Positions 1 to 64,000 of a DNA stretch of 64,000 bases are shown piece by piece. Origin of the DNA: Emticicia aquatica (lineage in GTDB: Bacteria > Bacteroidota > Bacteroidia > Cytophagales > Spirosomataceae). The position numbers and the translations under genes are program-made. Every line of letters starts with the position of its first letter. Within the stretch, counting starts at the first letter, position 1. Where the stretch lies: contig NZ_CAKLPY010000003.1 in the NCBI RefSeq assembly GCF_923079645.1, positions 1 to 64,000 on the forward strand, written 5' to 3'. The notes below the pieces were generated by a model. The model ran no database searches. It had not been told where the DNA came from and saw only the letters and a list, made by a program, of their open reading frames with translations.

Positions 1-78
1 TAGACTATTACGTTGATAGGTTGTAGGTGTAGAAGTGGTAACACTAAGCCGAGCAATACTAATGAATCGAGGACTCCT
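1..78 (+). rRNA. 23S rRNA, 3' end (partial)
   Basis: The first ~78 bases match the conserved 3' end of bacterial 23S rRNA, including the GATAGGTTGTAGGTGTAGAAG stretch shortened here and the terminal CCGAGCAATACTAAT segment. The gene begins upstream of the window, and the exact mature 3' end is uncertain by several bases. The 5S gene follows about 95 bases downstream in the same orientation, as in a normal rRNA operon. Confidence 0.9.
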
Positions 79-171
79 ATATTTTTATTATATTTTTATT
101 TCTCTGTTACATAAGTCAAATGTCCTGTACATAAGATATTAAGTCCTACTTATTTTAAATAGTAGGCAGTT

Positions 172-285
172 CTTCATGGTGTTTATAGGGCGGGTGTTCA
201 CCTCTTCCCATCTCGAACAGAGCAGTTAAGCCCCGCACCGCCGATGGTACTGAGTTCAAACTCGGGAGAGTAGGTAGATGCCAGA
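172..285 (+). rRNA. rrf: 5S rRNA
   Basis: A segment of about 114 bases has the typical 5S features: the central CCCATCTCGAACAGAG block, AAGCCCCGC, the GATGGTACTG loop and GGGAGAGTAGG near the end. The ends (TTC-TGG and CCAGAA) can pair to close the molecule. It lies directly after the 23S end and before a strong terminator, so it is the last gene of the rRNA operon. End positions are approximate. Confidence 0.95.
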
Positions 286-298
286 ATTTTATTTAAAA

Positions 299-326
299 GA
301 GTAACCTCTAAAGGGTTACTCTTTTT
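299..326 (+). terminator. Rho-independent terminator of the rRNA operon
   Basis: GAGTAACC (299-306) pairs perfectly with GGTTACTC (314-321) across a 7-base loop and is followed by TTTTT. It ends the 23S-5S transcript. Confidence 0.85.
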
Positions 327-437
327 GCATTTATTGCAAAATTGATAATCGACTTTTAGAAAGGAATTATTTGATTGAACACTTTGTTAAGATTCAAAGG
401 ATAGCCTAGATTCTGATAAAAATTAACTACATTATAA

Positions 438-2210
438 ATGAAATTACTATTACAATACTTAGGACGTTATCGTTGGCAAGTAGTGTTGGCTTTGGTTTTA
501 GCTGCCATTAATCAAACTTTTTCGTTATTAGACCCACTCATTTTCGGAAAAATAGTAGATGAGTACGCTGGTAAGGCAAAAACTTTCACACAGGCAGATT
601 ATACCAAAGGAGTACTACTAATGCTTGCTGCGGTTGTGGGTGTTGCAATGGTGAGTAGAATTGCCAAAACCTTACAAGATTATGTAATGAACATGGTAAT
701 TCAAAAATTTGGTGCTTCCATTTTTACTGATGGCTTGAAGCATACGCTCAAACTCCCTTACCAACAATTTGAAGACCAACGAAGCGGTGAAACACTTTCT
801 GTTTTACAAAAAGTGCGTACAGATACAGAGAAATTTATCATGCTTTTCGTGAATGTAGGCTTTACATCTTTGATTGGCATAATTGTATTAAATGTTTATA
901 TCTTCCATTTTGGCATTAGCCCATGGTTGTTTTTTGTATATTTAGGTGGAGCAGGTGCTTTAGCTGCTTTAACAAGGGTTTTGAGTAGAAAAATTAAAGA
1001 GATTCAGCGAGTTATTACGAAGGAAACAACGGCGTTGGCGGGTACAACTACAGAGTCGCTCCGAAATATTGAGTTAATTAAAAGTCTTGGATTGACTGAC
1101 CAAGAAATTAAGCGTTTGAATCTGAATACGATGAAAATCTTACAGTTGGAGCTTAAAAAGGTACGTAGCATTCGTAGTATTGGTTTTATTCAAGGTACTT
1201 TCGTGAATTTTCTCCGCCAAGCTATTCTTTTTCTTTTATTATTATTGATTTTTAAAGACCAAATGACTGTTGGTCAACTGCTTACATTACAATTTTGTTC
1301 ATTTTTTGTGTTTGGTCCAATGCAAGAAATGGGAAATGTGATTATTGCTTATCGAGAGGCAGAAGCTTCATTGAATAATTTTCAGAAGTTACTTAATAAT
1401 CCTATTGAAGTTACACCAGAATATCCTTCAAAATTAGGGGCAGTTGAAAATTTGAAATTTGAATCAGTTAGTTTTAGTCATCTGACTGCTCAAGGAAAAG
1501 CATTAGATGATGTAAGTTTTGAGGTAAAAAAAGGGGAAACAGTAGCGTTTGTTGGCCCTTCTGGTTCTGGAAAAACAACGTTAGTTAAGCTTTTAGTCGG
1601 ACTTTATAATCCATCAGAAGGGAAAGTTTTTTATAATAATTTACCTTCAAATGAAATTAATATTGAAGAGTTGCGTTCGCAAATCGGTTTCGTGACGCAA
1701 GATACACAGCTTTTTTCGGGAACAATCAAAGAAAATTTACTTTTTGCACAACCTAGTGCAAGCGATGCTGAAATAATGGATGCTTTGCAAAAAGCATCAT
1801 GTCAAAATCTTTTAATAAGAGCTGAAAATGGCATTGATACAGTGATTGGTGAAGGCGGAATTAAGATTTCGGGAGGTGAAAAACAACGTTTATCAATCGC
1901 AAGAGCTTTGCTTAGAAACCCAAAGATTTTTGTTTTTGATGAAGCTACTTCTGCATTAGATTCATTGACCGAAGAAGAAATCACGAACACTGTGAAAGAT
2001 GTTACCGCCGAAGGTGACTATATTACAGTGATGATTGCTCATCGACTAAGTACAGTAATGCACGCCGACAGAATCTTTGTTTTGGAACAAGGAAAAATCA
2101 TCGAAGTAGGCAGACATGAAGAACTTTTGGTGGAAAAAGGGTTGTATTACGCCATGTGGAGACAACAAATAGGTGAGCGTAAGAATAAACTTATTCCTGC
2201 ATTACCTTAG
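438..2210 (+). CDS. ABC transporter, fused permease and ATP-binding protein (MsbA-like exporter)
   Basis: A 590-residue half-transporter of the ABC exporter type. The N-terminal half (about 1-320) contains the hydrophobic segments of a type-1 ABC membrane domain, and the C-terminal third is the nucleotide-binding domain. Seen in the sequence: Walker A GPSGSGKTT at about 373, signature SGGEKQR at about 478, Walker B ending FDEAT near 501, and the H-loop in IAHRLST. Such proteins dimerise and use ATP to move lipids, peptides or drugs outward; the substrate cannot be told from sequence. No partner half-transporter is adjacent, so a homodimer is likely. A weak promoter (TTTG at 383, TAGATTCT at 407) lies upstream. 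The 3' end overlaps the convergent siroheme gene by 20 bases. Confidence 0.9.
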   Translation: MKLLLQYLGRYRWQVVLALVLAAINQTFSLLDPLIFGKIVDEYAGKAKTFTQADYTKGVLLMLAAVVGVAMVSRIAKTLQDYVMNMVIQKFGASIFTDGLKHTLKLPYQQFEDQRSGETLSVLQKVRTDTEKFIMLFVNVGFTSLIGIIVLNVYIFHFGISPWLFFVYLGGAGALAALTRVLSRKIKEIQRVITKETTALAGTTTESLRNIELIKSLGLTDQEIKRLNLNTMKILQLELKKVRSIRSIGFIQGTFVNFLRQAILFLLLLLIFKDQMTVGQLLTLQFCSFFVFGPMQEMGNVIIAYREAEASLNNFQKLLNNPIEVTPEYPSKLGAVENLKFESVSFSHLTAQGKALDDVSFEVKKGETVAFVGPSGSGKTTLVKLLVGLYNPSEGKVFYNNLPSNEINIEELRSQIGFVTQDTQLFSGTIKENLLFAQPSASDAEIMDALQKASCQNLLIRAENGIDTVIGEGGIKISGGEKQRLSIARALLRNPKIFVFDEATSALDSLTEEEITNTVKDVTAEGDYITVMIAHRLSTVMHADRIFVLEQGKIIEVGRHEELLVEKGLYYAMWRQQIGERKNKLIPALP

Positions 2211-2757
2211 TAATTTCGTTTAGTTTTTGAACTTTACTTTGAAAATCACCTTTTAATTTATTTCTGATAGCCTGCAAGTTATTTAATGTTTCTTGCAGGC
2301 TTTCGGGAATGATTTCCTCTAAAATTTCTCGAAAACGTTTCGCAAAAGTTGGTGATTTCCCATTCGTAGAAATAGCGATTTTTAAATCATCTTTTACAAC
2401 TACCGAGCTCAAATAAAAATCACACAAATCTGGTGTATCAGCAATATTTACTAATATTTTCTTAGTTTTACAGTCATCTCTTACTTGACGATTTACTTCT
2501 TTGCTGTCAGTGCCAGCCGTAACTAAATCTATTCCTTCAAGGTGCGAAATATGATATTTTTCTTGAATCAAATTCAGATTATAGTGAGCAACCAAAGCTT
2601 TAATTTCTTCACGAATTTCGGGAGAAACAAGCGTTACTTTTGCTTTGGGTGAATTCCTGAAAATAGCTTCGAGTTTTTCTAAACCTACATTTCCACCACC
2701 AACTACAAGTGTGTGAAGTTCTTCAAGTTTTAAAAATATCGGAAATAATGTGTTCAT
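2191..2757 (-). CDS. Precorrin-2 dehydrogenase / sirohydrochlorin ferrochelatase-type protein (CysG N-terminal domain)
   Basis: 188 residues. The N-terminus has the family's NAD-binding turn (LVVGGGNVGLEK, about residues 17-28), and the middle contains the conserved stretch with STNGKSPTFAKRFRE. This family oxidises precorrin-2 with NAD+ to sirohydrochlorin and may insert iron to give siroheme, the cofactor of sulfite and nitrite reductases. Only the dehydrogenase part is present; the methyltransferase half of CysG is absent, as is usual in Bacteroidota. One base separates its start from the stop of the next minus-strand gene (2759-3250), so the two are probably co-transcribed. Its 3' end overlaps the ABC transporter tail to tail. 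Confidence 0.88.
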   Translation of the reverse strand: MNTLFPIFLKLEELHTLVVGGGNVGLEKLEAIFRNSPKAKVTLVSPEIREEIKALVAHYNLNLIQEKYHISHLEGIDLVTAGTDSKEVNRQVRDDCKTKKILVNIADTPDLCDFYLSSVVVKDDLKIAISTNGKSPTFAKRFREILEEIIPESLQETLNNLQAIRNKLKGDFQSKVQKLNEITKVMQE

Positions 2758-2758
2758 T

Positions 2759-3250
2759 TTAAGCCGAAAAAGTTTTTTCTAAAATTATCACTAATTGCTC
2801 TAATCCGTTTTTATCTACTTCAGAAAAATCATCTAATTTATCACTGTCAACATCTAAAACCATCATGACTTCAGCATTTTTATCAAAAATAGGTAAAACA
2901 ATTTCAGATTTTGAAGCCGAACTACACGCAATATGCCCAGGAAACTCATCTACATTTGGAACAATTACGGTTTGTTTTGTGCGATAACAGTATCCGCAAA
3001 CACCTTTATCAAAATTGATGCGAGAACACGCAATTGGCCCTTGAAAAGGCCCTAAAACTAGTTGATTTCCACGTTTGATATAAAATCCTACCCAAAAGAA
3101 ATTGAAAGCTTCTTTCAAAGCCGCTGCGAAGTTTGACAAATTGGCTATTTGGTCAGTTTCACCATTTAAAAGTGCCTCTATTTGGGGAATAATACTATCA
3201 TAAATTTCCTTTCTGGAGGCATTTTCCGGAATATATAATGTTTCAGCCAT
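2759..3250 (-). CDS. GAF-domain free methionine-(R)-sulfoxide reductase
   Basis: 163 residues, essentially one GAF domain. It shows the hallmarks of fRMsr (YebR type): GPFQG, then Cys75, Cys85 in GVCG, and Cys109 in GHIACSS, followed by SEIVLP. In this family the cysteines reduce free methionine-R-sulfoxide through a disulfide relay. An extra Cys88 is present. The gene abuts the siroheme dehydrogenase gene, which may link both to sulfur metabolism or oxidative repair, though that is inference. The start ATG at 3250 gives the normal family length. Confidence 0.88.
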   Translation of the reverse strand: MAETLYIPENASRKEIYDSIIPQIEALLNGETDQIANLSNFAAALKEAFNFFWVGFYIKRGNQLVLGPFQGPIACSRINFDKGVCGYCYRTKQTVIVPNVDEFPGHIACSSASKSEIVLPIFDKNAEVMMVLDVDSDKLDDFSEVDKNGLEQLVIILEKTFSA

Positions 3251-3305
3251 AAAATATATTTTCGAATGACGAATGGTTACTGCATAAAATCGAATTTTGG
3301 AAAGG

Positions 3306-3806
3306 TTAAGCTAAGTTTTTAGCAAAAAACCTTTTCAAAGTTGGAGCATCAATGGCTTTTATTTGCCATTTATTGGCCAAATCTCCCAAAGTTGCTATTG
3401 TAATGTTGTTAAAAATAATTGTATCGGGAGAAATAAGACCGCTTTCAATGGTTTTTTTAGATTGAAAGACCGAAAAAGTTTTAATTTCATCGTTATCAAA
3501 GTAGGCTTGAGAACGGTCGAAAAAATCAATATTTAGTTGTTCACCTAATTCTTTAAACCAACGACTAGAAGCATCAATTGAACAGCCACTAGCTTCGTTA
3601 AAACTTTGGTCGAGAGCAATAATGACGAAGCGATTGTATAAAACTTTTGCAGAAGCCAATAATGAAGCTCCGTGTGCAGCCCATTGATTGACAGCTGGTT
3701 TTAAATAAGATTCAATCGTATTTGCTTCATTATCAGTCAATTGGCGATTGACTTGATATACCCATACACGGGCATTTTGCGGAATTTTGTCGAAATCTAT
3801 ATACAT
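3306..3806 (-). CDS. Conserved Bacteroidota protein of unknown function
   Basis: 166 residues from the chosen ATG at 3806. The start 33 bases further upstream adds a non-conserved peptide, and I recall relatives beginning MYI. Recognisable conserved stretches are RVWVYQ near the N-terminus, WAAHG, YNRFVIIALDQ and SGCSIDAS. Homologues in Bacteroidota are often labelled ABC transporter ATPase, but no Walker A, signature or Walker B motif is present, so that label is not supported. No signal peptide or membrane segment is seen, so it is probably cytoplasmic. Function unknown. Confidence 0.75.
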   Translation of the reverse strand: MYIDFDKIPQNARVWVYQVNRQLTDNEANTIESYLKPAVNQWAAHGASLLASAKVLYNRFVIIALDQSFNEASGCSIDASSRWFKELGEQLNIDFFDRSQAYFDNDEIKTFSVFQSKKTIESGLISPDTIIFNNITIATLGDLANKWQIKAIDAPTLKRFFAKNLA

Positions 3807-3934
3807 ACTATTATCTTTAAAAAAATATGCCACAATCAAAATTGCGGCATATATAATTTATAAACAATATTTCTTTGAAAATAGTCTCAGATAATGGCAA
3901 TTAAAATTTTGCAGGATAAGTTTTAAACTCAGTT

Positions 3935-4729
3935 TTACATCGCTTGCTCCAACAACTCAGCTAAATCATAAACTTTTACATTATATTCACGCTCTTTGTT
4001 TTTTACACCATCGGACATCATTACCATACAGAATGGACACGCAACCGCAATCGTATTCGCACCAGTGGCCAAAGCATCTTCAATGCGTTCAACATTGACG
4101 TCTTTTGTTCCTTTTTCGGGTTCTTTAAACATCTGTCCACCGCCTGCACCGCAGCAAAGTCCGTTGGTTTTACAACGTTTCATTTCTACTAATTCGGCAT
4201 CTAAATTTTCAAGTAATTGGCGTGGAGCTTCATAAATATCATTGGCACGACCCAAATAACATGAATCATGATAGGTGATTTTTTGTCCCTTAAACGAGCC
4301 GCCACCTTCAATTTTCACTCGACCATCATTGATTAATTGCTGCAAATAAGTGGAATGATGAATTACTTCGTAGTTTCCACCCAATTCAGGATATTCGTTT
4401 TTAAGCGTATTAAAGCAATGCGGACAAGCCGTTACGATTTTTTTAATACCATAACCGTTCAGTACTTGAATGTTTTGTTGAGCAAGCATTTGGAAAGTAA
4501 ATTCGTTTCCAGCTCGACGAGCTGGGTCTCCAGTGCAAGCTTCTTCTGTGCCGAGAACAGCGAATTTTACTCCAATTTTATTCAAAATTTTCACAAATGA
4601 AATCGTCACTTTTTTGTATCGGTCATCAAAAGAACCAGCACAACCTACCCAAAAAAGTACTTCGGGTTCTTGACCGTTTGCTGCCATTTCTGCCATTGTA
4701 GGCACTTTATATTCGATAATTTCTGCCAT
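3935..4729 (-). CDS. Cys-rich Fe-S domain protein (heterodisulfide reductase B / LutA-GlpC type)
   Basis: 264 residues with two CCG-type cysteine motifs. The first includes VGCAGSFD and CPHC, and the second is the ...CCGAGGGQMF stretch followed by CPFCMVMM. The family binds special Fe-S clusters and passes electrons in heterodisulfide reductases, lactate oxidation (LutA) and glycerol-3-phosphate oxidation (GlpC). No partner gene (an Fe-S ferredoxin or flavoprotein subunit) lies next to it here, so the electron partner is unknown. No signal peptide is seen, so it is probably cytoplasmic or on the inner face of the membrane. Confidence 0.85.
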   Translation of the reverse strand: MAEIIEYKVPTMAEMAANGQEPEVLFWVGCAGSFDDRYKKVTISFVKILNKIGVKFAVLGTEEACTGDPARRAGNEFTFQMLAQQNIQVLNGYGIKKIVTACPHCFNTLKNEYPELGGNYEVIHHSTYLQQLINDGRVKIEGGGSFKGQKITYHDSCYLGRANDIYEAPRQLLENLDAELVEMKRCKTNGLCCGAGGGQMFKEPEKGTKDVNVERIEDALATGANTIAVACPFCMVMMSDGVKNKEREYNVKVYDLAELLEQAM

Positions 4730-4871
4730 AGTGTTAATAGATTGAATACGATTCTTAGCAAAAATAGTATGCTTGCATAATATTTACAAGTGAGAGCATG
4801 AAAATTATTTATGCTCCGTTGGTGTTATGATATTTATGAAGGGCTTTATTCTAAGCAAAGATTGAATTTAG

Positions 4872-4879
4872 TACCTTTG
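4872..4879 (+). promoter_or_regulatory. -7 promoter box upstream of priA
   Basis: TACCTTTG fits the Bacteroidota -7 consensus TAnnTTTG. No good -33 box is seen at the usual spacing. It would place the transcript start near 4886, giving a leader of about 118 bases that contains the 4908-4938 hairpin. Confidence 0.4.
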
Positions 4880-4907
4880 AGCTAATAAAATGGTTTAACC
4901 TCACCCT

Positions 4908-4938
4908 AAATCCTTCTTATTTTTTAGAAGAAGGGTTT
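4908..4938. repeat. Hairpin in the priA leader
   Basis: AAATCCTTCTT (4908-4918) can pair with AAGAAGGGTTT (4928-4938), 11 pairs including one G-T, with a 9-base loop. It lies in a 'CCTCACCCTAAATCC' context that resembles dispersed palindromes I recall from Bacteroidota genomes. There is no T-run after it, so a terminator is unlikely. Confidence 0.4.
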
Positions 4939-5003
4939 TGAATGCAGTTTTGAGATAAAATACTAATTTCTTGTACTACATTCATCATTCGTAATTGAAT
5001 CAA

Positions 5004-7496
5004 ATGTCTGAAAGCCTTTTTTCTGTAGAAACTACTTTTTTTGCTGATGTGATTTTGCCTGTTCCGATTCCACGAATGTTTACATATCGTGTGCCAAGAA
5101 ATTTTGTGGATGAAATAAAAATAGGAGCGAGGGTCATCGTACAATTTGGTAAAAATCGGGTTGTTACGGCGGTTGTTGGTCGGATTCATCAAACACCTCC
5201 AGAAAAATATCAAGCAAAATATATTCTTGAATTACTTGATAATGAGCCACTTATCACACAACAACAACTTTGGTTATTCGATTGGATTGCAGATTATTAT
5301 ATGTGTTGTGTTGGCGAAGTGATGAACGTCGCTGTGCCGTCGGGCTTGAAAGTGACAAGCCAATCGAGGATTCAAATTAATCCAGATTTTGACCATGCCG
5401 AATTATTGGATGAACAAGAAATAGGGTTTCTTGATATTCTGAAAAATCATGCTTCTTTGACGTATGACGATGCCATAAAATTTGTAGGTGAAACCAATAT
5501 CAACGCCATGATAAAATCGTTGATTGGCAAGCACGCAATTATTATGTATGAAGAAGTGAAGGAAAAGTATAAGCCTAAAATTGCTAAGAAAGTTCGCCTA
5601 AAAAGGGTTTATGAAGGAACGGAAGAAGTGGCCAATTTGATTGATTCTTTGGCAAAATCAGCGAAACAACAAATGGTTGTTTTGGAATATTTAAGGCAAA
5701 TTCCGATGCACCAATTATCAGAGCGAAATCAGCTTGGGGTCGATAAAGCACTTTTTACGAAAGGAGAAACGTCAGATTCTGCTTTAAATACTTTAATTGA
5801 AAGAGGTGTTTTAGAACAATTTGAAGTAATTGTTTCTCGCTTTAGTGATGATTTGCCACCAGAACCAGTAAAAATTGAATTAACCGAAGCACAGCAACAA
5901 GCAAGCGACGAAATCTTGACACATTTTGGTGAAAAAGACGTGGTTTTATTGCACGGAATTACAGGAAGTGGAAAAACAGAAATTTACATTGATTTGATTC
6001 AAAAAGTGTTGGAAGGAGGCTCACAGGTCTTGTTTTTATTGCCAGAAATTGCACTCACAACCCAAATTGTGGTACGGATGAAGCGAGTTTTTGGAGATAA
6101 AATGGGCGTTTATCATTCTAAATTTTCGGATAATGAACGAGTAGAAGTTTGGCGTGGAGTTTTGGAAGGGCGATACCAATTTGTGGTTGGTGTGCGTTCG
6201 GCGGTTTTTTTGCCAATGGATAATTTGGGTTTAGTAATTATTGATGAAGAACACGAAGGTTCTTACAAGCAATATGACCCCGCTCCCCGCTACCACGCCC
6301 GTGATGTTGGAATTATGTTGGGACTAAAACAAGGAGCAAAAATATTGTTGGGGTCGGCTACGCCATCGCTTGAAAGTTATTATCAAGCCAGCACTGGAAA
6401 ATATGGTTTGGTATCACTTAACCAACGTTACGGCAATGCTCAATTGCCAGATATTCATCTGATTGATTTGAAGGCAGAACGCAAATCAAAAACTATGAAA
6501 AACGATTTTTCAGGAACTTTGTGCCAGCATATCGAACATAATTTAGAAAATGGTGAACAAACAATTATTTTTCAAAACCGTCGTGGATATTCGCCGTATT
6601 TGAATTGTCAAGAATGTAATTGGATTGGTGAATGTGAGCAATGTGCAGTGAGCTTGACTTATCATCTTGACTCAAAAGAATTGCGTTGCCACTATTGTGG
6701 TCATAAAGAAGAAATTCCGAGAGCTTGCCCTGCGTGCGGTTCGGGAAAAATAAAAACGGTGGGTTTTGGTACTGAAAAACTAGAAGATGATTTGCGAATT
6801 ATGTATCCTACGGCACGAGTACAACGCATGGATTTGGACACAACTCGCACAAAAAATGCGTATCAGACCATTCTTGGGGAGTTTGAGCAAGGAAATACCG
6901 ATATTTTGGTCGGAACGCAGATGATTAGCAAAGGGCTTGATTTCGACCGAGTGAGTTTGGTTGGAATTTTTGATGCTGACCGCATGATTCACTTTCCTGA
7001 TTTTCGGGCGGCTGAACGGGCTTTTCAGATGCTTACACAAGTAAGCGGGCGAGCAGGCAGACGTGAGAAAAAAGGTTTGGTGTTGATACAGACCAATAAT
7101 ACTAACCAGAGTTTGCTGCATAAAGTAGTTAGTAATGATTATATGGGTTATTATAATGAAGAAATTAAGGAGCGGGAAGGGTATTTTTATCCACCTTTTA
7201 CTCGTGTGATTTCGATAACCGTAAAGCATGAAGAACAAGACAAAGCCGAAAAAGCTGCTCATTGGTTGGCCGATAAATTACTAGAAAAACTCGGTAAAGC
7301 TCGTGTGCTTGGCCCCGAAAAAGGTATGGTTGAACGAGTAAGAAACAAATTTTTGTTTGATATTTTGCTAAAACTCGAAAAAGACAAACTCAACATAAAA
7401 GCCGCCAAGATTTTCTTGCAAGAACAAATCGACGCCGTAATGACTCAACGCGAGTTCAGAGGAGTTTTTGTGGTGGTTGATGTGGATGCGGTTTAA
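5004..7496 (+). CDS. priA: Primosomal protein N' (replication restart helicase PriA)
   Basis: 830 residues from the ATG at 5004; a TTG three codons earlier is also in frame. Seen: an N-terminal DNA-binding domain beginning FADVILPVPIPRMFTY, Walker A GITGSGKTE at about 318, the DEEH box (IIDEEHEGSYKQ) near 414, and helicase motif LVGTQMISKG. The zinc-binding cysteine block sits between about 535 and 580 (CQECNW, CEQC, CHYC, CPAC). PriA recognises stalled forks and D-loops, unwinds with ATP and reloads DnaB. Length and motifs are complete. It stands alone, with a hairpin leader upstream. Confidence 0.95.
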   Translation: MSESLFSVETTFFADVILPVPIPRMFTYRVPRNFVDEIKIGARVIVQFGKNRVVTAVVGRIHQTPPEKYQAKYILELLDNEPLITQQQLWLFDWIADYYMCCVGEVMNVAVPSGLKVTSQSRIQINPDFDHAELLDEQEIGFLDILKNHASLTYDDAIKFVGETNINAMIKSLIGKHAIIMYEEVKEKYKPKIAKKVRLKRVYEGTEEVANLIDSLAKSAKQQMVVLEYLRQIPMHQLSERNQLGVDKALFTKGETSDSALNTLIERGVLEQFEVIVSRFSDDLPPEPVKIELTEAQQQASDEILTHFGEKDVVLLHGITGSGKTEIYIDLIQKVLEGGSQVLFLLPEIALTTQIVVRMKRVFGDKMGVYHSKFSDNERVEVWRGVLEGRYQFVVGVRSAVFLPMDNLGLVIIDEEHEGSYKQYDPAPRYHARDVGIMLGLKQGAKILLGSATPSLESYYQASTGKYGLVSLNQRYGNAQLPDIHLIDLKAERKSKTMKNDFSGTLCQHIEHNLENGEQTIIFQNRRGYSPYLNCQECNWIGECEQCAVSLTYHLDSKELRCHYCGHKEEIPRACPACGSGKIKTVGFGTEKLEDDLRIMYPTARVQRMDLDTTRTKNAYQTILGEFEQGNTDILVGTQMISKGLDFDRVSLVGIFDADRMIHFPDFRAAERAFQMLTQVSGRAGRREKKGLVLIQTNNTNQSLLHKVVSNDYMGYYNEEIKEREGYFYPPFTRVISITVKHEEQDKAEKAAHWLADKLLEKLGKARVLGPEKGMVERVRNKFLFDILLKLEKDKLNIKAAKIFLQEQIDAVMTQREFRGVFVVVDVDAV

Positions 7497-7656
7497 ACCA
7501 ATGAACACTAATTGAGTTCGGAACATTCAGCCGAATTGTGTAAGAATAAAGTCACTTTTACGAAGTTTATACCATCGCACAACAAGGTCTTTGAAGGAAA
7601 TGATTGTAAACAAACTAAATATGAAACATTTAGCAAAACATTGCAATTTCTCACAG

Positions 7657-7674
7657 TTATTGTAAATACAATAA
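7657..7674. repeat. 18-bp perfect inverted repeat upstream of the cold shock gene
   Basis: TTATTGTA-AA-TACAATAA, a perfect dyad 45 bases upstream of the cold shock start codon. It could be an operator or, if transcribed, a small hairpin in the leader. No protein can be assigned to it. Confidence 0.5.
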
Positions 7675-7718
7675 TTTCTAGTAAATTGGCTTAATTTTTA
7701 ATTTTAATAATTTTTATA

Positions 7719-7910
7719 ATGGCAAAAGGAAAAGTAAAGTTTTACAATGAATCGAAAGGTTTCGGATTTATCATCTCAGATGAAAATGGAGAAGAAATTT
7801 TTGTACATGTGACAGGCTTAAAAGAGGATATCCGTGACAATGATGAGGTAGAATATGAAGTTGCACAAGGCAGAAAAGGGCCAAATGCCGTAAATGTAAG
7901 GCAAGCCTAA
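7719..7910 (+). CDS. Cold shock domain protein (CspA family)
   Basis: 63 residues, a single cold shock domain. RNP1 (KGFGFI, about 13-18) and RNP2 (IFVHVT, about 27-32) are both intact. These proteins bind single-stranded RNA and DNA, melt RNA structure and help translation or antitermination, especially in the cold. The 222-base gap upstream, with an inverted repeat and a very AT-rich stretch before the ATG, fits a regulated long leader of the kind known for csp genes. Confidence 0.93.
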   Translation: MAKGKVKFYNESKGFGFIISDENGEEIFVHVTGLKEDIRDNDEVEYEVAQGRKGPNAVNVRQA

Positions 7911-7920
7911 ATTTCTCAGC

Positions 7921-7953
7921 CAAACCGCATTGCTATCAAGGCTTTGCGGTTTG
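7921..7953. terminator. Convergent hairpin between csp and the DUF1801 gene
   Basis: CAAACCGCA (7921-7929) pairs with TGCGGTTTG (7945-7953), with a 15-base loop. It follows the csp stop by ten bases and overlaps the last codons of the convergent DUF1801 gene. There is no clear T-run, so its terminator activity is uncertain. Confidence 0.5.
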
Positions 7954-8367
7954 GTTAGCTTCCGTGCTTATTGCCTCTGCAAGTACCTCAATATTTATGT
8001 CATTTATAGTTTTGAACTTTATACAATACCCACTAATACTTGCCTTTCCGAGCCTTTGTCCATAAGTTTGGGCTAAATACTTCTTATCTTCAATACCAAG
8101 AATATAGACAGAAATGCCAGTTGTATTGGCACTCATTCCAATCTTAAACCACTCATTTATTTTCCCATTTGTATACTTGATTGTATGGACTCCGTATCCA
8201 ATTGTTGGGTTGGACACAGTCTTATTTTCGCTGTTTTTACCATCAAAAAACCAAAGTTTACACACAGGTAACGCTTGTAGTATAAGCTGGTGCAATGCCA
8301 GCATTTCATGTTGCTTTGGCTCAGATTGGCTATTAATATAAGCTTTGATTTGTTCTTGAATTTCCAT
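7936..8367 (-). CDS. DUF1801 (YdhG-like) domain protein
   Basis: 143 residues from the ATG at 8367. An in-frame TTG six bases earlier overlaps the upstream stop. The N-terminal 'EMLALHQLI' helix and the central GYGVHTIKY and ILG segments fit the DUF1801/YdhG fold, a small domain of unknown biochemical role often encoded next to SRPBCC/AHSA1 genes, as here. It is the last gene of a four-gene minus-strand operon and follows the upstream stop by two bases. Probably cytoplasmic. Confidence 0.75.
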   Translation of the reverse strand: MEIQEQIKAYINSQSEPKQHEMLALHQLILQALPVCKLWFFDGKNSENKTVSNPTIGYGVHTIKYTNGKINEWFKIGMSANTTGISVYILGIEDKKYLAQTYGQRLGKASISGYCIKFKTINDINIEVLAEAISTEANQTAKP

Positions 8368-8369
8368 GG

Positions 8370-8579
8370 TCAATCTAATTCTTCACAGTAAAAATGATGG
8401 ATATTTAGCAATTTTTGAATTTCACGAACGACATTCTCTTCACTCTCAATTCGCAAGATTTTGTCGCAATCATCAAGGTCAAAATTCCATTTTCCTTTTA
8501 ACAAAATGTTGTCGATTTGAGGCTTAAATGCTTTTATCTGTTTCTTAGTTTTTACTGATGTTTTGAAAACAAAAATCAT
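8370..8579 (-). CDS. Small conserved hypothetical protein, 69 aa
   Basis: The protein has the pattern beta - alpha - beta - ([15 protein letters not shown]) - alpha - (HFYCEELD), suggesting a ferredoxin-like fold similar to heavy-metal-associated domains but without a CxxC metal site. I recall similar small proteins with the [11 protein letters not shown] core in Bacteroidota; no function is known to me. Its start overlaps the stop of the SRPBCC gene by four bases and its stop is two bases before the DUF1801 gene, so it is translated as part of that operon. Confidence 0.7.
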
Positions 8580-9073
8580 TGTGCCGATAAAGCTGCTAAT
8601 AGACTTTCTAAGTTTTGTAAAGATGCAGTAAAGCCAAGTCGGAAGCCTTCGAGTATGCTTTCCATACGCTCAAACGATTCATTAAAAACTGTAATGCTAA
8701 CTTTGGTAATGCCGTTTTGTTCGCTGAAATTATAGTCCCATTCAGAGCCGTATAAGTCAGGATTTTCATTTTCGTCAGCAAAAACATTAAACATTTTAAA
8801 ATTGGTCTTCGGAGTAATTGATGTGTATTTTTGAATCGCCCATCGTGCATGCCCTTCTGGACTTATCATTGCATAAAATCTTTTGCCACCAACTTCAAAA
8901 TTCATATATTTTGTTTTTGATATAAACGGTTTGGGTGCTACCCATTGGTCGAGTAATTCTTGTGTCGTAAAAGCATCCCAAACTAATGATAGTTCGGCAA
9001 CAAATTCTCTTGTGATGAATACCGTTTTAGCTTCTTTGTCAACGGTAAAGTCAAAAAATAAGTCATTTTTCAT
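8576..9073 (-). CDS. SRPBCC / AHSA1-family protein
   Basis: 165 residues of the START-like (Bet v1) fold used by activator-of-Hsp90-ATPase homologues. Visible landmarks are [26 protein letters not shown] near the N-terminus (quoted in parts: [17 protein letters not shown]) and the C-terminal helix with [17 protein letters not shown]. The fold encloses a hydrophobic pocket; bacterial members bind unknown small ligands. The start codon lies within the end of the ArsR regulator gene (11-base overlap), a common pairing in which the regulator controls the SRPBCC gene. Confidence 0.85.
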
Positions 9074-9389
9074 TTTTTTGTGATTTAATTGTTGCTAATA
9101 AATTATCGAGTTGATTGAATCGAGTTTCCCAAATCTTGCGGTATTGCTCCAGCCATTTATCAATTTCTTTCATTTTTTCGATTTCGAGCGAGTAATAAAT
9201 TTCTCGGCCATGCTGTTCTTGTTTTACAAGTTCACACTCTGTGAGAATACGTAAATGTTTTGACACTGCTTGGCGTGTCGTGTTGAAGTTTTCGGCAATG
9301 GCGTTGGGTGTCATTGATTGTAATGCAATCAAGGCAATAATACCTCGTCTGGTTGGGTCTGCAATTGCTTGAAAAATATCTCGTCTCAT
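9063..9389 (-). CDS. ArsR-family winged-helix repressor
   Basis: 108 residues from the ATG at 9389; the longer frame to 9434 would run into the promoter. The protein starts [18 protein letters not shown], the classic ArsR opening, and has the recognition helix [13 protein letters not shown]. The metal-binding ELCVCD motif of ArsR/SmtB is absent, so it belongs to the metal-free group that accompanies SRPBCC proteins. A dyad (GTTGCA-N8-TGCAAC, 9416-9435) overlaps its promoter, which suggests autorepression of the whole operon. Confidence 0.88.
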
Positions 9390-9415
9390 TTGTTTTTTGT
9401 TTGTGAAACTAATCG

Positions 9416-9450
9416 GTTGCAAATATATGTGCAACTTTTTGGTTTCGCAA
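9416..9450 (-). promoter_or_regulatory. Promoter and putative ArsR operator of the ArsR-SRPBCC operon
   Basis: Read on the minus strand, TTGC (9450-9447), then 19 bases, then TATATTTG (9427-9420) give a good Bacteroidota -33/-7 pair. The perfect dyad GTTGCA (9416-9421) - 8 bases - TGCAAC (9430-9435) overlaps the -7 box. A second, partial half-site (GCAAC...GTTTC, 9431-9446) lies beside it. A repressor bound here would block transcription starting just before the ArsR gene. Confidence 0.6.
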
Positions 9451-9611
9451 TTTTTATTTTTAATTTTTTTTCTGATTGCAGAAATTGAAGGAAGATAAGA
9501 TATAATCTCGTTAAGCTGAATAAGAAATAAGTCTTGGCATTAACCGTTTTTAAAAACGAATATAGAATGACTAAAAGTAAAACATTTAGTCGAACGAAGT
9601 AAACAAAATTC

Positions 9612-9672
9612 ACCAATAAAGTCGATAATTTCTCACAACAGGTCGATAAACATCGAAAATACCTTTATTGGT
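9612..9672. repeat. 61-bp interrupted palindrome upstream of the M13 protease gene
   Basis: ACCAATAAAG (9612-9621) is repeated in inverted form as CTTTATTGGT (9663-9672). Inside it, TCGAT (9622-9626) matches ATCGA (9652-9656), and GTCGATAA occurs twice as a direct repeat (9621 and 9642). The rest of the 340-base gap between the ArsR promoter and the protease gene shows no coding sequence. Confidence 0.5.
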
Positions 9673-9731
9673 TTTAGATTTTTTGGTCTTATAGTATTAC
9701 CTTTCGTCGTCAAGACAAACTATCAACAATC

Positions 9732-11744
9732 ATGAAAAAACACTACCCTCTCTTATTAATTCTCTGGTTTTTATTAACCTGTATCAGTACAAGCTTCGCT
9801 CAAAAAGTAAGTGTCACTGGTATTGATTCTTCTTTAAAGCCTGGTGATGATTTCTTTATGTACGTCAACGGAAAATGGTATAATTCAGTTGAAATTCCTT
9901 CGACGCAATCGGGTGTTGGAGCATATTCGTTCATGAATTTCCCGCAACGCATCCGTTTACAAGGCATCTTAGATAGTGTTTCGGCTGCCAAAAACCCGTT
10001 TGGAAGTATCGAGCAGAAAGTAGGAGATTTCTATGCTTCGGGTATGGATACAATCACCATCAATAAGAGAGGTTACGAGCCTGTAAAACCTTTGCTCAAA
10101 CAAATTGATGGTATTAAAAATGTGGCTGCTATCATGAAATATGTAGCTGACCAGCAAAAAGTTAATAATTTTTCAATCATTGGTTTTCGTGTGGGACCAG
10201 ATATTAAAAATAGTGCTATTAATATAGTCAATTTAGGGCAGACAGGAATCGGTTTACCCGAAAGAGATTACTATTTCAGAACCGACTCTTCGACGCTTTT
10301 TATTCAGAAAGCTTATCAAAATTACCTCAGCACATTGTTTAAACTTACGGGTATTGACGCTGCCACAGCAACTCAAATGGCTTCGGCTGCTTACACTATC
10401 GAAAAAGAATTGGCGAAGTCACATAAAACAAATATCGAACGCAGAAACGTACAAGCCAATTACAATAAACTCGCAGTTACGGCCATTGCTCAAAAGCAAC
10501 CAAACATAGGCTGGCAAGTTTTTTTCGCAGCATTAGGCGTAAAAGTTGACTCACTAAATATGCAACAACCTGCTTATTATAACCGCTTAGATTCATTGTT
10601 GACCTCGGTATCAATTGCAGACTGGAAAGCCTATCTAAGAGCTAAAACACTCGTTTCTTACGCAGATTTTTTGAGCAAACCATTCACAAAAGCATCTTTT
10701 GAATATTCTAAAGTGTTGACTGGACAAGCTACCCAAAAACCAAGAGGAGAAGATATTACAGATGCAGTAGATAAATCGCTCGGACATGGACTAGCTCAAC
10801 TCTATGTTAAAAAATATTTCCCTGAAGAGGCCAAACGACGGATGAAAGAGTTAGTGAAAAATTTGAAAACTGCCTTTGAAAACCGAATCAATAATCTTGA
10901 ATGGATGAGCGATTCGACTAAAACGAAAGCCAAAGAAAAATTGTACGCATTCACCGAGAAAATAGGTTATCCTGACAAATGGAGAGATTACTCGAAAGTA
11001 GTAATCAATCGTGGCACCTATTTTGAAAATAGATTGGCTACCAGCAAAAATGATTTTGTTTATGCACTTTCAAAAATAGAGCAACCTGTTGACCGTACAG
11101 AATGGGGTACAACTCCGCCTACGGTTACGGCTTACAACAATCCGCCATTGAATGAAATTGTTTTTCCAGCGGGTATTCTTCAGCCTCCGTATTTTGATGT
11201 GAATGCCGATGATGCCCTTAATTATGGTGGAATTGGAATGGTAATTGGCCACGAAATTACACACTCATTTGATGACCAAGGAGCTTTATATGATAAGTAT
11301 GGTAATGTAAAAAATTGGTGGAAGGCAGATGATTTCAAAAAATTCAAAGCTAAAACTCAACTCGTGATTGAGCAATATAATAAATTTACAGTGCTTGATT
11401 CGATGCACGTAAAAGGTGCTTTGACAGTTGGTGAAAATACTGCCGATATTGCTGGAATTGCCATTGCTTTCGATGCTTTCAAGCTCACACAACAAGCAAA
11501 GAGTAATGAAAAAATTGATGGTTTTACGCCCGAACAGCGTTTCTTCATTTCAATTGCCAGAATATGGCGAGTAAAAACAAAAGATGCTTTTATGCGTACG
11601 TATGTAAACACCAACCCGCACTCGCCAGCAAAATGGCGTGTCAATGGCCCGTTAATGAATTTTACACCTTTCTATAAGGCATTTGATATAAAACCAGGCG
11701 ATAAAATGTACAAACCTGAAAGCGAACGCATAACGGTTTGGTAA
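9732..11744 (+). CDS. Exported M13-family zinc metallopeptidase (neprilysin/PepO-like)
   Basis: 670 residues with an N-terminal signal peptide (hydrophobic core about 5-22, likely cleaved after SFA). The zinc site is HEITH at about 507-511, and the third ligand Glu in GENTADIAG is near 568. NEIVFPAGILQPP just before the active site is a typical M13 sequence, and the ending with KPGDKMYKPESERITVW is the family's normal C-terminus. These enzymes cut small peptides in the periplasm or at the cell surface. The gene stands alone, with an interrupted palindrome upstream and a terminator downstream. Confidence 0.93.
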   Translation: MKKHYPLLLILWFLLTCISTSFAQKVSVTGIDSSLKPGDDFFMYVNGKWYNSVEIPSTQSGVGAYSFMNFPQRIRLQGILDSVSAAKNPFGSIEQKVGDFYASGMDTITINKRGYEPVKPLLKQIDGIKNVAAIMKYVADQQKVNNFSIIGFRVGPDIKNSAINIVNLGQTGIGLPERDYYFRTDSSTLFIQKAYQNYLSTLFKLTGIDAATATQMASAAYTIEKELAKSHKTNIERRNVQANYNKLAVTAIAQKQPNIGWQVFFAALGVKVDSLNMQQPAYYNRLDSLLTSVSIADWKAYLRAKTLVSYADFLSKPFTKASFEYSKVLTGQATQKPRGEDITDAVDKSLGHGLAQLYVKKYFPEEAKRRMKELVKNLKTAFENRINNLEWMSDSTKTKAKEKLYAFTEKIGYPDKWRDYSKVVINRGTYFENRLATSKNDFVYALSKIEQPVDRTEWGTTPPTVTAYNNPPLNEIVFPAGILQPPYFDVNADDALNYGGIGMVIGHEITHSFDDQGALYDKYGNVKNWWKADDFKKFKAKTQLVIEQYNKFTVLDSMHVKGALTVGENTADIAGIAIAFDAFKLTQQAKSNEKIDGFTPEQRFFISIARIWRVKTKDAFMRTYVNTNPHSPAKWRVNGPLMNFTPFYKAFDIKPGDKMYKPESERITVW

Positions 11745-11766
11745 AAATTTGTTATTGTGAAGATAA

Positions 11767-11808
11767 AAATACCTCTGCCAAGAAATATTTTTGACAGAGG
11801 TATTTTTT
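11767..11808. terminator. Bidirectional terminator
   Basis: AAATACCTCTG (11767-11777) pairs perfectly with CAGAGGTATTT (11795-11805) and is followed by further Ts. The opposite strand also ends in Ts, so it can serve both the M13 protease gene and the convergent DJ-1 family gene. Confidence 0.8.
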
Positions 11809-11810
11809 AT

Positions 11811-12374
11811 TTATTTCTCATTCAAACACTCAAAAACCATTCTATAAAAATCGGGGTGAGATTGCCATGTTTGTCCAGAAACATATTTTCCATCTCTCAC
11901 AGCTTCATTTTTACCTACAAAATTACCTCCACAGGCTTCTACCTCAAATCTTACATTTTCATAGCAAGTAACAGTTTTATTTTTAACCAAACCTGCGGCT
12001 GTCAGAATTTGTATGCCATGACAAATAGAGAAAATAAATTTATCGGTCTTGTCAAATTCTCTGACGATTTCTATGGCTTTTTCGTTGTGGCGTAAAAATT
12101 CGGGAGCTCTTCCGCCCAAAATCAAAACGGCAATGTAATCTTCGGTTTTTACATCAGCAAAAGCAATATTTGACTCAACAATATACCCTGGTTTTTCGAT
12201 ATAAGTATCCCAACCAGGTTCAAAATCATGAATAACCAAATTGAGTCTTTTTACGCTTGGTGCAGCAATAATTGCCTCATATCCAGCTTCTTCAAAGCGA
12301 TGTTTGCCATACAAACATTCGTAACCTTCACCAGCATCACCAGTGATAATCAATATTTTCTCTTTCTTTGACAT
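11811..12374 (-). CDS. DJ-1/PfpI family protein
   Basis: 187 residues from the ATG at 12374; the frame extends 48 bases further upstream but that part is not conserved. The nucleophile-elbow cysteine is Cys118 in SICHG, with the conserved Glu16 in GEGYE that activates it in this family. Members act as chaperones, glyoxalase or deglycase-like enzymes, or proteases; the exact activity cannot be read from the sequence. No signal peptide, so cytoplasmic. No obvious operon partner. Confidence 0.85.
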   Translation of the reverse strand: MSKKEKILIITGDAGEGYECLYGKHRFEEAGYEAIIAAPSVKRLNLVIHDFEPGWDTYIEKPGYIVESNIAFADVKTEDYIAVLILGGRAPEFLRHNEKAIEIVREFDKTDKFIFSICHGIQILTAAGLVKNKTVTCYENVRFEVEACGGNFVGKNEAVRDGKYVSGQTWQSHPDFYRMVFECLNEK

Positions 12375-12483
12375 TGTATAAAATAAGGTTGAATAAAAAA
12401 CAAATATAGAAATTCTTGGCAAAGGTGGTTCGAAATACTTCTACGATGTGCAAACTTCTCCACACAATCTGCTCAAAATTCGC

Positions 12484-12491
12484 TATATTTG
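12484..12491 (+). promoter_or_regulatory. -7 promoter box upstream of the multi-HTH gene
   Basis: TATATTTG fits TAnnTTTG 24 bases before the start codon. No clear -33 partner is visible. Confidence 0.4.
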
Positions 12492-12514
12492 GGTGTAAGA
12501 TTTAATTTTTAAAA

Positions 12515-13555
12515 ATGAGAAAAATAGCACCCATCGGTAAAAAAAATTTTGTGGGTAAGAAATTTAAAAAAGCAGGCCCAAATGAATTAAATGCTTCTGA
12601 TAAAAATTTTATTAGAAATAATATTAATCTGTTTAACATCCAACTATTAGCATTTAAAGTAGGAAAGCCAGTTGCTGCTGTTGAGAAATTCATAAAAAAA
12701 GAAAAATTAATTTCAACACTTGAGCTCCAAGAAGTCAAAGAATTAGTTGAACCAATCGTGCCAGTTGAAGTAATTTCAAGAAAACTCGATAGCACAGCGT
12801 CGTCGAAAGAGAAGAAAAAAAGTAGAAAAAGCGAAAAAGTATTGAGTAAAATAGATTTTATTCGAGAAAATTATCAGAAAAGTAGTGCCATTAAGATGGC
12901 AAAAGAGTTAAATGTTTCTATTACTGTGGTTAGGTATCACCTCAAAAAACTGAATCTAACACCTTTAAAAGTATCAAGAGCTCTTCCTGACGCCATATTA
13001 GAAAGGGAGAGTTTCATTGCAAAAAATCATAAAAAATATACGGTAAACGAACTTTCAGAAAAACTACATTGTAGCCGAGATGTTGTTAGAATTTCGCTAC
13101 GAAGATTAAAATTAACAGCACTTAGAGTAACCAAAGAGCAGGAAATACCTCCTCAAACGATTGATTTCATTAAAGTCAATTATCGGACAATGACCGCAAG
13201 AGAAATGAGCAATGCTTTAGACAATAAAGTTAGTTGGAAGCAGATAAAATACCTGTGTGAAAAACATGGTTTCTTGAAAACACCCGCAGAAATCACGGCT
13301 ATCAGAAATCGTTGGAATAGAAGCGAATTTACAGCAAGTGAAGAAAAATATATCACTGCTAATCATGGTAATATTTCTTTGTCAGAAATTGCAAAAAATA
13401 TTGAAAGAAATCGTTCAGCGGTTGTAAAATTCTTGGCAAGAAAAGGATTAAAAATAACAAAAGAGCAACACGATGCTCTCAATAGAAAGAATTTTGAGAA
13501 AGGGCGAATGATAATGAAAACAATACTAGAGACTAAAAATGCTTCTAAAAAATAG
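12515..13555 (+). CDS. Multi-helix-turn-helix repeat protein, unknown function
   Basis: 346 residues, very basic (rich in Lys/Arg). I see five related units of about 40 residues at roughly 29-67, 112-150, 165-203, 216-256 and 277-315. Each fits the pattern FI..N....(S/T)..E(I/M)(A/S)..L..S...V...L...(G/L)L, a three-helix homeodomain-like HTH. Residues 70-110 form a basic, Ser/Lys-rich linker and the tail is Lys-rich. There is no signal peptide, membrane segment or enzymatic motif, so the likely role is binding DNA, perhaps over a long site, as a nucleoid or regulatory protein. I do not recognise a named family. It stands alone with its own -7 box. Confidence 0.75.
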   Translation: MRKIAPIGKKNFVGKKFKKAGPNELNASDKNFIRNNINLFNIQLLAFKVGKPVAAVEKFIKKEKLISTLELQEVKELVEPIVPVEVISRKLDSTASSKEKKKSRKSEKVLSKIDFIRENYQKSSAIKMAKELNVSITVVRYHLKKLNLTPLKVSRALPDAILERESFIAKNHKKYTVNELSEKLHCSRDVVRISLRRLKLTALRVTKEQEIPPQTIDFIKVNYRTMTAREMSNALDNKVSWKQIKYLCEKHGFLKTPAEITAIRNRWNRSEFTASEEKYITANHGNISLSEIAKNIERNRSAVVKFLARKGLKITKEQHDALNRKNFEKGRMIMKTILETKNASKK

Positions 13556-13648
13556 TTTTTTGTAAAAATTAACCCAAATTCATCTGTTTTATCAAAATAT
13601 TTTGGAAATTGAAGTAAATTCAACCTTAACAAAATAAAAAATAAACAG

Positions 13649-14635
13649 ATGGAAATTATTGAGTTTTTGTATCAGGAGCTTATTGGCTTTTTGGGTTTAC
13701 GTGGTACTTTAGAAATCTTGAAATCAGGTGATTTTAGTGCATTTCTAACTTTTGATGGCATTATTACAGGTATTGGGCCAATCTTACCAATTTTGCTTGT
13801 ACTTGAGCTTATAAATGGACTAATTCTCAAAAATCCGCATGCAAAAGTGTATAAAATCACTTTTTTGATTTATATCCTAAATCGTTTTATTGGCCGTTTT
13901 ATTTCAATCGGAGCTATTTCATTTCTGATAGCTAATTTGCAAAAATACGCACCTTTTCAGACTACATTTACTTGGTATTGGCTTATTTATGGCTATATCG
14001 TTTGGGAGTTTTCGCATTTTGTATATCATTTTTTGGGGCATAAAGTACGTTTATTTTGGTGTTTGCACGCTACACATCACACCCCCGAAAATATGAATTT
14101 ATCGGTTTCTCACGCACATTTTTTCCTTGAAGGCCCTTATGCAGATATAATTAGAGGTTCAATTTGCATCATTTTTGGTATTCATCCAGCACTTTTATTT
14201 TTCATTATGTTTATTGATGGCACTTACGGAATGTTTATTCATGTAGGTGAGAATTTAATGAAAAACGGGAAAATGGGCTTTTTGAACCATCTCATTCTTA
14301 CACCTTCGCATCATCGAGTGCATCATGCCAAAAATCCATTGTATATGGATACCAATTTTTGTAATCTATTAAATATTTGGGATAAAGTTTTCGGTACTTA
14401 TCAACTCGAAAAAGATGAAGTAAAAATCGAATATGGCATAACCAGAACAATGGATTCGGGTAATATTTGGGATGTTTATTTTGGTGAGTTTATCGCTTTA
14501 TTTAAAGATATTTGGGCGGCTCCTACTTTGAAAGATAAAGTTTTGTACATTTTTATGCCACCTGGTTGGCATCATTCGGGCGACCACAAAACGGCTTCGG
14601 TTGTGAGAAACGAATATTTGAGGAGCAATAAATAA
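13649..14635 (+). CDS. Sterol desaturase / fatty acid hydroxylase superfamily membrane protein
   Basis: 328 residues with several hydrophobic segments in the first 120. The diiron histidine clusters are all present: HFVYHFLGH, HATHH and, later, HHRVHH. These enzymes hydroxylate or desaturate lipid chains at the membrane surface using two iron ions, O2 and an electron donor. Substrate options include fatty acids, carotenoids or sterol-like lipids; none can be chosen from the sequence. It is followed by a strong terminator and is probably transcribed alone. Confidence 0.88.
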   Translation: MEIIEFLYQELIGFLGLRGTLEILKSGDFSAFLTFDGIITGIGPILPILLVLELINGLILKNPHAKVYKITFLIYILNRFIGRFISIGAISFLIANLQKYAPFQTTFTWYWLIYGYIVWEFSHFVYHFLGHKVRLFWCLHATHHTPENMNLSVSHAHFFLEGPYADIIRGSICIIFGIHPALLFFIMFIDGTYGMFIHVGENLMKNGKMGFLNHLILTPSHHRVHHAKNPLYMDTNFCNLLNIWDKVFGTYQLEKDEVKIEYGITRTMDSGNIWDVYFGEFIALFKDIWAAPTLKDKVLYIFMPPGWHHSGDHKTASVVRNEYLRSNK

Positions 14636-14644
14636 AAATGAAAT

Positions 14645-14688
14645 TGACAAAGATTCTTCCCTAATAAAAGAAGAATCTTTGTCATTTT
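14645..14688. terminator. Bidirectional terminator
   Basis: A perfect 14-base stem (14645-14658 with 14671-14684, core GACAAAGATTCTT) with a 12-base loop, followed by TTTT. It separates the convergent sterol-desaturase family gene and hemC. Confidence 0.85.
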
Positions 14689-15619
14689 AGGCATTCTTGA
14701 TTTCTGCTAAGATTGCAGCTCCGCCATTTTCCAGAACTTCTTGAGCGAGGGTTTCGCCTAATAGTTGAGCATTCTTGGCTGATGCTGAACTATGTTTACG
14801 CACAATTGTTTGTCCATCTAAACTAATAATTCCTGCGGTCATATTTAGTGATAAACTGCCTTCTTTTTCTTCGGCAATACACCAACCAAATGACGGAATA
14901 GAACAACCACCTTGAAGTTTACGTAAATAGGCACGCTCGGCGATTAAACATTTTTCGGTAACTTCGTCATTAATTAATTGCCGTATGGCTATTCTTTTTT
15001 CCTCAGAAAGATTTTTTGCTGCTTCAATCGCAACACAGCCTTGTCCAACTGGAGGTGCAAACTTCGTTGAAGAAAGTTCTTGAGCAATTAAATCGTGGTA
15101 GCCCATGCGATGCACACCAGCGTAAGCCAATAAAAGAGCGTCGCATTGCCCATCTTCAAGTTTACGGAGGCGGGTTTGCAAATTTCCACGCATATCAACA
15201 ATTTTGATGTGTGGGAAATAATGGCGAAGCATCGCTACACGACGCGTAGAAGATGTACCAACCACGAAAGGCTCATCAGTCTCAAGCGAAAGTTTTGTGT
15301 TGAAACTCACTAAAACATCAGCAATTTTTTCACGTTCGGTAAAAGCAACAATTTCTAAATCGTCAGCCAACTCAGATTGTAAATCTTTGGCAGAATGTAC
15401 TGCAATATCAATTTCGCCCGAACGCAGTTGGTCTTCCAATTCCTCTGTAAAAACACCTTTACTACCAATTTTTGATAATGCTCGGTCGAGGATTTTATCG
15501 CCTTTCGTTTCGATGATAATTATCTCTGTATCAATGTTTTGAGCTTTTAGTTTTTCTTCAACATAATATGCTTGCCAAAGTGCTAACTTGCTTCCACGAG
15601 TACCAATTTTTATTTTCAT
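14687..15619 (-). CDS. hemC: Hydroxymethylbilane synthase (porphobilinogen deaminase)
   Basis: 310 residues starting MKIKIGTRGSKLALWQA, the standard N-terminus. The dipyrromethane cofactor is attached to Cys239 in LQGGCS, and substrate-binding arginines appear in GTSSTRR and MRGNLQTRL. The enzyme joins four porphobilinogen units into hydroxymethylbilane, early in heme and siroheme synthesis. The usual neighbours hemA and hemD are not adjacent; hemA lies 46 kb away in this window, so the pathway genes are scattered. Confidence 0.95.
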   Translation of the reverse strand: MKIKIGTRGSKLALWQAYYVEEKLKAQNIDTEIIIIETKGDKILDRALSKIGSKGVFTEELEDQLRSGEIDIAVHSAKDLQSELADDLEIVAFTEREKIADVLVSFNTKLSLETDEPFVVGTSSTRRVAMLRHYFPHIKIVDMRGNLQTRLRKLEDGQCDALLLAYAGVHRMGYHDLIAQELSSTKFAPPVGQGCVAIEAAKNLSEEKRIAIRQLINDEVTEKCLIAERAYLRKLQGGCSIPSFGWCIAEEKEGSLSLNMTAGIISLDGQTIVRKHSSASAKNAQLLGETLAQEVLENGGAAILAEIKNA

Positions 15620-15716
15620 GTGTATAATGATGAATGCTATTTTTGAGTTTACTTACGAAAATTACATTTGGTTAGTAAAGTTTTTATAAAATTAATGTTG
15701 AATTTTGCTTCAATTT

Positions 15717-16817
15717 TTATCGCATCAAACGAGCAATAGCTAGTGAAATATCTAAGAAGATAATTTTACCACGTCCGTTGCGTTCGATATGATAATGTGA
15801 TTCACTCAAAATAGTTGTTATTTGTTCTAAGTTGTTTATATTCAATACATTAGAAAACTTTTGAACAAATATTAATTCGTCGCCTTCGAGCCGAATTAAG
15901 TTTTCACCGCCATTGCGATAAAGAAAAATTTCTCTAAAAATATTTAAACCATACTCCAACATCGCCTTTTGGTATTCTTTGCCTTTGGCATCAAATTCGT
16001 CGGCCATTGGTACTAATTTCAGAATATTTAAGGCGTAGCACATTCGCATCCAAGAGGCAAACCAAGTATGTTGGTCGTCTTCGGTTTTATTGGCAATTGC
16101 TAAAGCATAATTTAGATTTCCTTCCGAAAGATAAGCAACTTGTTTGGCTCTTTCGAGTGTAATAGATTGATTTTGAGTGAGATATGAAATTATTTCTTCA
16201 TCCGTAAAATTTCTAATAGCAATTCTTTGTGTGCGAGAAATAATGGTTGTTAGCAATTTTTCGGCACTATTGGCTACTAATAAAAAAAGTGTTTGTTCGG
16301 GTGGTTCTTCTAAAATTTTCAAAAGAGCATTTCCTGCAGTAATATTGAGTGTTTCAGCTTGCCAAATAATGACAATTTTATAGCCACCTTCATAAGATTT
16401 TAATGATAATTTTTGAATCAATTGTCGTGATTCTTCTGCAGGAATATTGCCTTGTTTGATGTTGATTCGTTCGAGCCAATCGGATAAATTTCCAAAAGGT
16501 GTTTCTTTGACAAATGCCCGCCATTGAGTCATAAAGTTTTCAGAAAGTACAGACTTTCCACCAGCCGTTGGGAAAATATAATTTACATCTGGATGAGCCA
16601 ATTTACTCATTTTTGCACAATTTGGACATTTTCCACAAGCATCATCAGGTTGCTTATTTTCGCAATTAATATAGGTAGCATACGCCAACGCCAATGCCAA
16701 ATTGGCACTTCCTTCCGCTCCATGAAAAAGCTGAGCGTGAGCAACATGATTGCCAATAACTGCTTGTATTAGCGATTGTTTAACGTCGGTAAGACCCGTA
16801 ATTTCTCGAAAAAGCAT
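15717..16817 (-). CDS. holB: DNA polymerase III subunit delta' (clamp loader)
   Basis: 366 residues of the AAA+ clamp-loader fold. The N-terminal TGLTDVKQSL and AHAQLFHG lead into a degenerate P-loop (GAEGSANLALALA instead of GxxGxGK), the usual state for the delta' subunit. A zinc-binding cysteine cluster (CENKQPDDACGKCPNC) follows at about 52-67, and the sensor 1 region ALLKILEEPPEQ is intact. Delta' helps open and load the beta sliding clamp but does not hydrolyse ATP itself. It is 71 bases upstream of no other replication gene; the next minus-strand gene is the GlmU-like one behind it. Confidence 0.88.
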   Translation of the reverse strand: MLFREITGLTDVKQSLIQAVIGNHVAHAQLFHGAEGSANLALALAYATYINCENKQPDDACGKCPNCAKMSKLAHPDVNYIFPTAGGKSVLSENFMTQWRAFVKETPFGNLSDWLERINIKQGNIPAEESRQLIQKLSLKSYEGGYKIVIIWQAETLNITAGNALLKILEEPPEQTLFLLVANSAEKLLTTIISRTQRIAIRNFTDEEIISYLTQNQSITLERAKQVAYLSEGNLNYALAIANKTEDDQHTWFASWMRMCYALNILKLVPMADEFDAKGKEYQKAMLEYGLNIFREIFLYRNGGENLIRLEGDELIFVQKFSNVLNINNLEQITTILSESHYHIERNGRGKIIFLDISLAIARLMR

Positions 16818-16887
16818 AAGTGCTGTTGAACTTTATCAAATCAGAGGTAAAGATATTTATTTACCGAAAACCTTAGAATTTAGGTAC

Positions 16888-18060
16888 TTATTGTTGTTTT
16901 AAGTCATGCACATGTTTCAAAACTGCAATTTCAGCTTCGGTCAATTGCTTATCTCGGCGTTGCATGGTGGCATTTATTACTTGTATCGCTTTATCGAAAC
17001 GATAATTTACATACTCGGTGTCAGCTCCGCCCCAAGTAAAAGACGGAATATGTTTATCCTGAAAACCTGCTCCGTAAACATTGGCACTTACACCTACAAC
17101 TGTGCCTGTATTAAACATTGTACTAATGCCTGCTTTGGTGTAATCGCCCATGAAAAGACCGCAAAAAAGTTCGCCTGTTTTTTCGAGTTGATTGGTCGCA
17201 TAATTATATAGCTTTACTTCAGTGTAATCGTTTTTGAGGTTAGAATTATTACAATTTGCTCCTAAATTACACCATTCTCCAATAACTGAGCCACCCAAAA
17301 AACCATCGTGAGCTTTGTTGGAATAACCAAAAAACACAGAACTTCCAACTTCACCGCCAGCCCGACAAAATGGGCCAAGTGTAGTATTAGGTCGCATTTT
17401 GCTTCCCCAAGCCACAATACATCCTTCGCCAGCAGAAAATGGGCCGATTACTAGTGAACCTTCTTGAATAACGGCATTTTTTCCTATGTAAATGGGTCCA
17501 TTCTCAGCATTAAAAATAACTGCTTTGATACTCGCACCTTCTTCAACAAATATATTTTCGGGAGCGTAAATACGGGTAAATGGGTCATTAATTTCTTGCG
17601 ATTTTCTGTCTTTAGTAATGACTTGAAAATCTGCTTTTATTTGCTCTCCATTTTTTAAGAAAATATCAGGTAATTGCTTGATAATGGTTATTTCTCCTAT
17701 GAAATGCTGTTGATTAAACGCATCATAATCAATCGGAAATGAAAGCGTTTTTGATGTTTTGATTGCTAAAGTATCATTTCCTGCAACCAAAGATTCGTCT
17801 TCATTGAGTTGGAGAATTGCTTCGATAATTGTTTTGTTTGGGCAAACTGCTCCGTTGATGTATATTTTTACTGAGTCATCAAATGTATTTTTTTCGGCAA
17901 GATAATTTTCGGTTAAACAAGAAATTTTGCTAGAAAATTGATATTCCCATTTTTCGCGGATGGTGAGCGTTCCACAACGAATATCGGCTACGGGACGAAT
18001 GAAAGTGAAAGGTTTTAATTGGTTTCTGATTTGAGAATCATCAAAAAGTATGTAATTCAT
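16888..18060 (-). CDS. GlmU-like sugar nucleotidyltransferase with left-handed beta-helix
   Basis: 390 residues from the ATG at 18060, where MNYILFDDSQIR fits the family and an AAAGGAAA stretch lies just upstream; the extension to 18090 is not conserved. The N-terminal half resembles a nucleotidyltransferase (TFIRPVADIRCGTLTIREKW), and the C-terminal half has hexapeptide-type repeats (for example IYIGKNAVIQEGSLVIGP). The family is annotated as GlmU-like in Bacteroidota, but the normal GlmU pyrophosphorylase motif is not obvious, so the substrate is uncertain. It probably makes or modifies a nucleotide sugar for the cell envelope. Confidence 0.8.
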   Translation of the reverse strand: MNYILFDDSQIRNQLKPFTFIRPVADIRCGTLTIREKWEYQFSSKISCLTENYLAEKNTFDDSVKIYINGAVCPNKTIIEAILQLNEDESLVAGNDTLAIKTSKTLSFPIDYDAFNQQHFIGEITIIKQLPDIFLKNGEQIKADFQVITKDRKSQEINDPFTRIYAPENIFVEEGASIKAVIFNAENGPIYIGKNAVIQEGSLVIGPFSAGEGCIVAWGSKMRPNTTLGPFCRAGGEVGSSVFFGYSNKAHDGFLGGSVIGEWCNLGANCNNSNLKNDYTEVKLYNYATNQLEKTGELFCGLFMGDYTKAGISTMFNTGTVVGVSANVYGAGFQDKHIPSFTWGGADTEYVNYRFDKAIQVINATMQRRDKQLTEAEIAVLKHVHDLKQQ

Positions 18061-18136
18061 CGAATTTCCTTTGGTTGTTTCAGAAGGCAAATTTACGAAA
18101 AAATACTTGGTAAGTAGCTGAGAAAAGTCTTTGATT

Positions 18137-18177
18137 CATGGAATAGCTCTAAATCAGTGTTTAAGTGCTATTCCATG
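18137..18177. repeat. 11-bp inverted repeat between two minus-strand genes
   Basis: CATGGAATAGC (18137-18147) and GCTATTCCATG (18167-18177) are perfectly complementary with a 19-base loop. It follows the alpha/beta hydrolase gene on the minus strand, but no T-run follows, so it may be a weak terminator or an mRNA-stabilising hairpin. Confidence 0.5.
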
Positions 18178-18190
18178 TGAAATATTTTAG

Positions 18191-19207
18191 TTAAAATTTA
18201 TTTTCATCAACATCTTTAATAAACTGAATAACGTTGGGAAAATACGTTTTTTGGTCATCCCAAAAAGATAAATGACTACCATCAGGACAGTATAAATAAC
18301 GCCCTTTTTGCACCAGTTTACTGATTTCTTCCATCGCTTTTGGGTCCATAGTGTCGTATTTTGCCCCAATAGCAAGCGTCGGAACTTTGATATTTTTTAG
18401 ACTAGCTTTTCTGTCCCAAGTCAATAAACGACCACCTACTTTAAACTCACTTGGCCCTTGCATCAATACATATATGTGTTCGTTAACGTGCTTGAAAGAA
18501 CGATTTACAGGTTCTGGCCACTCTGGTAGTCGACAAATATGTTGATTATAATATTCTTTTGTAACCAAACTGACATAAACAGAATCTTTAAATGCCCCCC
18601 TTTTTTCAAAAGCATCGAGTGAATCAACCAGTGATTTTCTCATTTGACTTCTCAAAACACCGTTATATTTTTCATAATCAGGAATACTTGGCATCATATT
18701 GCTGATTATCAGACCTTTAAGGTTGTCTTGGTATTTTAGGGCATATTCAATGGCTAAAATTCCACCCCAAGAATTTCCTAAAAGATAAAAATTATCTTTA
18801 TCAAGATTCAAAGCTTTACGAACTTGCTCTACTTCTTCCACAAAACGTGGTGTTGTCCAAAGAGAATCGTTATTTGGTTGGTCAGAATAATAAGAACCAA
18901 GTTGGTCATATTCATACATTTCAAAGCCTTCTTTTGGGAAAAAACTTTCAAAACATTCCATGTATTCATGGGTCATGGCTGGGCCACCGTGGAGCAATAA
19001 AACTTTGATGCGAGGATTATCTCCAAACTTTTTTGTCCAAACTTTAAATTTTCCAACAGGAGTTTCAATTTCAACCATTTTTACACCACCAGACTGGATT
19101 TCTTCTGAAACATCGGTGTTTGATTGAGCATTATCTTGAATTGTTTTATTATTACAACTCAACAGCAGAAACGAGCAAAATAAAGATACAAGGTAAAGGT
19201 TTTTCAT
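18191..19207 (-). CDS. Lipoprotein alpha/beta hydrolase (proline iminopeptidase-like)
   Basis: 338 residues from the ATG at 19207. The N-terminus is a lipoprotein signal ending LLLSC, so the enzyme is anchored in an envelope membrane. The nucleophile serine sits in LGNSWGG, the acid is likely the Asp in GAKYDTMDP and the histidine is in DGSHLS. The oxyanion region LLHGGPA is typical of the proline iminopeptidase family, which removes N-terminal proline from peptides or cleaves other amides. Start chosen because it gives a proper signal peptide. Confidence 0.88.
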   Translation of the reverse strand: MKNLYLVSLFCSFLLLSCNNKTIQDNAQSNTDVSEEIQSGGVKMVEIETPVGKFKVWTKKFGDNPRIKVLLLHGGPAMTHEYMECFESFFPKEGFEMYEYDQLGSYYSDQPNNDSLWTTPRFVEEVEQVRKALNLDKDNFYLLGNSWGGILAIEYALKYQDNLKGLIISNMMPSIPDYEKYNGVLRSQMRKSLVDSLDAFEKRGAFKDSVYVSLVTKEYYNQHICRLPEWPEPVNRSFKHVNEHIYVLMQGPSEFKVGGRLLTWDRKASLKNIKVPTLAIGAKYDTMDPKAMEEISKLVQKGRYLYCPDGSHLSFWDDQKTYFPNVIQFIKDVDENKF

Positions 19208-19327
19208 GGGTACTGAATAGAATGTTTTAAAAGCAGTTATAACTAACAAAGATATAAATTGTTTTATTTAAAACATTGCTTTTTTGATTGAAACCTTTAG
19301 CTATGAATTTTTATTGAACATGGCGAT

Positions 19328-20236
19328 TTACAAGCTAACTTTTTGTCCTTGAAATGCTATTTTAAAGCCTTTTTTCTTTACTTCTTTTTGCTCGATTGAT
19401 TGCGGGTTCATCACAGGATTTGTGTGATTAAAATGTATAAAATGAACTTTGGCTTTCTGGTTTTGGGGTATATTTTTCAATAAATTAATGGTTTCGTTTA
19501 CAAAAGGGTGTGGAACTTCGCTCATCGGACGATTTATTTCACCATCAGCATAAAAAGTACCATCTAAAAACGCATAATCGGTCGATTTTATCATTTCTTC
19601 TAAACTACGATTCCATTTTTGCCATTTGTCAATATCGGGAATAAAAATTAGGCTTTTATTTGGCGAAATTATTTTATAACCAACCGTTTCCGAAAATTCG
19701 TCTCGATGCGGTACTCTGAAAGCTTGAACGCTTATTCGTTCATTCAAAATTATTGTCGAATCTTCTTTTATTGCTTGTAAATCAATGTTTTGTAAAGCTA
19801 CTAATTGACTCCAAGGGCCATTTTTTTCAAGAAAACTTTTCATTTTAGGCATTGTAAAAACCTTAATTTTGTTTGCTCCGATGGCTTCTCTTCCCAAATA
19901 CATTAAACCCGTATAATGTCCAATGTGTGCATGAGTCAGAAATATGCCAATTTTGCTATTTTCATAAGGTTTTTGATTGAGTAAATGAAGTTGTTGTGTG
20001 AAATCGGGCGTTGCGTCAAAAATCCATTTTTCTTTAGAAATTGGGTCAATAACAGCAATACACGACACAAATTGTTTGGCTGTTTTTCCTTCAAAAACTG
20101 CTTTACAACATTCTTTTTGACAATTTGCTTGCGGAAATCCGCCATCTTGGGCAACTCCCAAAACCATGACGTAAGGATTTTGAGCAAAAGAATAGCTATA
20201 AGCAAGCAAAAACGCAAAAAAGAGTGTTTTTTTCAT
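19328..20236 (-). CDS. Exported metallo-beta-lactamase-fold hydrolase (PqqB-like)
   Basis: 302 residues from the ATG at 20236, giving a clear signal peptide ending SFA. The body has the PqqB-type opening VLGVAQDGGFPQANC followed by a cysteine pair (ECC). The metal motif is HAHIGH, where the usual HxHxDH aspartate is a glycine, with later ligands suggested in PHRDE, PDIDK, LDGT and HFNHTNP. The rest of the PQQ pathway is not here, so a role in PQQ synthesis is unlikely. A periplasmic hydrolase of unknown substrate is the safest call. Confidence 0.82.
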   Translation of the reverse strand: MKKTLFFAFLLAYSYSFAQNPYVMVLGVAQDGGFPQANCQKECCKAVFEGKTAKQFVSCIAVIDPISKEKWIFDATPDFTQQLHLLNQKPYENSKIGIFLTHAHIGHYTGLMYLGREAIGANKIKVFTMPKMKSFLEKNGPWSQLVALQNIDLQAIKEDSTIILNERISVQAFRVPHRDEFSETVGYKIISPNKSLIFIPDIDKWQKWNRSLEEMIKSTDYAFLDGTFYADGEINRPMSEVPHPFVNETINLLKNIPQNQKAKVHFIHFNHTNPVMNPQSIEQKEVKKKGFKIAFQGQKVSL

Positions 20237-20422
20237 AGTTGAGTTTAAAATCAAATGATTGATTGTAAGATTTTTCTTCAAACATAATTACAAATAGTCC
20301 AAAGTCAAAACTGTGTAATTAGAATAACTGCTTTGGGGTTTAATTGATAAAACCATCTTTTACCATTCGTTTTTCTTCTATATTTGTAAATATCCTTTTA
20401 CTAAAATCCTTTTTCCTACAAA

Positions 20423-22408
20423 ATGAAGAAAAGTGTCATTTTTACCGTTATTTCTTTTGTTTTTTTCACTACAAAAGCCCAAAAATGGGAACGGATTTCA
20501 AGCGAAGATGGTACAATTCCGCTAACTTGGAAAACTACGCAACAAACAGCTTCTTTGGTGGTTGATATTGACAATGATGGGATTGATGAATTTGTGATGG
20601 CTGGTCGAGGAGAAACGCCAGCGATTATTTATTTTAAATTTGACCGAGCGATTGGTTGGCGTGAATTTGCAGTTGAAAAAGAGCTTTTATCAATAGAAGC
20701 TGGCGGAACAGCTTATGATATAGATAATGACGGCGATAAAGATTTGGTTTTCGGTGGGGATTACCGAAGTAATAAAATTTGGTGGTGGGAAAATCCTGCC
20801 CCGTATTATAATCCGAATGTACCTTGGAAGCGAAACGAAATCAAAAATGAAGGTCAAACGCAACACCACGATTTAGTTTTTGCGGATTTCAAACAAATCG
20901 GAAAAGCACAATTAGCTTTTTGGAATCAAGGAGCAAAAACGCTTTTTATAGCCACTATTCCAACTTTTCCACGAACTGATAAATGGATTTTTGAACCAGT
21001 TTTTTTGACCGACGAAAAAAACAAAAATATAGAAGGGTGTGTTGCGGCAGATGTTGATGGCGACGGCTATAAAGATTTGGTTGCAGGTAATTATTGGTTT
21101 AAATATGCTGATGGAAAATTTAAAGCAATTCAAGTTGGTGCAACCGCTGGAAGAGTTGAAGCAGCAAAGTTTAGAGCAGGAAAAAAAATGCAATTACTTT
21201 TTTCATCAGGCGATAATAACGGCAAATTAATGTTATACGAATGCTCTGGAAATGCTGAAATTTCGACTAATTGGAAGGGAAGAGATTTAATTGGTCGAGA
21301 ACTAATTCACGCTCATACACTCGAAACCGCAGATATAAATGATGATGGCAATTTAGATGTTTTTTGTGCCGAAATGATTCGTTGGGATGAAAAATCAATC
21401 ACCGACGAGAATCCAAATGCCGAAGCTTTTATTTTATATGGTGATGGTAAAGGTGGTTTTACGAAAACGATATTTCAAAAAGGTGTTGATTTTCATGAAG
21501 GTCGAGTGGCAGATATTGATGGAGATGGCGATTTGGATATTATTTCAAAGTCATACACTTGGCACGCTCCACATCTCGAAATTTGGTTACAAAATAGCAC
21601 AAATCAACGCCAGCCAATTATCAATAAAATCTTAAATGACCGCATTGGATTAGAGCTATATAGCTTACGAGATTTCTTGAAAATTGATGTGCCAGCAACA
21701 CTTTTATACGTAAAAAACTTGGGGATTACCGAAGTGGAAGTTGCGGGAACTTATGGCATGAAAACCGAGGATTTTAAAACCGAATTAGATAAAGCAGGAC
21801 TAAAACCGTACAGTACTTTATTAGATTTTAACCTTTTTCGTGATAGCCTCGATAAAGTTGTTGCGACTTGCAAAGCTTTGGGTGTAAAATATGCAGGTAC
21901 GTCGTGGATTCCGCACTTGGGTAATAAATTTGAGCGTGAAGATGCTGATAAAGCCATCAAAATTTTCAATAAAGCAGGTGAAATATTGGCCAAGGAAGGC
22001 ATTCGCTTTTTCTATCATTGTCATGGTTACGAGTTTAAACCGAGCGATGAAGGAACACTTTTTGATTATATGGTTCAAAAAACCAATGCCGAAAATGTGA
22101 GTTATGAATGTGATGTTTATTGGGCTTTTCATGCAGGGCAAGACCCCGCTTTGTTGCTAAAAAAACACAAAGGTCGTTTCATGGCCTTGCACATTAAAGA
22201 TATGAAAAACGGACAAGAAACGGGAGAGCTTTCAGGTGGAACACCGTTGACATCAGATGTTGCGGTTGGAACGGGGCAGTTAAATTTTCAGAAAATCTTA
22301 CGTGCTGCGATTCAAACAGGTGTGAAATTTTATTATATCGAAGATGAAAATGCCGAAGTGAAGCAGCATTTGCCCATTTCTTTGCGATATTTGCGAAGTT
22401 TGAAGTGA
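20423..22408 (+). CDS. Exported FG-GAP/VCBS repeat protein fused to a sugar-isomerase-like TIM barrel
   Basis: 661 residues with a signal peptide (cleavage likely after TTKA). Residues about 25-400 contain repeated calcium-type loops DxDxDG (DIDNDGID, DIDNDGDKD, DVDGDGYKD, DINDDGNLD, DIDGDGDLD), marking an FG-GAP beta-propeller. From about 409 a xylose-isomerase-like TIM barrel follows (IGLELYSLRD, VEVAGTYG, FYHCHGYEF, ALHIKDM, YYIEDE). Propellers bind ligands or partners, and the barrel family isomerises or epimerises sugars with a metal ion. The fusion suggests a periplasmic carbohydrate enzyme; the reaction is unknown. Confidence 0.85.
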   Translation: MKKSVIFTVISFVFFTTKAQKWERISSEDGTIPLTWKTTQQTASLVVDIDNDGIDEFVMAGRGETPAIIYFKFDRAIGWREFAVEKELLSIEAGGTAYDIDNDGDKDLVFGGDYRSNKIWWWENPAPYYNPNVPWKRNEIKNEGQTQHHDLVFADFKQIGKAQLAFWNQGAKTLFIATIPTFPRTDKWIFEPVFLTDEKNKNIEGCVAADVDGDGYKDLVAGNYWFKYADGKFKAIQVGATAGRVEAAKFRAGKKMQLLFSSGDNNGKLMLYECSGNAEISTNWKGRDLIGRELIHAHTLETADINDDGNLDVFCAEMIRWDEKSITDENPNAEAFILYGDGKGGFTKTIFQKGVDFHEGRVADIDGDGDLDIISKSYTWHAPHLEIWLQNSTNQRQPIINKILNDRIGLELYSLRDFLKIDVPATLLYVKNLGITEVEVAGTYGMKTEDFKTELDKAGLKPYSTLLDFNLFRDSLDKVVATCKALGVKYAGTSWIPHLGNKFEREDADKAIKIFNKAGEILAKEGIRFFYHCHGYEFKPSDEGTLFDYMVQKTNAENVSYECDVYWAFHAGQDPALLLKKHKGRFMALHIKDMKNGQETGELSGGTPLTSDVAVGTGQLNFQKILRAAIQTGVKFYYIEDENAEVKQHLPISLRYLRSLK

Positions 22409-22456
22409 GATTTTCTCGGACCTATAACAACATTTTTTTAATATAATCATCAAAAA

Positions 22457-22864
22457 ATGGCTTACGTTTTCTATTTGCCGATTAAAGTTATTGCCGAAGA
22501 TATTGACGAATTAAATCACGTTAATAATATAGTTTATTTGCGTTATGTGCAAGATGCCGCAATTGGACATTGGAAAACAGTGCCGCAAGAAGTAGCTTCT
22601 CAGATAATTTGGGTGGCACGACGCCATGAAATAGATTATTTAAAACCCGCTTTTTTGGGTGATGAATTGGTCGTAAAAACTTGGGTTGATAGTTTTGTAG
22701 GAGTAAAAAGTGTTAGACATTGTGAAATAATGCGTGGTGTAGAAGTTTTGGCCCGCTCACTTACGCACTGGATTTCGCTCGACTCCCAAACTTTTCGCCC
22801 TAAACGACTTACCGAAGAAACCGTAAGTCTATTCTTTTCGGAGTCGGAAGAAAAGTCTAAATAA
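22457..22864 (+). CDS. Acyl-CoA thioesterase, hot-dog fold (4-hydroxybenzoyl-CoA thioesterase family)
   Basis: 135 residues. The motif ELNHVNNIVYLRYVQDA near residue 20 is the active-site region of YbgC/4HBT-type thioesterases, although the usual catalytic Asp is an Asn/His variant (NHVNN). These small tetramers hydrolyse acyl-CoA esters. It begins 48 bases after the FG-GAP fusion gene and may be co-transcribed with it, with ftsY following. Confidence 0.85.
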   Translation: MAYVFYLPIKVIAEDIDELNHVNNIVYLRYVQDAAIGHWKTVPQEVASQIIWVARRHEIDYLKPAFLGDELVVKTWVDSFVGVKSVRHCEIMRGVEVLARSLTHWISLDSQTFRPKRLTEETVSLFFSESEEKSK

Positions 22865-22906
22865 AAGATTCTTCAAGAAATAGCCAATATTCTGATAAAA
22901 TAGCCC

Positions 22907-22914
22907 TATTTTTG
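22907..22914 (+). promoter_or_regulatory. -7 promoter box upstream of ftsY
   Basis: TATTTTTG fits TAnnTTTG 69 bases before the ftsY start. No clear -33 box is seen at the usual distance. Confidence 0.35.
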
Positions 22915-22982
22915 CCAATAATGAATGGTAAAATAGATGAAAGAAATATTCTATCATCCACAGAATTAAATGGAAATATATA

Positions 22983-23939
22983 ATGGGACTTTTTGACTTT
23001 TTTAGCAAAGAAAAAAAAGAGACGCTTGACAAAGGCTTAGAAAAAACAAAAACCAGTATTTTTGATAAAATCTCACGGGTAATTGTCGGAAAATCGAAAG
23101 TTGATGAAGAGGTTTTAGATGAATTAGAGGAAATTTTGATTAGCTCGGATGTTGGCGTTGAAACTACCGTAAAAATTATTCGTAGAATTGAAGCGAGAGT
23201 TGAACGGGATAAATATACAAGCGTTGAAGAATTAGACCGCATTTTGCGAGAAGAAGCAGCCGCTTTATTAGCCGAAAATAATTCTCAAGATGTTGAAAAT
23301 AGTTATGAAACTGACCATTTACCCAAACCTTATGTTTTGTTGGTTGTGGGTGTAAATGGGGTTGGAAAAACAACTACAATTGGAAAATTGGCTTATCAGT
23401 TTCATAAAAGAGGTAAAAAGGTTGTGCTTGGTGCGGCCGATACTTTCAGAGCTGCGGCGGTTGACCAACTCAAACTTTGGGGGCAACGAGTAGGCGTAAC
23501 GGTGGTTGATCATGGAATGAACACAGACCCTTCGTCGGTGGCTTTTGATGCTGTAAAAAAAGGGATGGAACTAGAAGCAGATATTATTATCATTGATACG
23601 GCTGGACGTTTACATACCAAAGTCAATTTGATGAATGAATTAGGCAAAATCAAGCGTGTGGTTCAGAAATTTTTGCCCGAAGCTCCACACGAAGTAATGT
23701 TGGTTTTGGATGGCAGTACTGGACAAAATGCTGTAATTCAGGCGAGAGAGTTTACGAAAGTGACCGAAATAAACTCGTTAGCCATTACAAAACTTGATGG
23801 AACGGCTAAAGGTGGGGTTGTTATTGGCATTTCTGATGAATTTAAAATTCCAGTAAAATATATTGGTGTTGGCGAAAAAATGGATGATTTGCAGGTTTTC
23901 AACAAAATGGAATTTGTAGATTCTTTATTCAAAAAGTAA
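22983..23939 (+). CDS. ftsY: Signal recognition particle receptor FtsY
   Basis: 318 residues. The NG GTPase domain is complete: G1 GVNGVGKTT (about 123-131), DTFRAAAVDQL (G2), DTAGRLH (G3), TKLDG (G4) and GVGE near the end. The acidic A domain is very short, about 40 residues. FtsY docks ribosome-SRP complexes at the membrane for co-translational insertion. In many Bacteroidota ftsY follows rpmB-rpmG-DUF4295, but here it is separate from rpmG-DUF4295 (about 51.1 kb). A strong terminator follows. Confidence 0.95.
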   Translation: MGLFDFFSKEKKETLDKGLEKTKTSIFDKISRVIVGKSKVDEEVLDELEEILISSDVGVETTVKIIRRIEARVERDKYTSVEELDRILREEAAALLAENNSQDVENSYETDHLPKPYVLLVVGVNGVGKTTTIGKLAYQFHKRGKKVVLGAADTFRAAAVDQLKLWGQRVGVTVVDHGMNTDPSSVAFDAVKKGMELEADIIIIDTAGRLHTKVNLMNELGKIKRVVQKFLPEAPHEVMLVLDGSTGQNAVIQAREFTKVTEINSLAITKLDGTAKGGVVIGISDEFKIPVKYIGVGEKMDDLQVFNKMEFVDSLFKK

Positions 23940-23957
23940 TTTTTTTAGCAAAATATT

Positions 23958-23992
23958 AAAAAAAGCAGCGGATTTCAAATCGCTGCTTTTTT
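23958..23992. terminator. Bidirectional terminator after ftsY
   Basis: AAAAGCAGCG (23961-23970) pairs with CGCTGCTTTT (23981-23990) across a 10-base loop, with A-run and T-run on the two flanks. It serves ftsY and the convergent CotH gene. Confidence 0.85.
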
Positions 23993-24010
23993 GTTTTAAT
24001 GGAATATCGT

Positions 24011-25555
24011 TTAATCAAATCTGCTGTTATTGAATTGTGAATTAAGCCAAATAATTCGATTGTTTAAGTAGTTTTTAAGATAATTTATTTCTCCTTCATA
24101 AGAACCCGCTACTTGGAAATTGAGGTATATTTTTTCGGTTAAAATTGGCCATTTTGTGAAATTCTTCTTTTGCGAAATACTGAGTTTATTAGCTAAATCA
24201 TCAATAAAAGGTGCCATTTCAAGTTTGTTATATATTTCATTCCAACGTTTTCTAACTTTATTCCGAAAAACTTTATCTTTCATCAGCATATTTATCCATA
24301 ATTTTGGCTCATGTGCAGCATCAAGCATGAGCTTTTTGGTAACATCGCCAAGTCGAATATCATTGTTGGCGGCAATGTCAAAATCCCAAACAGGGCCTGT
24401 AAAAATAACATCACTATCTTGGTTTTTATACAAATAAGTACTCCAAAAAGTATCTGGGTTACCGATGATTTCATTGACCAAATAGTAATTGACGTAAGAA
24501 TCAATATCAAAGTAGTTTTTATAGTCAATTGTAGAATCAGTAGAATTATTGAGGAAAAGAGCGTTTTCAAGCGTGTCAAAATAATCTTTGATATACTTTT
24601 TTTGTGCCAAACTTATCTTATCACTTTCAGGATAATGTACTGTAACGCTCATGTTTCGTGGAGTTACAAAATTGACTGGTTCAGTATTGGCAAAACCGTC
24701 GAGTTCAACCAAATAACCACCCGAAATATTACTTGTATTTGTATTTTGTTCGGCTATATTGACTTTCTTTTGTCCAACATCAATTTGTTCAACCAACTCA
24801 TAATTTCCTATATATAAGCCATTTAAAATTACATCCACAAATTTACCTGCGGGCGTAAACGATAAACCTAATCGGCGACTTAATTCAAAGCCAATTTCAT
24901 TACGAATCAAACTTTTATCGGCATAATTTGCTAATAAAACCCATTGTTTGCTTTCATTCATTCCTAATAAAGCGGCTTTCTTGTTTAGCCTAATTTTATA
25001 AGGCTTTTTAGGCAAACCCCAAGTAGAATTTCCTCGACCACGAATCTCAATTTCACCATCAAATAATGCATCGCCTGTAATATTTTTTTTGATTTTGAGA
25101 GTTCCAGAAATATAGGTCGTTTTACTTTGGATTTCTCTATTATTGGTAGAAATATATAATGCAGGCAGATTTGTGTCTGTAAACTTTACGGCATACTGTT
25201 TGGTTTTTCCATCGCCAGATTTAATGCTATAAGTAACAATAGAATTAAAGTTTTGAGGACTATTTCCACTAATTTGAGTTTTTCCAGCAACGCTTATTTC
25301 TAAATCCTCAAATGAAAAAGAAGGAGCTAAATTAGTCAAATTTGTTCCCGAAAAAGTACTTGCATAAATAGTGTCACCTTTTATTTCACAAGTAATATCT
25401 TGTGCTAAAGCAAGGTTTTGAGACATTTTAAATCCAAAATAAGTGAAGCTTTTATCAATAGGGATAATGGCTTTTTCAGAAGGTTTTGAACAACTATTTA
25501 ACGCCAAAACAACAATCAGAAACTGAAAAGTTGTTTTAAACCTAAGCTTTTTCAT
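24011..25555 (-). CDS. CotH-kinase family lipoprotein
   Basis: 514 residues with a lipoprotein signal (LALNSC, Cys about 22). After an Ig-like N-terminal region the CotH core begins near 165: GEIEIRGRGNSTW, KKPYKIRLN, WVLLANYADKSLIRNEIGFEL, YIGNYELVEQIDV and GGYLVELDG. The PVWDFDIAA segment carries the Asp pair used for metal binding in atypical CotH kinases. Spore-coat CotH phosphorylates other proteins, but the role of the many surface CotH proteins in Bacteroidota is unknown. The 197 bases upstream separate it from the divergent molybdopterin gene. Confidence 0.88.
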   Translation of the reverse strand: MKKLRFKTTFQFLIVVLALNSCSKPSEKAIIPIDKSFTYFGFKMSQNLALAQDITCEIKGDTIYASTFSGTNLTNLAPSFSFEDLEISVAGKTQISGNSPQNFNSIVTYSIKSGDGKTKQYAVKFTDTNLPALYISTNNREIQSKTTYISGTLKIKKNITGDALFDGEIEIRGRGNSTWGLPKKPYKIRLNKKAALLGMNESKQWVLLANYADKSLIRNEIGFELSRRLGLSFTPAGKFVDVILNGLYIGNYELVEQIDVGQKKVNIAEQNTNTSNISGGYLVELDGFANTEPVNFVTPRNMSVTVHYPESDKISLAQKKYIKDYFDTLENALFLNNSTDSTIDYKNYFDIDSYVNYYLVNEIIGNPDTFWSTYLYKNQDSDVIFTGPVWDFDIAANNDIRLGDVTKKLMLDAAHEPKLWINMLMKDKVFRNKVRKRWNEIYNKLEMAPFIDDLANKLSISQKKNFTKWPILTEKIYLNFQVAGSYEGEINYLKNYLNNRIIWLNSQFNNSRFD

Positions 25556-25752
25556 TTGGTTTTATATTTTTTAAATACTCTTTGAAGAAAATTATTAATG
25601 CTCAAAATCATTCGCTAATTCAAAGCAGAAGTTTTATTTCGTATAATTTTGACTAGTATGCTAACAAATCGTTTTAAACTTGATTTAAAAACTACTAACT
25701 TGCTTCAATATCTATTCAGCAAATTAAAACGATTCAAGATTAAAAACCTAAC

Positions 25753-27852
25753 ATGAAAAATTTAACGCATTTCCGTACATGTAATCTTTGCGAAGCCATG
25801 TGTGGACTCGAAATAAAAGTTGAAAATGGAAGTGTCACCAAAATAGAAGGAGATAAAAATGACCCATTTAGTAGAGGACATATTTGCCCTAAAGCGGTTG
25901 CGTTAAAAGATATTTATGAAGACCCAAATCGACTGAAATTTCCAGTAAAACGTACCGATAATGGCTGGCAGCAAATTTCTTGGGAACAAGCATTCGGAGA
26001 AGTTGTTGATAAAATTAAAGAAATCCAAGCAAAATATGGCAAAAATGCTGTGGCAATGTATCAAGGAAATCCTTCGATTCATAATTTAGGGACTACCATG
26101 AATTCACCACTTTTTGCCAAATCATTACAAACTAAAAGCCTATTTTCGGCAACATCAGCAGACCAATTACCACACCATTTTGCAGCTTGGCAAATGTTTG
26201 GACATCCGATGTTGATGCCCATTCCTGATATTGATTTTACTGACTTTATGCTAATCATCGGAGGAAATCCGATTGCCTCAAATGGTAGTATTATGTCTGT
26301 TCCTGATGTAGCCAATCGGCTAAAAGCTATTCAAAAACGTGGAGGAAAAGTAGTTGTAATTGACCCACGCTTGACTGAAACTGCTGCCAAAGCCGACCAA
26401 CATTTTTTCATTCGTCCTGGCACTGATTCGTTTTTACTTTTGGCAATAATTCAAATAATATTTGCCGAAAACTTAGTAAGTCTAGGTAAATTAAAGGATT
26501 TTTCACACGGAATAACGTTATTGAAAGAAATATCTGCTGATTTTTCGCCTGAAAAAGTGGAGTTACAAACGGGTATTTCGGCTAAAGATATTCGTCAATT
26601 AACACACGATTTTGTTAATTCAAAAACAGCCGTTTGTTATGGAAGGGTAGGGGTTTCGGTGCAAACTTTTGGTAGCATTGCCCAATGGCTCATCAACGCA
26701 ATTAATGTGCTGACGGGTAATCTTGACCGAACTGGTGGAGCTATGTTTACCGCTCCCGCTGTTGATTTTTTGGCGAGAGCAAAAACCGATAACCGTTTCA
26801 ATCGTTGGCAAAGTAGGGTACGTGGTTTGCCTGAATTTTTAGGCGAATTACCAGTGGCAACACTTGCTGAAGAAATTTTGACCGAAGGAGAGAACCAAAT
26901 AAAATGTTTGATAACAAGTTGTGGGAATCCGATTCTTTCAACGCCTAATGGCAGGCAGTTAGACAAGGCTTTTGACACACTTGAATACATGGTTGCGATT
27001 GATATTTATATCAATGAAAGTACGCAACACGCTGATATTATATTACCACCTGCCACTGGTTTGGAAGTGCCACATTATGATATGACATTTCACATGCTGG
27101 CAGTTAGAAATACTGCAAAATTTTCGGAAGCACTTTTCTCAAAAACAGAAGGAGCAAAATATGATTGGGAAATTTATCAAGAATTAGCTTATCGGATGAG
27201 CCAACCAAATTCGAGCAATATAGGGTTCATATCGGAAGCTCCCGAAGTTAAACTTGATTTAGGTTTACAATTTGGGCCTTACGGACTTTCGCTCCAAAAA
27301 CTCAAAGAAAATCCACACGGAATTGATTTAGGAGCTTTGAAACCATGTTTGCCAAACCGACTTTTAACACCTGAAAAAAGAATTAATCTTGCTCCAGAAA
27401 TATTAGTAAAAGATATTGAAAGACTACGTAAATCATTGAATGATAATACTTTAATGAACGGGTTTGATTATTTATTAATCGGCAGAAGGCATTTGCGAGA
27501 TAATAATTCGTGGATGCATAATTCGGAAAGATTAGTGAAAGGGCGAAATCGCTGCACCTTGATGATTCATTCGGATGATGCTCAAAAACTTAATCTTGAA
27601 AACAATGCTGTTGTGAAGGTAACATCAAGAGTTGGTAGCGTTGAACTTCCAATTGAAATTACCAACCAAATGATGCAAGGGGTTGTGAGTATGCCACATG
27701 GCTATGGCCATGCTCGAAAAGGTGTACAACTAGATATTGCAAGCAAACACGCAGGCGTAAGTATTAATGACTTGACCGACGAGCTAGTTTTGGATGAACT
27801 CACAGGCAATGTCGCATTTAATAATGTGGCTGTAAAAATTGAAAAAATTTAA
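25753..27852 (+). CDS. Molybdopterin-dependent oxidoreductase with N-terminal 4Fe-4S site
   Basis: 699 residues. Cys10, Cys13, Cys17 and Cys45 form the 4Fe-4S site, with Lys47 in the position bridging cluster and cofactor in this family. It belongs to the formate dehydrogenase/BisC-type group; the C-terminal molydopterin-dinucleotide-binding domain begins near 570 (FDYLLIGRRHLRDNNSW). No Tat signal is present, so it is cytoplasmic. No separate electron-transfer subunit or chaperone gene is adjacent, and the substrate cannot be deduced. The permease gene that follows starts close to its stop, suggesting a functional pair. Confidence 0.88.
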   Translation: MKNLTHFRTCNLCEAMCGLEIKVENGSVTKIEGDKNDPFSRGHICPKAVALKDIYEDPNRLKFPVKRTDNGWQQISWEQAFGEVVDKIKEIQAKYGKNAVAMYQGNPSIHNLGTTMNSPLFAKSLQTKSLFSATSADQLPHHFAAWQMFGHPMLMPIPDIDFTDFMLIIGGNPIASNGSIMSVPDVANRLKAIQKRGGKVVVIDPRLTETAAKADQHFFIRPGTDSFLLLAIIQIIFAENLVSLGKLKDFSHGITLLKEISADFSPEKVELQTGISAKDIRQLTHDFVNSKTAVCYGRVGVSVQTFGSIAQWLINAINVLTGNLDRTGGAMFTAPAVDFLARAKTDNRFNRWQSRVRGLPEFLGELPVATLAEEILTEGENQIKCLITSCGNPILSTPNGRQLDKAFDTLEYMVAIDIYINESTQHADIILPPATGLEVPHYDMTFHMLAVRNTAKFSEALFSKTEGAKYDWEIYQELAYRMSQPNSSNIGFISEAPEVKLDLGLQFGPYGLSLQKLKENPHGIDLGALKPCLPNRLLTPEKRINLAPEILVKDIERLRKSLNDNTLMNGFDYLLIGRRHLRDNNSWMHNSERLVKGRNRCTLMIHSDDAQKLNLENNAVVKVTSRVGSVELPIEITNQMMQGVVSMPHGYGHARKGVQLDIASKHAGVSINDLTDELVLDELTGNVAFNNVAVKIEKI

Positions 27853-27907
27853 GTTTTATATTCATTTAAAAGAACAAAGACTTTTTAAATCCTGTAATAT
27901 TATTAAC

Positions 27908-28669
27908 GTGCTATATATTTTTGCTTGTCTTGCAGCATTTTTGGCTGGTTTCATAGATTCAATTGTTGGAGGTGGCGGTTTGGTACAAGCTCCTGCTTTA
28001 TTTATTTTATTTCCTCATTATTCCGTTCCGCAAATTATCGGAACAAATCGCTTTGCTTCATTTATGGGAACAGGCGTTGCGGGTTATCAATATTCCAGAA
28101 AAGTAAAAATTCCACTAAAAACAATACTTTTTGCTGGCATTGGAGCGGGTATAATGTCATACTCAGGTGCGTTGATTTCGAGTTTAATGAGCGAAAGAAT
28201 CTTAAAACCAACAATTTTGGTTTTGATGACTTTGATTGCAATTTATACCTATCGCAAAAAAGATTTGGGGCATGAAGAAAAACACCGTTTTGAGTTAAAT
28301 AAAATTCCTTTCTACGGTTTGTTGATTGGTATGACAACAGGATTTTATAACGGTTTTGTTGGGCCAGGAACGGGAAGTTTACTTGTTTTTGGATTTGTAA
28401 GTATTATTGGATACAATTTCCTGACAGCATCGGCTATCTCAAAAGTAGTAAATGTGGTGGCGGATGTTTGTTCGCTTATATTTTTTGTAAAAAATGGATA
28501 TATCGTTTATGAAATAGCCTTGCCGATGATGGTTTGCAATATGCTTGGCTCATATACAGGAAGCCGAATGGCACTTTTAAGAGGAAACGGTTTTATCAGA
28601 ATCTTGTTTTTAGTAGTAGTCTTTGGTTTGATTTTAAGGTTTGGTTATGATATTTGGATGATGTATTAA
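27908..28669 (+). CDS. TauE/SafE (TSUP) family anion permease
   Basis: 253 residues from the GTG at 27908, chosen because relatives start just before LAAFLAGFIDSIVGGGGL. The frame is open back to a TTG at 27839, overlapping the oxidoreductase stop by 14 bases. Eight or so hydrophobic segments, and the paired motifs FIDSIVGGGGL (N-terminal) and GFYNGFVGPGTGS (middle) are the two half-repeats of the family. Members export sulfite, sulfoacetate or other organic anions. The closeness to the molybdopterin gene suggests both handle one compound, possibly sulfur-containing, but this is inference. Confidence 0.85.
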   Translation: MLYIFACLAAFLAGFIDSIVGGGGLVQAPALFILFPHYSVPQIIGTNRFASFMGTGVAGYQYSRKVKIPLKTILFAGIGAGIMSYSGALISSLMSERILKPTILVLMTLIAIYTYRKKDLGHEEKHRFELNKIPFYGLLIGMTTGFYNGFVGPGTGSLLVFGFVSIIGYNFLTASAISKVVNVVADVCSLIFFVKNGYIVYEIALPMMVCNMLGSYTGSRMALLRGNGFIRILFLVVVFGLILRFGYDIWMMY

Positions 28670-28673
28670 AACT

Positions 28674-28698
28674 AAAAAGCTCCAATTTGGAGCTTTTT
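28674..28698. terminator. Bidirectional terminator
   Basis: AAAAAGCTCC (28674-28683) pairs with GGAGCTTTTT (28689-28698) across a 5-base AATTT loop. It separates the permease gene and accC, which converge here. Confidence 0.85.
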
Positions 28699-28718
28699 AG
28701 AAAATATCTAGTTATTTC

Positions 28719-30062
28719 TTACAAATCACTAAAATCAAAATCTTCCAAGAATTTTGTTGTGAATTTTCCTGATTTGAATGTCTCGTCGTCCATTAATTTT
28801 ATATGGAATGGAATCGTCGTTTTTACACCTTCAATGACAAATTCTTGTAAAGCTCTCTTCATACGAGTCAAAACATCTTCTCTAGATTGACCTGTAACGA
28901 TAAGTTTTGCAATCATCGAGTCATAATTTGATGGAATCGTATATCCTGCATAAACGTGGCTATCAATTCTAATACCATGTCCACCTGGGAAATGAAGATT
29001 TGTTATTTTTCCTGGTGATGGACGGAAGCCATTGCGAGGGTCTTCTGCATTGATACGGCATTCCATTGCAAATAATTTCGGGAAATAATTAGTACCCGAA
29101 ATTGGCACGCCTGCCGCTACTTTTATTTGTTCTTTAATCAAGTCAAAATCAGTAACTTCTTCCGTAATCGGGTGTTCAACCTGAATACGCGTATTCATTT
29201 CCATGAAATAGAATTTACCATGTTTGTCAACCAAAAACTCAATTGTTCCTGCACCTTCGTAACCAATAGCTGCTGCACCCTTGATGGCTGCTTCACCCAT
29301 TTTTTCACGAAGTTCTTGTGTAACCACTGGTGAAGGAGTTTCTTCAACTAATTTTTGATGACGGCGTTGAATCGAGCAATCACGTTCTGAAAGGTGACAA
29401 ACTCGACCATTTTGGTCGCCTACAATCTGAATTTCAATGTGGCGAGGTTCTTCAATAAATTTCTCTAAATATAAGCCATCATTTCCAAATGCTGCACCCG
29501 ATTCCATTTTGGCATCGTCCCAAGCTTTTTGAAACTCTTCAGGTTTATTAATGATTCTCATCCCACGACCACCACCACCAGCAGTTGCCTTTACGATAAC
29601 AGGATAACCCATTTCGTTAGAAAGTCTGATTCCTTCTTCGACTGATTCGAGTAAGCCATCCGAACCAGGAATAACAGGTACACCTGAGTTTCTCATGGTT
29701 GCTTTGGCGGTAGCTTTATCACCCATTGAGTTGATTTGGTCGGCTGTTGCACCGATAAATTTAATGCCATATTCTGCACAAATTCTTGAAAACTCGGCAT
29801 TTTCTGACAAGAAACCATATCCAGGGTGAATGGCGTCAGCGTTTGTAATTTCAGCAGCCGAGATAATATTCGGGATACTCAAATAAGATTGGCGACTGGC
29901 AGCGGGCCCAATACAAACAGCTTCATCGGCAAATCTTACGTGCAGACTTTCACGGTCGGCCGTAGAGTAAACCGCCACTGTTTTGATGCCCATTTCTCGG
30001 CAAGTTCTGATAATACGTAGAGCAATTTCTCCACGATTAGCTATTAATATTTTTTTAAACAC
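28719..30062 (-). CDS. accC: Acetyl-CoA carboxylase, biotin carboxylase subunit
   Basis: 447 residues with a GTG start at 30062, which is right because [17 protein letters not shown] is the conserved N-terminus. The ATP-grasp core is complete: [11 protein letters not shown], the HIEIQI segment and [14 protein letters not shown]. The enzyme carboxylates biotin on AccB using ATP and bicarbonate, the first half of malonyl-CoA formation. It is the last gene of the DUF177-rpmF-plsX-fabH-efp-accB-accC cluster, 85 bases after accB. Confidence 0.95.
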
Positions 30063-30147
30063 GATTTTCGAATTTGGAAATTGTTAAAATTTGAAATTCT
30101 GAAAAAAATTCGTTTTGGAAAAATCTTCAAATTGAGTTGTTTTCAAA

Positions 30148-30630
30148 TTAATTAGGTTCAACCAAGAATAAAGGTTGGTCAAACTCAACTGGAGTTGCAT
30201 TTTCAACCAAAACTTTAACGATTTTACCAGAAATCTCTGATTCAATTTCGTTGAAAAGTTTCATAGCTTCAATGATACAAACCACTTTTCCTGTTGAAAC
30301 ATCATCACCAATATCTACAAAATTAGGCTTGTCAGGGCCTGCCGAACGATAGAATGTCCCAATCATTGGTGATTTGATTGTTATCAAATTGCTTGCTTCT
30401 GCAACAGGAGCGGCAGCAACTGGAGTAGAAGCCACTTGCGGAGCTGGAGCTGGTGCAGTTGTAGCAACAGGAGCAGGAGCAACATAAGTTGGCTGTGCTT
30501 GAATGGCTACTGGGGCAGCGTTAGAATAACGCTTGATAGCTAGTTTCAACTCCGAAGTTTCGATATTCACTTCGTCTAAGCCTGATTGAGATATAAAATC
30601 TATTAACTTTTGAATGTCTTTTGTTTCCAT
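30148..30630 (-). CDS. accB: Acetyl-CoA carboxylase, biotin carboxyl carrier protein
   Basis: 160 residues. An N-terminal helix, a long flexible Pro-Ala-rich linker (about 38-80) and a C-terminal biotinyl domain in which Lys124 (EAMK) carries biotin. The swinging arm moves carboxyl groups from AccC to the carboxyltransferase, whose genes are not in this window. A structured 110-base stretch lies upstream, between efp and accB. Confidence 0.95.
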   Translation of the reverse strand: METKDIQKLIDFISQSGLDEVNIETSELKLAIKRYSNAAPVAIQAQPTYVAPAPVATTAPAPAPQVASTPVAAAPVAEASNLITIKSPMIGTFYRSAGPDKPNFVDIGDDVSTGKVVCIIEAMKLFNEIESEISGKIVKVLVENATPVEFDQPLFLVEPN

Positions 30631-30686
30631 GAAGGGTAGAGATTATTCGTGGTTATTTAAGTATTTGTCTTACAAATGTAAAAAGG

Positions 30687-30795
30687 AAAGACGATACCTA
30701 CAAAGAAATTAAAAAAGCAAAAAATTGATTCTGGAATTGATATATTCCTGCTTCTAATATACTGCTTTTTCAAACCCTGAAAAGATATCGTCTTT
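30687..30795. repeat. Nested inverted repeats between efp and accB
   Basis: AAAGACGATA (30687-30696) matches TATCGTCTTT (30786-30795) in inverted form. Inside, AAAAAGCA (30712-30719) matches TGCTTTTT (30763-30770). The two stems are separated by 15 unpaired bases on each side. The 215-base gap holds no gene, so this may be an mRNA structure setting accB-accC expression relative to efp, or a terminator remnant. Confidence 0.45.
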
Positions 30796-30845
30796 GAAAT
30801 GTCTATTTTAAAACGAGTTAAAAAAGCAACGGCAAAATCTGTTAT

Positions 30846-31418
30846 TTATTTGCCTTCTTTTACTCTCGCATCGTATTCGTAAGTAAGCGTGTTTACCTTA
30901 ATCAATTCATCATTTTCGATAAAAAGCGGTACTTTAATTGTTGCACCAGTTTCAACAGTAGCTGGTTTCATTGGGTTATTACTTGTATCGCCTTTTAAAC
31001 CTGGCTCAGTGTAAGTGACACGTAACTCAACGTATTGTGGCAATTCAACACTCAAAATAGTTTCGGTTTCTGCATGTACCAATACCGAAACATTTTGTCC
31101 GTCTTTCATCAAATCAGCTTGTGGAACTAATTTTTCATCAAGATTAAACTGTTCATATGTTTCATTTTCCATGAAATTATAACCAGATTCATCTTTATAA
31201 AGAAACTGATAATCTCTTTTTTCGATACGAGCTGTTGTAACCGTAACTCCTGAGTTAAAAGTATTATCAATAACTCTTCCTGTACGGATATTTTTTAATT
31301 TTGTTCTTACGAACGCAGGCCCTTTTCCTGGCTTTACGTGTTGAAATTCTGTAATTGTATAAAGGTCGTTATTCCATTCTAAACAAAGACCATTTCTAAA
31401 ATCTGCGGTTGTTGCCAT
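30846..31418 (-). CDS. efp: Translation elongation factor P
   Basis: 190 residues, the standard length. The modification loop reads [10 protein letters not shown] with Lys32 at the tip, and the later [13 protein letters not shown] segment is typical of domain III. EF-P enters the ribosomal E site and rescues stalling at polyproline. The accB linker made just downstream contains several Pro-Ala repeats but no long proline run. No epmA/epmB-like modification genes are visible here. Confidence 0.95.
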
Positions 31419-31459
31419 TACTAAATATATCTTATTAATTTATTCGTACACTTATTTAA

Positions 31460-32446
31460 TTAGTACGCCCATTTTACGTAAGCTGCACCCCAAGTAAAGC
31501 CGCCACCAAATGCTGCCAATACAAGATTATCTCCTTTTTTTAGTTGTTTTTCATAATCAAACAAGCACAAAGGGATTGTTGCAGCAGTGGTATTTCCGTA
31601 ACGTTGAATATTAAGCATTACTTTGTCATCACCAATACCCATTCGGCGAGCTGTTGCATCAATGATTCTTTTATTGGCCTGATGTGGTACTAACCATGCG
31701 ACATCATCACCAGTCAAGTTGTTTTTTTCCATGATTTCTGCCGAAACATCTGCCATATTAGTAACGGCAAATTTGAATACAGACGGCCCTTCTTGATGAA
31801 TATTGTGCCATCTATTATCAACAGTTTCGTGGCTTGCTGGGAAGCGGCTTCCACCACCTTTCATAATTAAATGGTTTTCACCAGTACCATCAGAGCGGAG
31901 GATGAAATCCATTAAACCGTTGTCTTCGGTTGTTGGTTCAAGCAATACAGCTCCTGCTCCATCACCAAAAAGTACACAAGTGGTGCGGTCAGTATAATCA
32001 ACGATAGCCGACATTTTGTCAGCACCGATAACAATTACTTTTTTGTATCTTCCTGACTCAATAAACTGAGACCCTACCGATAATGCATATAAGAAACCAG
32101 AACAAGCAGCTAAAATATCAAAACTACCAATTGTTGGTATGCCACATTGTGTACAAACCAAATTGGCAGTTGAAGGAAACATATAATCAGGCGTAACCGT
32201 TGCACAAATCACTAACTCAATGTCTTTCGGGTCTGTTCCTGTTTTTTCTAACAAGCCCTTCACTGCTTCTGCTGCCATGTGGGAAGTAGCCAAACCTTCG
32301 CCTCGCAGAATGTGGCGTTCTTTAATACCTGTACGAGTGACAATCCACTCATCGTTCGTATCTACCAATTTTGCTAAGTCTTCGTTGGTCAAAATCTCTT
32401 CTGGCACATAGCCATGAATACCAGTGATAGCTGCTTTTAATTTCAT
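31460..32446 (-). CDS. fabH: 3-oxoacyl-[acyl-carrier-protein] synthase III
   Basis: 328 residues. The catalytic triad is visible: Cys115 in AACSGF, His255 in VPHQAN and Asn285 in RYGNTT. FabH condenses acetyl-CoA (or branched acyl-CoA) with malonyl-ACP to begin fatty acid chains. It follows plsX by 113 bases on the minus strand, and a hairpin lies in that gap. Confidence 0.95.
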
Positions 32447-32470
32447 TTATATTTTTGTTAAGAAAGATAA

Positions 32471-32500
32471 ATAAGGTCTGTACCAAAGGACTGACCTTAT
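32471..32500. repeat. Hairpin between plsX and fabH
   Basis: ATAAGGTC (32471-32478) pairs with GACCTTAT (32493-32500), a perfect 8-base stem with a 14-base loop. On the minus-strand transcript it sits between plsX and fabH without a T-run, so a processing or stability role is more likely than termination. Confidence 0.4.
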
Positions 32501-32559
32501 GACAAGCAATATTTTTCTACGCTATAATTATTATTTCAAAACGCATTAAAATCCCAAAC

Positions 32560-33501
32560 TTAGTCTTGATATGACTCAATTATTTGTTCAGTTACTTTCG
32601 ATTCAACTTGGCGTTGTGCCAAGAAAATCATGTTTTTTATAGCCTCAGGCGAAGAAATTCCATGAGCTACAATTACATTTCCTCTAATACCGATGATTGG
32701 ACTTCCTCCACTTACTTCATAATTCATGCGGTCAATCAATGGGTCGTTTATGCCTTTAGTGACGGCATAATCATAGAATGATTCTCCCATTTTGAAAATC
32801 ACATTTCCTGTAAAGCCTTCAGTTACGATTACATCAGCTTTTCCATCAAACAAATCTCTTCCTTCAACGTTTCCGATGAAATTTATTTTTTTGTTGATTT
32901 TAAGTAATTGATGAGCCGCTTGTACAACCGTAGAACCTTTTTGTTCTTCTTCACCAATATTTAGCAAAGCAACTTTAGGGTTTTCTATTCCGAATGAGAA
33001 TTTAGAATATAGTGAACCAAGTTCGGCAAATTCGGCTAGTACTTCTGGTTTGCAGTCGGCATTTGCACCAATGTCAAGCATTAGGCTGTAACCGCCATTT
33101 TTTAGGGGAAGGAATCCCGCAATTGGAGGGCGTTGGATATTTCCAACGGTTTTTACTGTAAAAAGTGAACCTACCATCATAGCACCAGTATTTCCAGCAC
33201 TACAAAAAGCATCAACTTGCTTCTCTTTTAAAAGTTTAAACCCAACTCCAATGCTGGAATTGGGTTTTTGAGAAAAAGCTCTTGTAGGATGTTCACCCAT
33301 TTCGATGACATCGTCTGCATTAACCATTTCAATAGCATGAGCAGGATACTTTAGCGTTCGCAAAATATCAAGCATTATACTTTGTTTACCAATCAAAACC
33401 AGCTTAACATTTTCTGGTAATTGATTAGCGGCCATGACAGCACCTTCGACGATGGCTTTGGGAGCAAAATCACCCCCCATAACATCTACGGCAATTTTCA
33501 T
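32560..33501 (-). CDS. plsX: Phosphate acyltransferase PlsX
   Basis: 313 residues beginning MKIAVDVMGGDFAPKAIVEGA, the conserved N-terminus. ANADCKPE, VTEGFTGNV and the GIRGNVIVAHG ending are also family features. The enzyme makes acyl-phosphate from acyl-ACP for the PlsY step of phospholipid synthesis. The neighbours rpmF (upstream) and fabH (downstream) are the classic arrangement shared with Proteobacteria. Confidence 0.95.
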   Translation of the reverse strand: MKIAVDVMGGDFAPKAIVEGAVMAANQLPENVKLVLIGKQSIMLDILRTLKYPAHAIEMVNADDVIEMGEHPTRAFSQKPNSSIGVGFKLLKEKQVDAFCSAGNTGAMMVGSLFTVKTVGNIQRPPIAGFLPLKNGGYSLMLDIGANADCKPEVLAEFAELGSLYSKFSFGIENPKVALLNIGEEEQKGSTVVQAAHQLLKINKKINFIGNVEGRDLFDGKADVIVTEGFTGNVIFKMGESFYDYAVTKGINDPLIDRMNYEVSGGSPIIGIRGNVIVAHGISSPEAIKNMIFLAQRQVESKVTEQIIESYQD

Positions 33502-33618
33502 AAAGGCAATCTCTTTGGTTAGTAAGTATTTGTTTTTGGGTAACAGCTACTGGTGCTTATTAATTGGCGATTAAACCAACTAATTAAAATTAAAGTAACC
33601 AGTATCCAGCGACAAGCA

Positions 33619-33810
33619 TTAAACCTTTTGGTAGCCTTCAGCAACCAATTTGCCTTTGTAAAACAAATTGCCTTCAAATACGTGTGCACGGTGACGAACG
33701 TGAATCTCGCCAGTTGTTGCATCTACTGATAATGCTTTCGTTGTTAAAGAATCGTGCGTTCTACGCTTATCTCTTCTTGTTGTCGAATGTCTTCTTTTAG
33801 GATGTGCCAT
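33619..33810 (-). CDS. rpmF: 50S ribosomal protein L32
   Basis: 63 residues. The N-terminus MAHPKRRHSTTRRDKRRTH is diagnostic. The zinc-binding cysteines of many L32 proteins are absent, and the GEIHVRHRAH segment without cysteines is what I recall for Bacteroidota L32. It sits 100 bases downstream of the DUF177 gene and 117 bases before plsX on the minus strand. Confidence 0.95.
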   Translation of the reverse strand: MAHPKRRHSTTRRDKRRTHDSLTTKALSVDATTGEIHVRHRAHVFEGNLFYKGKLVAEGYQKV

Positions 33811-33909
33811 TTTGCTATTAACAATTAACTATGTAACAATTTATATATAATTAAAATAGAGATGATTTTGATGCACTAAAGCATGGTCAATCGTTACGGC
33901 GAACCGTTC

Positions 33910-34443
33910 TCAATTATTCATTCTTAATTTATTTAGAGCAGCCCATCTTGGGTCGATTTCTTGCTCTTTTTCTTCAACTGTTTCTTTATCGGTTGAATAA
34001 AGTAACAAACCTTCCTCGTCAATTTCCTCATCTCTAAACCTAGGATGAAGCTTCTTCATGGGTAACGAAACACAGATGAAGTCATAAATGTGTTGAGCAA
34101 TATTTACCGTTGCTGTACCTTGTGGAATCATTTCAATTTCGTCAGAAATTTCTTCGTATCGGTCACCAAACTTATAAATATATCGTTCTGACACATCAAT
34201 AGGTTCGTCAAATAGTTCAAGGCTTCGGTCACAGGTTAACTCTACTGTTCCTTTAATCTCGAAATCTAATTGAATCATTGATGAGTTTTTGTTAAGTTTA
34301 ACAATGGCTTCAAATTGACCGTTTGTTATCAAACTTTGTTCAAAAGCTCCAAAAAACTCATTCCCTCCCTCGAAATTATACGTATAACGCTTTTCTTCGA
34401 GTCCGTGAATGTTAATGTCATATTTTGATAGTATCTTGCTCAC
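33910..34443 (-). CDS. DUF177 (YceD family) protein
   Basis: 177 residues from a GTG at 34443. The longer frame to a TTG at 34464 runs through the promoter's -7 box, so it cannot be the true start. The central part with GTVELTCDRSLELFDEP is the DUF177 signature (the usual second CxxC partner is reduced to one Cys). YceD-type proteins precede rpmF in most bacteria and are linked to 23S rRNA maturation. It is the first gene of the fatty-acid cluster. Confidence 0.85.
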   Translation of the reverse strand: MSKILSKYDINIHGLEEKRYTYNFEGGNEFFGAFEQSLITNGQFEAIVKLNKNSSMIQLDFEIKGTVELTCDRSLELFDEPIDVSERYIYKFGDRYEEISDEIEMIPQGTATVNIAQHIYDFICVSLPMKKLHPRFRDEEIDEEGLLLYSTDKETVEEKEQEIDPRWAALNKLRMNN

Positions 34444-34461
34444 GTTTTCACAGAAAGGTTG

Positions 34462-34492
34462 CAAATTTACGGCTAATTTTGGAATTACGAAA
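34462..34492 (-). promoter_or_regulatory. Promoter of the DUF177-rpmF-plsX-fabH cluster
   Basis: On the minus strand TTTC (34492-34489), 19 bases, TAAATTTG (34469-34462) match the Bacteroidota -33/-7 pattern closely. Transcription would start near 34456, giving a leader of only about a dozen bases before the GTG at 34443. This decides the start of the DUF177 gene. Confidence 0.6.
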
Positions 34493-34506
34493 GTTTCTTA
34501 GAGAAA

Positions 34507-35154
34507 ATGCTTAAAATACTTATTAATAATCGCTCATTTTTTATTATTTTCCTGCTTTGGGTCATTTTTGGTGCATTATTGCAGCTTTTTTATACACCAA
34601 CGCAACTAATGTTTTGGATAAATAAACACAACAATGTTTTTTTTGACACCTTTTTTAAATACATAACCGCTCTTGGAGAAGATTATATTTGGTTGGCATT
34701 GCTAATTATTTTCGCTTTTAAGAATTTTAATCAAGAAATTAAGAATTTTGAAGAGATAAAATTACTGATAATTAGTTGGTTAGGAAAGGTTTTGCTTTCT
34801 ATTTCTTTGAAAAACATTTTCAACTATCCACGCCCAATGGAAGTTTATCAAAATTCTGGGCAACCAATTCATTTGGTTGAAGGCATCACAATGAACCATT
34901 GGCAAAGTTTTCCTTCAGGGCACACAATGACGGCCTTTGCATTTGCTTGTTTTACTCTTTTTGTATTAAAACAACCTCGTTTGTCAGTTTTTTACTTGTT
35001 TTTGGCCATACTTGTGGCTTATTCACGAATGTATCTTTTTCAACATTTTCCTAGAGATGTTTTTGTAGGAAGTATTTTGGGAGTAAGTATTGTGCTGATT
35101 ATTCTATTTTTTTATCAGAAAAAACATTCCCGCAAAACATCAGAAATGTCCTAG
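34507..35154 (+). CDS. PAP2-family membrane phosphatase
   Basis: 215 residues with about five or six hydrophobic segments. All three phosphatase motifs are seen: the KNIFNYPRP stretch (C1), PSGH (C2, in SFPSGHTMT) and SRMYLFQHFPRD (C3). These membrane enzymes remove phosphate from lipid phosphates such as undecaprenyl pyrophosphate or phosphatidic acid; the substrate is unknown. It starts 64 bases from the divergent DUF177 gene, so it may share that regulatory region. Confidence 0.88.
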   Translation: MLKILINNRSFFIIFLLWVIFGALLQLFYTPTQLMFWINKHNNVFFDTFFKYITALGEDYIWLALLIIFAFKNFNQEIKNFEEIKLLIISWLGKVLLSISLKNIFNYPRPMEVYQNSGQPIHLVEGITMNHWQSFPSGHTMTAFAFACFTLFVLKQPRLSVFYLFLAILVAYSRMYLFQHFPRDVFVGSILGVSIVLIILFFYQKKHSRKTSEMS

Positions 35155-35190
35155 TTTTCTGTCAACAAAACCAAATTAACCTATAAAATT

Positions 35191-36978
35191 ATGTTTTTTT
35201 CAAAACGAGATTTACAATTTCAGCTTTTTGAAGTACTTGATAGTGAATCACTTACAAAGTATGAATATTTTCAAGACCATAACCGAGAATCATTCGATAT
35301 GGTGCTTGATGCTGCCGAAAGTATCGCAGTAAAAATGATGCACCCACTCCTAATCGAAATGGATAGAAATGAGCCACAATTGATTGATGGTAAAATCAGA
35401 ATCCACGATGGAATGAAACCTATTATTAAAAAAATGGGGGAAGATGGTTGGGTAAATGCCGCTTTTCGGTACGATGAAGGTGGACAACAATTGCCAGTTA
35501 CGATATTAAATGCTGCAGGGTTTATCTTTCAAGCGTCCAATTATTCGGCAAGTATTTTTTCATTTATGAGTGGAGGTTCTGCCAATTTGATTCGGACTTT
35601 TGGTTCGCAGGAATTGATTGATACTTTCACACCTAATATGTATTCGGGAAAATGGCAAGGCACGATGGCATTGACCGAACCCGATGCAGGAAGTTCACTT
35701 TCTGATATTTCGACCTCAGCAGAACCAACTGAAAAAGAAGGTGTTTTTAAGATAAAAGGACAAAAAATTTATATTTCTGCGGGTGACCACGATGCTTGTG
35801 AAAACGTGATACATCTGATGCTTGCCAAGATAAAAGGTGGGCCAATTGGTGCAAAAGGAATTTCTCTTTTTGTTGTTCCTCAAAAACGAATTGAAGGCTC
35901 GCAACTAATTGATAATGATGTACTTACTGCGGGAATATTTCATAAAATGGGCTATAAAGGAGCACCAATTGCCCATCTTAGCATTGGCTCAAACGATGGT
36001 GCAATTGGCTATTTGGTTGGTGAACCACACAAAGGTTTGAGTTATATGTTTCAGTTGATGAACGAAGCTCGTGTAAGTGTTGGCTTGAATGCAACCGCTA
36101 TCGGCACAGCCGCTTATTATGCTTCGTTGGCTTATGCAAAAGAGCGTCCACAAGGTAGAAAAATAGCTGAAAAAGACCCAAGCAAACCGCAAACAAGTAT
36201 CATTAATCACGCCGATGTGAAGCGGATGCTATTGTTCCAGAAGTCGGTCGTTGAAGGATCACTTTCCTTACTTTTATTTTGTAGCAAATTATCAGATTTG
36301 ATTCATATAGAAACAGGAGAAGCCAAAGAAAGAGCCAGTTTATTACTTGATTTATTGACGCCAATTGCCAAATCGTTTCCTTCCGAAATGTGTTGTCTTT
36401 CAACGAGTGCGGCGGTACAGATTTTGGGTGGAGCAGGTTATACAACCGATTTTCCTGTTGAACAATATTACCGAGAGGCTAGAATACACCCAATTCATGA
36501 AGGTACAACGGGTATTCATGGATTAGATTTATTGGGAAGAAAAATCACGATTCATAACGGAAAAGCTGCACAAATTTATTTTGAAGAGGTTTCTAAAACA
36601 ATTAAGGAAGCTTCTCAAGTGACTGAAATTCAGTTGTTTAGCGAAAAATTACAAAAATATTTAGGAAAAGCCCAACAAGCGACTGGACATTTATTAGGCT
36701 TGGCAGGAAAGGGAGAAATAGAAAAATATTTGGCTGATGCTACTCTTTATTTAGAAATGTTTGGCATCATCACTATTGCATGGCAATGGTTGAATCAGGC
36801 TTTAATTGCCCAACAAAATTTAGCTACCGCTCACGAAGCTGACCGAGATTTTTATCAAGGAAAATTGATGACACTGAGGTATTATTATGAATATGAATTA
36901 GTGAAAGTTGATTCTCTAGTAAAACGCTTACAAAGTACCGATAACGTTACGATTGAGATGCAAAGTGGATGGTTTTGA
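35191..36978 (+). CDS. Acyl-CoA dehydrogenase, large (DmdC/FadE-like)
   Basis: 595 residues, longer than the ~380-residue classic enzymes, with a C-terminal extension typical of DmdC-type proteins. FAD-binding and substrate segments are visible: ALTEPDAGSSLSDI near 150, GARVSVGLNA and the C-terminal HEGTTGIHGLDLLGRKI, which supplies the catalytic Glu region in this group. The reaction is alpha,beta-dehydrogenation of acyl-CoA, probably in fatty acid or related breakdown. It begins 36 bases after the PAP2 gene, possibly in one transcript. Confidence 0.9.
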   Translation: MFFSKRDLQFQLFEVLDSESLTKYEYFQDHNRESFDMVLDAAESIAVKMMHPLLIEMDRNEPQLIDGKIRIHDGMKPIIKKMGEDGWVNAAFRYDEGGQQLPVTILNAAGFIFQASNYSASIFSFMSGGSANLIRTFGSQELIDTFTPNMYSGKWQGTMALTEPDAGSSLSDISTSAEPTEKEGVFKIKGQKIYISAGDHDACENVIHLMLAKIKGGPIGAKGISLFVVPQKRIEGSQLIDNDVLTAGIFHKMGYKGAPIAHLSIGSNDGAIGYLVGEPHKGLSYMFQLMNEARVSVGLNATAIGTAAYYASLAYAKERPQGRKIAEKDPSKPQTSIINHADVKRMLLFQKSVVEGSLSLLLFCSKLSDLIHIETGEAKERASLLLDLLTPIAKSFPSEMCCLSTSAAVQILGGAGYTTDFPVEQYYREARIHPIHEGTTGIHGLDLLGRKITIHNGKAAQIYFEEVSKTIKEASQVTEIQLFSEKLQKYLGKAQQATGHLLGLAGKGEIEKYLADATLYLEMFGIITIAWQWLNQALIAQQNLATAHEADRDFYQGKLMTLRYYYEYELVKVDSLVKRLQSTDNVTIEMQSGWF

Positions 36979-36985
36979 TTCAATA

Positions 36986-37023
36986 AAGCCCTTGTAAGAT
37001 TTCAAAAAATCTTACAAGGGCTT
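36986..37023. terminator. Long perfect hairpin between convergent genes
   Basis: A perfect 16-base inverted repeat, 36986-37001 against 37008-37023 (AAGCCCTTGTAAGATT and its complement), with a 6-base loop. It separates the acyl-CoA dehydrogenase and DoxX-like genes. There is no T-run, but the strong stem in this position suggests a terminator. Confidence 0.6.
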
Positions 37024-37028
37024 GTAAA

Positions 37029-37442
37029 TTATCCAACCAAAGCAAACAAATAAAGTCCGAAAGCTAGTAATAGAAAATAGCCTACCAACGAAGCTGCTCC
37101 GCCGTAATCCTTGGCAATCCGTTGACCTGTAAAAAGACAAAGAATTGAAACTAATGAAAGTTCTAAGCCCAAAATGGCAAAATCGGCTTGTCCTTCAATA
37201 AAATAGAAAATCCCTCCAAAAAAAGCAAAAATACCTGCTAAAATTTCAAGAATAGTGATGAGTATAAATAAAATTCCAGAAACATTATTGAGAAATGTTT
37301 TTGCAAAAACGCTTTGAATATAATCTTTGTTGCCTTTAAAATCAAAGACTTTGTCGAAGCCCGATTGTAAGAAAAGTACGCCAGCAAAAAGCGAAATCAG
37401 TACTTCAAGAATTTTCAATAAAGTATGGTCAAAAATGTGCAT
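37029..37442 (-). CDS. DoxX-like small membrane protein
   Basis: 137 residues from the ATG at 37442; the 45-base extension upstream is not conserved. Four hydrophobic segments with the pattern LFLQSGFDKVFDFKGN after the first helix fit the DoxX/SURF4-like family. Members of this family often act with respiratory or thiol enzymes, but the role here is unknown. Confidence 0.7.
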   Translation of the reverse strand: MHIFDHTLLKILEVLISLFAGVLFLQSGFDKVFDFKGNKDYIQSVFAKTFLNNVSGILFILITILEILAGIFAFFGGIFYFIEGQADFAILGLELSLVSILCLFTGQRIAKDYGGAASLVGYFLLLAFGLYLFALVG

Positions 37443-37560
37443 AGTTTTAAGGTTTTGTTTTCGACAAAGATATAAAACAGTAAACAAATATCTGAATATT
37501 TATTATGTGCGAATAAACGAAAAACGATTAATTAAACAATTTTCTGTTTTGTGTAAAATA

Positions 37561-37568
37561 TAATTTTG
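37561..37568 (+). promoter_or_regulatory. -7 promoter box upstream of the 37623 gene
   Basis: TAATTTTG fits TAnnTTTG 55 bases before the chosen start. It supports the ATG at 37623 rather than the TTG at 37566, which lies inside this box. Confidence 0.35.
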
Positions 37569-37622
37569 TTTATTTCTTTGATTTTCTTTATTTCGTTCAA
37601 TAAACCAAAGAAAATTTTGATT

Positions 37623-38075
37623 ATGGAATATTTCGTTCCTTCCTCACAAACCGAATTTAATCATATTATTGAAGGTTTTCGACAAAAAACGCTTCCATCA
37701 AACGAATGGACGCATGAAGCTCATTTGGTGGCTGGACTATGGCACGTTGCTAATTTTGATTTTGATGAGGCTCTCACCAAAATGAGAGAAAATATTAAGA
37801 CGTATAATGAAGCAACTGGTGGACAAAACACCGATTCGAGTGGTTATCATGAAACCATTACAGTGTTTTGGATATGGCTTTCAAAGGAGTTTTGGAAGAG
37901 CCAATCGGTTGATAATCAAGATTTTGAACGCATTTGTAATGCTTTCTTGAAAAGTAAATATTGCGACCGAAACGCAGCGTCTCTTTTTTATGCTCGTGAA
38001 AAACTATTTTCTCGAGAAGCTAGACTTACTTTTGTTGAACCCGATATTCAACCATTTGTTTTTGAAAATATTTAA
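37623..38075 (+). CDS. Conserved hypothetical protein
   Basis: 150 residues from the ATG at 37623. The protein contains NEWTHEAHLVAGLWH, a possible metal- or ligand-binding patch of His and Trp, and a second block with SSGYHETITVFW. I recall similar short proteins across Bacteroidota and Proteobacteria but cannot name a function. No signal peptide or membrane helix is present in the chosen form. A small palindromic repeat follows the stop. Confidence 0.65.
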   Translation: MEYFVPSSQTEFNHIIEGFRQKTLPSNEWTHEAHLVAGLWHVANFDFDEALTKMRENIKTYNEATGGQNTDSSGYHETITVFWIWLSKEFWKSQSVDNQDFERICNAFLKSKYCDRNAASLFYAREKLFSREARLTFVEPDIQPFVFENI

Positions 38076-38082
38076 CGATTAC

Positions 38083-38113
38083 TTTAGAGACGCTGCCACG
38101 CAACGTCTCTAAA
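38083..38113. repeat. Palindromic repeat of the 'agagacg...cgtctct' type
   Basis: TTTAGAGACG (38083-38092) and CGTCTCTAAA (38104-38113) are perfectly complementary around the loop CTGCCACGCAA. I recall dispersed palindromes of the form TAGAGACGTTGC...GCAACGTCTCTA in several bacterial groups; this looks like one copy, placed so that it could terminate the flanking convergent genes. Confidence 0.55.
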
Positions 38114-38120
38114 AATTGTT

Positions 38121-38825
38121 TTATAAACGAATGCCAAAAGTAATAGCATTGCCATTGATTGGATTGTTGTCTTTAAACATCGGTGTGATTTCGTAGCGAG
38201 CAAAGAATGCAAAGCTATTTCTGCCTAATTCTGCTGCTAATCCGTAGTGAAATTTGTTTAAATTGTAAGCACTAGCATAATGTTGTTTGCCATTTTCACC
38301 TTTAGTTTTTACATAACTACCAATTCTTGCCCCGCCGAATGCTCCCAAACCTAATTTCCAATGACTTTCCTTAAAACCAAATTGTAGCATCAGTGGAATG
38401 TTGAAATTTGAAACAACTAATTTAGATTTTTCTAAGTTTTCTTTTACATCAACAAATTCTGCTCCGCTTGTGCCATTAACTAAACGAATATTGTCTTTCA
38501 TCATATAGTTGTTCCACGCAAACTCAAAGCCAGTTCCGAAAGCCACATCAACATTATTTCCAGTAATTAATCGGTGATTTTTTCTCCAATTTAACGCCAC
38601 ATATCTTGAGCGAATATTGTCAAGTTCAGGAAGAGTTTTGCTTTCGTAGTTGTTTAAACCTAAGTACAAGCCAAAATCTTTTCGAGAAAAAATATTATGT
38701 TTTCTTCCAGAAATATGCGATTCGTGTGTGTAGTCCCTCGAATCTTCATCATCTTGTGCCACAGCAACAAAATTTACAGTAATAGCCATAGCTAAAGCAG
38801 CGATTGTTTTTACAAGCGTTTTCAT
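38121..38825 (-). CDS. Outer membrane beta-barrel protein
   Basis: 234 residues with a signal peptide ending VAVA-QDDEDS. The mature part has alternating hydrophobic/polar strands ending in aromatic or Arg-Leu (final ITFGIRL), typical of small OMP barrels. Function is unknown. It is monocistronic; a 246-base gap follows upstream, partly filled by the terminator of the next gene. Confidence 0.75.
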   Translation of the reverse strand: MKTLVKTIAALAMAITVNFVAVAQDDEDSRDYTHESHISGRKHNIFSRKDFGLYLGLNNYESKTLPELDNIRSRYVALNWRKNHRLITGNNVDVAFGTGFEFAWNNYMMKDNIRLVNGTSGAEFVDVKENLEKSKLVVSNFNIPLMLQFGFKESHWKLGLGAFGGARIGSYVKTKGENGKQHYASAYNLNKFHYGLAAELGRNSFAFFARYEITPMFKDNNPINGNAITFGIRL

Positions 38826-38997
38826 AATTTAAAATTTTTAATGTGATTGAAATATTTATTTGGACAGAAAAGTCTTTTCGTAAAATGACTTTGTTCTATC
38901 TGGCTATATTTGAAAAACTGCTGCAGAAGTTTTTGAAAATTTGCTTTTCGTAATGAAGATGCAAGAAAGGATGAAAATGGTTGCTTAAAAAAATAAA

Positions 38998-39051
38998 AAA
39001 ACTTTGATAATCAACAACGCTTTGTTTTAAGCTATTGATTATCAAAGTTTT
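38998..39051 (-). terminator. Terminator of the metallophosphoesterase gene
   Basis: A perfect 17-base stem, 38998-39014 against 39035-39051 (core AACTTTGATAATCAA), with a 20-base loop. On the minus strand it is followed by long T-runs (complement of the A-run at 38988-39000), so it terminates the metallophosphoesterase transcript. Confidence 0.85.
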
Positions 39052-39071
39052 ATGTTGTAAAATATTTTATG

Positions 39072-40352
39072 TTAACCAACTTTTAGTTCAAAAATCGTAA
39101 TCTCTGGTAAAATACCTAAACGGCCTGGATAACCAATATAACCAAAGCCACGATTAACGTACAGTTTTTGGTCGCCTTCTTCGTAAAGTCCAGCCCATTC
39201 TTTGTAACGCAATTGCACAGGAGACCACTTAAAATTACCCAACTCAACACCATATTGCATTCCGTGCGTATGTCCTGCAAAGGCTACGTCAATATCTTTA
39301 TATTTTGGAGACACAACTTGAGCTCTCCAGTGGCTTGGGTCGTGCGAAAGCAATAATTTTACTGGTAAATCTTGCGTATTTTGATGAGCTTTTTCTAAAA
39401 TTCCATGTTTAGAAAAGCCACCCGCTCCCCAGTTTTGAATACCTAAAATACCGATACTTTCACCGTCAACTTTCACTGCTCGATGTTCATCCATCAATAA
39501 ATCCCAACCCATAGTTTTGTGGGCATTCATCAAATCTTGGAGGTTTTGTACTTTCTTTTGTGGCGATTCCCATTGCGTATAATCGCCGTAATCGTGGTTT
39601 CCTAAAGTGGAAAAAGTACCTAATGGAGCTTTTATTTTCGAGAAAATATCAATGTAATCTTTCACTTCGGGAGCAATATTATTGACCAAATCACCCGTAA
39701 AAAAGAACATATCGGGTTTTTCTTTCATCAGCATTTCAACTCCGCCTTTTACAGCCGTTTTATTGAAAAAACTCCCCGAATGTATATCCGAAAGTTGAGC
39801 TATTTTCATTCCATCAAATTGTTTTGGCAAATTTTTCAGGCGAAGAGTTACGTTTCTCACACGGTAATCGTGAGCTCCTGACAAAATTCCCCAAGCCATT
39901 CCACCTGCGTGTAAACCACCAACGGCCAAAGCAGTTTTAGCCAAAAACTCCGAGCGACTGATTCCTTCCTTCACTGTATTTACATTTTCAGTAGAAACCT
40001 GTGCAATGCCGCTGTCTCCTTGAAAATAGTTTACAATCCATTTCCCAAACCTAATTAGGTCATCAATTAGCATAATTAGCACCGAGAAAATTTTTGAAAT
40101 GTAGATAATGAAAATCCCCGCCATCAAAAAAGTACGAAAACTGGCTTTTACTGGAGCTGAAACAGGCATATAAGTAAAAATAGCAACGACGGATAAGACA
40201 GAAAAAACGGTGAAGCCCCAAAATCCGAAGCCGATGATACGTTGTGTAGAAACGCTGGCCGACCGCATTACAATTTTTATTGCCTGCCAAACATAGAAAT
40301 CAATTAATACAAAAAAGACTGCCATTAGGGCAAATCCAACCATTCGATTCAT
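39072..40352 (-). CDS. Membrane-anchored metallophosphoesterase (YkuE-type)
   Basis: 426 residues from an ATG at 40352; an ATG three codons later is also possible. Four N-terminal hydrophobic segments (about 5-120) are followed by a twin-Arg-like SRSEFLAKTA stretch and the phosphoesterase domain. The metal motifs are DIHSG, GDLVNN, GNHD (LGNHDYGDY) and GHTHG. The domain is probably on the outer side of the inner membrane. Relatives dephosphorylate lipids such as UDP-diacylglucosamine, though the substrate here is not certain. It is divergent from the TetR regulator. Confidence 0.85.
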   Translation of the reverse strand: MNRMVGFALMAVFFVLIDFYVWQAIKIVMRSASVSTQRIIGFGFWGFTVFSVLSVVAIFTYMPVSAPVKASFRTFLMAGIFIIYISKIFSVLIMLIDDLIRFGKWIVNYFQGDSGIAQVSTENVNTVKEGISRSEFLAKTALAVGGLHAGGMAWGILSGAHDYRVRNVTLRLKNLPKQFDGMKIAQLSDIHSGSFFNKTAVKGGVEMLMKEKPDMFFFTGDLVNNIAPEVKDYIDIFSKIKAPLGTFSTLGNHDYGDYTQWESPQKKVQNLQDLMNAHKTMGWDLLMDEHRAVKVDGESIGILGIQNWGAGGFSKHGILEKAHQNTQDLPVKLLLSHDPSHWRAQVVSPKYKDIDVAFAGHTHGMQYGVELGNFKWSPVQLRYKEWAGLYEEGDQKLYVNRGFGYIGYPGRLGILPEITIFELKVG

Positions 40353-40512
40353 AATAAATAGCTTTTTAAAGAGAAAACTGAATGAAAACACAACGGAAAT
40401 ATGCCAAAGAAGGTTTCAAAATTTTGATGTGCCTTATAATTTTACGTATAGTTATTTGACAAAAGGATGATTTCGTTTTTTATCGGCAGAAATATAAAAA
40501 CACTTTTTATTC

Positions 40513-40552
40513 TACCAATCGTTTGGTAAATAAAAAATCGTTTTTATATTTG
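40513..40552 (+). promoter_or_regulatory. Promoter and TetR operator upstream of the TetR gene
   Basis: TTTG (40522-40525) - 19 bases - TATATTTG (40545-40552) is a near-ideal Bacteroidota promoter. The perfect dyad TACCAA-TCGT-TTGGTA (40513-40528) overlaps the -33 box. A closely related site sits before the downstream hydrolase gene (41175-41190), so the regulator likely controls both. Confidence 0.7.
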
Positions 40553-40573
40553 AATCAGAATTACAAATTTACA

Positions 40574-41131
40574 ATGCCTGTTCAAAAAATAACCAAAGAA
40601 GAAATTTTATTAAAAGCATCGGATGTCTTTCGAGTAAAGGGCTATCACAATACTTCTATGCAAGACCTAGCTGAAGCGTGTGGATTGCTTAAAGGGAGTC
40701 TTTATTATCATTTTCCAAGTAAAGAAATGTTGATGAAAGATTTGCTCCTTTCTATCCATAAGTATTTAGTAGAAAGGGTTTTTCCAATAGCAAATGATGA
40801 AAGTCTAACGCCCGAAATACGCATGGAAAAACTGCTAAAAAAGATGGGAAAGCTACTTTTAGAAAAAGAAGGTGGTTGTTTAATTGGTAATACTACGCTC
40901 GAAACGGTTGGTGTCGTACCCGAATTTCAAGTAGTTTTGCGAGCAATTATGGACGATTGGACGACCGCATTGCAAACCATTTTTGTTATTCGCAAAAGCC
41001 CAGAATTGTCTTTTCGATTGGCTCAACAAACCATTATGGAGTTTGAAGGTGCAGCCATGTTTTCAAAATTATACAACGAGCAACAGTTTCTTTTTGATGC
41101 CTTTGCTCGCACAATGGTAAAGTTGAATTAA
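40574..41131 (+). CDS. TetR-family transcriptional regulator
   Basis: 185 residues from the ATG at 40574, about 15 bases after the predicted transcript start; the earlier frame start lies in the operator. The N-terminal HTH reads ILLKASDVFRVKGYHNTSMQDLAEACGL, then KGSLYYHFPSKE, the standard TetR pattern. The C-terminal ligand domain resembles AcrR/YxaF types that respond to lipophilic compounds. The matching operators at its own promoter and before the adjacent hydrolase gene suggest it represses that gene until a ligand binds. Confidence 0.9.
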   Translation: MPVQKITKEEILLKASDVFRVKGYHNTSMQDLAEACGLLKGSLYYHFPSKEMLMKDLLLSIHKYLVERVFPIANDESLTPEIRMEKLLKKMGKLLLEKEGGCLIGNTTLETVGVVPEFQVVLRAIMDDWTTALQTIFVIRKSPELSFRLAQQTIMEFEGAAMFSKLYNEQQFLFDAFARTMVKLN

Positions 41132-41174
41132 ACAAGTATGATTATCTGGATAGTATTTAGTTTGTAAATTTTTT

Positions 41175-41190
41175 AAACAAACGTTTGGTA
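41175..41190 (+). promoter_or_regulatory. Second TetR operator, upstream of the hydrolase gene
   Basis: AAACAAACGTTTGGTA matches the site at 40513-40528 in 13 of 16 positions and contains the perfect core CAAACGTTTG. It lies 5 bases before the hydrolase start codon, a repressing position. Confidence 0.65.
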
Positions 41191-41195
41191 TAATA

Positions 41196-42062
41196 ATGAA
41201 TAAGCTTAAAATTAAGTGCGAAGATGGAGTGGAGTTAGCAGCTATATTATTTGAACCCGAAAAACCAAAGGCGGTTGTTCAGTTAAATATCGGGACGGGA
41301 GCAAAAAAAGAATTTTACACACCTTTTGCCACTTTTTTGGTTGACAATGATTATGTTGTTTGCACGTATGATTATCGAGGAACTTGTGAATCTGCACCTG
41401 CTTCGATGAAAGACTGTACCTATAATTATATCGAGTATGGCACGAAAGATATGCCTGCTGTACTAGATTTTTTGGATAAAAAATACCCTGATTTACCCAA
41501 ATTAATGGTAGGGCATAGTGTTGGAGGAATGAATTTTGGTTTGATGCCTAACTATCATAAAATCAAGGGTTTAGTAGCAGTTGGTTCGGGTTCGGGCTAC
41601 TGGAAAAATATGTTTTTTATGTATCGTTTACAAACCTTGTTCTTCTTCAAGATTTTTACACCAATTAGTATTTATCTGAAAGGGTATGTGGCTGCTAAAA
41701 AGTTCGGAATCATGGAAGATTTACCCCGAAATATTGTACGAGATTGGGCCGCTTGGTGTAGTGTGCCAAATTATTTTTGGGATGAGCAGTTTTTTGAAAA
41801 AACTGTTCCCAAAGGACATTACCACGAATTGAATTTTCCGATTGCACACTTTTGGGCTTCTGATGACCCGATTGCCAATGAAAAAAATGTGCCACTTTTG
41901 CTACAAAATTTCAACACAAATCAAGGTTTGACTTCTGAAAAACTTGTTCCAGCGGATTTTGGTGCAAAAAAAATTGAGCATTTTGGCTTTTTTAAAAGAC
42001 AATTTAAAGACACAATTTGGGTGAAAATCCTACATAAATTAGATGATTTTATAGTGCGTTAA
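41196..42062 (+). CDS. Alpha/beta hydrolase, TetR-controlled
   Basis: 288 residues. The nucleophile serine is in GHSVGGM near 108, and an early CTYDYRGTCES segment marks the fold. A His in the C-terminal KIEHFGFFK stretch probably completes the triad. The substrate is unknown, though related genes act on lipid-like esters. Its start is preceded by the TetR operator, so it is the likely target gene of the regulator upstream. Confidence 0.82.
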   Translation: MNKLKIKCEDGVELAAILFEPEKPKAVVQLNIGTGAKKEFYTPFATFLVDNDYVVCTYDYRGTCESAPASMKDCTYNYIEYGTKDMPAVLDFLDKKYPDLPKLMVGHSVGGMNFGLMPNYHKIKGLVAVGSGSGYWKNMFFMYRLQTLFFFKIFTPISIYLKGYVAAKKFGIMEDLPRNIVRDWAAWCSVPNYFWDEQFFEKTVPKGHYHELNFPIAHFWASDDPIANEKNVPLLLQNFNTNQGLTSEKLVPADFGAKKIEHFGFFKRQFKDTIWVKILHKLDDFIVR

Positions 42063-42077
42063 CAGGTAATTTAGTCA

Positions 42078-42108
42078 GAAGACGCACGATTTGTGCGTCT
42101 TCATGATT
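42078..42108 (+). terminator. Terminator after the hydrolase gene
   Basis: GAAGACGCAC (42078-42087) pairs with GTGCGTCTTC (42093-42102) around a 5-base loop; ATGATTTTT follows, a slightly imperfect T-run. Confidence 0.75.
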
Positions 42109-42158
42109 TTTGAAAATAATTCCCCAAAGAGATTCTATCGTATTAATCTTATATAAAA

Positions 42159-42683
42159 ATGACAAAGCAAGTATTAAAGGAAGCTCTAGAAAGTAGTTTT
42201 AAAACTATAGCAAGTGATGTTGAAAGCATCGAAGAAAGTAAGTTTTTTTCACCAATTGGTGAAAAATGGTCAGTTGCAGAAAATATTTTGCACTTGACAC
42301 AATCGGTTAAAGGATTGAATCAAGGAATGGCATTACCAAAAATATTTTTGGAGCAGCAATTTGGTAAAATCGACCGACCAACACTTTCCTATGATGGCGT
42401 AGTGGAGCGATATTTGAATGTTCTTGCAACGGGTGTTACGGCACGTGGTGGTTTTGTGCCGCAAAAGCTCGAAAATCCTTCAAAAACAGTTTTAATGAAT
42501 AGTTTCTTAAAACATCATCAAATACTTGCCGATTTTTTGAATGATTGGTCGGAAACTGAATTAGATGAATATTGTATCAAACATCCTGTGCTTAAAATAT
42601 TGACTATCAGAGAGTTTTACTACTTTATGCACTACCATATTTTGCATCATCGAAAAGCAATTTTACGTTATAACGCAGTTTAG
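42159..42683 (+). CDS. DinB-like domain protein
   Basis: 174 residues with the four-helix DinB/YfiT pattern. The three metal-binding histidines are plausibly the His in NILHLTQS near 45, the HHQ pair in FLKHHQIL and the HYHILHH block near the C-terminus. This superfamily includes metal-dependent thiol transferases; the role here is unknown. No operon partner is apparent. Confidence 0.78.
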   Translation: MTKQVLKEALESSFKTIASDVESIEESKFFSPIGEKWSVAENILHLTQSVKGLNQGMALPKIFLEQQFGKIDRPTLSYDGVVERYLNVLATGVTARGGFVPQKLENPSKTVLMNSFLKHHQILADFLNDWSETELDEYCIKHPVLKILTIREFYYFMHYHILHHRKAILRYNAV

Positions 42684-42692
42684 AAAACCGCT

Positions 42693-44054
42693 TTATAAGT
42701 GAGGAATTTGAATTCCAGTGATTTTTCGATAAAGGTCAATAGCGAATAAATCGGTCATTCCAGAAATAAAATCTACCACGGATTGAATATTTTGGTAAAC
42801 ATTTTCATCTTTTTTGATAGGATATTGGCTCGGAATCAATTGCAATAATTTCTTAGATTTAGATGAATTGGGTTGTAAAACTGCCGAAATGAATTCTTTC
42901 AATAAACCACCAATAACGTGATAACCCGCAATTTCAATTTCTATAACCGATTTATCATTGTAGATTTTTTTGACCGAAATTTCGTCAATTTTAGCTATCA
43001 AAGAAGTAGTTTTTTCATCCAAAAGGTCGATTAAAGGTTTATTGAGCGTTCCGTCGAGGAGTTGCGATTCGTATTGAAAGAAAACATCGGTACATTTACT
43101 AACCAATTGATTGATAAGCATTGCCCTTAGAAATGCGAGTTTTTGTTTATCATCTTCGATATTATCAACTTTTTCGGTAATAGTTGGTTTTCCTGCTCGG
43201 TTTTCAAAGAAAGGTTCGAGTAAATTTCGAGCTTCTTGAATCGAAATAATATTGAGTCGATGTGCATCTTCAAGGTCGATGATTCGGTAACAAATATCGT
43301 CGGCCGCTTCTACCAAAAATACAAATGGGTGGCGAGCAAAAATAGTTTTTTCTTCATTTAAAGCATTGATATTCAATTCGGTAGCAATTCTTTTAAAGAA
43401 ACCAATTTCAGCATCGAAGAATCCAGATTTTTTTGCCGAAATAAAACTTTTTTTCTTAAAACCGTTAGTAGAATCAGCGGGATATTTGATGATAGAAGCT
43501 AATGTAGTATAAGTTAGATTGAGGTTACTTTGATTAAAAATAGTTGTCAAAATTCGGAAAGCATTGGCATTTCCTTCAAAATATTTAAAATCATTGAATT
43601 GGTTTTCAGTTAAATTTTCCGTTAAAAAAGCTAGTTTTTCACCATCTAATTCCTTAAAATAAGTTCTGATAGCTTCTTCTCCCGAATGCCCAAAAGGTGG
43701 ATTTCCGATGTCATGAGCAATGCAAGCGGTCATTATAACGGCCGAAAGTTCAAATTTATAAAATTCAATGGCTTCTTGATTGAGTTCTTCGTGGTGTTTT
43801 TCAACGATTTTTTCACCAATAGCTTTTCCCAATGAACGTCCAACTGATGCTACTTCCAAACTATGTGTAAGTCTATTATGTACAAAAACTGCACCTGGAA
43901 GCGGAAAAACCTGTGTTTTGTTTTGTAAACGACGAAATTGCGACGAAAAAATCAATCGGTCATAGTCTCGCATATAATCAGTGCGAAAATGTTCTTGGGC
44001 GTTTCGGAGTTCGGCACCGAGTCGTTTATTAGAAAAAAGCGTTTGCCAATTCAT
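42693..44054 (-). CDS. dgt: Deoxyguanosinetriphosphate triphosphohydrolase
   Basis: 453 residues from the ATG at 44054, where MNWQTLFSNKRLGAELRN matches the family. The frame continues 198 bases further upstream through sequence unlike any dGTPase, so the short form is preferred. The HD-domain metal site is visible: HNRLTHSLEV, IAHDIGNPPFGHSG. The enzyme cleaves dGTP to deoxyguanosine and triphosphate, keeping dNTP pools balanced. Confidence 0.9.
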   Translation of the reverse strand: MNWQTLFSNKRLGAELRNAQEHFRTDYMRDYDRLIFSSQFRRLQNKTQVFPLPGAVFVHNRLTHSLEVASVGRSLGKAIGEKIVEKHHEELNQEAIEFYKFELSAVIMTACIAHDIGNPPFGHSGEEAIRTYFKELDGEKLAFLTENLTENQFNDFKYFEGNANAFRILTTIFNQSNLNLTYTTLASIIKYPADSTNGFKKKSFISAKKSGFFDAEIGFFKRIATELNINALNEEKTIFARHPFVFLVEAADDICYRIIDLEDAHRLNIISIQEARNLLEPFFENRAGKPTITEKVDNIEDDKQKLAFLRAMLINQLVSKCTDVFFQYESQLLDGTLNKPLIDLLDEKTTSLIAKIDEISVKKIYNDKSVIEIEIAGYHVIGGLLKEFISAVLQPNSSKSKKLLQLIPSQYPIKKDENVYQNIQSVVDFISGMTDLFAIDLYRKITGIQIPHL

Positions 44055-44267
44055 TTTTGAGAGTCGTGAAATTTGGTCGCAAGATAGACAATGAATAAAT
44101 GTAGGAAGGTTAGATTGAGTGAATATTTTTAAATAGCTTTCAAAATTTATTATTAAAAAAAGATATTGTATTACTTTTTCAATAAAACACGCAATTTGTT
44201 TAAGCATAAGTTTAGATTTGTAGAATCTTGTTAAATAAGTATAATCACTCATTTAATCAATTAAAAA

Positions 44268-44867
44268 TTGAAAGTAGTTATTATTAAATATAACGCAGGG
44301 AACGTGCAGTCGGTCATGTACGCCCTCGAACGCATCGGAGCGAGTTACGAACTCTCAGACGATGCCGAAGTAATTCGTTCGGCCGAGCGAATTATTTTTC
44401 CAGGGGTGGGAGAAGCCTCAACCGCGATGAAAAGTTTGCGAGAAAGTGGTTTGGATAAAATCATTCCGAAGTTGAAACAGCCATTTTTGGGAACTTGTGT
44501 AGGTATGCAATTGCTTTGTGAATCATCAGAAGAAAATAATACTGAATGTTTAGGGGTTTTTGATATTCCGATTTTGAAATTTCCGAGAGTAAAAGGTTTC
44601 AAAGTGCCGCAAACGGGTTGGAATAATATCGTCTCTCCCGAAAGCGAGTGGACGAATCCGCTTTGTAAGGGTTTACGAGCGAGTGAATACGTTTATTATA
44701 ACCATGGCTACTATGCACCACTTTGCGACTATACAGTGGCAAAAACTGATTATATTCTTGAGTATTCGGCAATGTTGCAGCGAGATAATTTCTTTGCGGC
44801 ACAGTTTCACTCCGAAATTAGTGGCGATGTAGGCGAACAGATTTTTAAGAATTTCTTGGAGATTTAA
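44268..44867 (+). CDS. hisH: Imidazole glycerol phosphate synthase, glutaminase subunit
   Basis: 199 residues with a TTG start at 44268. The next ATG falls inside the conserved N-terminus (KVVIIKYNAGNVQSV), so TTG must be used. The glutaminase triad is visible: Cys in GTCVGMQLLCES, then His in AQFHSEIS with the Glu two residues later. HisH supplies ammonia to HisF for the cyclising step of histidine synthesis. It starts the his cluster here and is divergent from dgt. Confidence 0.93.
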   Translation: MKVVIIKYNAGNVQSVMYALERIGASYELSDDAEVIRSAERIIFPGVGEASTAMKSLRESGLDKIIPKLKQPFLGTCVGMQLLCESSEENNTECLGVFDIPILKFPRVKGFKVPQTGWNNIVSPESEWTNPLCKGLRASEYVYYNHGYYAPLCDYTVAKTDYILEYSAMLQRDNFFAAQFHSEISGDVGEQIFKNFLEI

Positions 44868-44941
44868 GGCAATCGTTTTTCTGGTTTTTAGGCTTACTTT
44901 TAGTTTTTCATATTTAATAAATACCCATTTTGGGCTTGGTT

Positions 44942-45664
44942 ATGTTTCAAATCATTCCAGCAATTGACATCATCGACGGTAAATGTGTACGACTTACACA
45001 AGGTGATTATTCTCAGAAAAAAACGTACAACGAGAATCCGCTCGAAGTAGCCAAAATGTTTGAAGATGCGGGTATAAAACGCCTACATTTGGTTGATTTA
45101 GACGGAGCAAAAAATAAAAAAATTACCAATGCAAAAGTTTTAGAAACGATTGCTTCAAAAACTAATTTACATATTGATTTTGGTGGAGGAGTTCAGTCGG
45201 ATGACGATATTCGTTTGGCATTTGACTGCGGAGCAAAACAAATAACGGGAGGAAGTATTGCTGTTAAAAATCCTGAATTGTTTGAAGATTGGTTGAAAAG
45301 ATTTGGTAGTGAAGCTATTATTTTAGGAGCAGATGCACGTAACGAAAAAATAGCTGTGAGTGGTTGGGAAGAAGATTCGGGTGTTTGGGTATATGATTTT
45401 GTGGGCGAATGGATTCAGAAAGGCGTTAAATATACGATTAGTACAGATGTAGCAAAAGATGGACTTTTACAAGGTGCTTCGGTAGATTTGTATAAAAAAA
45501 TGCAAGCACAATTTCCTGATTTGCAAGTTATTGCGAGTGGGGGAGTAAGTTCAATGCAGGATTTAGAAGATTTGGCTGAACTCAATATTTTTGGCGTAAT
45601 TGTGGGTAAAGCCATTTATGAAGAACGAGTAACTTTGAAGGAGATAGAACGCAGATTTTTATGA
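44942..45664 (+). CDS. hisA: Phosphoribosylformimino-5-aminoimidazole carboxamide ribotide isomerase
   Basis: 240 residues from the ATG at 44942 (an in-frame TTG lies 12 bases earlier). The TIM barrel starts FQIIPAIDIIDGKCVRL, with the phosphate-binding repeats DFGGGVQS and ASGGVSS. The catalytic Asp pair is the D8-like residue in AIDI and the Asp in STDVAKDG. HisA opens the ring of ProFAR to PRFAR, the substrate of HisF. Confidence 0.94.
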   Translation: MFQIIPAIDIIDGKCVRLTQGDYSQKKTYNENPLEVAKMFEDAGIKRLHLVDLDGAKNKKITNAKVLETIASKTNLHIDFGGGVQSDDDIRLAFDCGAKQITGGSIAVKNPELFEDWLKRFGSEAIILGADARNEKIAVSGWEEDSGVWVYDFVGEWIQKGVKYTISTDVAKDGLLQGASVDLYKKMQAQFPDLQVIASGGVSSMQDLEDLAELNIFGVIVGKAIYEERVTLKEIERRFL

Positions 45665-45682
45665 TTTTTATGATAAATTTTG

Positions 45683-46099
45683 ATGAAAGATTCTGAAATT
45701 AACTTCAAACATTCCGAACTGACTGGTCAAATAATTAAGGCTTTTTATAAAGTTTATAATGTATTAGGGTATGGTTTTTTAGAGAAAGTTTATGAAAATG
45801 CTTTTTTAATAGAATTGAGGAAAATTGGCTTACTATGCTCACAGCAATATCCAATTGATGTGTTTTATGAAACAGAAAAAGTAGGTTATTATTACGCAGA
45901 TATTATTGTAGAAGGTAAAATCATACTTGAGTTAAAAGCGGCTGAAGCATTAAGTACAGAACATGAAGCCCAATTGACTAATTATTTAAGAGCAACCGAC
46001 ATTGAAGTAGGGCTTTTGATAAATTTTGGAAAAGAGCCACAGTTTAAAAGGAAGGTATTCTCAAATAACCACAAACCAAATCTTAAAAAATCATCATAA
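45683..46099 (+). CDS. GxxExxY-family protein (PD-(D/E)XK-like)
   Basis: 138 residues from the ATG at 45683. The signature GYGFLEKVYENA gives the name of this family, and IIVEGKIILELKAAE contains the E-x-K of a nuclease-like fold. Such proteins are very common in Bacteroidota and cyanobacteria, often several per genome; their role is unknown, with nuclease-like activity suspected. It interrupts the his cluster between hisA and hisF. Confidence 0.85.
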   Translation: MKDSEINFKHSELTGQIIKAFYKVYNVLGYGFLEKVYENAFLIELRKIGLLCSQQYPIDVFYETEKVGYYYADIIVEGKIILELKAAEALSTEHEAQLTNYLRATDIEVGLLINFGKEPQFKRKVFSNNHKPNLKKSS

Positions 46100-46123
46100 T
46101 CATAAAAATCAGCGTTCTATATT

Positions 46124-46564
46124 ATGATTTACGAATACCAAAAAGAGGAATACAGTATCAGCACCGATAAAACCAAATTGCAATTTGATGTAATTCATGG
46201 TTTTTTGTCAACAAGTTATTGGTCGCCCAATATCCCTATGGAAATTGTGAGGCGTGCTGCTGAAAATTCGATGACTTTTGGCATTTATAAACATGAAATA
46301 CAAATAGGATACGCCCGAATAATCTCAGATTGTGCAACTTTCGCCTATTTGGCTGATGTGTTTGTTTTGGAAAGTGAAAGAGGAAAAGGTATATCAAAAT
46401 GGTTAATGGAATGTATCACACAGCAGCCTGATTTACAAGGGCTTCGCCGTTGGATGCTAGCCACTCGTGATGCCCACGGACTTTATGCACAGTTCGGATT
46501 TACGCCATTAGACAAACCCGAAACCATGATGCAAATTGCTCGACCTAATATTTACAATGAGTAG
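46124..46564 (+). CDS. GNAT-family N-acetyltransferase
   Basis: 146 residues. The acetyl-CoA binding stretch is VFVLESERGKGISKWLM (R-x-x-G-x-G/A type), followed by ATRDAHGLYAQFGF, typical for the last part of the fold. It transfers an acetyl group to an amine of an unknown substrate. It lies in the his cluster between the GxxExxY gene and hisF, 25 and 43 bases from its neighbours. Confidence 0.88.
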   Translation: MIYEYQKEEYSISTDKTKLQFDVIHGFLSTSYWSPNIPMEIVRRAAENSMTFGIYKHEIQIGYARIISDCATFAYLADVFVLESERGKGISKWLMECITQQPDLQGLRRWMLATRDAHGLYAQFGFTPLDKPETMMQIARPNIYNE

Positions 46565-46606
46565 CAGCTATCTTGATAACTGTTTATAGATAATTGATAA
46601 AGAAAA

Positions 46607-47374
46607 ATGCTTACAAAAAGAATCATTCCTTGTTTAGATATAAAAGACGGTCGCACCGTAAAAGGTACTAATTTCGTCAATCTTCGTGATGCGGGTGACC
46701 CCGTAGAACTTGGTGCAGAATATGCTCGTCAGGGTGCTGATGAATTAGTGTTTTTGGATATTACTGCCACAGTCGAAGAACGCAAAACGTTACTTGATTT
46801 AGTCCGTAGAGTTGCTCATACCATCAATATTCCGTTTTGTGTGGGTGGAGGAATCGGTTCGGTAGCCGATGTATCAAAGCTTTTAAATGCTGGTGCTGAT
46901 AAAGTTTCTATCAATTCGTCTGCGGTGCGTAATCCTCAGTTAATCAATGAGTTAGCTCTTGAGTTTGGTTCACAATGTATCGTTGTGGCGATAGATACAA
47001 GATATATTGCTAACGAAAATAGTTTTCAGCACATTGTTCATACGCATGGTGGAAGAAAGCCAACGGAACTCAAAACTATTCAGTGGGCAAAGGAAGTGGA
47101 AGACCGAGGAGCGGGTGAAATTTTGCTCACTTCGATGGATACTGATGGAACAAAAGCAGGGTTTGCGATTGAATTGACAGCCGAGATTTCGGATAATTCT
47201 AACATTCCGATTATTGCTTCGGGTGGTGCTGGAACGATGGAACATTTTTATGATGTTTTTACAACTGGAAAAGCAGATGCTGGTTTGGCAGCAAGTATTT
47301 TTCACTTCAAAGAAATTGGTATTCCTGAATTAAAAAATTACTTAAAAAACAAACAGATTCCAATGCGAATTTAG
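46607..47374 (+). CDS. hisF: Imidazole glycerol phosphate synthase, cyclase subunit
   Basis: 255 residues. The N-terminus [19 protein letters not shown] carries the first catalytic Asp, and GGGIGSV, STD-equivalent [11 protein letters not shown] and [10 protein letters not shown] complete the barrel. HisF uses ammonia from HisH to close the imidazole ring and release AICAR. Its stop overlaps that of the convergent DxDD gene by four bases; hisI/hisE is not here. Confidence 0.95.
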
Positions 47375-48456
47375 GTTGATTTTAAAACCATGTTTTCGAG
47401 TATTAAAGTCAAATCGTGAGCGTCACATTTCCAAGCCATTTGAGTGATTTTCATGGGAGCGAAAAATTGTAAAACCTGATTTTCGTAAGAACTCAAAAGT
47501 CCTGCAATAAAATAGGTAAAATTTGTAGGCTTTGAAGCAGAAATTTTAGCGTTTAAGGTTGGCTTATGGGTTTTGTCTAATTTCAATAAAGCTGTTTCTA
47601 AAATTAGTTTATTCATTTCAGTTGGCTCATTTTCTAATAATTGTTTCGTTTTTTGAATCAATTTTTCTCGACAAATTTCTAAAGATTGAAGCTCAAAATC
47701 GCCTAAAATTCGGGCATAATGATAAATAATTAGAGGTGTTGTGGCATAATTATGAGCAACTTTAAAGGCATCGCTTACATATTCTTCTCGTAAAATAATT
47801 TCCTGTAAAAACGTAAAAACTGCTTCATCATAATCATTGTAGGGCAACTTATATTTTTGAAATAAATACATTAGGTTGCACAAAGCACAAACATCAAACT
47901 CGATGGGCATATTTTTACCAAACCAAGTCGAATAAACTTTAAGGTTTTTGTAATGTTGAAATGTGTTAACAACCTTTCTTGTAGAAAGATTGGCGTGTTG
48001 TTTTAGCTTTTCTTTCAACCATAAAGTGTATTCTTTTGAATGCGGTAAAGTAAGATAAACTAAAGCAGTGTCATCAATATCATCAGGGATTTTGAAATGC
48101 TTGAAATGCTTGAATATAAGCCCATTAGAAAAATGATTTGAAGGATTTGTTGGCCAAAAATTATAGGTTTTCAAACCATCTTTGTTCTGAAAATTTGGAT
48201 AATTATTGATTGCTTTTTCGGTGATTTCTTGAATTATTATCTTGGATTTCTCAGAAACTTTACCTTTGATTTGGTTCAGAATAAAAACAATCGTTGCAGT
48301 ATAAAAAATATTCGTATCAGGACGTTTGTAGAACAAATATTTATTTTGTCGATACGAAGGGAAAATGCCTTTGGGGAAAAATTTATCGCCCCGTGATTGG
48401 TACGAGGCGATGCGTTCGATTAAAATATCAATAGAATTTTGAGTATCATTTGCCAT
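47371..48456 (-). CDS. Hypothetical protein with a class II terpene cyclase-like DxDD motif
   Basis: 361 residues, largely helical by eye, no signal peptide. The stretch [13 protein letters not shown] around residues 123-135 matches the DxDDTA acid motif of class II diterpene cyclases (Asp126, Asp128, Asp129). The protein is far shorter than diterpene or hopene cyclases and lacks the obvious QW repeats, so it may be a single alpha-barrel domain or only a structural relative. It directly follows an NADP-dependent oxidoreductase gene (9 bases). Function unknown; terpene cyclisation is a hypothesis. Confidence 0.6.
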
Positions 48457-48465
48457 GAAGTAAAA

Positions 48466-49464
48466 CTACACTTTCAAGACTAGTTTTCCTGTATTTTCAC
48501 CATTAAAAAGTTTCATAAGTGTATCAGGGAAAGCTCTTACGCCACCTTCAGCGATATAAACTTTTGAATTAAGTTTGCCTTGGGCAATCCAACCTGCCAT
48601 TTCTTTAACCGCCTTGCCGTAATTTGCTACGTTATCGAAAACCACAATGCCTTCCATTCTTGCACGATTGACCAAAAGAGATAAATAATTGCTCGGACCT
48701 GCTGGTTTTTCGGTGGCATTGTATTGCGAAATTGCTCCACAAATCACAATTCTTGCCCGCAAATTGATTAAGCCCAAAACTGTATCCAAAATTTCACCGC
48801 CAACATTATCAAAATAAACATCAATACCTGCTGGACAAGTGTCTTTTAATTGTTTTCGCAAATCACCATCTTTATAATCTACGCAGGCATCGAAACCTAA
48901 TTCGTCAACCACATATTTACATTTATCAGCTCCGCCTGCAATACCAACTACTCGGCAACCTTTTATTTTAGCAATTTGTCCAACCACACTTCCTACAGCC
49001 CCAGCCGCTCCCGAAACTACTACGGTTTCGCCTTCTTTTGGTTGACCTGTATCCAAAATTCCGAAATAGGCTGTCAAGCCAGACATTCCCAATGTACCTA
49101 AATAAGCAGGTAAAGGAACAAAATTCGGGTCAACTTTTACAGCCTCTTTTCCATCCAAAACGGCAAATTCTTGAACGCCAGTTCCTGCGGTAACAAAATC
49201 TCCAGCTTTAAAATCAGGGTGTTTTGATGCTACAATAACCCCCGCACCCAAAGCACGCATTACTTCACCGATTCTTACGGGGCGAATGTATGATTTTCCT
49301 TCATTCATCCAACCTCGCATGGCAGGGTCTATTGATAAATATTGCGTTTGAATGAGAACTTGATTTTCGGCTAGTTCGGGTGTTTCTGTTTCTTCAATTT
49401 GCCAACATTCAGCTATTGGCATTCCTACTGGACGAGCAATAAGGTTTACTTGTGTATTTTTCAT
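48466..49464 (-). CDS. NADP-dependent medium-chain oxidoreductase (CurA/LTB4DH-like)
   Basis: 332 residues of the zinc-free medium-chain dehydrogenase family. Visible: the N-terminal RPVGMP and the YLSIDPAMRGWMNE segment typical of leukotriene B4 12-hydroxydehydrogenases and curcumin reductases, and the Rossmann glycine turn SGAAGAVGSVVGQ near 151-163. These enzymes reduce alpha,beta-unsaturated aldehydes or ketones with NADPH. Its stop lies 9 bases before the DxDD gene, so the two are probably one operon. Confidence 0.88.
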   Translation of the reverse strand: MKNTQVNLIARPVGMPIAECWQIEETETPELAENQVLIQTQYLSIDPAMRGWMNEGKSYIRPVRIGEVMRALGAGVIVASKHPDFKAGDFVTAGTGVQEFAVLDGKEAVKVDPNFVPLPAYLGTLGMSGLTAYFGILDTGQPKEGETVVVSGAAGAVGSVVGQIAKIKGCRVVGIAGGADKCKYVVDELGFDACVDYKDGDLRKQLKDTCPAGIDVYFDNVGGEILDTVLGLINLRARIVICGAISQYNATEKPAGPSNYLSLLVNRARMEGIVVFDNVANYGKAVKEMAGWIAQGKLNSKVYIAEGGVRAFPDTLMKLFNGENTGKLVLKV

Positions 49465-49682
49465 CTTGGTTTTTGTTGATAGATAATGGCGAAATTAAAT
49501 CAAATTTTGTAAAAAATAGTATGCGTGCATAAAAATATCATTCATAAAAAATATGATAAGTATTTTCATGATTATTGTGGTTGGGTATTTCATTGAAAAA
49601 AGCAACATCAGTTTTTCTAGAAAAAATCGTCTAAAAGAGAAGGTTTGTTTATAAATACTTAATGAACCACCAAATAATTGGT

Positions 49683-49690
49683 TAAATTTG
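49683..49690 (+). promoter_or_regulatory. -7 promoter box upstream of the thioredoxin-like gene
   Basis: TAAATTTG fits TAnnTTTG 32 bases before the start codon. The rest of the 258-base gap upstream shows no gene. Confidence 0.35.
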
Positions 49691-49722
49691 CATGATTCTC
49701 AAATTGGGACAAAAAACAAAAA

Positions 49723-50916
49723 ATGAAAAAAACATTTACTATTTTAAGTATTATTTATTTGTGTTTTGGACGGACTTTCGCTCAAGAAGGAGCGGTTTCC
49801 GAATCAATTCAAATTGGGTCAATAGTGCCAGATTTCAATATTAATATTTTGACAAAAGAAGGCTCTATCAAAAAAAATATCAGTGATTACCGTGGAAAAG
49901 TGGTGATTTTAGAATTTTGGGCAACTTATTGTGGCCCTTGTTTTCCTGCAATGGACCATTTAGCCGCTTTAAAAACAAAGTTTCCTAAAGATTTAGAAGT
50001 AATAAATATTACCGACGAAGAACGTTGGAAAGTAGTTAATTTTTTGAAAAAAAGGCCAACATCAATGCCAATCGCTATTGATGCTGATAAATCAATCAAT
50101 CAACTATTTTATCATCAGCTCATTCCACATACAATTATCATTGACCCGCAAGGCTATATCAAAGCCATTACATCTCCTGAAGAAGTGACCGAAGAAGTGA
50201 TTTACTTGGCCAGAAGTGGGGCAATTTTGGCAGTAAAAACAAAAGCCGAATTTGCTCCTAAACACGAAAGTGCTACTGCCATGACGATTGTAGAAGTGGA
50301 AGATAAAAGCTTTTATAAAATTGCTGTTTCGGCCGCTAAAGAAGGGGTTCAATCTCAAATCAATAAAAAATCTGATTTTGAATACGAATTTATCAATTGT
50401 ACTGTACCAATGATGTATCAGGTGCTTTACCAAACAACTCGACCTAATCCTAATGACAAGGCTTGTTTGGAAGTGTCGGAGCAAACCAAGTATTTGTTGA
50501 ACGAAAAGCAGCAATATAGTATGACCCTAAAAATTCCTGAGCCGATGAAACACCGATTGGGCGAAATCGGAATGAAACATTTGGAGGAAATTTTTTCGGT
50601 AAAAGCAAAAAATGAAACCCGTACAAGAAAGGTTTATGCCTTGATGACCAATAATGAACCCCAAGAAAGTAATTCAGAAACAGGAATGGATATGCCATTA
50701 AAAGATTTTTTGAAATTACTTTGGGATACCAAAGTGGTTGATATGCCAGTCATTAATGAAAGCGGAATGAGCGATACGAGTGTCTTGCGAGTGAAGGAAT
50801 TTCCGAAAGAAGTAACAAAAGTATCTGAGATTCTTCAAAAAATGGGATTTAAATTAGAGTCAAAAATCACCGAAACGGCCTGTTTAGTGCTTTATGAAGA
50901 TAAATCTAATAATTAA
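49723..50916 (+). CDS. Exported thioredoxin-like (TlpA type) protein with C-terminal extension
   Basis: 397 residues with a signal peptide (cleavage likely after FA-QEG). The thioredoxin domain spans about 30-165, with the redox pair Cys70 and Cys73 in CGPC and the cis-Pro loop IPHTIII. The remaining 200 residues form a separate, unrecognised domain that contains a single conserved-looking cysteine near each end. TlpA-like proteins transfer electrons to periplasmic proteins; the partner is unknown. Confidence 0.85.
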   Translation: MKKTFTILSIIYLCFGRTFAQEGAVSESIQIGSIVPDFNINILTKEGSIKKNISDYRGKVVILEFWATYCGPCFPAMDHLAALKTKFPKDLEVINITDEERWKVVNFLKKRPTSMPIAIDADKSINQLFYHQLIPHTIIIDPQGYIKAITSPEEVTEEVIYLARSGAILAVKTKAEFAPKHESATAMTIVEVEDKSFYKIAVSAAKEGVQSQINKKSDFEYEFINCTVPMMYQVLYQTTRPNPNDKACLEVSEQTKYLLNEKQQYSMTLKIPEPMKHRLGEIGMKHLEEIFSVKAKNETRTRKVYALMTNNEPQESNSETGMDMPLKDFLKLLWDTKVVDMPVINESGMSDTSVLRVKEFPKEVTKVSEILQKMGFKLESKITETACLVLYEDKSNN

Positions 50917-50937
50917 TCAAAAAACTTTTAAAAGATT

Positions 50938-50969
50938 TTTGAAAAACAAATCACAATTTTGTATCTTTG
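50938..50969 (+). promoter_or_regulatory. Promoter of rpmG
   Basis: TTTG (50938-50941) - 20 bases - TATCTTTG (50962-50969) is a strong Bacteroidota promoter. It gives a leader of about 130 bases before rpmG, with no hairpin I can define. That leader holds no coding sequence. Confidence 0.7.
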
Positions 50970-51105
50970 CAACCCCAAATGTAAGACTTCCAAGCATTGA
51001 GCTGAAAAGTCCTTGCGTTTTGAATTGATTTTTAATTTAAAAATACCACTTTTGGCTTGATTTGATTGCGAATCAATAAAAGCTAATAATTAAATAAATA
51101 AAACA

Positions 51106-51288
51106 ATGGCTAAGAAAGGCAATCGTGTACAAGTTATATTAGAATGTACTGTACAAAAAACAAGCGGCGTAGCAGGTATGTCTCGTTACGTAACGACTAA
51201 AAATCGTAAAAACACAACAGGTCGTATGGAATTGAAAAAATACAATCCATTTTTGAAAATTCATACACTTCACAAAGAAATTAAATAA
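51106..51288 (+). CDS. rpmG: 50S ribosomal protein L33
   Basis: 60 residues starting [15 protein letters not shown] with TSRY-like STKRY region and the ending [11 protein letters not shown]. The zinc cysteines of some L33 proteins are absent. In other Bacteroidota rpmB (L28) usually precedes this gene; it is missing here, and a strong promoter sits directly upstream instead. Confidence 0.95.
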
Positions 51289-51365
51289 TTTTGAAGAAAT
51301 GGGTTCAAGATAAAATCATATTTTGTCTCATGTCTCATATCTCATATCTAAAATCTAATTAAACA

Positions 51366-51521
51366 ATGGCAAAGAAAGTAGTCGCTACGCTTCGTGATAA
51401 AACCGCAGGTAAGAGTTTCGCAAAGGTTATTAAAGCCGTGAAATCACCTAAGACGGGTGCATACTCTTTCAAGGAAGAAATGGTTCCTATGGAAGAATTG
51501 CAAAATGCTTTGAAAGCATAA
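51366..51521 (+). CDS. DUF4295-family small protein, 51 aa
   Basis: A short gene encoding MAKKVVATLRDKTAGKSFAK... and ending LQNALKA. It follows rpmG by 77 bases and is followed by a strong terminator. This family is found next to rpmG in almost all Bacteroidota and is thought to be ribosome-associated; the function is unknown. Confidence 0.85.
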   Translation: MAKKVVATLRDKTAGKSFAKVIKAVKSPKTGAYSFKEEMVPMEELQNALKA

Positions 51522-51541
51522 TTTCACCGAAAAGAAATTAT

Positions 51542-51577
51542 AAAAAAACCTTCTTGAGAAATCAAGAAGGTTTTTTT
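51542..51577 (+). terminator. Terminator of the rpmG-DUF4295 operon
   Basis: A 16-base perfect stem, 51542-51557 with 51562-51577 (core CCTTCTTGA), a 4-base GAAA loop and a run of Ts in the 3' arm. A textbook terminator, probably also serving the convergent rpoN gene. Confidence 0.9.
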
Positions 51578-51626
51578 ATGTAAAATGTTTATAGAAAAAT
51601 AAACGATTATCAGTGTTTTCTTATAA

Positions 51627-53114
51627 TTAAAGTTGCTTACGCAAACGAGCCACAGGAATATTGAGTTGCTCACGGTATTTCGCAACCGTACGTCTTGCAA
51701 TATTGTATCCACGTTTGTTGAGCATTTTTTCGAGTTTATCGTCAGAAAGTGGTGAGTTTTTAGGCTCATTTTCAATCAACTCTTTCAAGATATTTTTTAC
51801 TTCACGACTAGAAGCATCTTCGCCCGAATCAGTAGCAATTCCTTCAGAAAAGAAATATTTTAATGGATAAATGCCAAAATCAGCTTGTACTGATTTACTG
51901 TTTGCAACACGAGAAACGGTTGAAATATCCATTTCAATTCGATTGGCAATATCTTTCAAAATCATTGGTCGCAGTTTTGATTCATCTCCATCCAAGAAAA
52001 ACTCATGCTGAAACTCAACGATTGACTTCATGGTCTTCAAAAGTGTCTGTTGGCGTTGTTTGATTGCATCGATAAACCATTTGGCAGCATCCAGTTTTTG
52101 TTTGACAAAGGTTACTGTTTCTTTGATGCTTTTGTGTTGAGCCGAGCCATTTTTGTCAGTTTTATCGTAAGTATCGAGCATTTCGGCAAAAGAGCGACTA
52201 ACTCGAAGTTCGGGAGCATTTTTAGAATTCAGAATAACATCCAGCTTCCCGTTATTGTTGGTTACGATAAAATCGGCCATTAGATATGCCGCAGTGCTAT
52301 CACCGCTGCCGATATTACCTGGTTTCGGATTAAGTCGAGTTATTACTTTGATAGCACTTTTGATGCCATCATCATCAATGTCTAAGCGACGTTGAATTTT
52401 TTCATAGTGTTTTTTTGTAAACTCGTCAAAGAAACAATCAATTATCTTGATAGCTGTTTCAACCGCTAAATCGTCTTGGTCTTTACGGTCTAATTGTAGC
52501 AATAAACATTCACGTAAATCTCTTGCACCAATACCGGCTGGTTCGAAAGTCTGTACTTTTTTGAGTAAACCGACGACTTCTTCTTCGTTGGTATAAATAT
52601 TTTGTGTAAATGCTAAATCATTACAAATAGAGCGTAGTGGACGACGGATATAGCCATCTTCTTCAATGCTACCAATCAACTGCATTCCGATTGCCTCTTG
52701 ACGATAATCAAGGCGAAGGAAACCCAATTGTTGCACCAATGATTCAGCCAAAGTACTCGTCGCAATAACGGGCATGGCATCACGGTCGTCGTCTCCCCAA
52801 CCATCTCCTTGCATTTTATAACCAGCGTAGTCGTCTTGGTTGAGGTATTGTTTTACGTCAAGCCCTTCATAAGTTTCATACTCACTGTACTCATTGTAGT
52901 CATCATGGTCACTATCGCCATCATAGTCATCATCATACTCATCTTTCACTCGTTCATCCATATCCATGCCTTCCTCCAAAGCTGGATTTATTTCGAGTTC
53001 CTCTTCAATGCGTTGCTCAAGCTCAGCAGATGGAATCTGCAACAGTTTTATAAACTGAATCTGTTGAGGGGACAGTCGTTGCTGTAAGGATTGATTTAGA
53101 CTAAGTTTTTGCAT
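51627..53114 (-). CDS. rpoN: RNA polymerase sigma-54 factor
   Basis: 495 residues. The N-terminal region I is Gln/Leu-rich (LSLNQSLQQRLSPQQIQFIKLLQIPSAELEQ), followed by an acidic region (DEYDDDYDGDSDHDDYNEY), the core-binding domain and the C-terminal RpoN box ARRTVAKYREQL. Sigma-54 needs AAA+ activators to start transcription at -24/-12 promoters. No such promoter was recognised within this window. The strongly acidic segment near 55-75 is unusually long. Confidence 0.95.
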   Translation of the reverse strand: MQKLSLNQSLQQRLSPQQIQFIKLLQIPSAELEQRIEEELEINPALEEGMDMDERVKDEYDDDYDGDSDHDDYNEYSEYETYEGLDVKQYLNQDDYAGYKMQGDGWGDDDRDAMPVIATSTLAESLVQQLGFLRLDYRQEAIGMQLIGSIEEDGYIRRPLRSICNDLAFTQNIYTNEEEVVGLLKKVQTFEPAGIGARDLRECLLLQLDRKDQDDLAVETAIKIIDCFFDEFTKKHYEKIQRRLDIDDDGIKSAIKVITRLNPKPGNIGSGDSTAAYLMADFIVTNNNGKLDVILNSKNAPELRVSRSFAEMLDTYDKTDKNGSAQHKSIKETVTFVKQKLDAAKWFIDAIKQRQQTLLKTMKSIVEFQHEFFLDGDESKLRPMILKDIANRIEMDISTVSRVANSKSVQADFGIYPLKYFFSEGIATDSGEDASSREVKNILKELIENEPKNSPLSDDKLEKMLNKRGYNIARRTVAKYREQLNIPVARLRKQL

Positions 53115-53476
53115 TGTGTAAGTAGAGTTTTTTCATTCATACCAGGGACATATATAGACCCCCTCCACATTTTTCGTGCCAATCGAAAAAAAATTATTAA
53201 ATAAAGAAAAATATTTTTTCGCTAACCGCCAAATTTTTTATAAAAATAAATGTTCAATATTTAGTAAAAACAACGTAATGTGTTTGTTATAAGGAGTTTA
53301 TGTTATTTTTGAGGCTCGAAAAAAATATTTGATAAACAAAATTTTTTTTTAGAAAATAGAGAAAAAATGGAACATTCTTGGATGTAGTTTTTCCATTTTT
53401 TAGATAACCAAAAATGTGATTTTTTAAATGATTTTTAGGATGAAAAGAAGTAAAAAATTACGATTTAATCAATAAA

Positions 53477-53506
53477 AAAAGTAGCCGATTTATGTCTGCT
53501 ACTTTT
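53477..53506. repeat. Hairpin within the rpoN-murB gap
   Basis: AAAAGTAGC (53477-53485) pairs with GCTACTTTT (53498-53506) around a 12-base loop. Possible remnant terminator; it belongs to no evident gene. Confidence 0.4.
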
Positions 53507-53669
53507 GGGGGTTAAAAACCCTTTATTGAACTAAATAATAGTATTTGTAAATAGGTTGGGTTGAATACTCGCCGAAGCGAAAAAAGAGTTAGGTTGAATA
53601 GGGTTTGCAAATATAGTACATTTTTGAGAAAAAATATAATGTCAGAAAGTATTTTTAAATTAAATTAAA

Positions 53670-53903
53670 TTAATAATTTTTTAATTCTGTGATAGGATTT
53701 TTACAACTTTTGTGAGTTTGAGAATCAATTTTAGTACTTATCTTATAAAGATAGCTGGTTTTAGCTTTTAATGCAGACTTATCATCAAAGACAATCATTG
53801 GTAATTTGGTTGAAAGTTTTTGAAATTGGCCAGCTTCAGTAATAACAATGCATGTACTCAAAAAGAACATTTCATTTTCAATGTTAACTTTTATGGTCAA
53901 CAT
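53670..53903 (-). CDS. Possible small hypothetical protein, 77 aa
   Basis: A frame with an ATG at 53903. It has no recognisable domain, no signal peptide and no promoter box directly upstream. It lies in an otherwise non-coding gap and may be spurious. Listed because no other feature explains the stretch. Confidence 0.25.
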   Translation of the reverse strand: MLTIKVNIENEMFFLSTCIVITEAGQFQKLSTKLPMIVFDDKSALKAKTSYLYKISTKIDSQTHKSCKNPITELKNY

Positions 53904-53950
53904 TAGTTGATTGTTTTGATTTTATATCTCCATCGTTTTGCAAAAATCGC

Positions 53951-53958
53951 TAACTTTG
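53951..53958 (+). promoter_or_regulatory. -7 promoter box of murB
   Basis: TAACTTTG fits TAnnTTTG 40 bases upstream of the murB start. Confidence 0.4.
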
Positions 53959-53998
53959 ACGAGTTTTTCTAATAAACCTATTTCTTTCTTATTGCCTG

Positions 53999-55015
53999 AT
54001 GATAGTTCAAAAAAATGTACAGTTAAAACCTTTTAATACTTTTGGGATCGAAGCAAAAGCGAAGTTTTTTGCTGAAATATCAAGTATTGAAGAATTACAA
54101 GGAATTTTACAAGACACTGATTATCAGTCGGTTGAGCGATTGGTTTTAGGCGGAGGAAGTAATCTTTTATTAACCAAAGATTTTGATGGATTGGTCATAA
54201 AAATGGCTATCAAAGGATTTGAAGTTGTGAAAGAAAACGACGAAAATATTTGGATAAAATCGGGTGCAGGAGTTGTTTGGCATGATTTGGTGATGCACTG
54301 CGTTAACCAAAATTATGCTGGAATGGAAAATCTTTCATTGATTCCTGGCACCGTCGGAGCTGCTCCTATGCAAAATATAGGTGCTTATGGCATTGAAATT
54401 AAAGAAGTCTTTGAAGAATTGGAAGCCCTTGAAATAGCTACTGGCCAAACTAAAATATTCGATAAACAAACGTGCAATTTCGGTTATCGGGAAAGTATTT
54501 TCAAACACGAAGCTAAAGGAAAGTTTATTATTTTGAACGTAACTTTTAAACTAAATAAAAAACCAAGTTTTCATATAGAATATGGTGCAATAAAAGATAC
54601 GTTGAGTGAAATGCAAGTGAACGACCTAACGATAAAAGCAATTAGCGATGCCGTTATTCATATTCGTCAAAGTAAGCTTCCCAATCCTGCTGAAATTGGA
54701 AATGCAGGTAGTTTTTTCAAAAATCCAGAAATCTCAAAAGAACAGTTTGAGGCTTTAAAAGCTCAATTTCCTTCGATTCCGTCTTATCCTGTCAACGAAA
54801 ACACAATAAAAGTACCAGCAGGTTGGCTAATTGAGCAAGCTGGTTGGAAAGGTCAACGTTTCGGAAATGTAGGTGTTCATGCCAAACAGGCCTTGGTCTT
54901 GGTCAATTATGGTGGAGGAAAAGGTGACGAAATAAAAGATTTATCGAAGAAAATACAAGCTTCGATTGATGAAAAATTTGGTATTCGTCTTTCGGCAGAA
55001 GTTAATTTCGTTTAA
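53999..55015 (+). CDS. murB: UDP-N-acetylenolpyruvoylglucosamine reductase
   Basis: 338 residues, type I MurB. The FAD-binding part starts LKPFNTFGIEAKAKFF and continues with VLGGGSNLL, LSLIPGTVGAAPMQNIGAYG and GYRESIFK. The catalytic Ser is in GNAGSFFKNP and the Glu is in the last residues (SAEVNFV). The enzyme reduces UDP-GlcNAc-enolpyruvate to UDP-MurNAc for peptidoglycan. Confidence 0.95.
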   Translation: MIVQKNVQLKPFNTFGIEAKAKFFAEISSIEELQGILQDTDYQSVERLVLGGGSNLLLTKDFDGLVIKMAIKGFEVVKENDENIWIKSGAGVVWHDLVMHCVNQNYAGMENLSLIPGTVGAAPMQNIGAYGIEIKEVFEELEALEIATGQTKIFDKQTCNFGYRESIFKHEAKGKFIILNVTFKLNKKPSFHIEYGAIKDTLSEMQVNDLTIKAISDAVIHIRQSKLPNPAEIGNAGSFFKNPEISKEQFEALKAQFPSIPSYPVNENTIKVPAGWLIEQAGWKGQRFGNVGVHAKQALVLVNYGGGKGDEIKDLSKKIQASIDEKFGIRLSAEVNFV

Positions 55016-55080
55016 GGTGTTGTTGTGAAATTATCTTGAAAAATGTGCTTAATGTAGCAAAATATACGAAAGTTTATAAG

Positions 55081-55120
55081 AATTAAAGGAGAATTGACCT
55101 AGGTTAATTCTCCTTTAATT
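55081..55120. terminator. Bidirectional terminator
   Basis: AATTAAAGGAGAATT (55081-55095) pairs with AATTCTCCTTTAATT (55106-55120); the loop contains the palindrome ACCTAGGT. It separates the convergent murB and Gfo/Idh/MocA genes. Confidence 0.8.
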
Positions 55121-55126
55121 AAAAAA

Positions 55127-56572
55127 TCAAATCCAACCACCAGCACGATATGTTCGTTTTACGAAAGCATTGGCTTCGTCGAAGTTTGTGATTTTCATGT
55201 TCGCTCCGTCCCACAAAAGTTTTTTTCTTCCAATAAATTTATCTTTTGCATCACGAAGTAAAAACGAACGAACCGCCAAATTTCCCATCAAAACGGTTTC
55301 TGTTAAAGGCCCAGATTGGTCAAAAGAAGAACTTGTATATGCTCCAAAACCTGCTTTGCAAGCTTTAACCCATTGCTGTTGGTGACCATTGATATCTCCA
55401 TCAACGAATGGCCTTTTTGGCTCTGGGAATTTTACATTTTCCTGCTTTCCGTTGATAAATAATTTTGGATTACTGCCGAAAAGTTCGCAGGCTAAAACGC
55501 CTTTTGTGCCGATAAACATGATTCCACCATCAATATTTGCAAAAACTTTTTCGTAATCGCAACCTTCTGGTAGTTTTGGTCGAATACCGCCGTCGTACCA
55601 AGAAAGGCTCAATTCTTTATGGTTTTTACTTGAAGGATTCGGAAATTTGAGGTGAATAGAGGCCGATGGTGGGCAAACATCATCAAAAAAAGCTTCTTTA
55701 AAGAAATCGGCGTAAACTTGTCCAACCGAACACTCAACCGATGTTGGATAGCCCAAATTTAAAGCACGAAACGGGACATCCATAAAATGACAACCCATGT
55801 CACCCAAAGCACCTGTGCCGAAATCCCAATAACCACGCCAGCGGAATGGCATATACGCTTCGTGATAATCACGCATTGGGGCTGTTCCGAGCCATAAATT
55901 CCAATCAACTTCATTCGGAATGACTTGTTTTTCGCCTTTGTCTTTAGGTGATTTTACTCCTTGTGGCCAAACAGGACGATTAGTCCAAACTTCAACTGTA
56001 TGAACTTCGCCAATCATGCCACTTTGTACGATTGCCTCGGTTATTCTTGTTCCTTTTCCGCTACTTCCTTGATTACCCATTTGGGTTACAACTTTATATT
56101 TTGTTGCTCCTTCGGTCAGTTGTCGGGCTTCCCAAATATCATGTGTGAGTGGTTTTTCAACATAAACGTGTTTGTTTAACTGAATCGCCGACATGGCAAT
56201 AGGGTAGTGCATGTGGTCGGGTGTAGTTACGATTACGGCATCAATATTTTTTCCTTCCGACTCCAACATTTTTCGGTAGTCTTTGAAATATGGTGCATTC
56301 GGAAATTTTGCTCTAAACTTTGCAGACTGTCTATCATCAACATCGCAAAGAGCTACGATATTGTCAGAGCCATTGTTATAGGCTTGTGGGATATTAAAAT
56401 CGGCTTTACCACCACAGCCAACGGCCGCAATATTGAGTTTATCGCTCGGTGCTACGAAGCCTTTGCCCAATACGTGGCGAGGGACAATCATAAAACCTGC
56501 GGAGGCCAAAGTGCTGGTTTTGAGGAAATTACGGCGTGAGTTTTGTTGTTTTTTGTCGTGAGAGTTGTTCAT
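55127..56572 (-). CDS. Tat-exported Gfo/Idh/MocA-family oxidoreductase
   Basis: 481 residues from the ATG at 56572, giving a twin-arginine signal NSRRNFLKT near residue 11; the longer frame upstream is not needed. The Rossmann domain follows (IAAVGCGGKADFN near 48) with the family motif EKPLTHDIWEA. Exported members of this family act on sugars or sugar nucleotides in the periplasm with bound NAD(P). The substrate is unknown. Confidence 0.88.
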   Translation of the reverse strand: MNNSHDKKQQNSRRNFLKTSTLASAGFMIVPRHVLGKGFVAPSDKLNIAAVGCGGKADFNIPQAYNNGSDNIVALCDVDDRQSAKFRAKFPNAPYFKDYRKMLESEGKNIDAVIVTTPDHMHYPIAMSAIQLNKHVYVEKPLTHDIWEARQLTEGATKYKVVTQMGNQGSSGKGTRITEAIVQSGMIGEVHTVEVWTNRPVWPQGVKSPKDKGEKQVIPNEVDWNLWLGTAPMRDYHEAYMPFRWRGYWDFGTGALGDMGCHFMDVPFRALNLGYPTSVECSVGQVYADFFKEAFFDDVCPPSASIHLKFPNPSSKNHKELSLSWYDGGIRPKLPEGCDYEKVFANIDGGIMFIGTKGVLACELFGSNPKLFINGKQENVKFPEPKRPFVDGDINGHQQQWVKACKAGFGAYTSSSFDQSGPLTETVLMGNLAVRSFLLRDAKDKFIGRKKLLWDGANMKITNFDEANAFVKRTYRAGGWI

Positions 56573-56698
56573 GCTGATAGAAGGTTGAATTTTTACGAAA
56601 TGTAGAAATTTTTTGGGGAGGAAAAAAGAAACGTAATTTATTTGTTTATTCAAAAGCTACTCGTTTTTGCCAAACTATTTATTCTGCATTTTTTGACC

Positions 56699-56706
56699 TA
56701 TATTTG
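56699..56706 (+). promoter_or_regulatory. -7 promoter box upstream of the restriction-modification gene
   Basis: TATATTTG fits TAnnTTTG. It would give a leader of about 230 bases, which contains the large hairpin at 56844-56920. Confidence 0.35.
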
Positions 56707-56830
56707 CATTTAAACCAACATTCATTTTATAGAAAAAAACTAAAAAACGACATATAAATTTTTGCGTTTAGCTTAAAAATCCTGTCTCTGAAAAGTCGAA
56801 AATTATTAGCGAATAGGGAGTAAAGCAGTA

Positions 56831-56924
56831 AACGCCTACGGTCAAACGTGGGCGTTGTTTTACTTTGTTCGCAGGGCTTCGACTCCCTCAGAGGCAAGTA
56901 ATAGCAACGTTCCCACGTTTTTTT
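56831..56924 (+). promoter_or_regulatory. Hairpin leader of the restriction-modification gene, attenuator-like
   Basis: AAACGTGGGCGTTG (56844-56857) pairs with CAACG-TT-CCCACGTTT (56905-56920), and inner stems (TACTT/AAGTA, AGGG/CCCT) extend it to a rod of about 23 pairs followed by seven Ts (56918-56924). An alternative hairpin AACGCC (56831-56836)/GGCGTT (56851-56856) would break the terminator stem. The start codon follows 18 bases after the T-run. The loop resembles dispersed 'cttcgactcc...tcag' repeats of Bacteroidota, so it may instead be a repeat copy. Confidence 0.5.
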
Positions 56925-56941
56925 ATTTGCCCCCTGACCGT

Positions 56942-59900
56942 ATGACTAAGCAACCTTACTTTCAACAACTTCTTGAATTCATTGGCTTTATTTCAAAAAA
57001 TGAAGCGAAAACTATCTACTCAAAAAGCTACAAAGATTTTCAATACACAATTTCTGTTGATTTTGAAAAAGAAGAAATTGATTACCCTAAACCTATGATT
57101 TTGGGCGATAAAACAACAAGTAATTTTCAAGCAAGTGAAAATTTTGTCGTTTTAGAGTGTGTAAATAGACTTTTAGAAAAAGGTTATAAACCCGAAAATA
57201 TCACACTTGAAAAGAAATGGGGTTTAGGGCATCGAGATAAAGGCAAAGCAGATATTTTTGTAAATTACCCTAAAAGTGAAAATGAAAACTCGGAAAAAGC
57301 CTTTTTGATAATTGAGTGTAAAACTTGGGGTAAGGAATTTGAACACGAATTTGAAAAAACGCAATCAAGTGGAGGGCAGTTGTTGTCTTACTATGTTCAA
57401 GAACCAGAAACAAGACTTTTATGTTTGTATTCTTCAACATTTCAAGATAATAAACAACGCTATGCAAATCGTATCATAGAAGCACAAGCTGATTTTAAAG
57501 GTAAAAACAAAGCAGACATTTATAAACTTTGGAAAGATGGAAATGAGCAAATTGTAGGACAAAGTTTTAAATATGATGGAATTTTTGATGAAGATTCTAC
57601 TCCTTATAATGTAGTTTTAAAACCACTTAAACGAAAAAATTTAGTTGAATTACAGCAGGGAGATAGTGGATATATTTACAATCAGTTTGCCGAGATTTTA
57701 CGCCATAATGTAGTCTCTGATAAACCAAATGCCTTTAACAAGATGTTTAACTTGATTTTGGCAAAAATTGTAGATGAAGACCGACCCGATGAAGAAGAAC
57801 TATGTTTTCAGTGGCGAGACGGTGATACTGATATTGAACTTCAAAAACGACTCAATGACCTTTATAAGAAAGGGATGTTTGAGTATTTGCACAAAACTGT
57901 AACTGATTTTTCGGACGATGAGTTAGATGAAGAACTTCGCACCCTAAGCCCAACCATTCAGGATAACTTACGTAAACGTATTACTGAATTACGTTTACAT
58001 AAGAACAATGAATTTGCGTTCAAAGAGGTTTTCGATGAAAATTCATTTCGAGATAACGCCAAAGTAGTTCGAGAAACAGTTATTTTATTGCAAAACTTTC
58101 AACTTCGATATTCTCATAAACAACAGTTTTTAAGCAATTTCTTTGAATTGTTGCTTTCAAACACGCTAAAACAAGAAGCTGGGCAATTTTTTACACCTGT
58201 ACCAGTTGCAAAGTTTATAGTTAGTAGTTTGCCTTTGCAAGAAATAATAGAGCAGAAAATCAAAGATAGAAAAGCAGAGTTTTTACCAACTGTAATTGAT
58301 TATGCTGCTGGAAGTGGTCATTTTCTGACTGAAGCAATGGACGAAATACAGCATATTATTCAACAAATTGACACAAAAAACTGTACCCAAAGTATTAAAA
58401 GTAATTTAGAATCTTGGAAAACAGAAAACAATGCCTATAAATGGGCTGACCGTTTTATATATGGCATTGAAAAAGATTATCGGCTATCTAAAATTGCAAA
58501 AGTAAGTTGTTTCTTAAATGGTGATGGAATTGCGAACATTATTCATGCCGATGGCTTAGATGCTTTTGATAGCGAAGCCTATCAAGAGGCCCCACTTTTG
58601 CATCTCAAAAAGAATGCAAAAAACAATCCTAATTTTGATGTTTTAGTAGCAAATCCTCCTTATTCAGTTTCAGCTTTTATCAAAACGCTTGCAAGAAAAG
58701 AAGAATCATTCGATTTGCACGATGCTTTTACTGAACAAAGCAAGGAAATTGAATGCCTTTTTATGGAGCGAACCAAGCAAATAGTCAAAGAAAATGGTAT
58801 AGTTGGTATAATTCTACCAAGTAGTATTTTGAACAATGCAGGAGTTTATACATTGGCACGTGAAATTATTCTTAAATATTTCAAAATCATAGCCATAGTA
58901 GAATTTGGTTCTTCTACTTTTATGGCAACTGGAACAAATACCATTACACTTTTTTTAAGGCGAAGAAAAGATTCTGATTTTAAGAATATTCAAGATACAA
59001 TTCAGCAGTTTTTTAAAGATGGAAACGATACAATATGTAATAATATAGCTAACGCTTTCAGTAAATATATTCAACACGTTTATCAATTAGAATTAACTGA
59101 TTATGTGAGTTTTATCAAGCAAAACACTAATCAAAACTTCAAAGAAAAAGAATCATATCAAGATTATGAGAAGTATTATAATAGTTTAGCAGAAACACAA
59201 AATCTCAAAGCTAAAATTGAAAAACTAAAATTTGAAATACCTTCTCTAAAACTCAAAAAGCAGGATGAAAAAGTAATTGAAAAGATTATAGAAACAGAAA
59301 CTGCACTTGCCAAAGCTGAAAAAGACTTAATTCGACTATTTTATGAAAAAATATTTGCCATCGAACAAGAAAAGATGCTTTATTTCATGCTTGCTTATCC
59401 GCAAGAAGTTGTTCTGATAAAGACAAACCCAACAGGCAATAACGACCAAGAAAAAGCATTTTTAGGCTACGAATTTTCTAATCGTAGAGGACACGAGGGT
59501 ATCAAAATGTTTAGCGACGCACAAGGAAATTTCACGACAAAACTTTACCACGAAACCAACCGTTTTGATAAAACAAAAGCAAGTAGTTACGTTTACGATG
59601 CTTTTTTGGGCAAAGCCCAAAAAATAGATGAAAGCATAAGCGAGAATATTCAAATACAAAAACTCTACGAAATGATGAAATTTGATAGGGTTGGATTTGA
59701 AAAAGAAATTAATATTTCGTTTAAAAAAAAAGCCCTAATAGAAATTGAAAGTAAATGGGAGTTGGTGAGATTGGGAAAGATTGCTAATTTTCAGAGTGGG
59801 CTATGGAAAGGTGAAAAAGAACCTATGCAGTTAGTAAAAGTAATTAGAAATACTAACTTTATTACTATGACTGGCAAACTTGATTCCACAGATATTGCAG

Positions 59901-60925
59901 AAATAAGTGTAGAAACAAAACAACTACAAACGAGAACGCTTGAATATGGCGATATTATTGTCGAAAAATCAGGCGGAAGTCCATCACAACCTATTGGTAG
60001 GGTTGCATTTTTTGATAAAAGGGATAACGCAATATATTCGTATAGTAATTTTACATCAAGACTTAGAGCAAATAAATCTATTGTAAATCCTGTTTATTTA
60101 TGGTTTTATTTGCACAATTTTTATAGAAAAGGAGGAACTAAATCATTACAATCGGGTATTAGATTACTGAATCTTGATAATGCGAGTTACTTACAGAATA
60201 AAATCCCACTCCCACCAAAACCTATTCAAGAACAAATAGTTAGTGAAATTTTAGATATTGAAGCAAAGGAGAATGAAAGTAGAGATAAACTGGAGGAAAT
60301 ACAGATAAATATTGCAGATATAGTCAATCAACTTTTTGAAAATAACACTTTTAAGTTTGTAAAAATTATTTCTTATTTTGGCATTAATCAAAAAGTTATA
60401 AATCCAGAAAAATTATATAAAAATGAGCTATTTACTTATGTAGATATTGATAGCGTTAGTAAAGGAACTAATAAAATAAATTTTGAGCAAAAAATTAATG
60501 GTAAAAATGCACCGTCAAGAGCTAAAAGAATTGCAGAAGATAATAGCATAATACTTTCAACAGTAAGACCTTATTTAAAGGGATTCGCTTTTATTTCCAA
60601 AGTTCCCAAAGATGTTGTTTTTTCAACTGGATTCGCTATTATCAAAAGTAAGGAAGAAGATGATTATAAAACACTATTGCTGTTCTATTTTTTCATGTAT
60701 TCTAAAGATTTAATGAAGCAGATGGAAGATAAGATGCAGAAAGCATCATATCCAAGTATCAACAAAGATGATATTGACAATTTTACAATTCCTTTAATTT
60801 CAATAGAAGCTCAGAACAAAATAATACAACAAATCACGACTCTTGAATCTCAAAAAGAAGACATAGAGCAGTTTCTAGGCACGATTCAAGAGCAGAAAGA
60901 AGTAGTTTTAAGAAAGTATTTATAA
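56942..60925 (+). CDS. Single-chain restriction-modification-specificity protein (AloI/TstI-like type IIB)
   Basis: 1327 residues from the ATG at 56942; the frame upstream of it runs through the leader hairpin and is not conserved. Order: an HsdR-like nuclease domain (Asp104 with Glu125-x-Lys127), an N6-adenine methyltransferase domain (about 400-720; motif AAGSGHF near 452, NPPY near 570), a coiled-coil segment (about 760-800) and two target-recognition domains of HsdS type (starting near 938 and 1136). No helicase or translocase is present. This layout is known from AloI-type enzymes that methylate and cut at a bipartite site. No separate immunity gene is needed. Confidence 0.85.
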   Translation: MTKQPYFQQLLEFIGFISKNEAKTIYSKSYKDFQYTISVDFEKEEIDYPKPMILGDKTTSNFQASENFVVLECVNRLLEKGYKPENITLEKKWGLGHRDKGKADIFVNYPKSENENSEKAFLIIECKTWGKEFEHEFEKTQSSGGQLLSYYVQEPETRLLCLYSSTFQDNKQRYANRIIEAQADFKGKNKADIYKLWKDGNEQIVGQSFKYDGIFDEDSTPYNVVLKPLKRKNLVELQQGDSGYIYNQFAEILRHNVVSDKPNAFNKMFNLILAKIVDEDRPDEEELCFQWRDGDTDIELQKRLNDLYKKGMFEYLHKTVTDFSDDELDEELRTLSPTIQDNLRKRITELRLHKNNEFAFKEVFDENSFRDNAKVVRETVILLQNFQLRYSHKQQFLSNFFELLLSNTLKQEAGQFFTPVPVAKFIVSSLPLQEIIEQKIKDRKAEFLPTVIDYAAGSGHFLTEAMDEIQHIIQQIDTKNCTQSIKSNLESWKTENNAYKWADRFIYGIEKDYRLSKIAKVSCFLNGDGIANIIHADGLDAFDSEAYQEAPLLHLKKNAKNNPNFDVLVANPPYSVSAFIKTLARKEESFDLHDAFTEQSKEIECLFMERTKQIVKENGIVGIILPSSILNNAGVYTLAREIILKYFKIIAIVEFGSSTFMATGTNTITLFLRRRKDSDFKNIQDTIQQFFKDGNDTICNNIANAFSKYIQHVYQLELTDYVSFIKQNTNQNFKEKESYQDYEKYYNSLAETQNLKAKIEKLKFEIPSLKLKKQDEKVIEKIIETETALAKAEKDLIRLFYEKIFAIEQEKMLYFMLAYPQEVVLIKTNPTGNNDQEKAFLGYEFSNRRGHEGIKMFSDAQGNFTTKLYHETNRFDKTKASSYVYDAFLGKAQKIDESISENIQIQKLYEMMKFDRVGFEKEINISFKKKALIEIESKWELVRLGKIANFQSGLWKGEKEPMQLVKVIRNTNFITMTGKLDSTDIAEISVETKQLQTRTLEYGDIIVEKSGGSPSQPIGRVAFFDKRDNAIYSYSNFTSRLRANKSIVNPVYLWFYLHNFYRKGGTKSLQSGIRLLNLDNASYLQNKIPLPPKPIQEQIVSEILDIEAKENESRDKLEEIQINIADIVNQLFENNTFKFVKIISYFGINQKVINPEKLYKNELFTYVDIDSVSKGTNKINFEQKINGKNAPSRAKRIAEDNSIILSTVRPYLKGFAFISKVPKDVVFSTGFAIIKSKEEDDYKTLLLFYFFMYSKDLMKQMEDKMQKASYPSINKDDIDNFTIPLISIEAQNKIIQQITTLESQKEDIEQFLGTIQEQKEVVLRKYL

Positions 60926-60934
60926 CCTCTAAAC

Positions 60935-60990
60935 CATCTCGTAGAGATGAAATATCGGTAGAACATCATATCTACGGCATGATGTTTTTT
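60935..60990. repeat. Dispersed-type palindromic repeat at the end of the restriction-modification gene
   Basis: CATCTC-GTA-GAGATG (60935-60949), then ATATCGGTAGA and AACATCAT (60962-60969) pairing with ATGATGTT (60979-60986) before a T-run. Repeats of this 'ccatcccgtaggg...atatcggtaga' kind are scattered in many Bacteroidota genomes, as far as I recall. It may act as the terminator of the gene. Confidence 0.55.
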
Positions 60991-61077
60991 GGTGTTTACT
61001 ATTTAACTATCGAACGTCGGCCGCCTATATAAAATCCCTACTGGATATATTTTTGCTTTTTAAATTTTTTCCACAAA

Positions 61078-61110
61078 AAAGGCGTAATTTTCTCAGAAAA
61101 TTACGCCTTT
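61078..61110. terminator. Bidirectional terminator before hemA's end
   Basis: A 15-base perfect stem, 61078-61092 with 61096-61110 (core GGCGTAATTTTC), and a 3-base loop. It terminates hemA and possibly transcripts from the restriction-modification gene. Confidence 0.8.
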
Positions 61111-61130
61111 AAATATTTTGTAAAACAGTT

Positions 61131-62387
61131 TTATACCGTTTGTTTTTCTAAATTAAATAAGTCGTTTAGCACATCAATCAGCGTTTCAGCCTCGCCACGT
61201 TTACAGGCTGCTTTTAGTTGAATTACAGGCAATTTAATGATTTTTTGCATCATGCTTGCTGTGATTTTATCCATTTTTTCGGCTTCTTCAGTCGATAATT
61301 CTTTCACAAAACGAGCCATTTCTTCTTTTCTGATTTGTTCCAAAGCTCCTTTCAATTTCTGAATGGTTGGTGAAACAATCATTTCTTGCGACCAATTATT
61401 AAATTCACCAATAGCATCATCAATGATGTCTAAAACCTGTGGGATCGCTTCCATACGGCGTTGAAGTGCCTCATTCGCACGGAGTTGAATTTCGTCAAGA
61501 TTATAAGCAACAACACCCGCTAACTCTTCAATGTTTGCCGCAATGCTATTCGGTACAGAAAGGTCTATTAAATATTTGATAGCAAGTGTTTTATTTTCTA
61601 AAGTAGCTTTCGTGATGATAGGTTCTTCACAACGTACAGACGAAATAACAATCTCAGCATCAAGAATATTTTGATTAACTGACTCATAATCAGCAACTTC
61701 AAAATTTAATTCGTTTGCGAGCTTTTCGGCTTTTTCTAATGTACGATTCGTAATCGTAATATTTTTATAACCTTTATCAGCCAAAGTTCGACAAACATCT
61801 TCGCCAATTTCGCCCAAACCAACAACCAAAATTTTCGGATTATGCAACAATGGCAAAAACGTTTCCATCACTTCAACGGTTGCGTAAGACGTTGAAGCTG
61901 CACCGTCACGAAATGATGTTTCTTGAACAATTTTTTTATTGGTGAAGAAAATCGTGTGCAGTAATCGGTGTAAAAATGGTCCTGCCATCTGTACATCGGC
62001 TGCCCATTGATAAGCATGTTTTACTTGATTCGGAATTTGTAAGTCGCCCACAACTTGTGAGTGTAAACCCATTGCAACTTCAAACAAATATTTTACTGCC
62101 TCGTTGTGATTAGAAATTATATCGAAAAATGGAAAAATTTCACTCGAATTAAGTATCTTTTGGCTGGCAATTAAGCGAATAATATTTTCGCCTAAGTCAC
62201 TTTCAGAGCAGTAATATATTTCAGTACGGTTGCAAGTAGAAAGCACAAGCACTTCCGAAACATCGTAAGTTTCACGAATCTTTAGCATTAATGCTTTAGC
62301 TTCTTCTTCGTTAAGTGCAATTTGGCCTCTGACTGGAAGTGAGGCTTTTTTATGCGAAATTGTTATTGCTTTAAATAGTCCGTGCAT
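61131..62387 (-). CDS. hemA: Glutamyl-tRNA reductase
   Basis: 418 residues. The active-site Cys52 is in STCNRTE, the tRNA/substrate segment follows (GLHSQVVGDLQIPNQVKHAY) and the NADPH turn is VVGLGEIG. The enzyme reduces glutamyl-tRNA to glutamate-1-semialdehyde, the first committed step to heme. The usual partners are elsewhere; hemC is 46 kb away. A perfect palindrome lies upstream (62451-62485). Confidence 0.95.
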   Translation of the reverse strand: MHGLFKAITISHKKASLPVRGQIALNEEEAKALMLKIRETYDVSEVLVLSTCNRTEIYYCSESDLGENIIRLIASQKILNSSEIFPFFDIISNHNEAVKYLFEVAMGLHSQVVGDLQIPNQVKHAYQWAADVQMAGPFLHRLLHTIFFTNKKIVQETSFRDGAASTSYATVEVMETFLPLLHNPKILVVGLGEIGEDVCRTLADKGYKNITITNRTLEKAEKLANELNFEVADYESVNQNILDAEIVISSVRCEEPIITKATLENKTLAIKYLIDLSVPNSIAANIEELAGVVAYNLDEIQLRANEALQRRMEAIPQVLDIIDDAIGEFNNWSQEMIVSPTIQKLKGALEQIRKEEMARFVKELSTEEAEKMDKITASMMQKIIKLPVIQLKAACKRGEAETLIDVLNDLFNLEKQTV

Positions 62388-62405
62388 TTTTTCTTAAATA
62401 GTATG

Positions 62406-62413
62406 CAAATTTA
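62406..62413 (-). promoter_or_regulatory. -7 promoter box of hemA
   Basis: On the minus strand TAAATTTG (62413-62406) fits TAnnTTTG, 19 bases before the hemA start codon. No convincing -33 box is seen. Confidence 0.45.
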
Positions 62414-62450
62414 CAGTCAGATTACTTATGATTGATATGATTTTAGTCAG

Positions 62451-62485
62451 TTTAATTAATTTAGAATTATTCTAAATTAATTAAA
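62451..62485. repeat. 35-bp perfect palindrome upstream of hemA
   Basis: TTTAATTAATTTAGAAT (62451-62467) - T - ATTCTAAATTAATTAAA (62469-62485): 17-base arms with a one-base centre. It lies about 40 bases upstream of the hemA -7 box in a 425-base gap that otherwise holds no gene. It could be a regulator site or a structural element. Confidence 0.6.
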
Positions 62486-62812
62486 GCTATATTTTATCAT
62501 TTTCTAAAAAAAATACAAAACTTAACAAGTACTTTTCAGAATAATATTCGTTATCAATGTTAGTTTTCAAATGTTTCTTTTGTTCTAAAGCATTTCGCCT
62601 TGTTTCAACTAAATTATACTAAAACTAAAAATCTAGCATAACTATCTGTCGGTTGTTCAATAAATAGTTTCTTTAATTATTTACGATTTTTCAACGCAAA
62701 TAGTTTGGTAGAATGATAGGTAAAAAGTAAAATTCAATAATTTGGAACAATTCTAAACAAAGAACTGAGTATTATTGAGACTTGAATAGTCGAATAAAAT
62801 TTTAATTATTAT

Positions 62813-64000
62813 GGCAAGAAGAGAGGTTTTTGTGAATATTTATGAGCAAATCACTGGTTGGCGGTTTGTTGCAATTGCTGTTTTGCTCACTATTGGGATT
62901 GGAGTTTTGTACTATTTCAATCAATTGGGAAATCAAGTAGAGGAACGTGAGAAAAAATATGCTTTGCTTTATGCCGCTGGTGTTAAGTTTTTTGTTGAAA
63001 AAAGTGTAGAAAGTAGCTGTGATTATACTTTTGTTCAAGAAGTTTTGGAAGCAAATGAAACAATTCCTGCTATTTTAGTGCATAATGGAGTGCCAATTAA
63101 TAATATCAATATTGTTGAATTTGCAGATACAACGCACAACTGGACGGTGAAAGAAAAAGAAATGATTTTGTATTCTAAAATTGCCGAAATGGCTGATGAA
63201 CATCCGCCGTTTGAGTTTTCGATTGGGAAAGATAAAGTTTCTTTATATTACAGTAACTCCTTGGTGGCCAAACAATTACGTTATTTTCCATATATTCTTT
63301 TAGGAACATTTTTAATTTTTGGTTCATTGGCATTTATCGCTTATAGCTCGTCTCGAAAAGCAGAACAAAATAGAGTTTGGGTGGGTTTGGCCAAAGAAAC
63401 GGCTCATCAACTTGGCACACCGATTTCGGCATTAATGGCTTGGGTAGAAGTATTGCGTTCAAACCCTGATTTTGATGCAAGTATTGGCGATGAAATGGAA
63501 AAAGATGTAAAACGATTGGAGACAATTACGACTCGTTTTTCAAATATTGGTTCGATTCCACACATGAGTGAAGAACCTATTTCGGAATTAATTGAGCAAA
63601 CATTACATTATTTAGAACGCCGTATTTCGACCAAAGTAAAAGTGCATTTTGATAGCCAATTGCCTGATAATGTGAAAGTTAAACTCAATAAACATTTGGT
63701 TGAATGGGTGATTGAAAACTTATGTAAAAATGCCGTTGATGCAATGGGAGGCATTGGTGAATTGTTTGTGAAATTGACACCAATAGGGAAAAATACGATA
63801 GCAATTGATATTCGTGATACAGGAAAAGGTATTTCAAAAGGAAATGTTCGACGGATTTTTAGGCCAGGTTTTAGCACTAAAAAACGTGGTTGGGGACTTG
63901 GCCTGACTCTCGCAAAGCGTATTATTGAAAACTATCATGATGGAAAACTTTTCGTGAAAGAAACCCAAATTGATAAAGGAACAACATTTAGGATTGTATT
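62813..64000 (+). CDS. Sensor histidine kinase (partial, cut by window edge)
   Basis: 396 codons are in the window; the frame is still open at 64000. Two membrane helices (near 22-40 and 165-185) flank a small extracellular domain. The histidine box reads KETAHQLGTPIS and the ATP-binding part has ENLCKNAVDAM (N box), DTGKGIS (G1) and GWGLGLTLAKRI (G2). It autophosphorylates and signals to a response regulator outside the window. It is divergent from hemA across a 425-base gap. Confidence 0.88.

Follow-up and report, generated by a model that had tools for sequence, protein, structure and literature searches.

Results

A basic protein built from five HTH units

We found that the open reading frame at 12515-13555 (+) of the window (the whole 64,000-nucleotide stretch of DNA analyzed here) encodes a genuine protein of five helix-turn-helix (HTH) units. 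We read it, with somewhat better than even chances, as a chromosomal DNA-binding regulator without a recognizable sensor, which would set several of its HTH units along one long site. The frame opens with ATG and specifies 346 residues, and the product is strongly basic (pI 10.19; 76 Lys and Arg, 37 Asp and Glu). The G+C content of the gene is slightly low (0.320; five neighbours span 0.340-0.401 and the whole window stands at 0.353), which says little about its origin. Features of the locus are listed in Table 1.

Table 1. Features of the five-HTH locus. Positions are those of the window; identities are with the named relative.
Feature	Position	Strand	Basis and remarks
Upstream divergent neighbour	11811..12374	-	
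TATATTTG promoter-like box	12484..12491	+	TATATTTG in 6/7 aligned species, TATATTTA in G010
Five-HTH protein gene, 346 aa	12515..13555	+	Intact relatives in G004, G005, G007, G035
HTH unit 1, residues 26-67	12590..12715	+	Unit HMM, leave-one-out, AlphaFold2 (helices 27-36, 42-49, 53-62); weakest unit
Charged linker, residues 68-108	12716..12838	+	Low-confidence model; 17/41 identical with G004
HTH unit 2, residues 109-150, mid-array	12839..12964	+	HMM, leave-one-out, AlphaFold2 (helices 112-119, 125-132, 136-145); top pair score with unit 3
HTH unit 3, residues 161-202, mid-array	12995..13120	+	HMM, leave-one-out, AlphaFold2 (helices 159-171, 177-184, 188-198)
HTH unit 4, residues 212-254, best-conserved unit	13148..13276	+	32/42 identical with G004, 30/42 with G007; HMM, leave-one-out, AlphaFold2 (helices 213-222, 228-234, 241-250)
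Extra helix, residues 257-269, between units 4 and 5	13283..13321	+	AlphaFold2; residues 255-272 14/18 identical with G004
HTH unit 5, residues 273-314	13331..13456	+	HMM, leave-one-out, AlphaFold2 (helices 274-283, 289-295, 300-309)
Basic C-terminal helix, residues 316-345	13460..13549	+	AlphaFold2; residues 315-346 21/32 identical with G004, likewise G007
Downstream neighbour	13649..14635	+	By the HTH gene or what remains of it in 7/7 genus genomes having one

The units were delineated with an HMM trained on 20 of them (five from the window protein, five from G004, four from G007 and six from G035), and its recovery of five units of ~42 residues in the window protein is circular by construction. 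As a less circular test, we scored the units with HMMs from which one position at a time had been left out and compared the scores with 1000 shuffles of the protein. Held-out units 2, 3, 4 and 5 scored 24.1, 15.3, 14.7 and 12.1 bits, respectively, each reached by 0 of the 1000 shuffles; held-out unit 1 was weaker (3.0 bits, reached by 10 of 1000). Alignment of unit against unit (10 pairs, 500 shuffles each) was clear for five pairs, whose scores were reached by no shuffle (three pairs), one (one pair) or two (one pair), and marginal or not significant for the remaining five (19, 26, 87, 99 and 116 of 500). Pfam HTH_11 (PF08279) matched three stretches of the protein at 42.9 bits, above its gathering score of 25; it is the sole Pfam family above its cut-off, and the 17 more that fall below theirs are mostly HTH families. 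No other known domain rose above cut-off in the Pfam and NCBIfam scan, and no model in it covers the whole five-unit layout.

AlphaFold2, run on a four-row alignment (the window protein plus three segments from a single relative), predicted five separate three-helix domains with a mean pLDDT of 67.8 and a pLDDT of about 73-86 within the blocks; run without an alignment it gave a poor model (pLDDT 54). Residues 68-110 of the linker stay below 50, and the pTM of 0.28 from this shallow alignment leaves the mutual placement of the five domains undefined. In units 2 and 4 the third helix shares 9 of 11 residues with its G004 counterpart, and that of unit 3 is less kept (6/11 with G004, 2/11 with G007). 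The first-pass annotation had described five alignable HTH units in tandem within one basic protein. The units and the basic character are borne out by the unit HMM, the leave-one-out test, HTH_11, the predicted fold and the pI, but the array is less even than a plain tandem, as unit 1 stands apart behind a charged, low-confidence linker of ~41 residues and the extra helix splits units 4 and 5. The starts of units 2, 3 and 4 are spaced 52 and 51 residues apart in the unit HMM; a period of ~51-52 residues is also that of Myb repeats. At E up to 10, the Pfam matches of this protein include neither GcrA (PF07750) nor Myb (PF00249), and no HNH or homing-endonuclease domain. HicA_toxin, which is of RNase type, came at 0.11, below its cut-off, and a match to an HNH-named PHROG spans residues 102-198, which belong to the HTH part of the protein. 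PADLOC mad1 (1.7e-8) was set aside, its match being confined to residues 171-207.

Relatives differ in unit number

Of the 58 genomes close to that of the window, nine contain a match to the five-HTH protein. Among the 11 genomes of the genus, the gene is intact in G000, G004 and G005, with five units, and in G007, with four. It is broken in three of the 11 (G006, G009 and G010), where the lesions are stops and a frameshift, a deletion, or loss of all but a 34-residue remnant, and it was not found in another four (G001, G002, G003 and G008). These four are an outgroup by their M13 peptidase (80-83% identity, compared with 90-92%), and in the 6 kb downstream of that peptidase gene none of the genes of the HTH block was found in them. 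Downstream of the peptidase gene in G003 we noted a frame for a 1259-residue protein (L093:190-3969, -) with, by eye, leucine-rich repeats that closely resemble one another ahead of GTPase-like and TIR-like parts. With three copies broken and four not found in the genus, the HTH gene is therefore dispensable.

An intact relative with six units is present in G035, which belongs to another genus; near its gene lies one for a 727-residue protein with many similar short repeats by eye (L095:3890-6073). Across the family, 20 of 222 genomes match a five-row full-length profile at E<=0.001, namely seven genus members, G035 and a further twelve. The 13 loci in those twelve are partial matches in differently laid-out or unrelated proteins (sigma factor, hydrolase), and full-length relatives among the 222 genomes are limited to the genus and G035. 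The same profile matches 5 of 291 genomes in the order sample and 12 of 296 in the phylum sample. In a genome_contigs scan (at least 592 stretches), two loci were confirmed among the matches listed, both of them broken copies in Cytophagaceae MAGs. Two other kinds of HTH protein were noted along the way. The window's own genome has a 69-residue frame that is one stand-alone HTH unit (L036:1453-1662; contig C2, 650614-650820, -), most similar to the N-terminal end of the six-unit protein (42% over 67 residues), present in 1 of the 11 genus genomes and located 40 bases before a gene resembling thiamine pyrophosphokinase. Five loci in the family and order (L025, L028, L030, L031 and L040) have HTH repeats fused, by eye, to an HNH-like part.

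A tree of 21 units places window units 1, 4 and 5 with, respectively, the first, penultimate and last units of the G004, G007 and G035 proteins. Units 2 and 3 form one set together with the lone middle unit of G007, which is nearest unit 3, and the three middle units of G035 lie outside that set. The tree (3 of 18 inner branches starred, 7 open, three G035 units on long branches) gives modest support to an array that is kept at both ends (units 1, 4 and 5) and changes in the middle, which holds one unit in G007, two here and three in G035. Selection can be read from the sole unsaturated pair, G004-G005, with a dN/dS of 0.100 at a dS of 0.67; most other pairs have dS >2, at which their dN/dS means little. 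This value indicates purifying selection on at least the G004 and G005 copies of a gene that is often lost in the genus.

Gene surroundings and search for an operator

The divergent gene upstream of the HTH gene is presumably PfpI/DJ-1-like, and the gene downstream we take to be of the fatty-acid hydroxylase/sterol desaturase type (hereafter the hydroxylase gene). By eye, the neighbours in 9-18 kb of the window are housekeeping genes. An intact hydroxylase ortholog adjoins the HTH gene, or what is left of it, in G000, G007, G009 and G010, and a single gene separates the two in G004 and G005. G006 has just a broken fragment of the ortholog, next to its broken HTH gene. In G035 the six-unit gene is followed by a gene for an NtrC-type regulator in place of the hydroxylase.

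This proximity in 7 of 7 genus genomes (two with one gene between), together with the breakage of both genes in G006, would fit a local regulator that acts on the adjacent hydroxylase gene alone. We regard such a restricted role as very unlikely, since the hydroxylase gene and the block preceding it are intact in G009 and G010 despite the broken HTH gene, and since G035 has the NtrC-type regulator gene at that place. The block in question (13560-13648 of the window) is conserved before the hydroxylase gene in six species and was considered as a five-HTH operator; its persistence in G009 and G010, where the HTH gene is broken, speaks against this. Upstream of the HTH gene, an alignment of seven species shares the promoter-like box alone and no longer conserved site. 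The box, TATATTTG in six of the seven species and TATATTTA in G010, where the HTH gene is broken, resembles what we take to be the Bacteroidota -7 promoter box. Footprinting upstream of the HTH gene and of the hydroxylase gene thus found no operator.

Comparison with known and uncharacterized strings of HTH domains

A profile of the HTH unit was searched against the PDB. Its top match, 8vd6 (2.7e-13), consists of five identical 33-residue repeats, was taken as designed and was given no weight; the code turns up in a protein-design paper (PMC12339374). The search also found 2lvs at 1.8e-8, titled 'NMR solution structure of a CRISPR repeat binding protein', and reached GcrA structures only at E=0.055; the five-row full-length profile reaches 2lvs only at 0.018. 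In a Foldseek comparison with the PDB nothing reached E<=0.001 (2lvs stood at 0.45), and VIA-align returned no Z >=8, its matches being mostly single HTH domains. Neither search therefore yielded a solved structure with the whole layout, though one may exist. Against BFVD there were 25 matches at E<=0.001, one of them named D5 protein, with low TM-scores (0.13-0.30 by query length).

According to PMC10883916, archaeal Cbp1 has three HTH domains that arose via duplication and Cbp2 has two, and deletion and binding data there place the HTH units of Cbp1 in order, 5'-3', along the CRISPR repeat. The window protein resembles them in its tandem HTH domains and in the match of its unit profile to 2lvs, and differs in having five units rather than three or two and in showing no link to Cas1. 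It scores 20.6 bits on the NCBIfam Cbp1 model (NF040595), well short of the cut-off of 140. Cas1 was present in 10 of 12 genomes surveyed. Among the five with an intact HTH gene it is full in G000, G004 and G005, a broken fragment in G007 and missing from G035 (66% complete); among the seven without an intact HTH gene it is present in six and absent from G010. Cas1 does not track the HTH gene, and we rejected a Cbp1-like role in CRISPR.

The second comparison is with phage T5 D5. The window protein matches PHROG 323 ('transcriptional regulator, D5-like') at 6.1e-14 in three stretches, the best of which pairs residues 210-319 with 96-197 of 319. Its relatives match as well (G004 6e-19, G007 6.6e-12, G035 1.9e-31), and none of four single-HTH controls (ArsR type, two sigma factors, MerR type) does so at 0.01. 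The profile is broad: at 1e-5 it matches in 18 of the 58 relatives, where some of the matching frames are 592-633 residues long, and in 5 of 14 control genomes (one being Sulfolobus acidocaldarius), so that a match says little about the role of the five-HTH protein. T5 D5 matches it at 1.2e-71 from end to end in a single stretch (1-253 with 3-270), whereas the window protein matches in three local stretches. In a direct comparison, hhalign aligns D5 20-236 with units 2-5, weakly (probability 35%, E=4e-4). The unit HMM finds four stretches in T5 D5, mostly weak (independent E of 1.8e-6, 4.8e-4, 0.0064 and 0.32), and D5 itself appears, on its sequence, to be a string of HTH units. Its GenBank note describes a DNA-binding protein required for replication and late transcription, a 2026 preprint describes an HTH motif in the predicted D5 structure (PMC13405049), and a passage of PMC8624392 merely names D5 among virion-associated proteins. 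'D5-like' refers to something different, a primase-helicase, in the relevant passage of PMC4981718, and in one use in PMC10853773 to a D5-like helicase. D5 is a phage gene among replication genes, unlike the chromosomal five-HTH gene. Given the local, repeated match and the weak direct comparison, we do not identify the window protein as D5.

Other multi-HTH proteins are present elsewhere in the phylum Bacteroidota. Proteins at L043-L046, L048, L051 and L054, from other classes, are arrays of ~50-residue HTH units with 5-8 unit-HMM matches each, and the two that were scanned, L043 and L044, match PHROG 323 at 2.1e-61 and 2.2e-54. They differ from the window protein in that their units begin with a WT/WS/WN-type motif and, for L043 (the one scanned with Pfam), in matching the GcrA, Myb and sigma-region-4 models; the best match of this type to the five-row profile is 1.3e-18. 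Such uncharacterized arrays of five to seven HTH units occur in 8 of 296 genomes at E<=1e-20, with two adjacent copies in G749. The same genome has a protein (L057:1-1629, -) with one HTH unit, a membrane-like segment and a long C-terminal part, by eye, which the 592-633-residue frames matching PHROG 323 in G048, G049, G054 and G055 may resemble. A 408-residue Pseudomonas putida plasmid protein (L058:3185-4411) has up to eight unit-HMM matches, some weak, and matches PHROG 323 at 1.9e-54.

These matches raise the alternative of a D5-like regulator derived from a phage or plasmid and stranded in the chromosome, where its remnant is being lost. It would agree with the PHROG 323 matches, with the multi-HTH proteins on plasmids, with the 95 phage records matched by the L043 protein (not by the window protein) and with a gene broken or not found in 7 of 11 genus genomes. 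A peptide-pattern search of viral_contigs, a weak method that needs short conserved peptides, gave 266 matching stretches and 0 confirmed relatives among them. With tblastn the window protein has one match in phages, at E=0.5, and matches seven plasmid records at E 5e-5 or worse; the six-unit G035 protein has no match in phages at 0.01. The viral_contigs result, the housekeeping neighbours, the dN/dS of 0.10 between two intact copies and the constant place by the hydroxylase gene in 7 of 7 genomes with the gene or a remnant all argue against a stranded remnant, which we hold to be quite unlikely.

Discussion

The preferred reading remains a chromosomal regulator with several HTH units along one long site. 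The protein would carry its five three-helix domains as beads: a long flexible arm bears unit 1, units 2-4 follow with a regular period of 51-52 residues, and unit 5 comes past the extra helix, with the basic C-terminal helix after it. Several recognition helices probably then lie side by side on a single long DNA site that is asymmetric, an arrangement like the one proposed for Cbp1 and its CRISPR repeat, and docking there could switch or insulate transcription at that site. That several of the units read DNA is plausible, and they may do so on a long site in the modular way put forward in the first-pass annotation. A stricter version, in which every unit recognizes a few bases of its own and duplication or loss of middle units changes the length of the site, as in TALE or zinc-finger arrays, seems decidedly doubtful.

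A sequence-neutral nucleoid (chromatin) protein, with basic HTH beads that cover AT-rich DNA or bridge stretches of it at low specificity, could likewise account for the pI of 10.19, the flexible arm and beads, and the lack of any other Pfam domain above cut-off. A dispensable gene, the failure to see an operator and the window G+C of 0.353 would suit such a protein too. A neutral coat, however, has no need of units that differ from one another and of which 1, 4 and 5 correspond across species (with modest tree support), and units 4 and 5 are identical with G004 at 32 and 29 of 42 residues. Of the 222 family genomes searched, moreover, only G035 and members of the genus yielded full-length relatives. 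We therefore consider a nucleoid protein unlikely.

Strings of HTH domains are already known from archaeal CRISPR-repeat binders and, apparently, from one phage regulator. The initial statement that no characterized family in Bacteroidota has the five-HTH layout is not supported if extended beyond that phylum, where Cbp1/Cbp2 and, apparently, D5-like regulators come close. A limited literature search turned up no description of a Bacteroidota multi-HTH family and no bacterial chromosomal HTH-array family whose members differ in unit number. The relatives with four, five and six units allow one to ask directly if an extra unit lengthens the DNA site.
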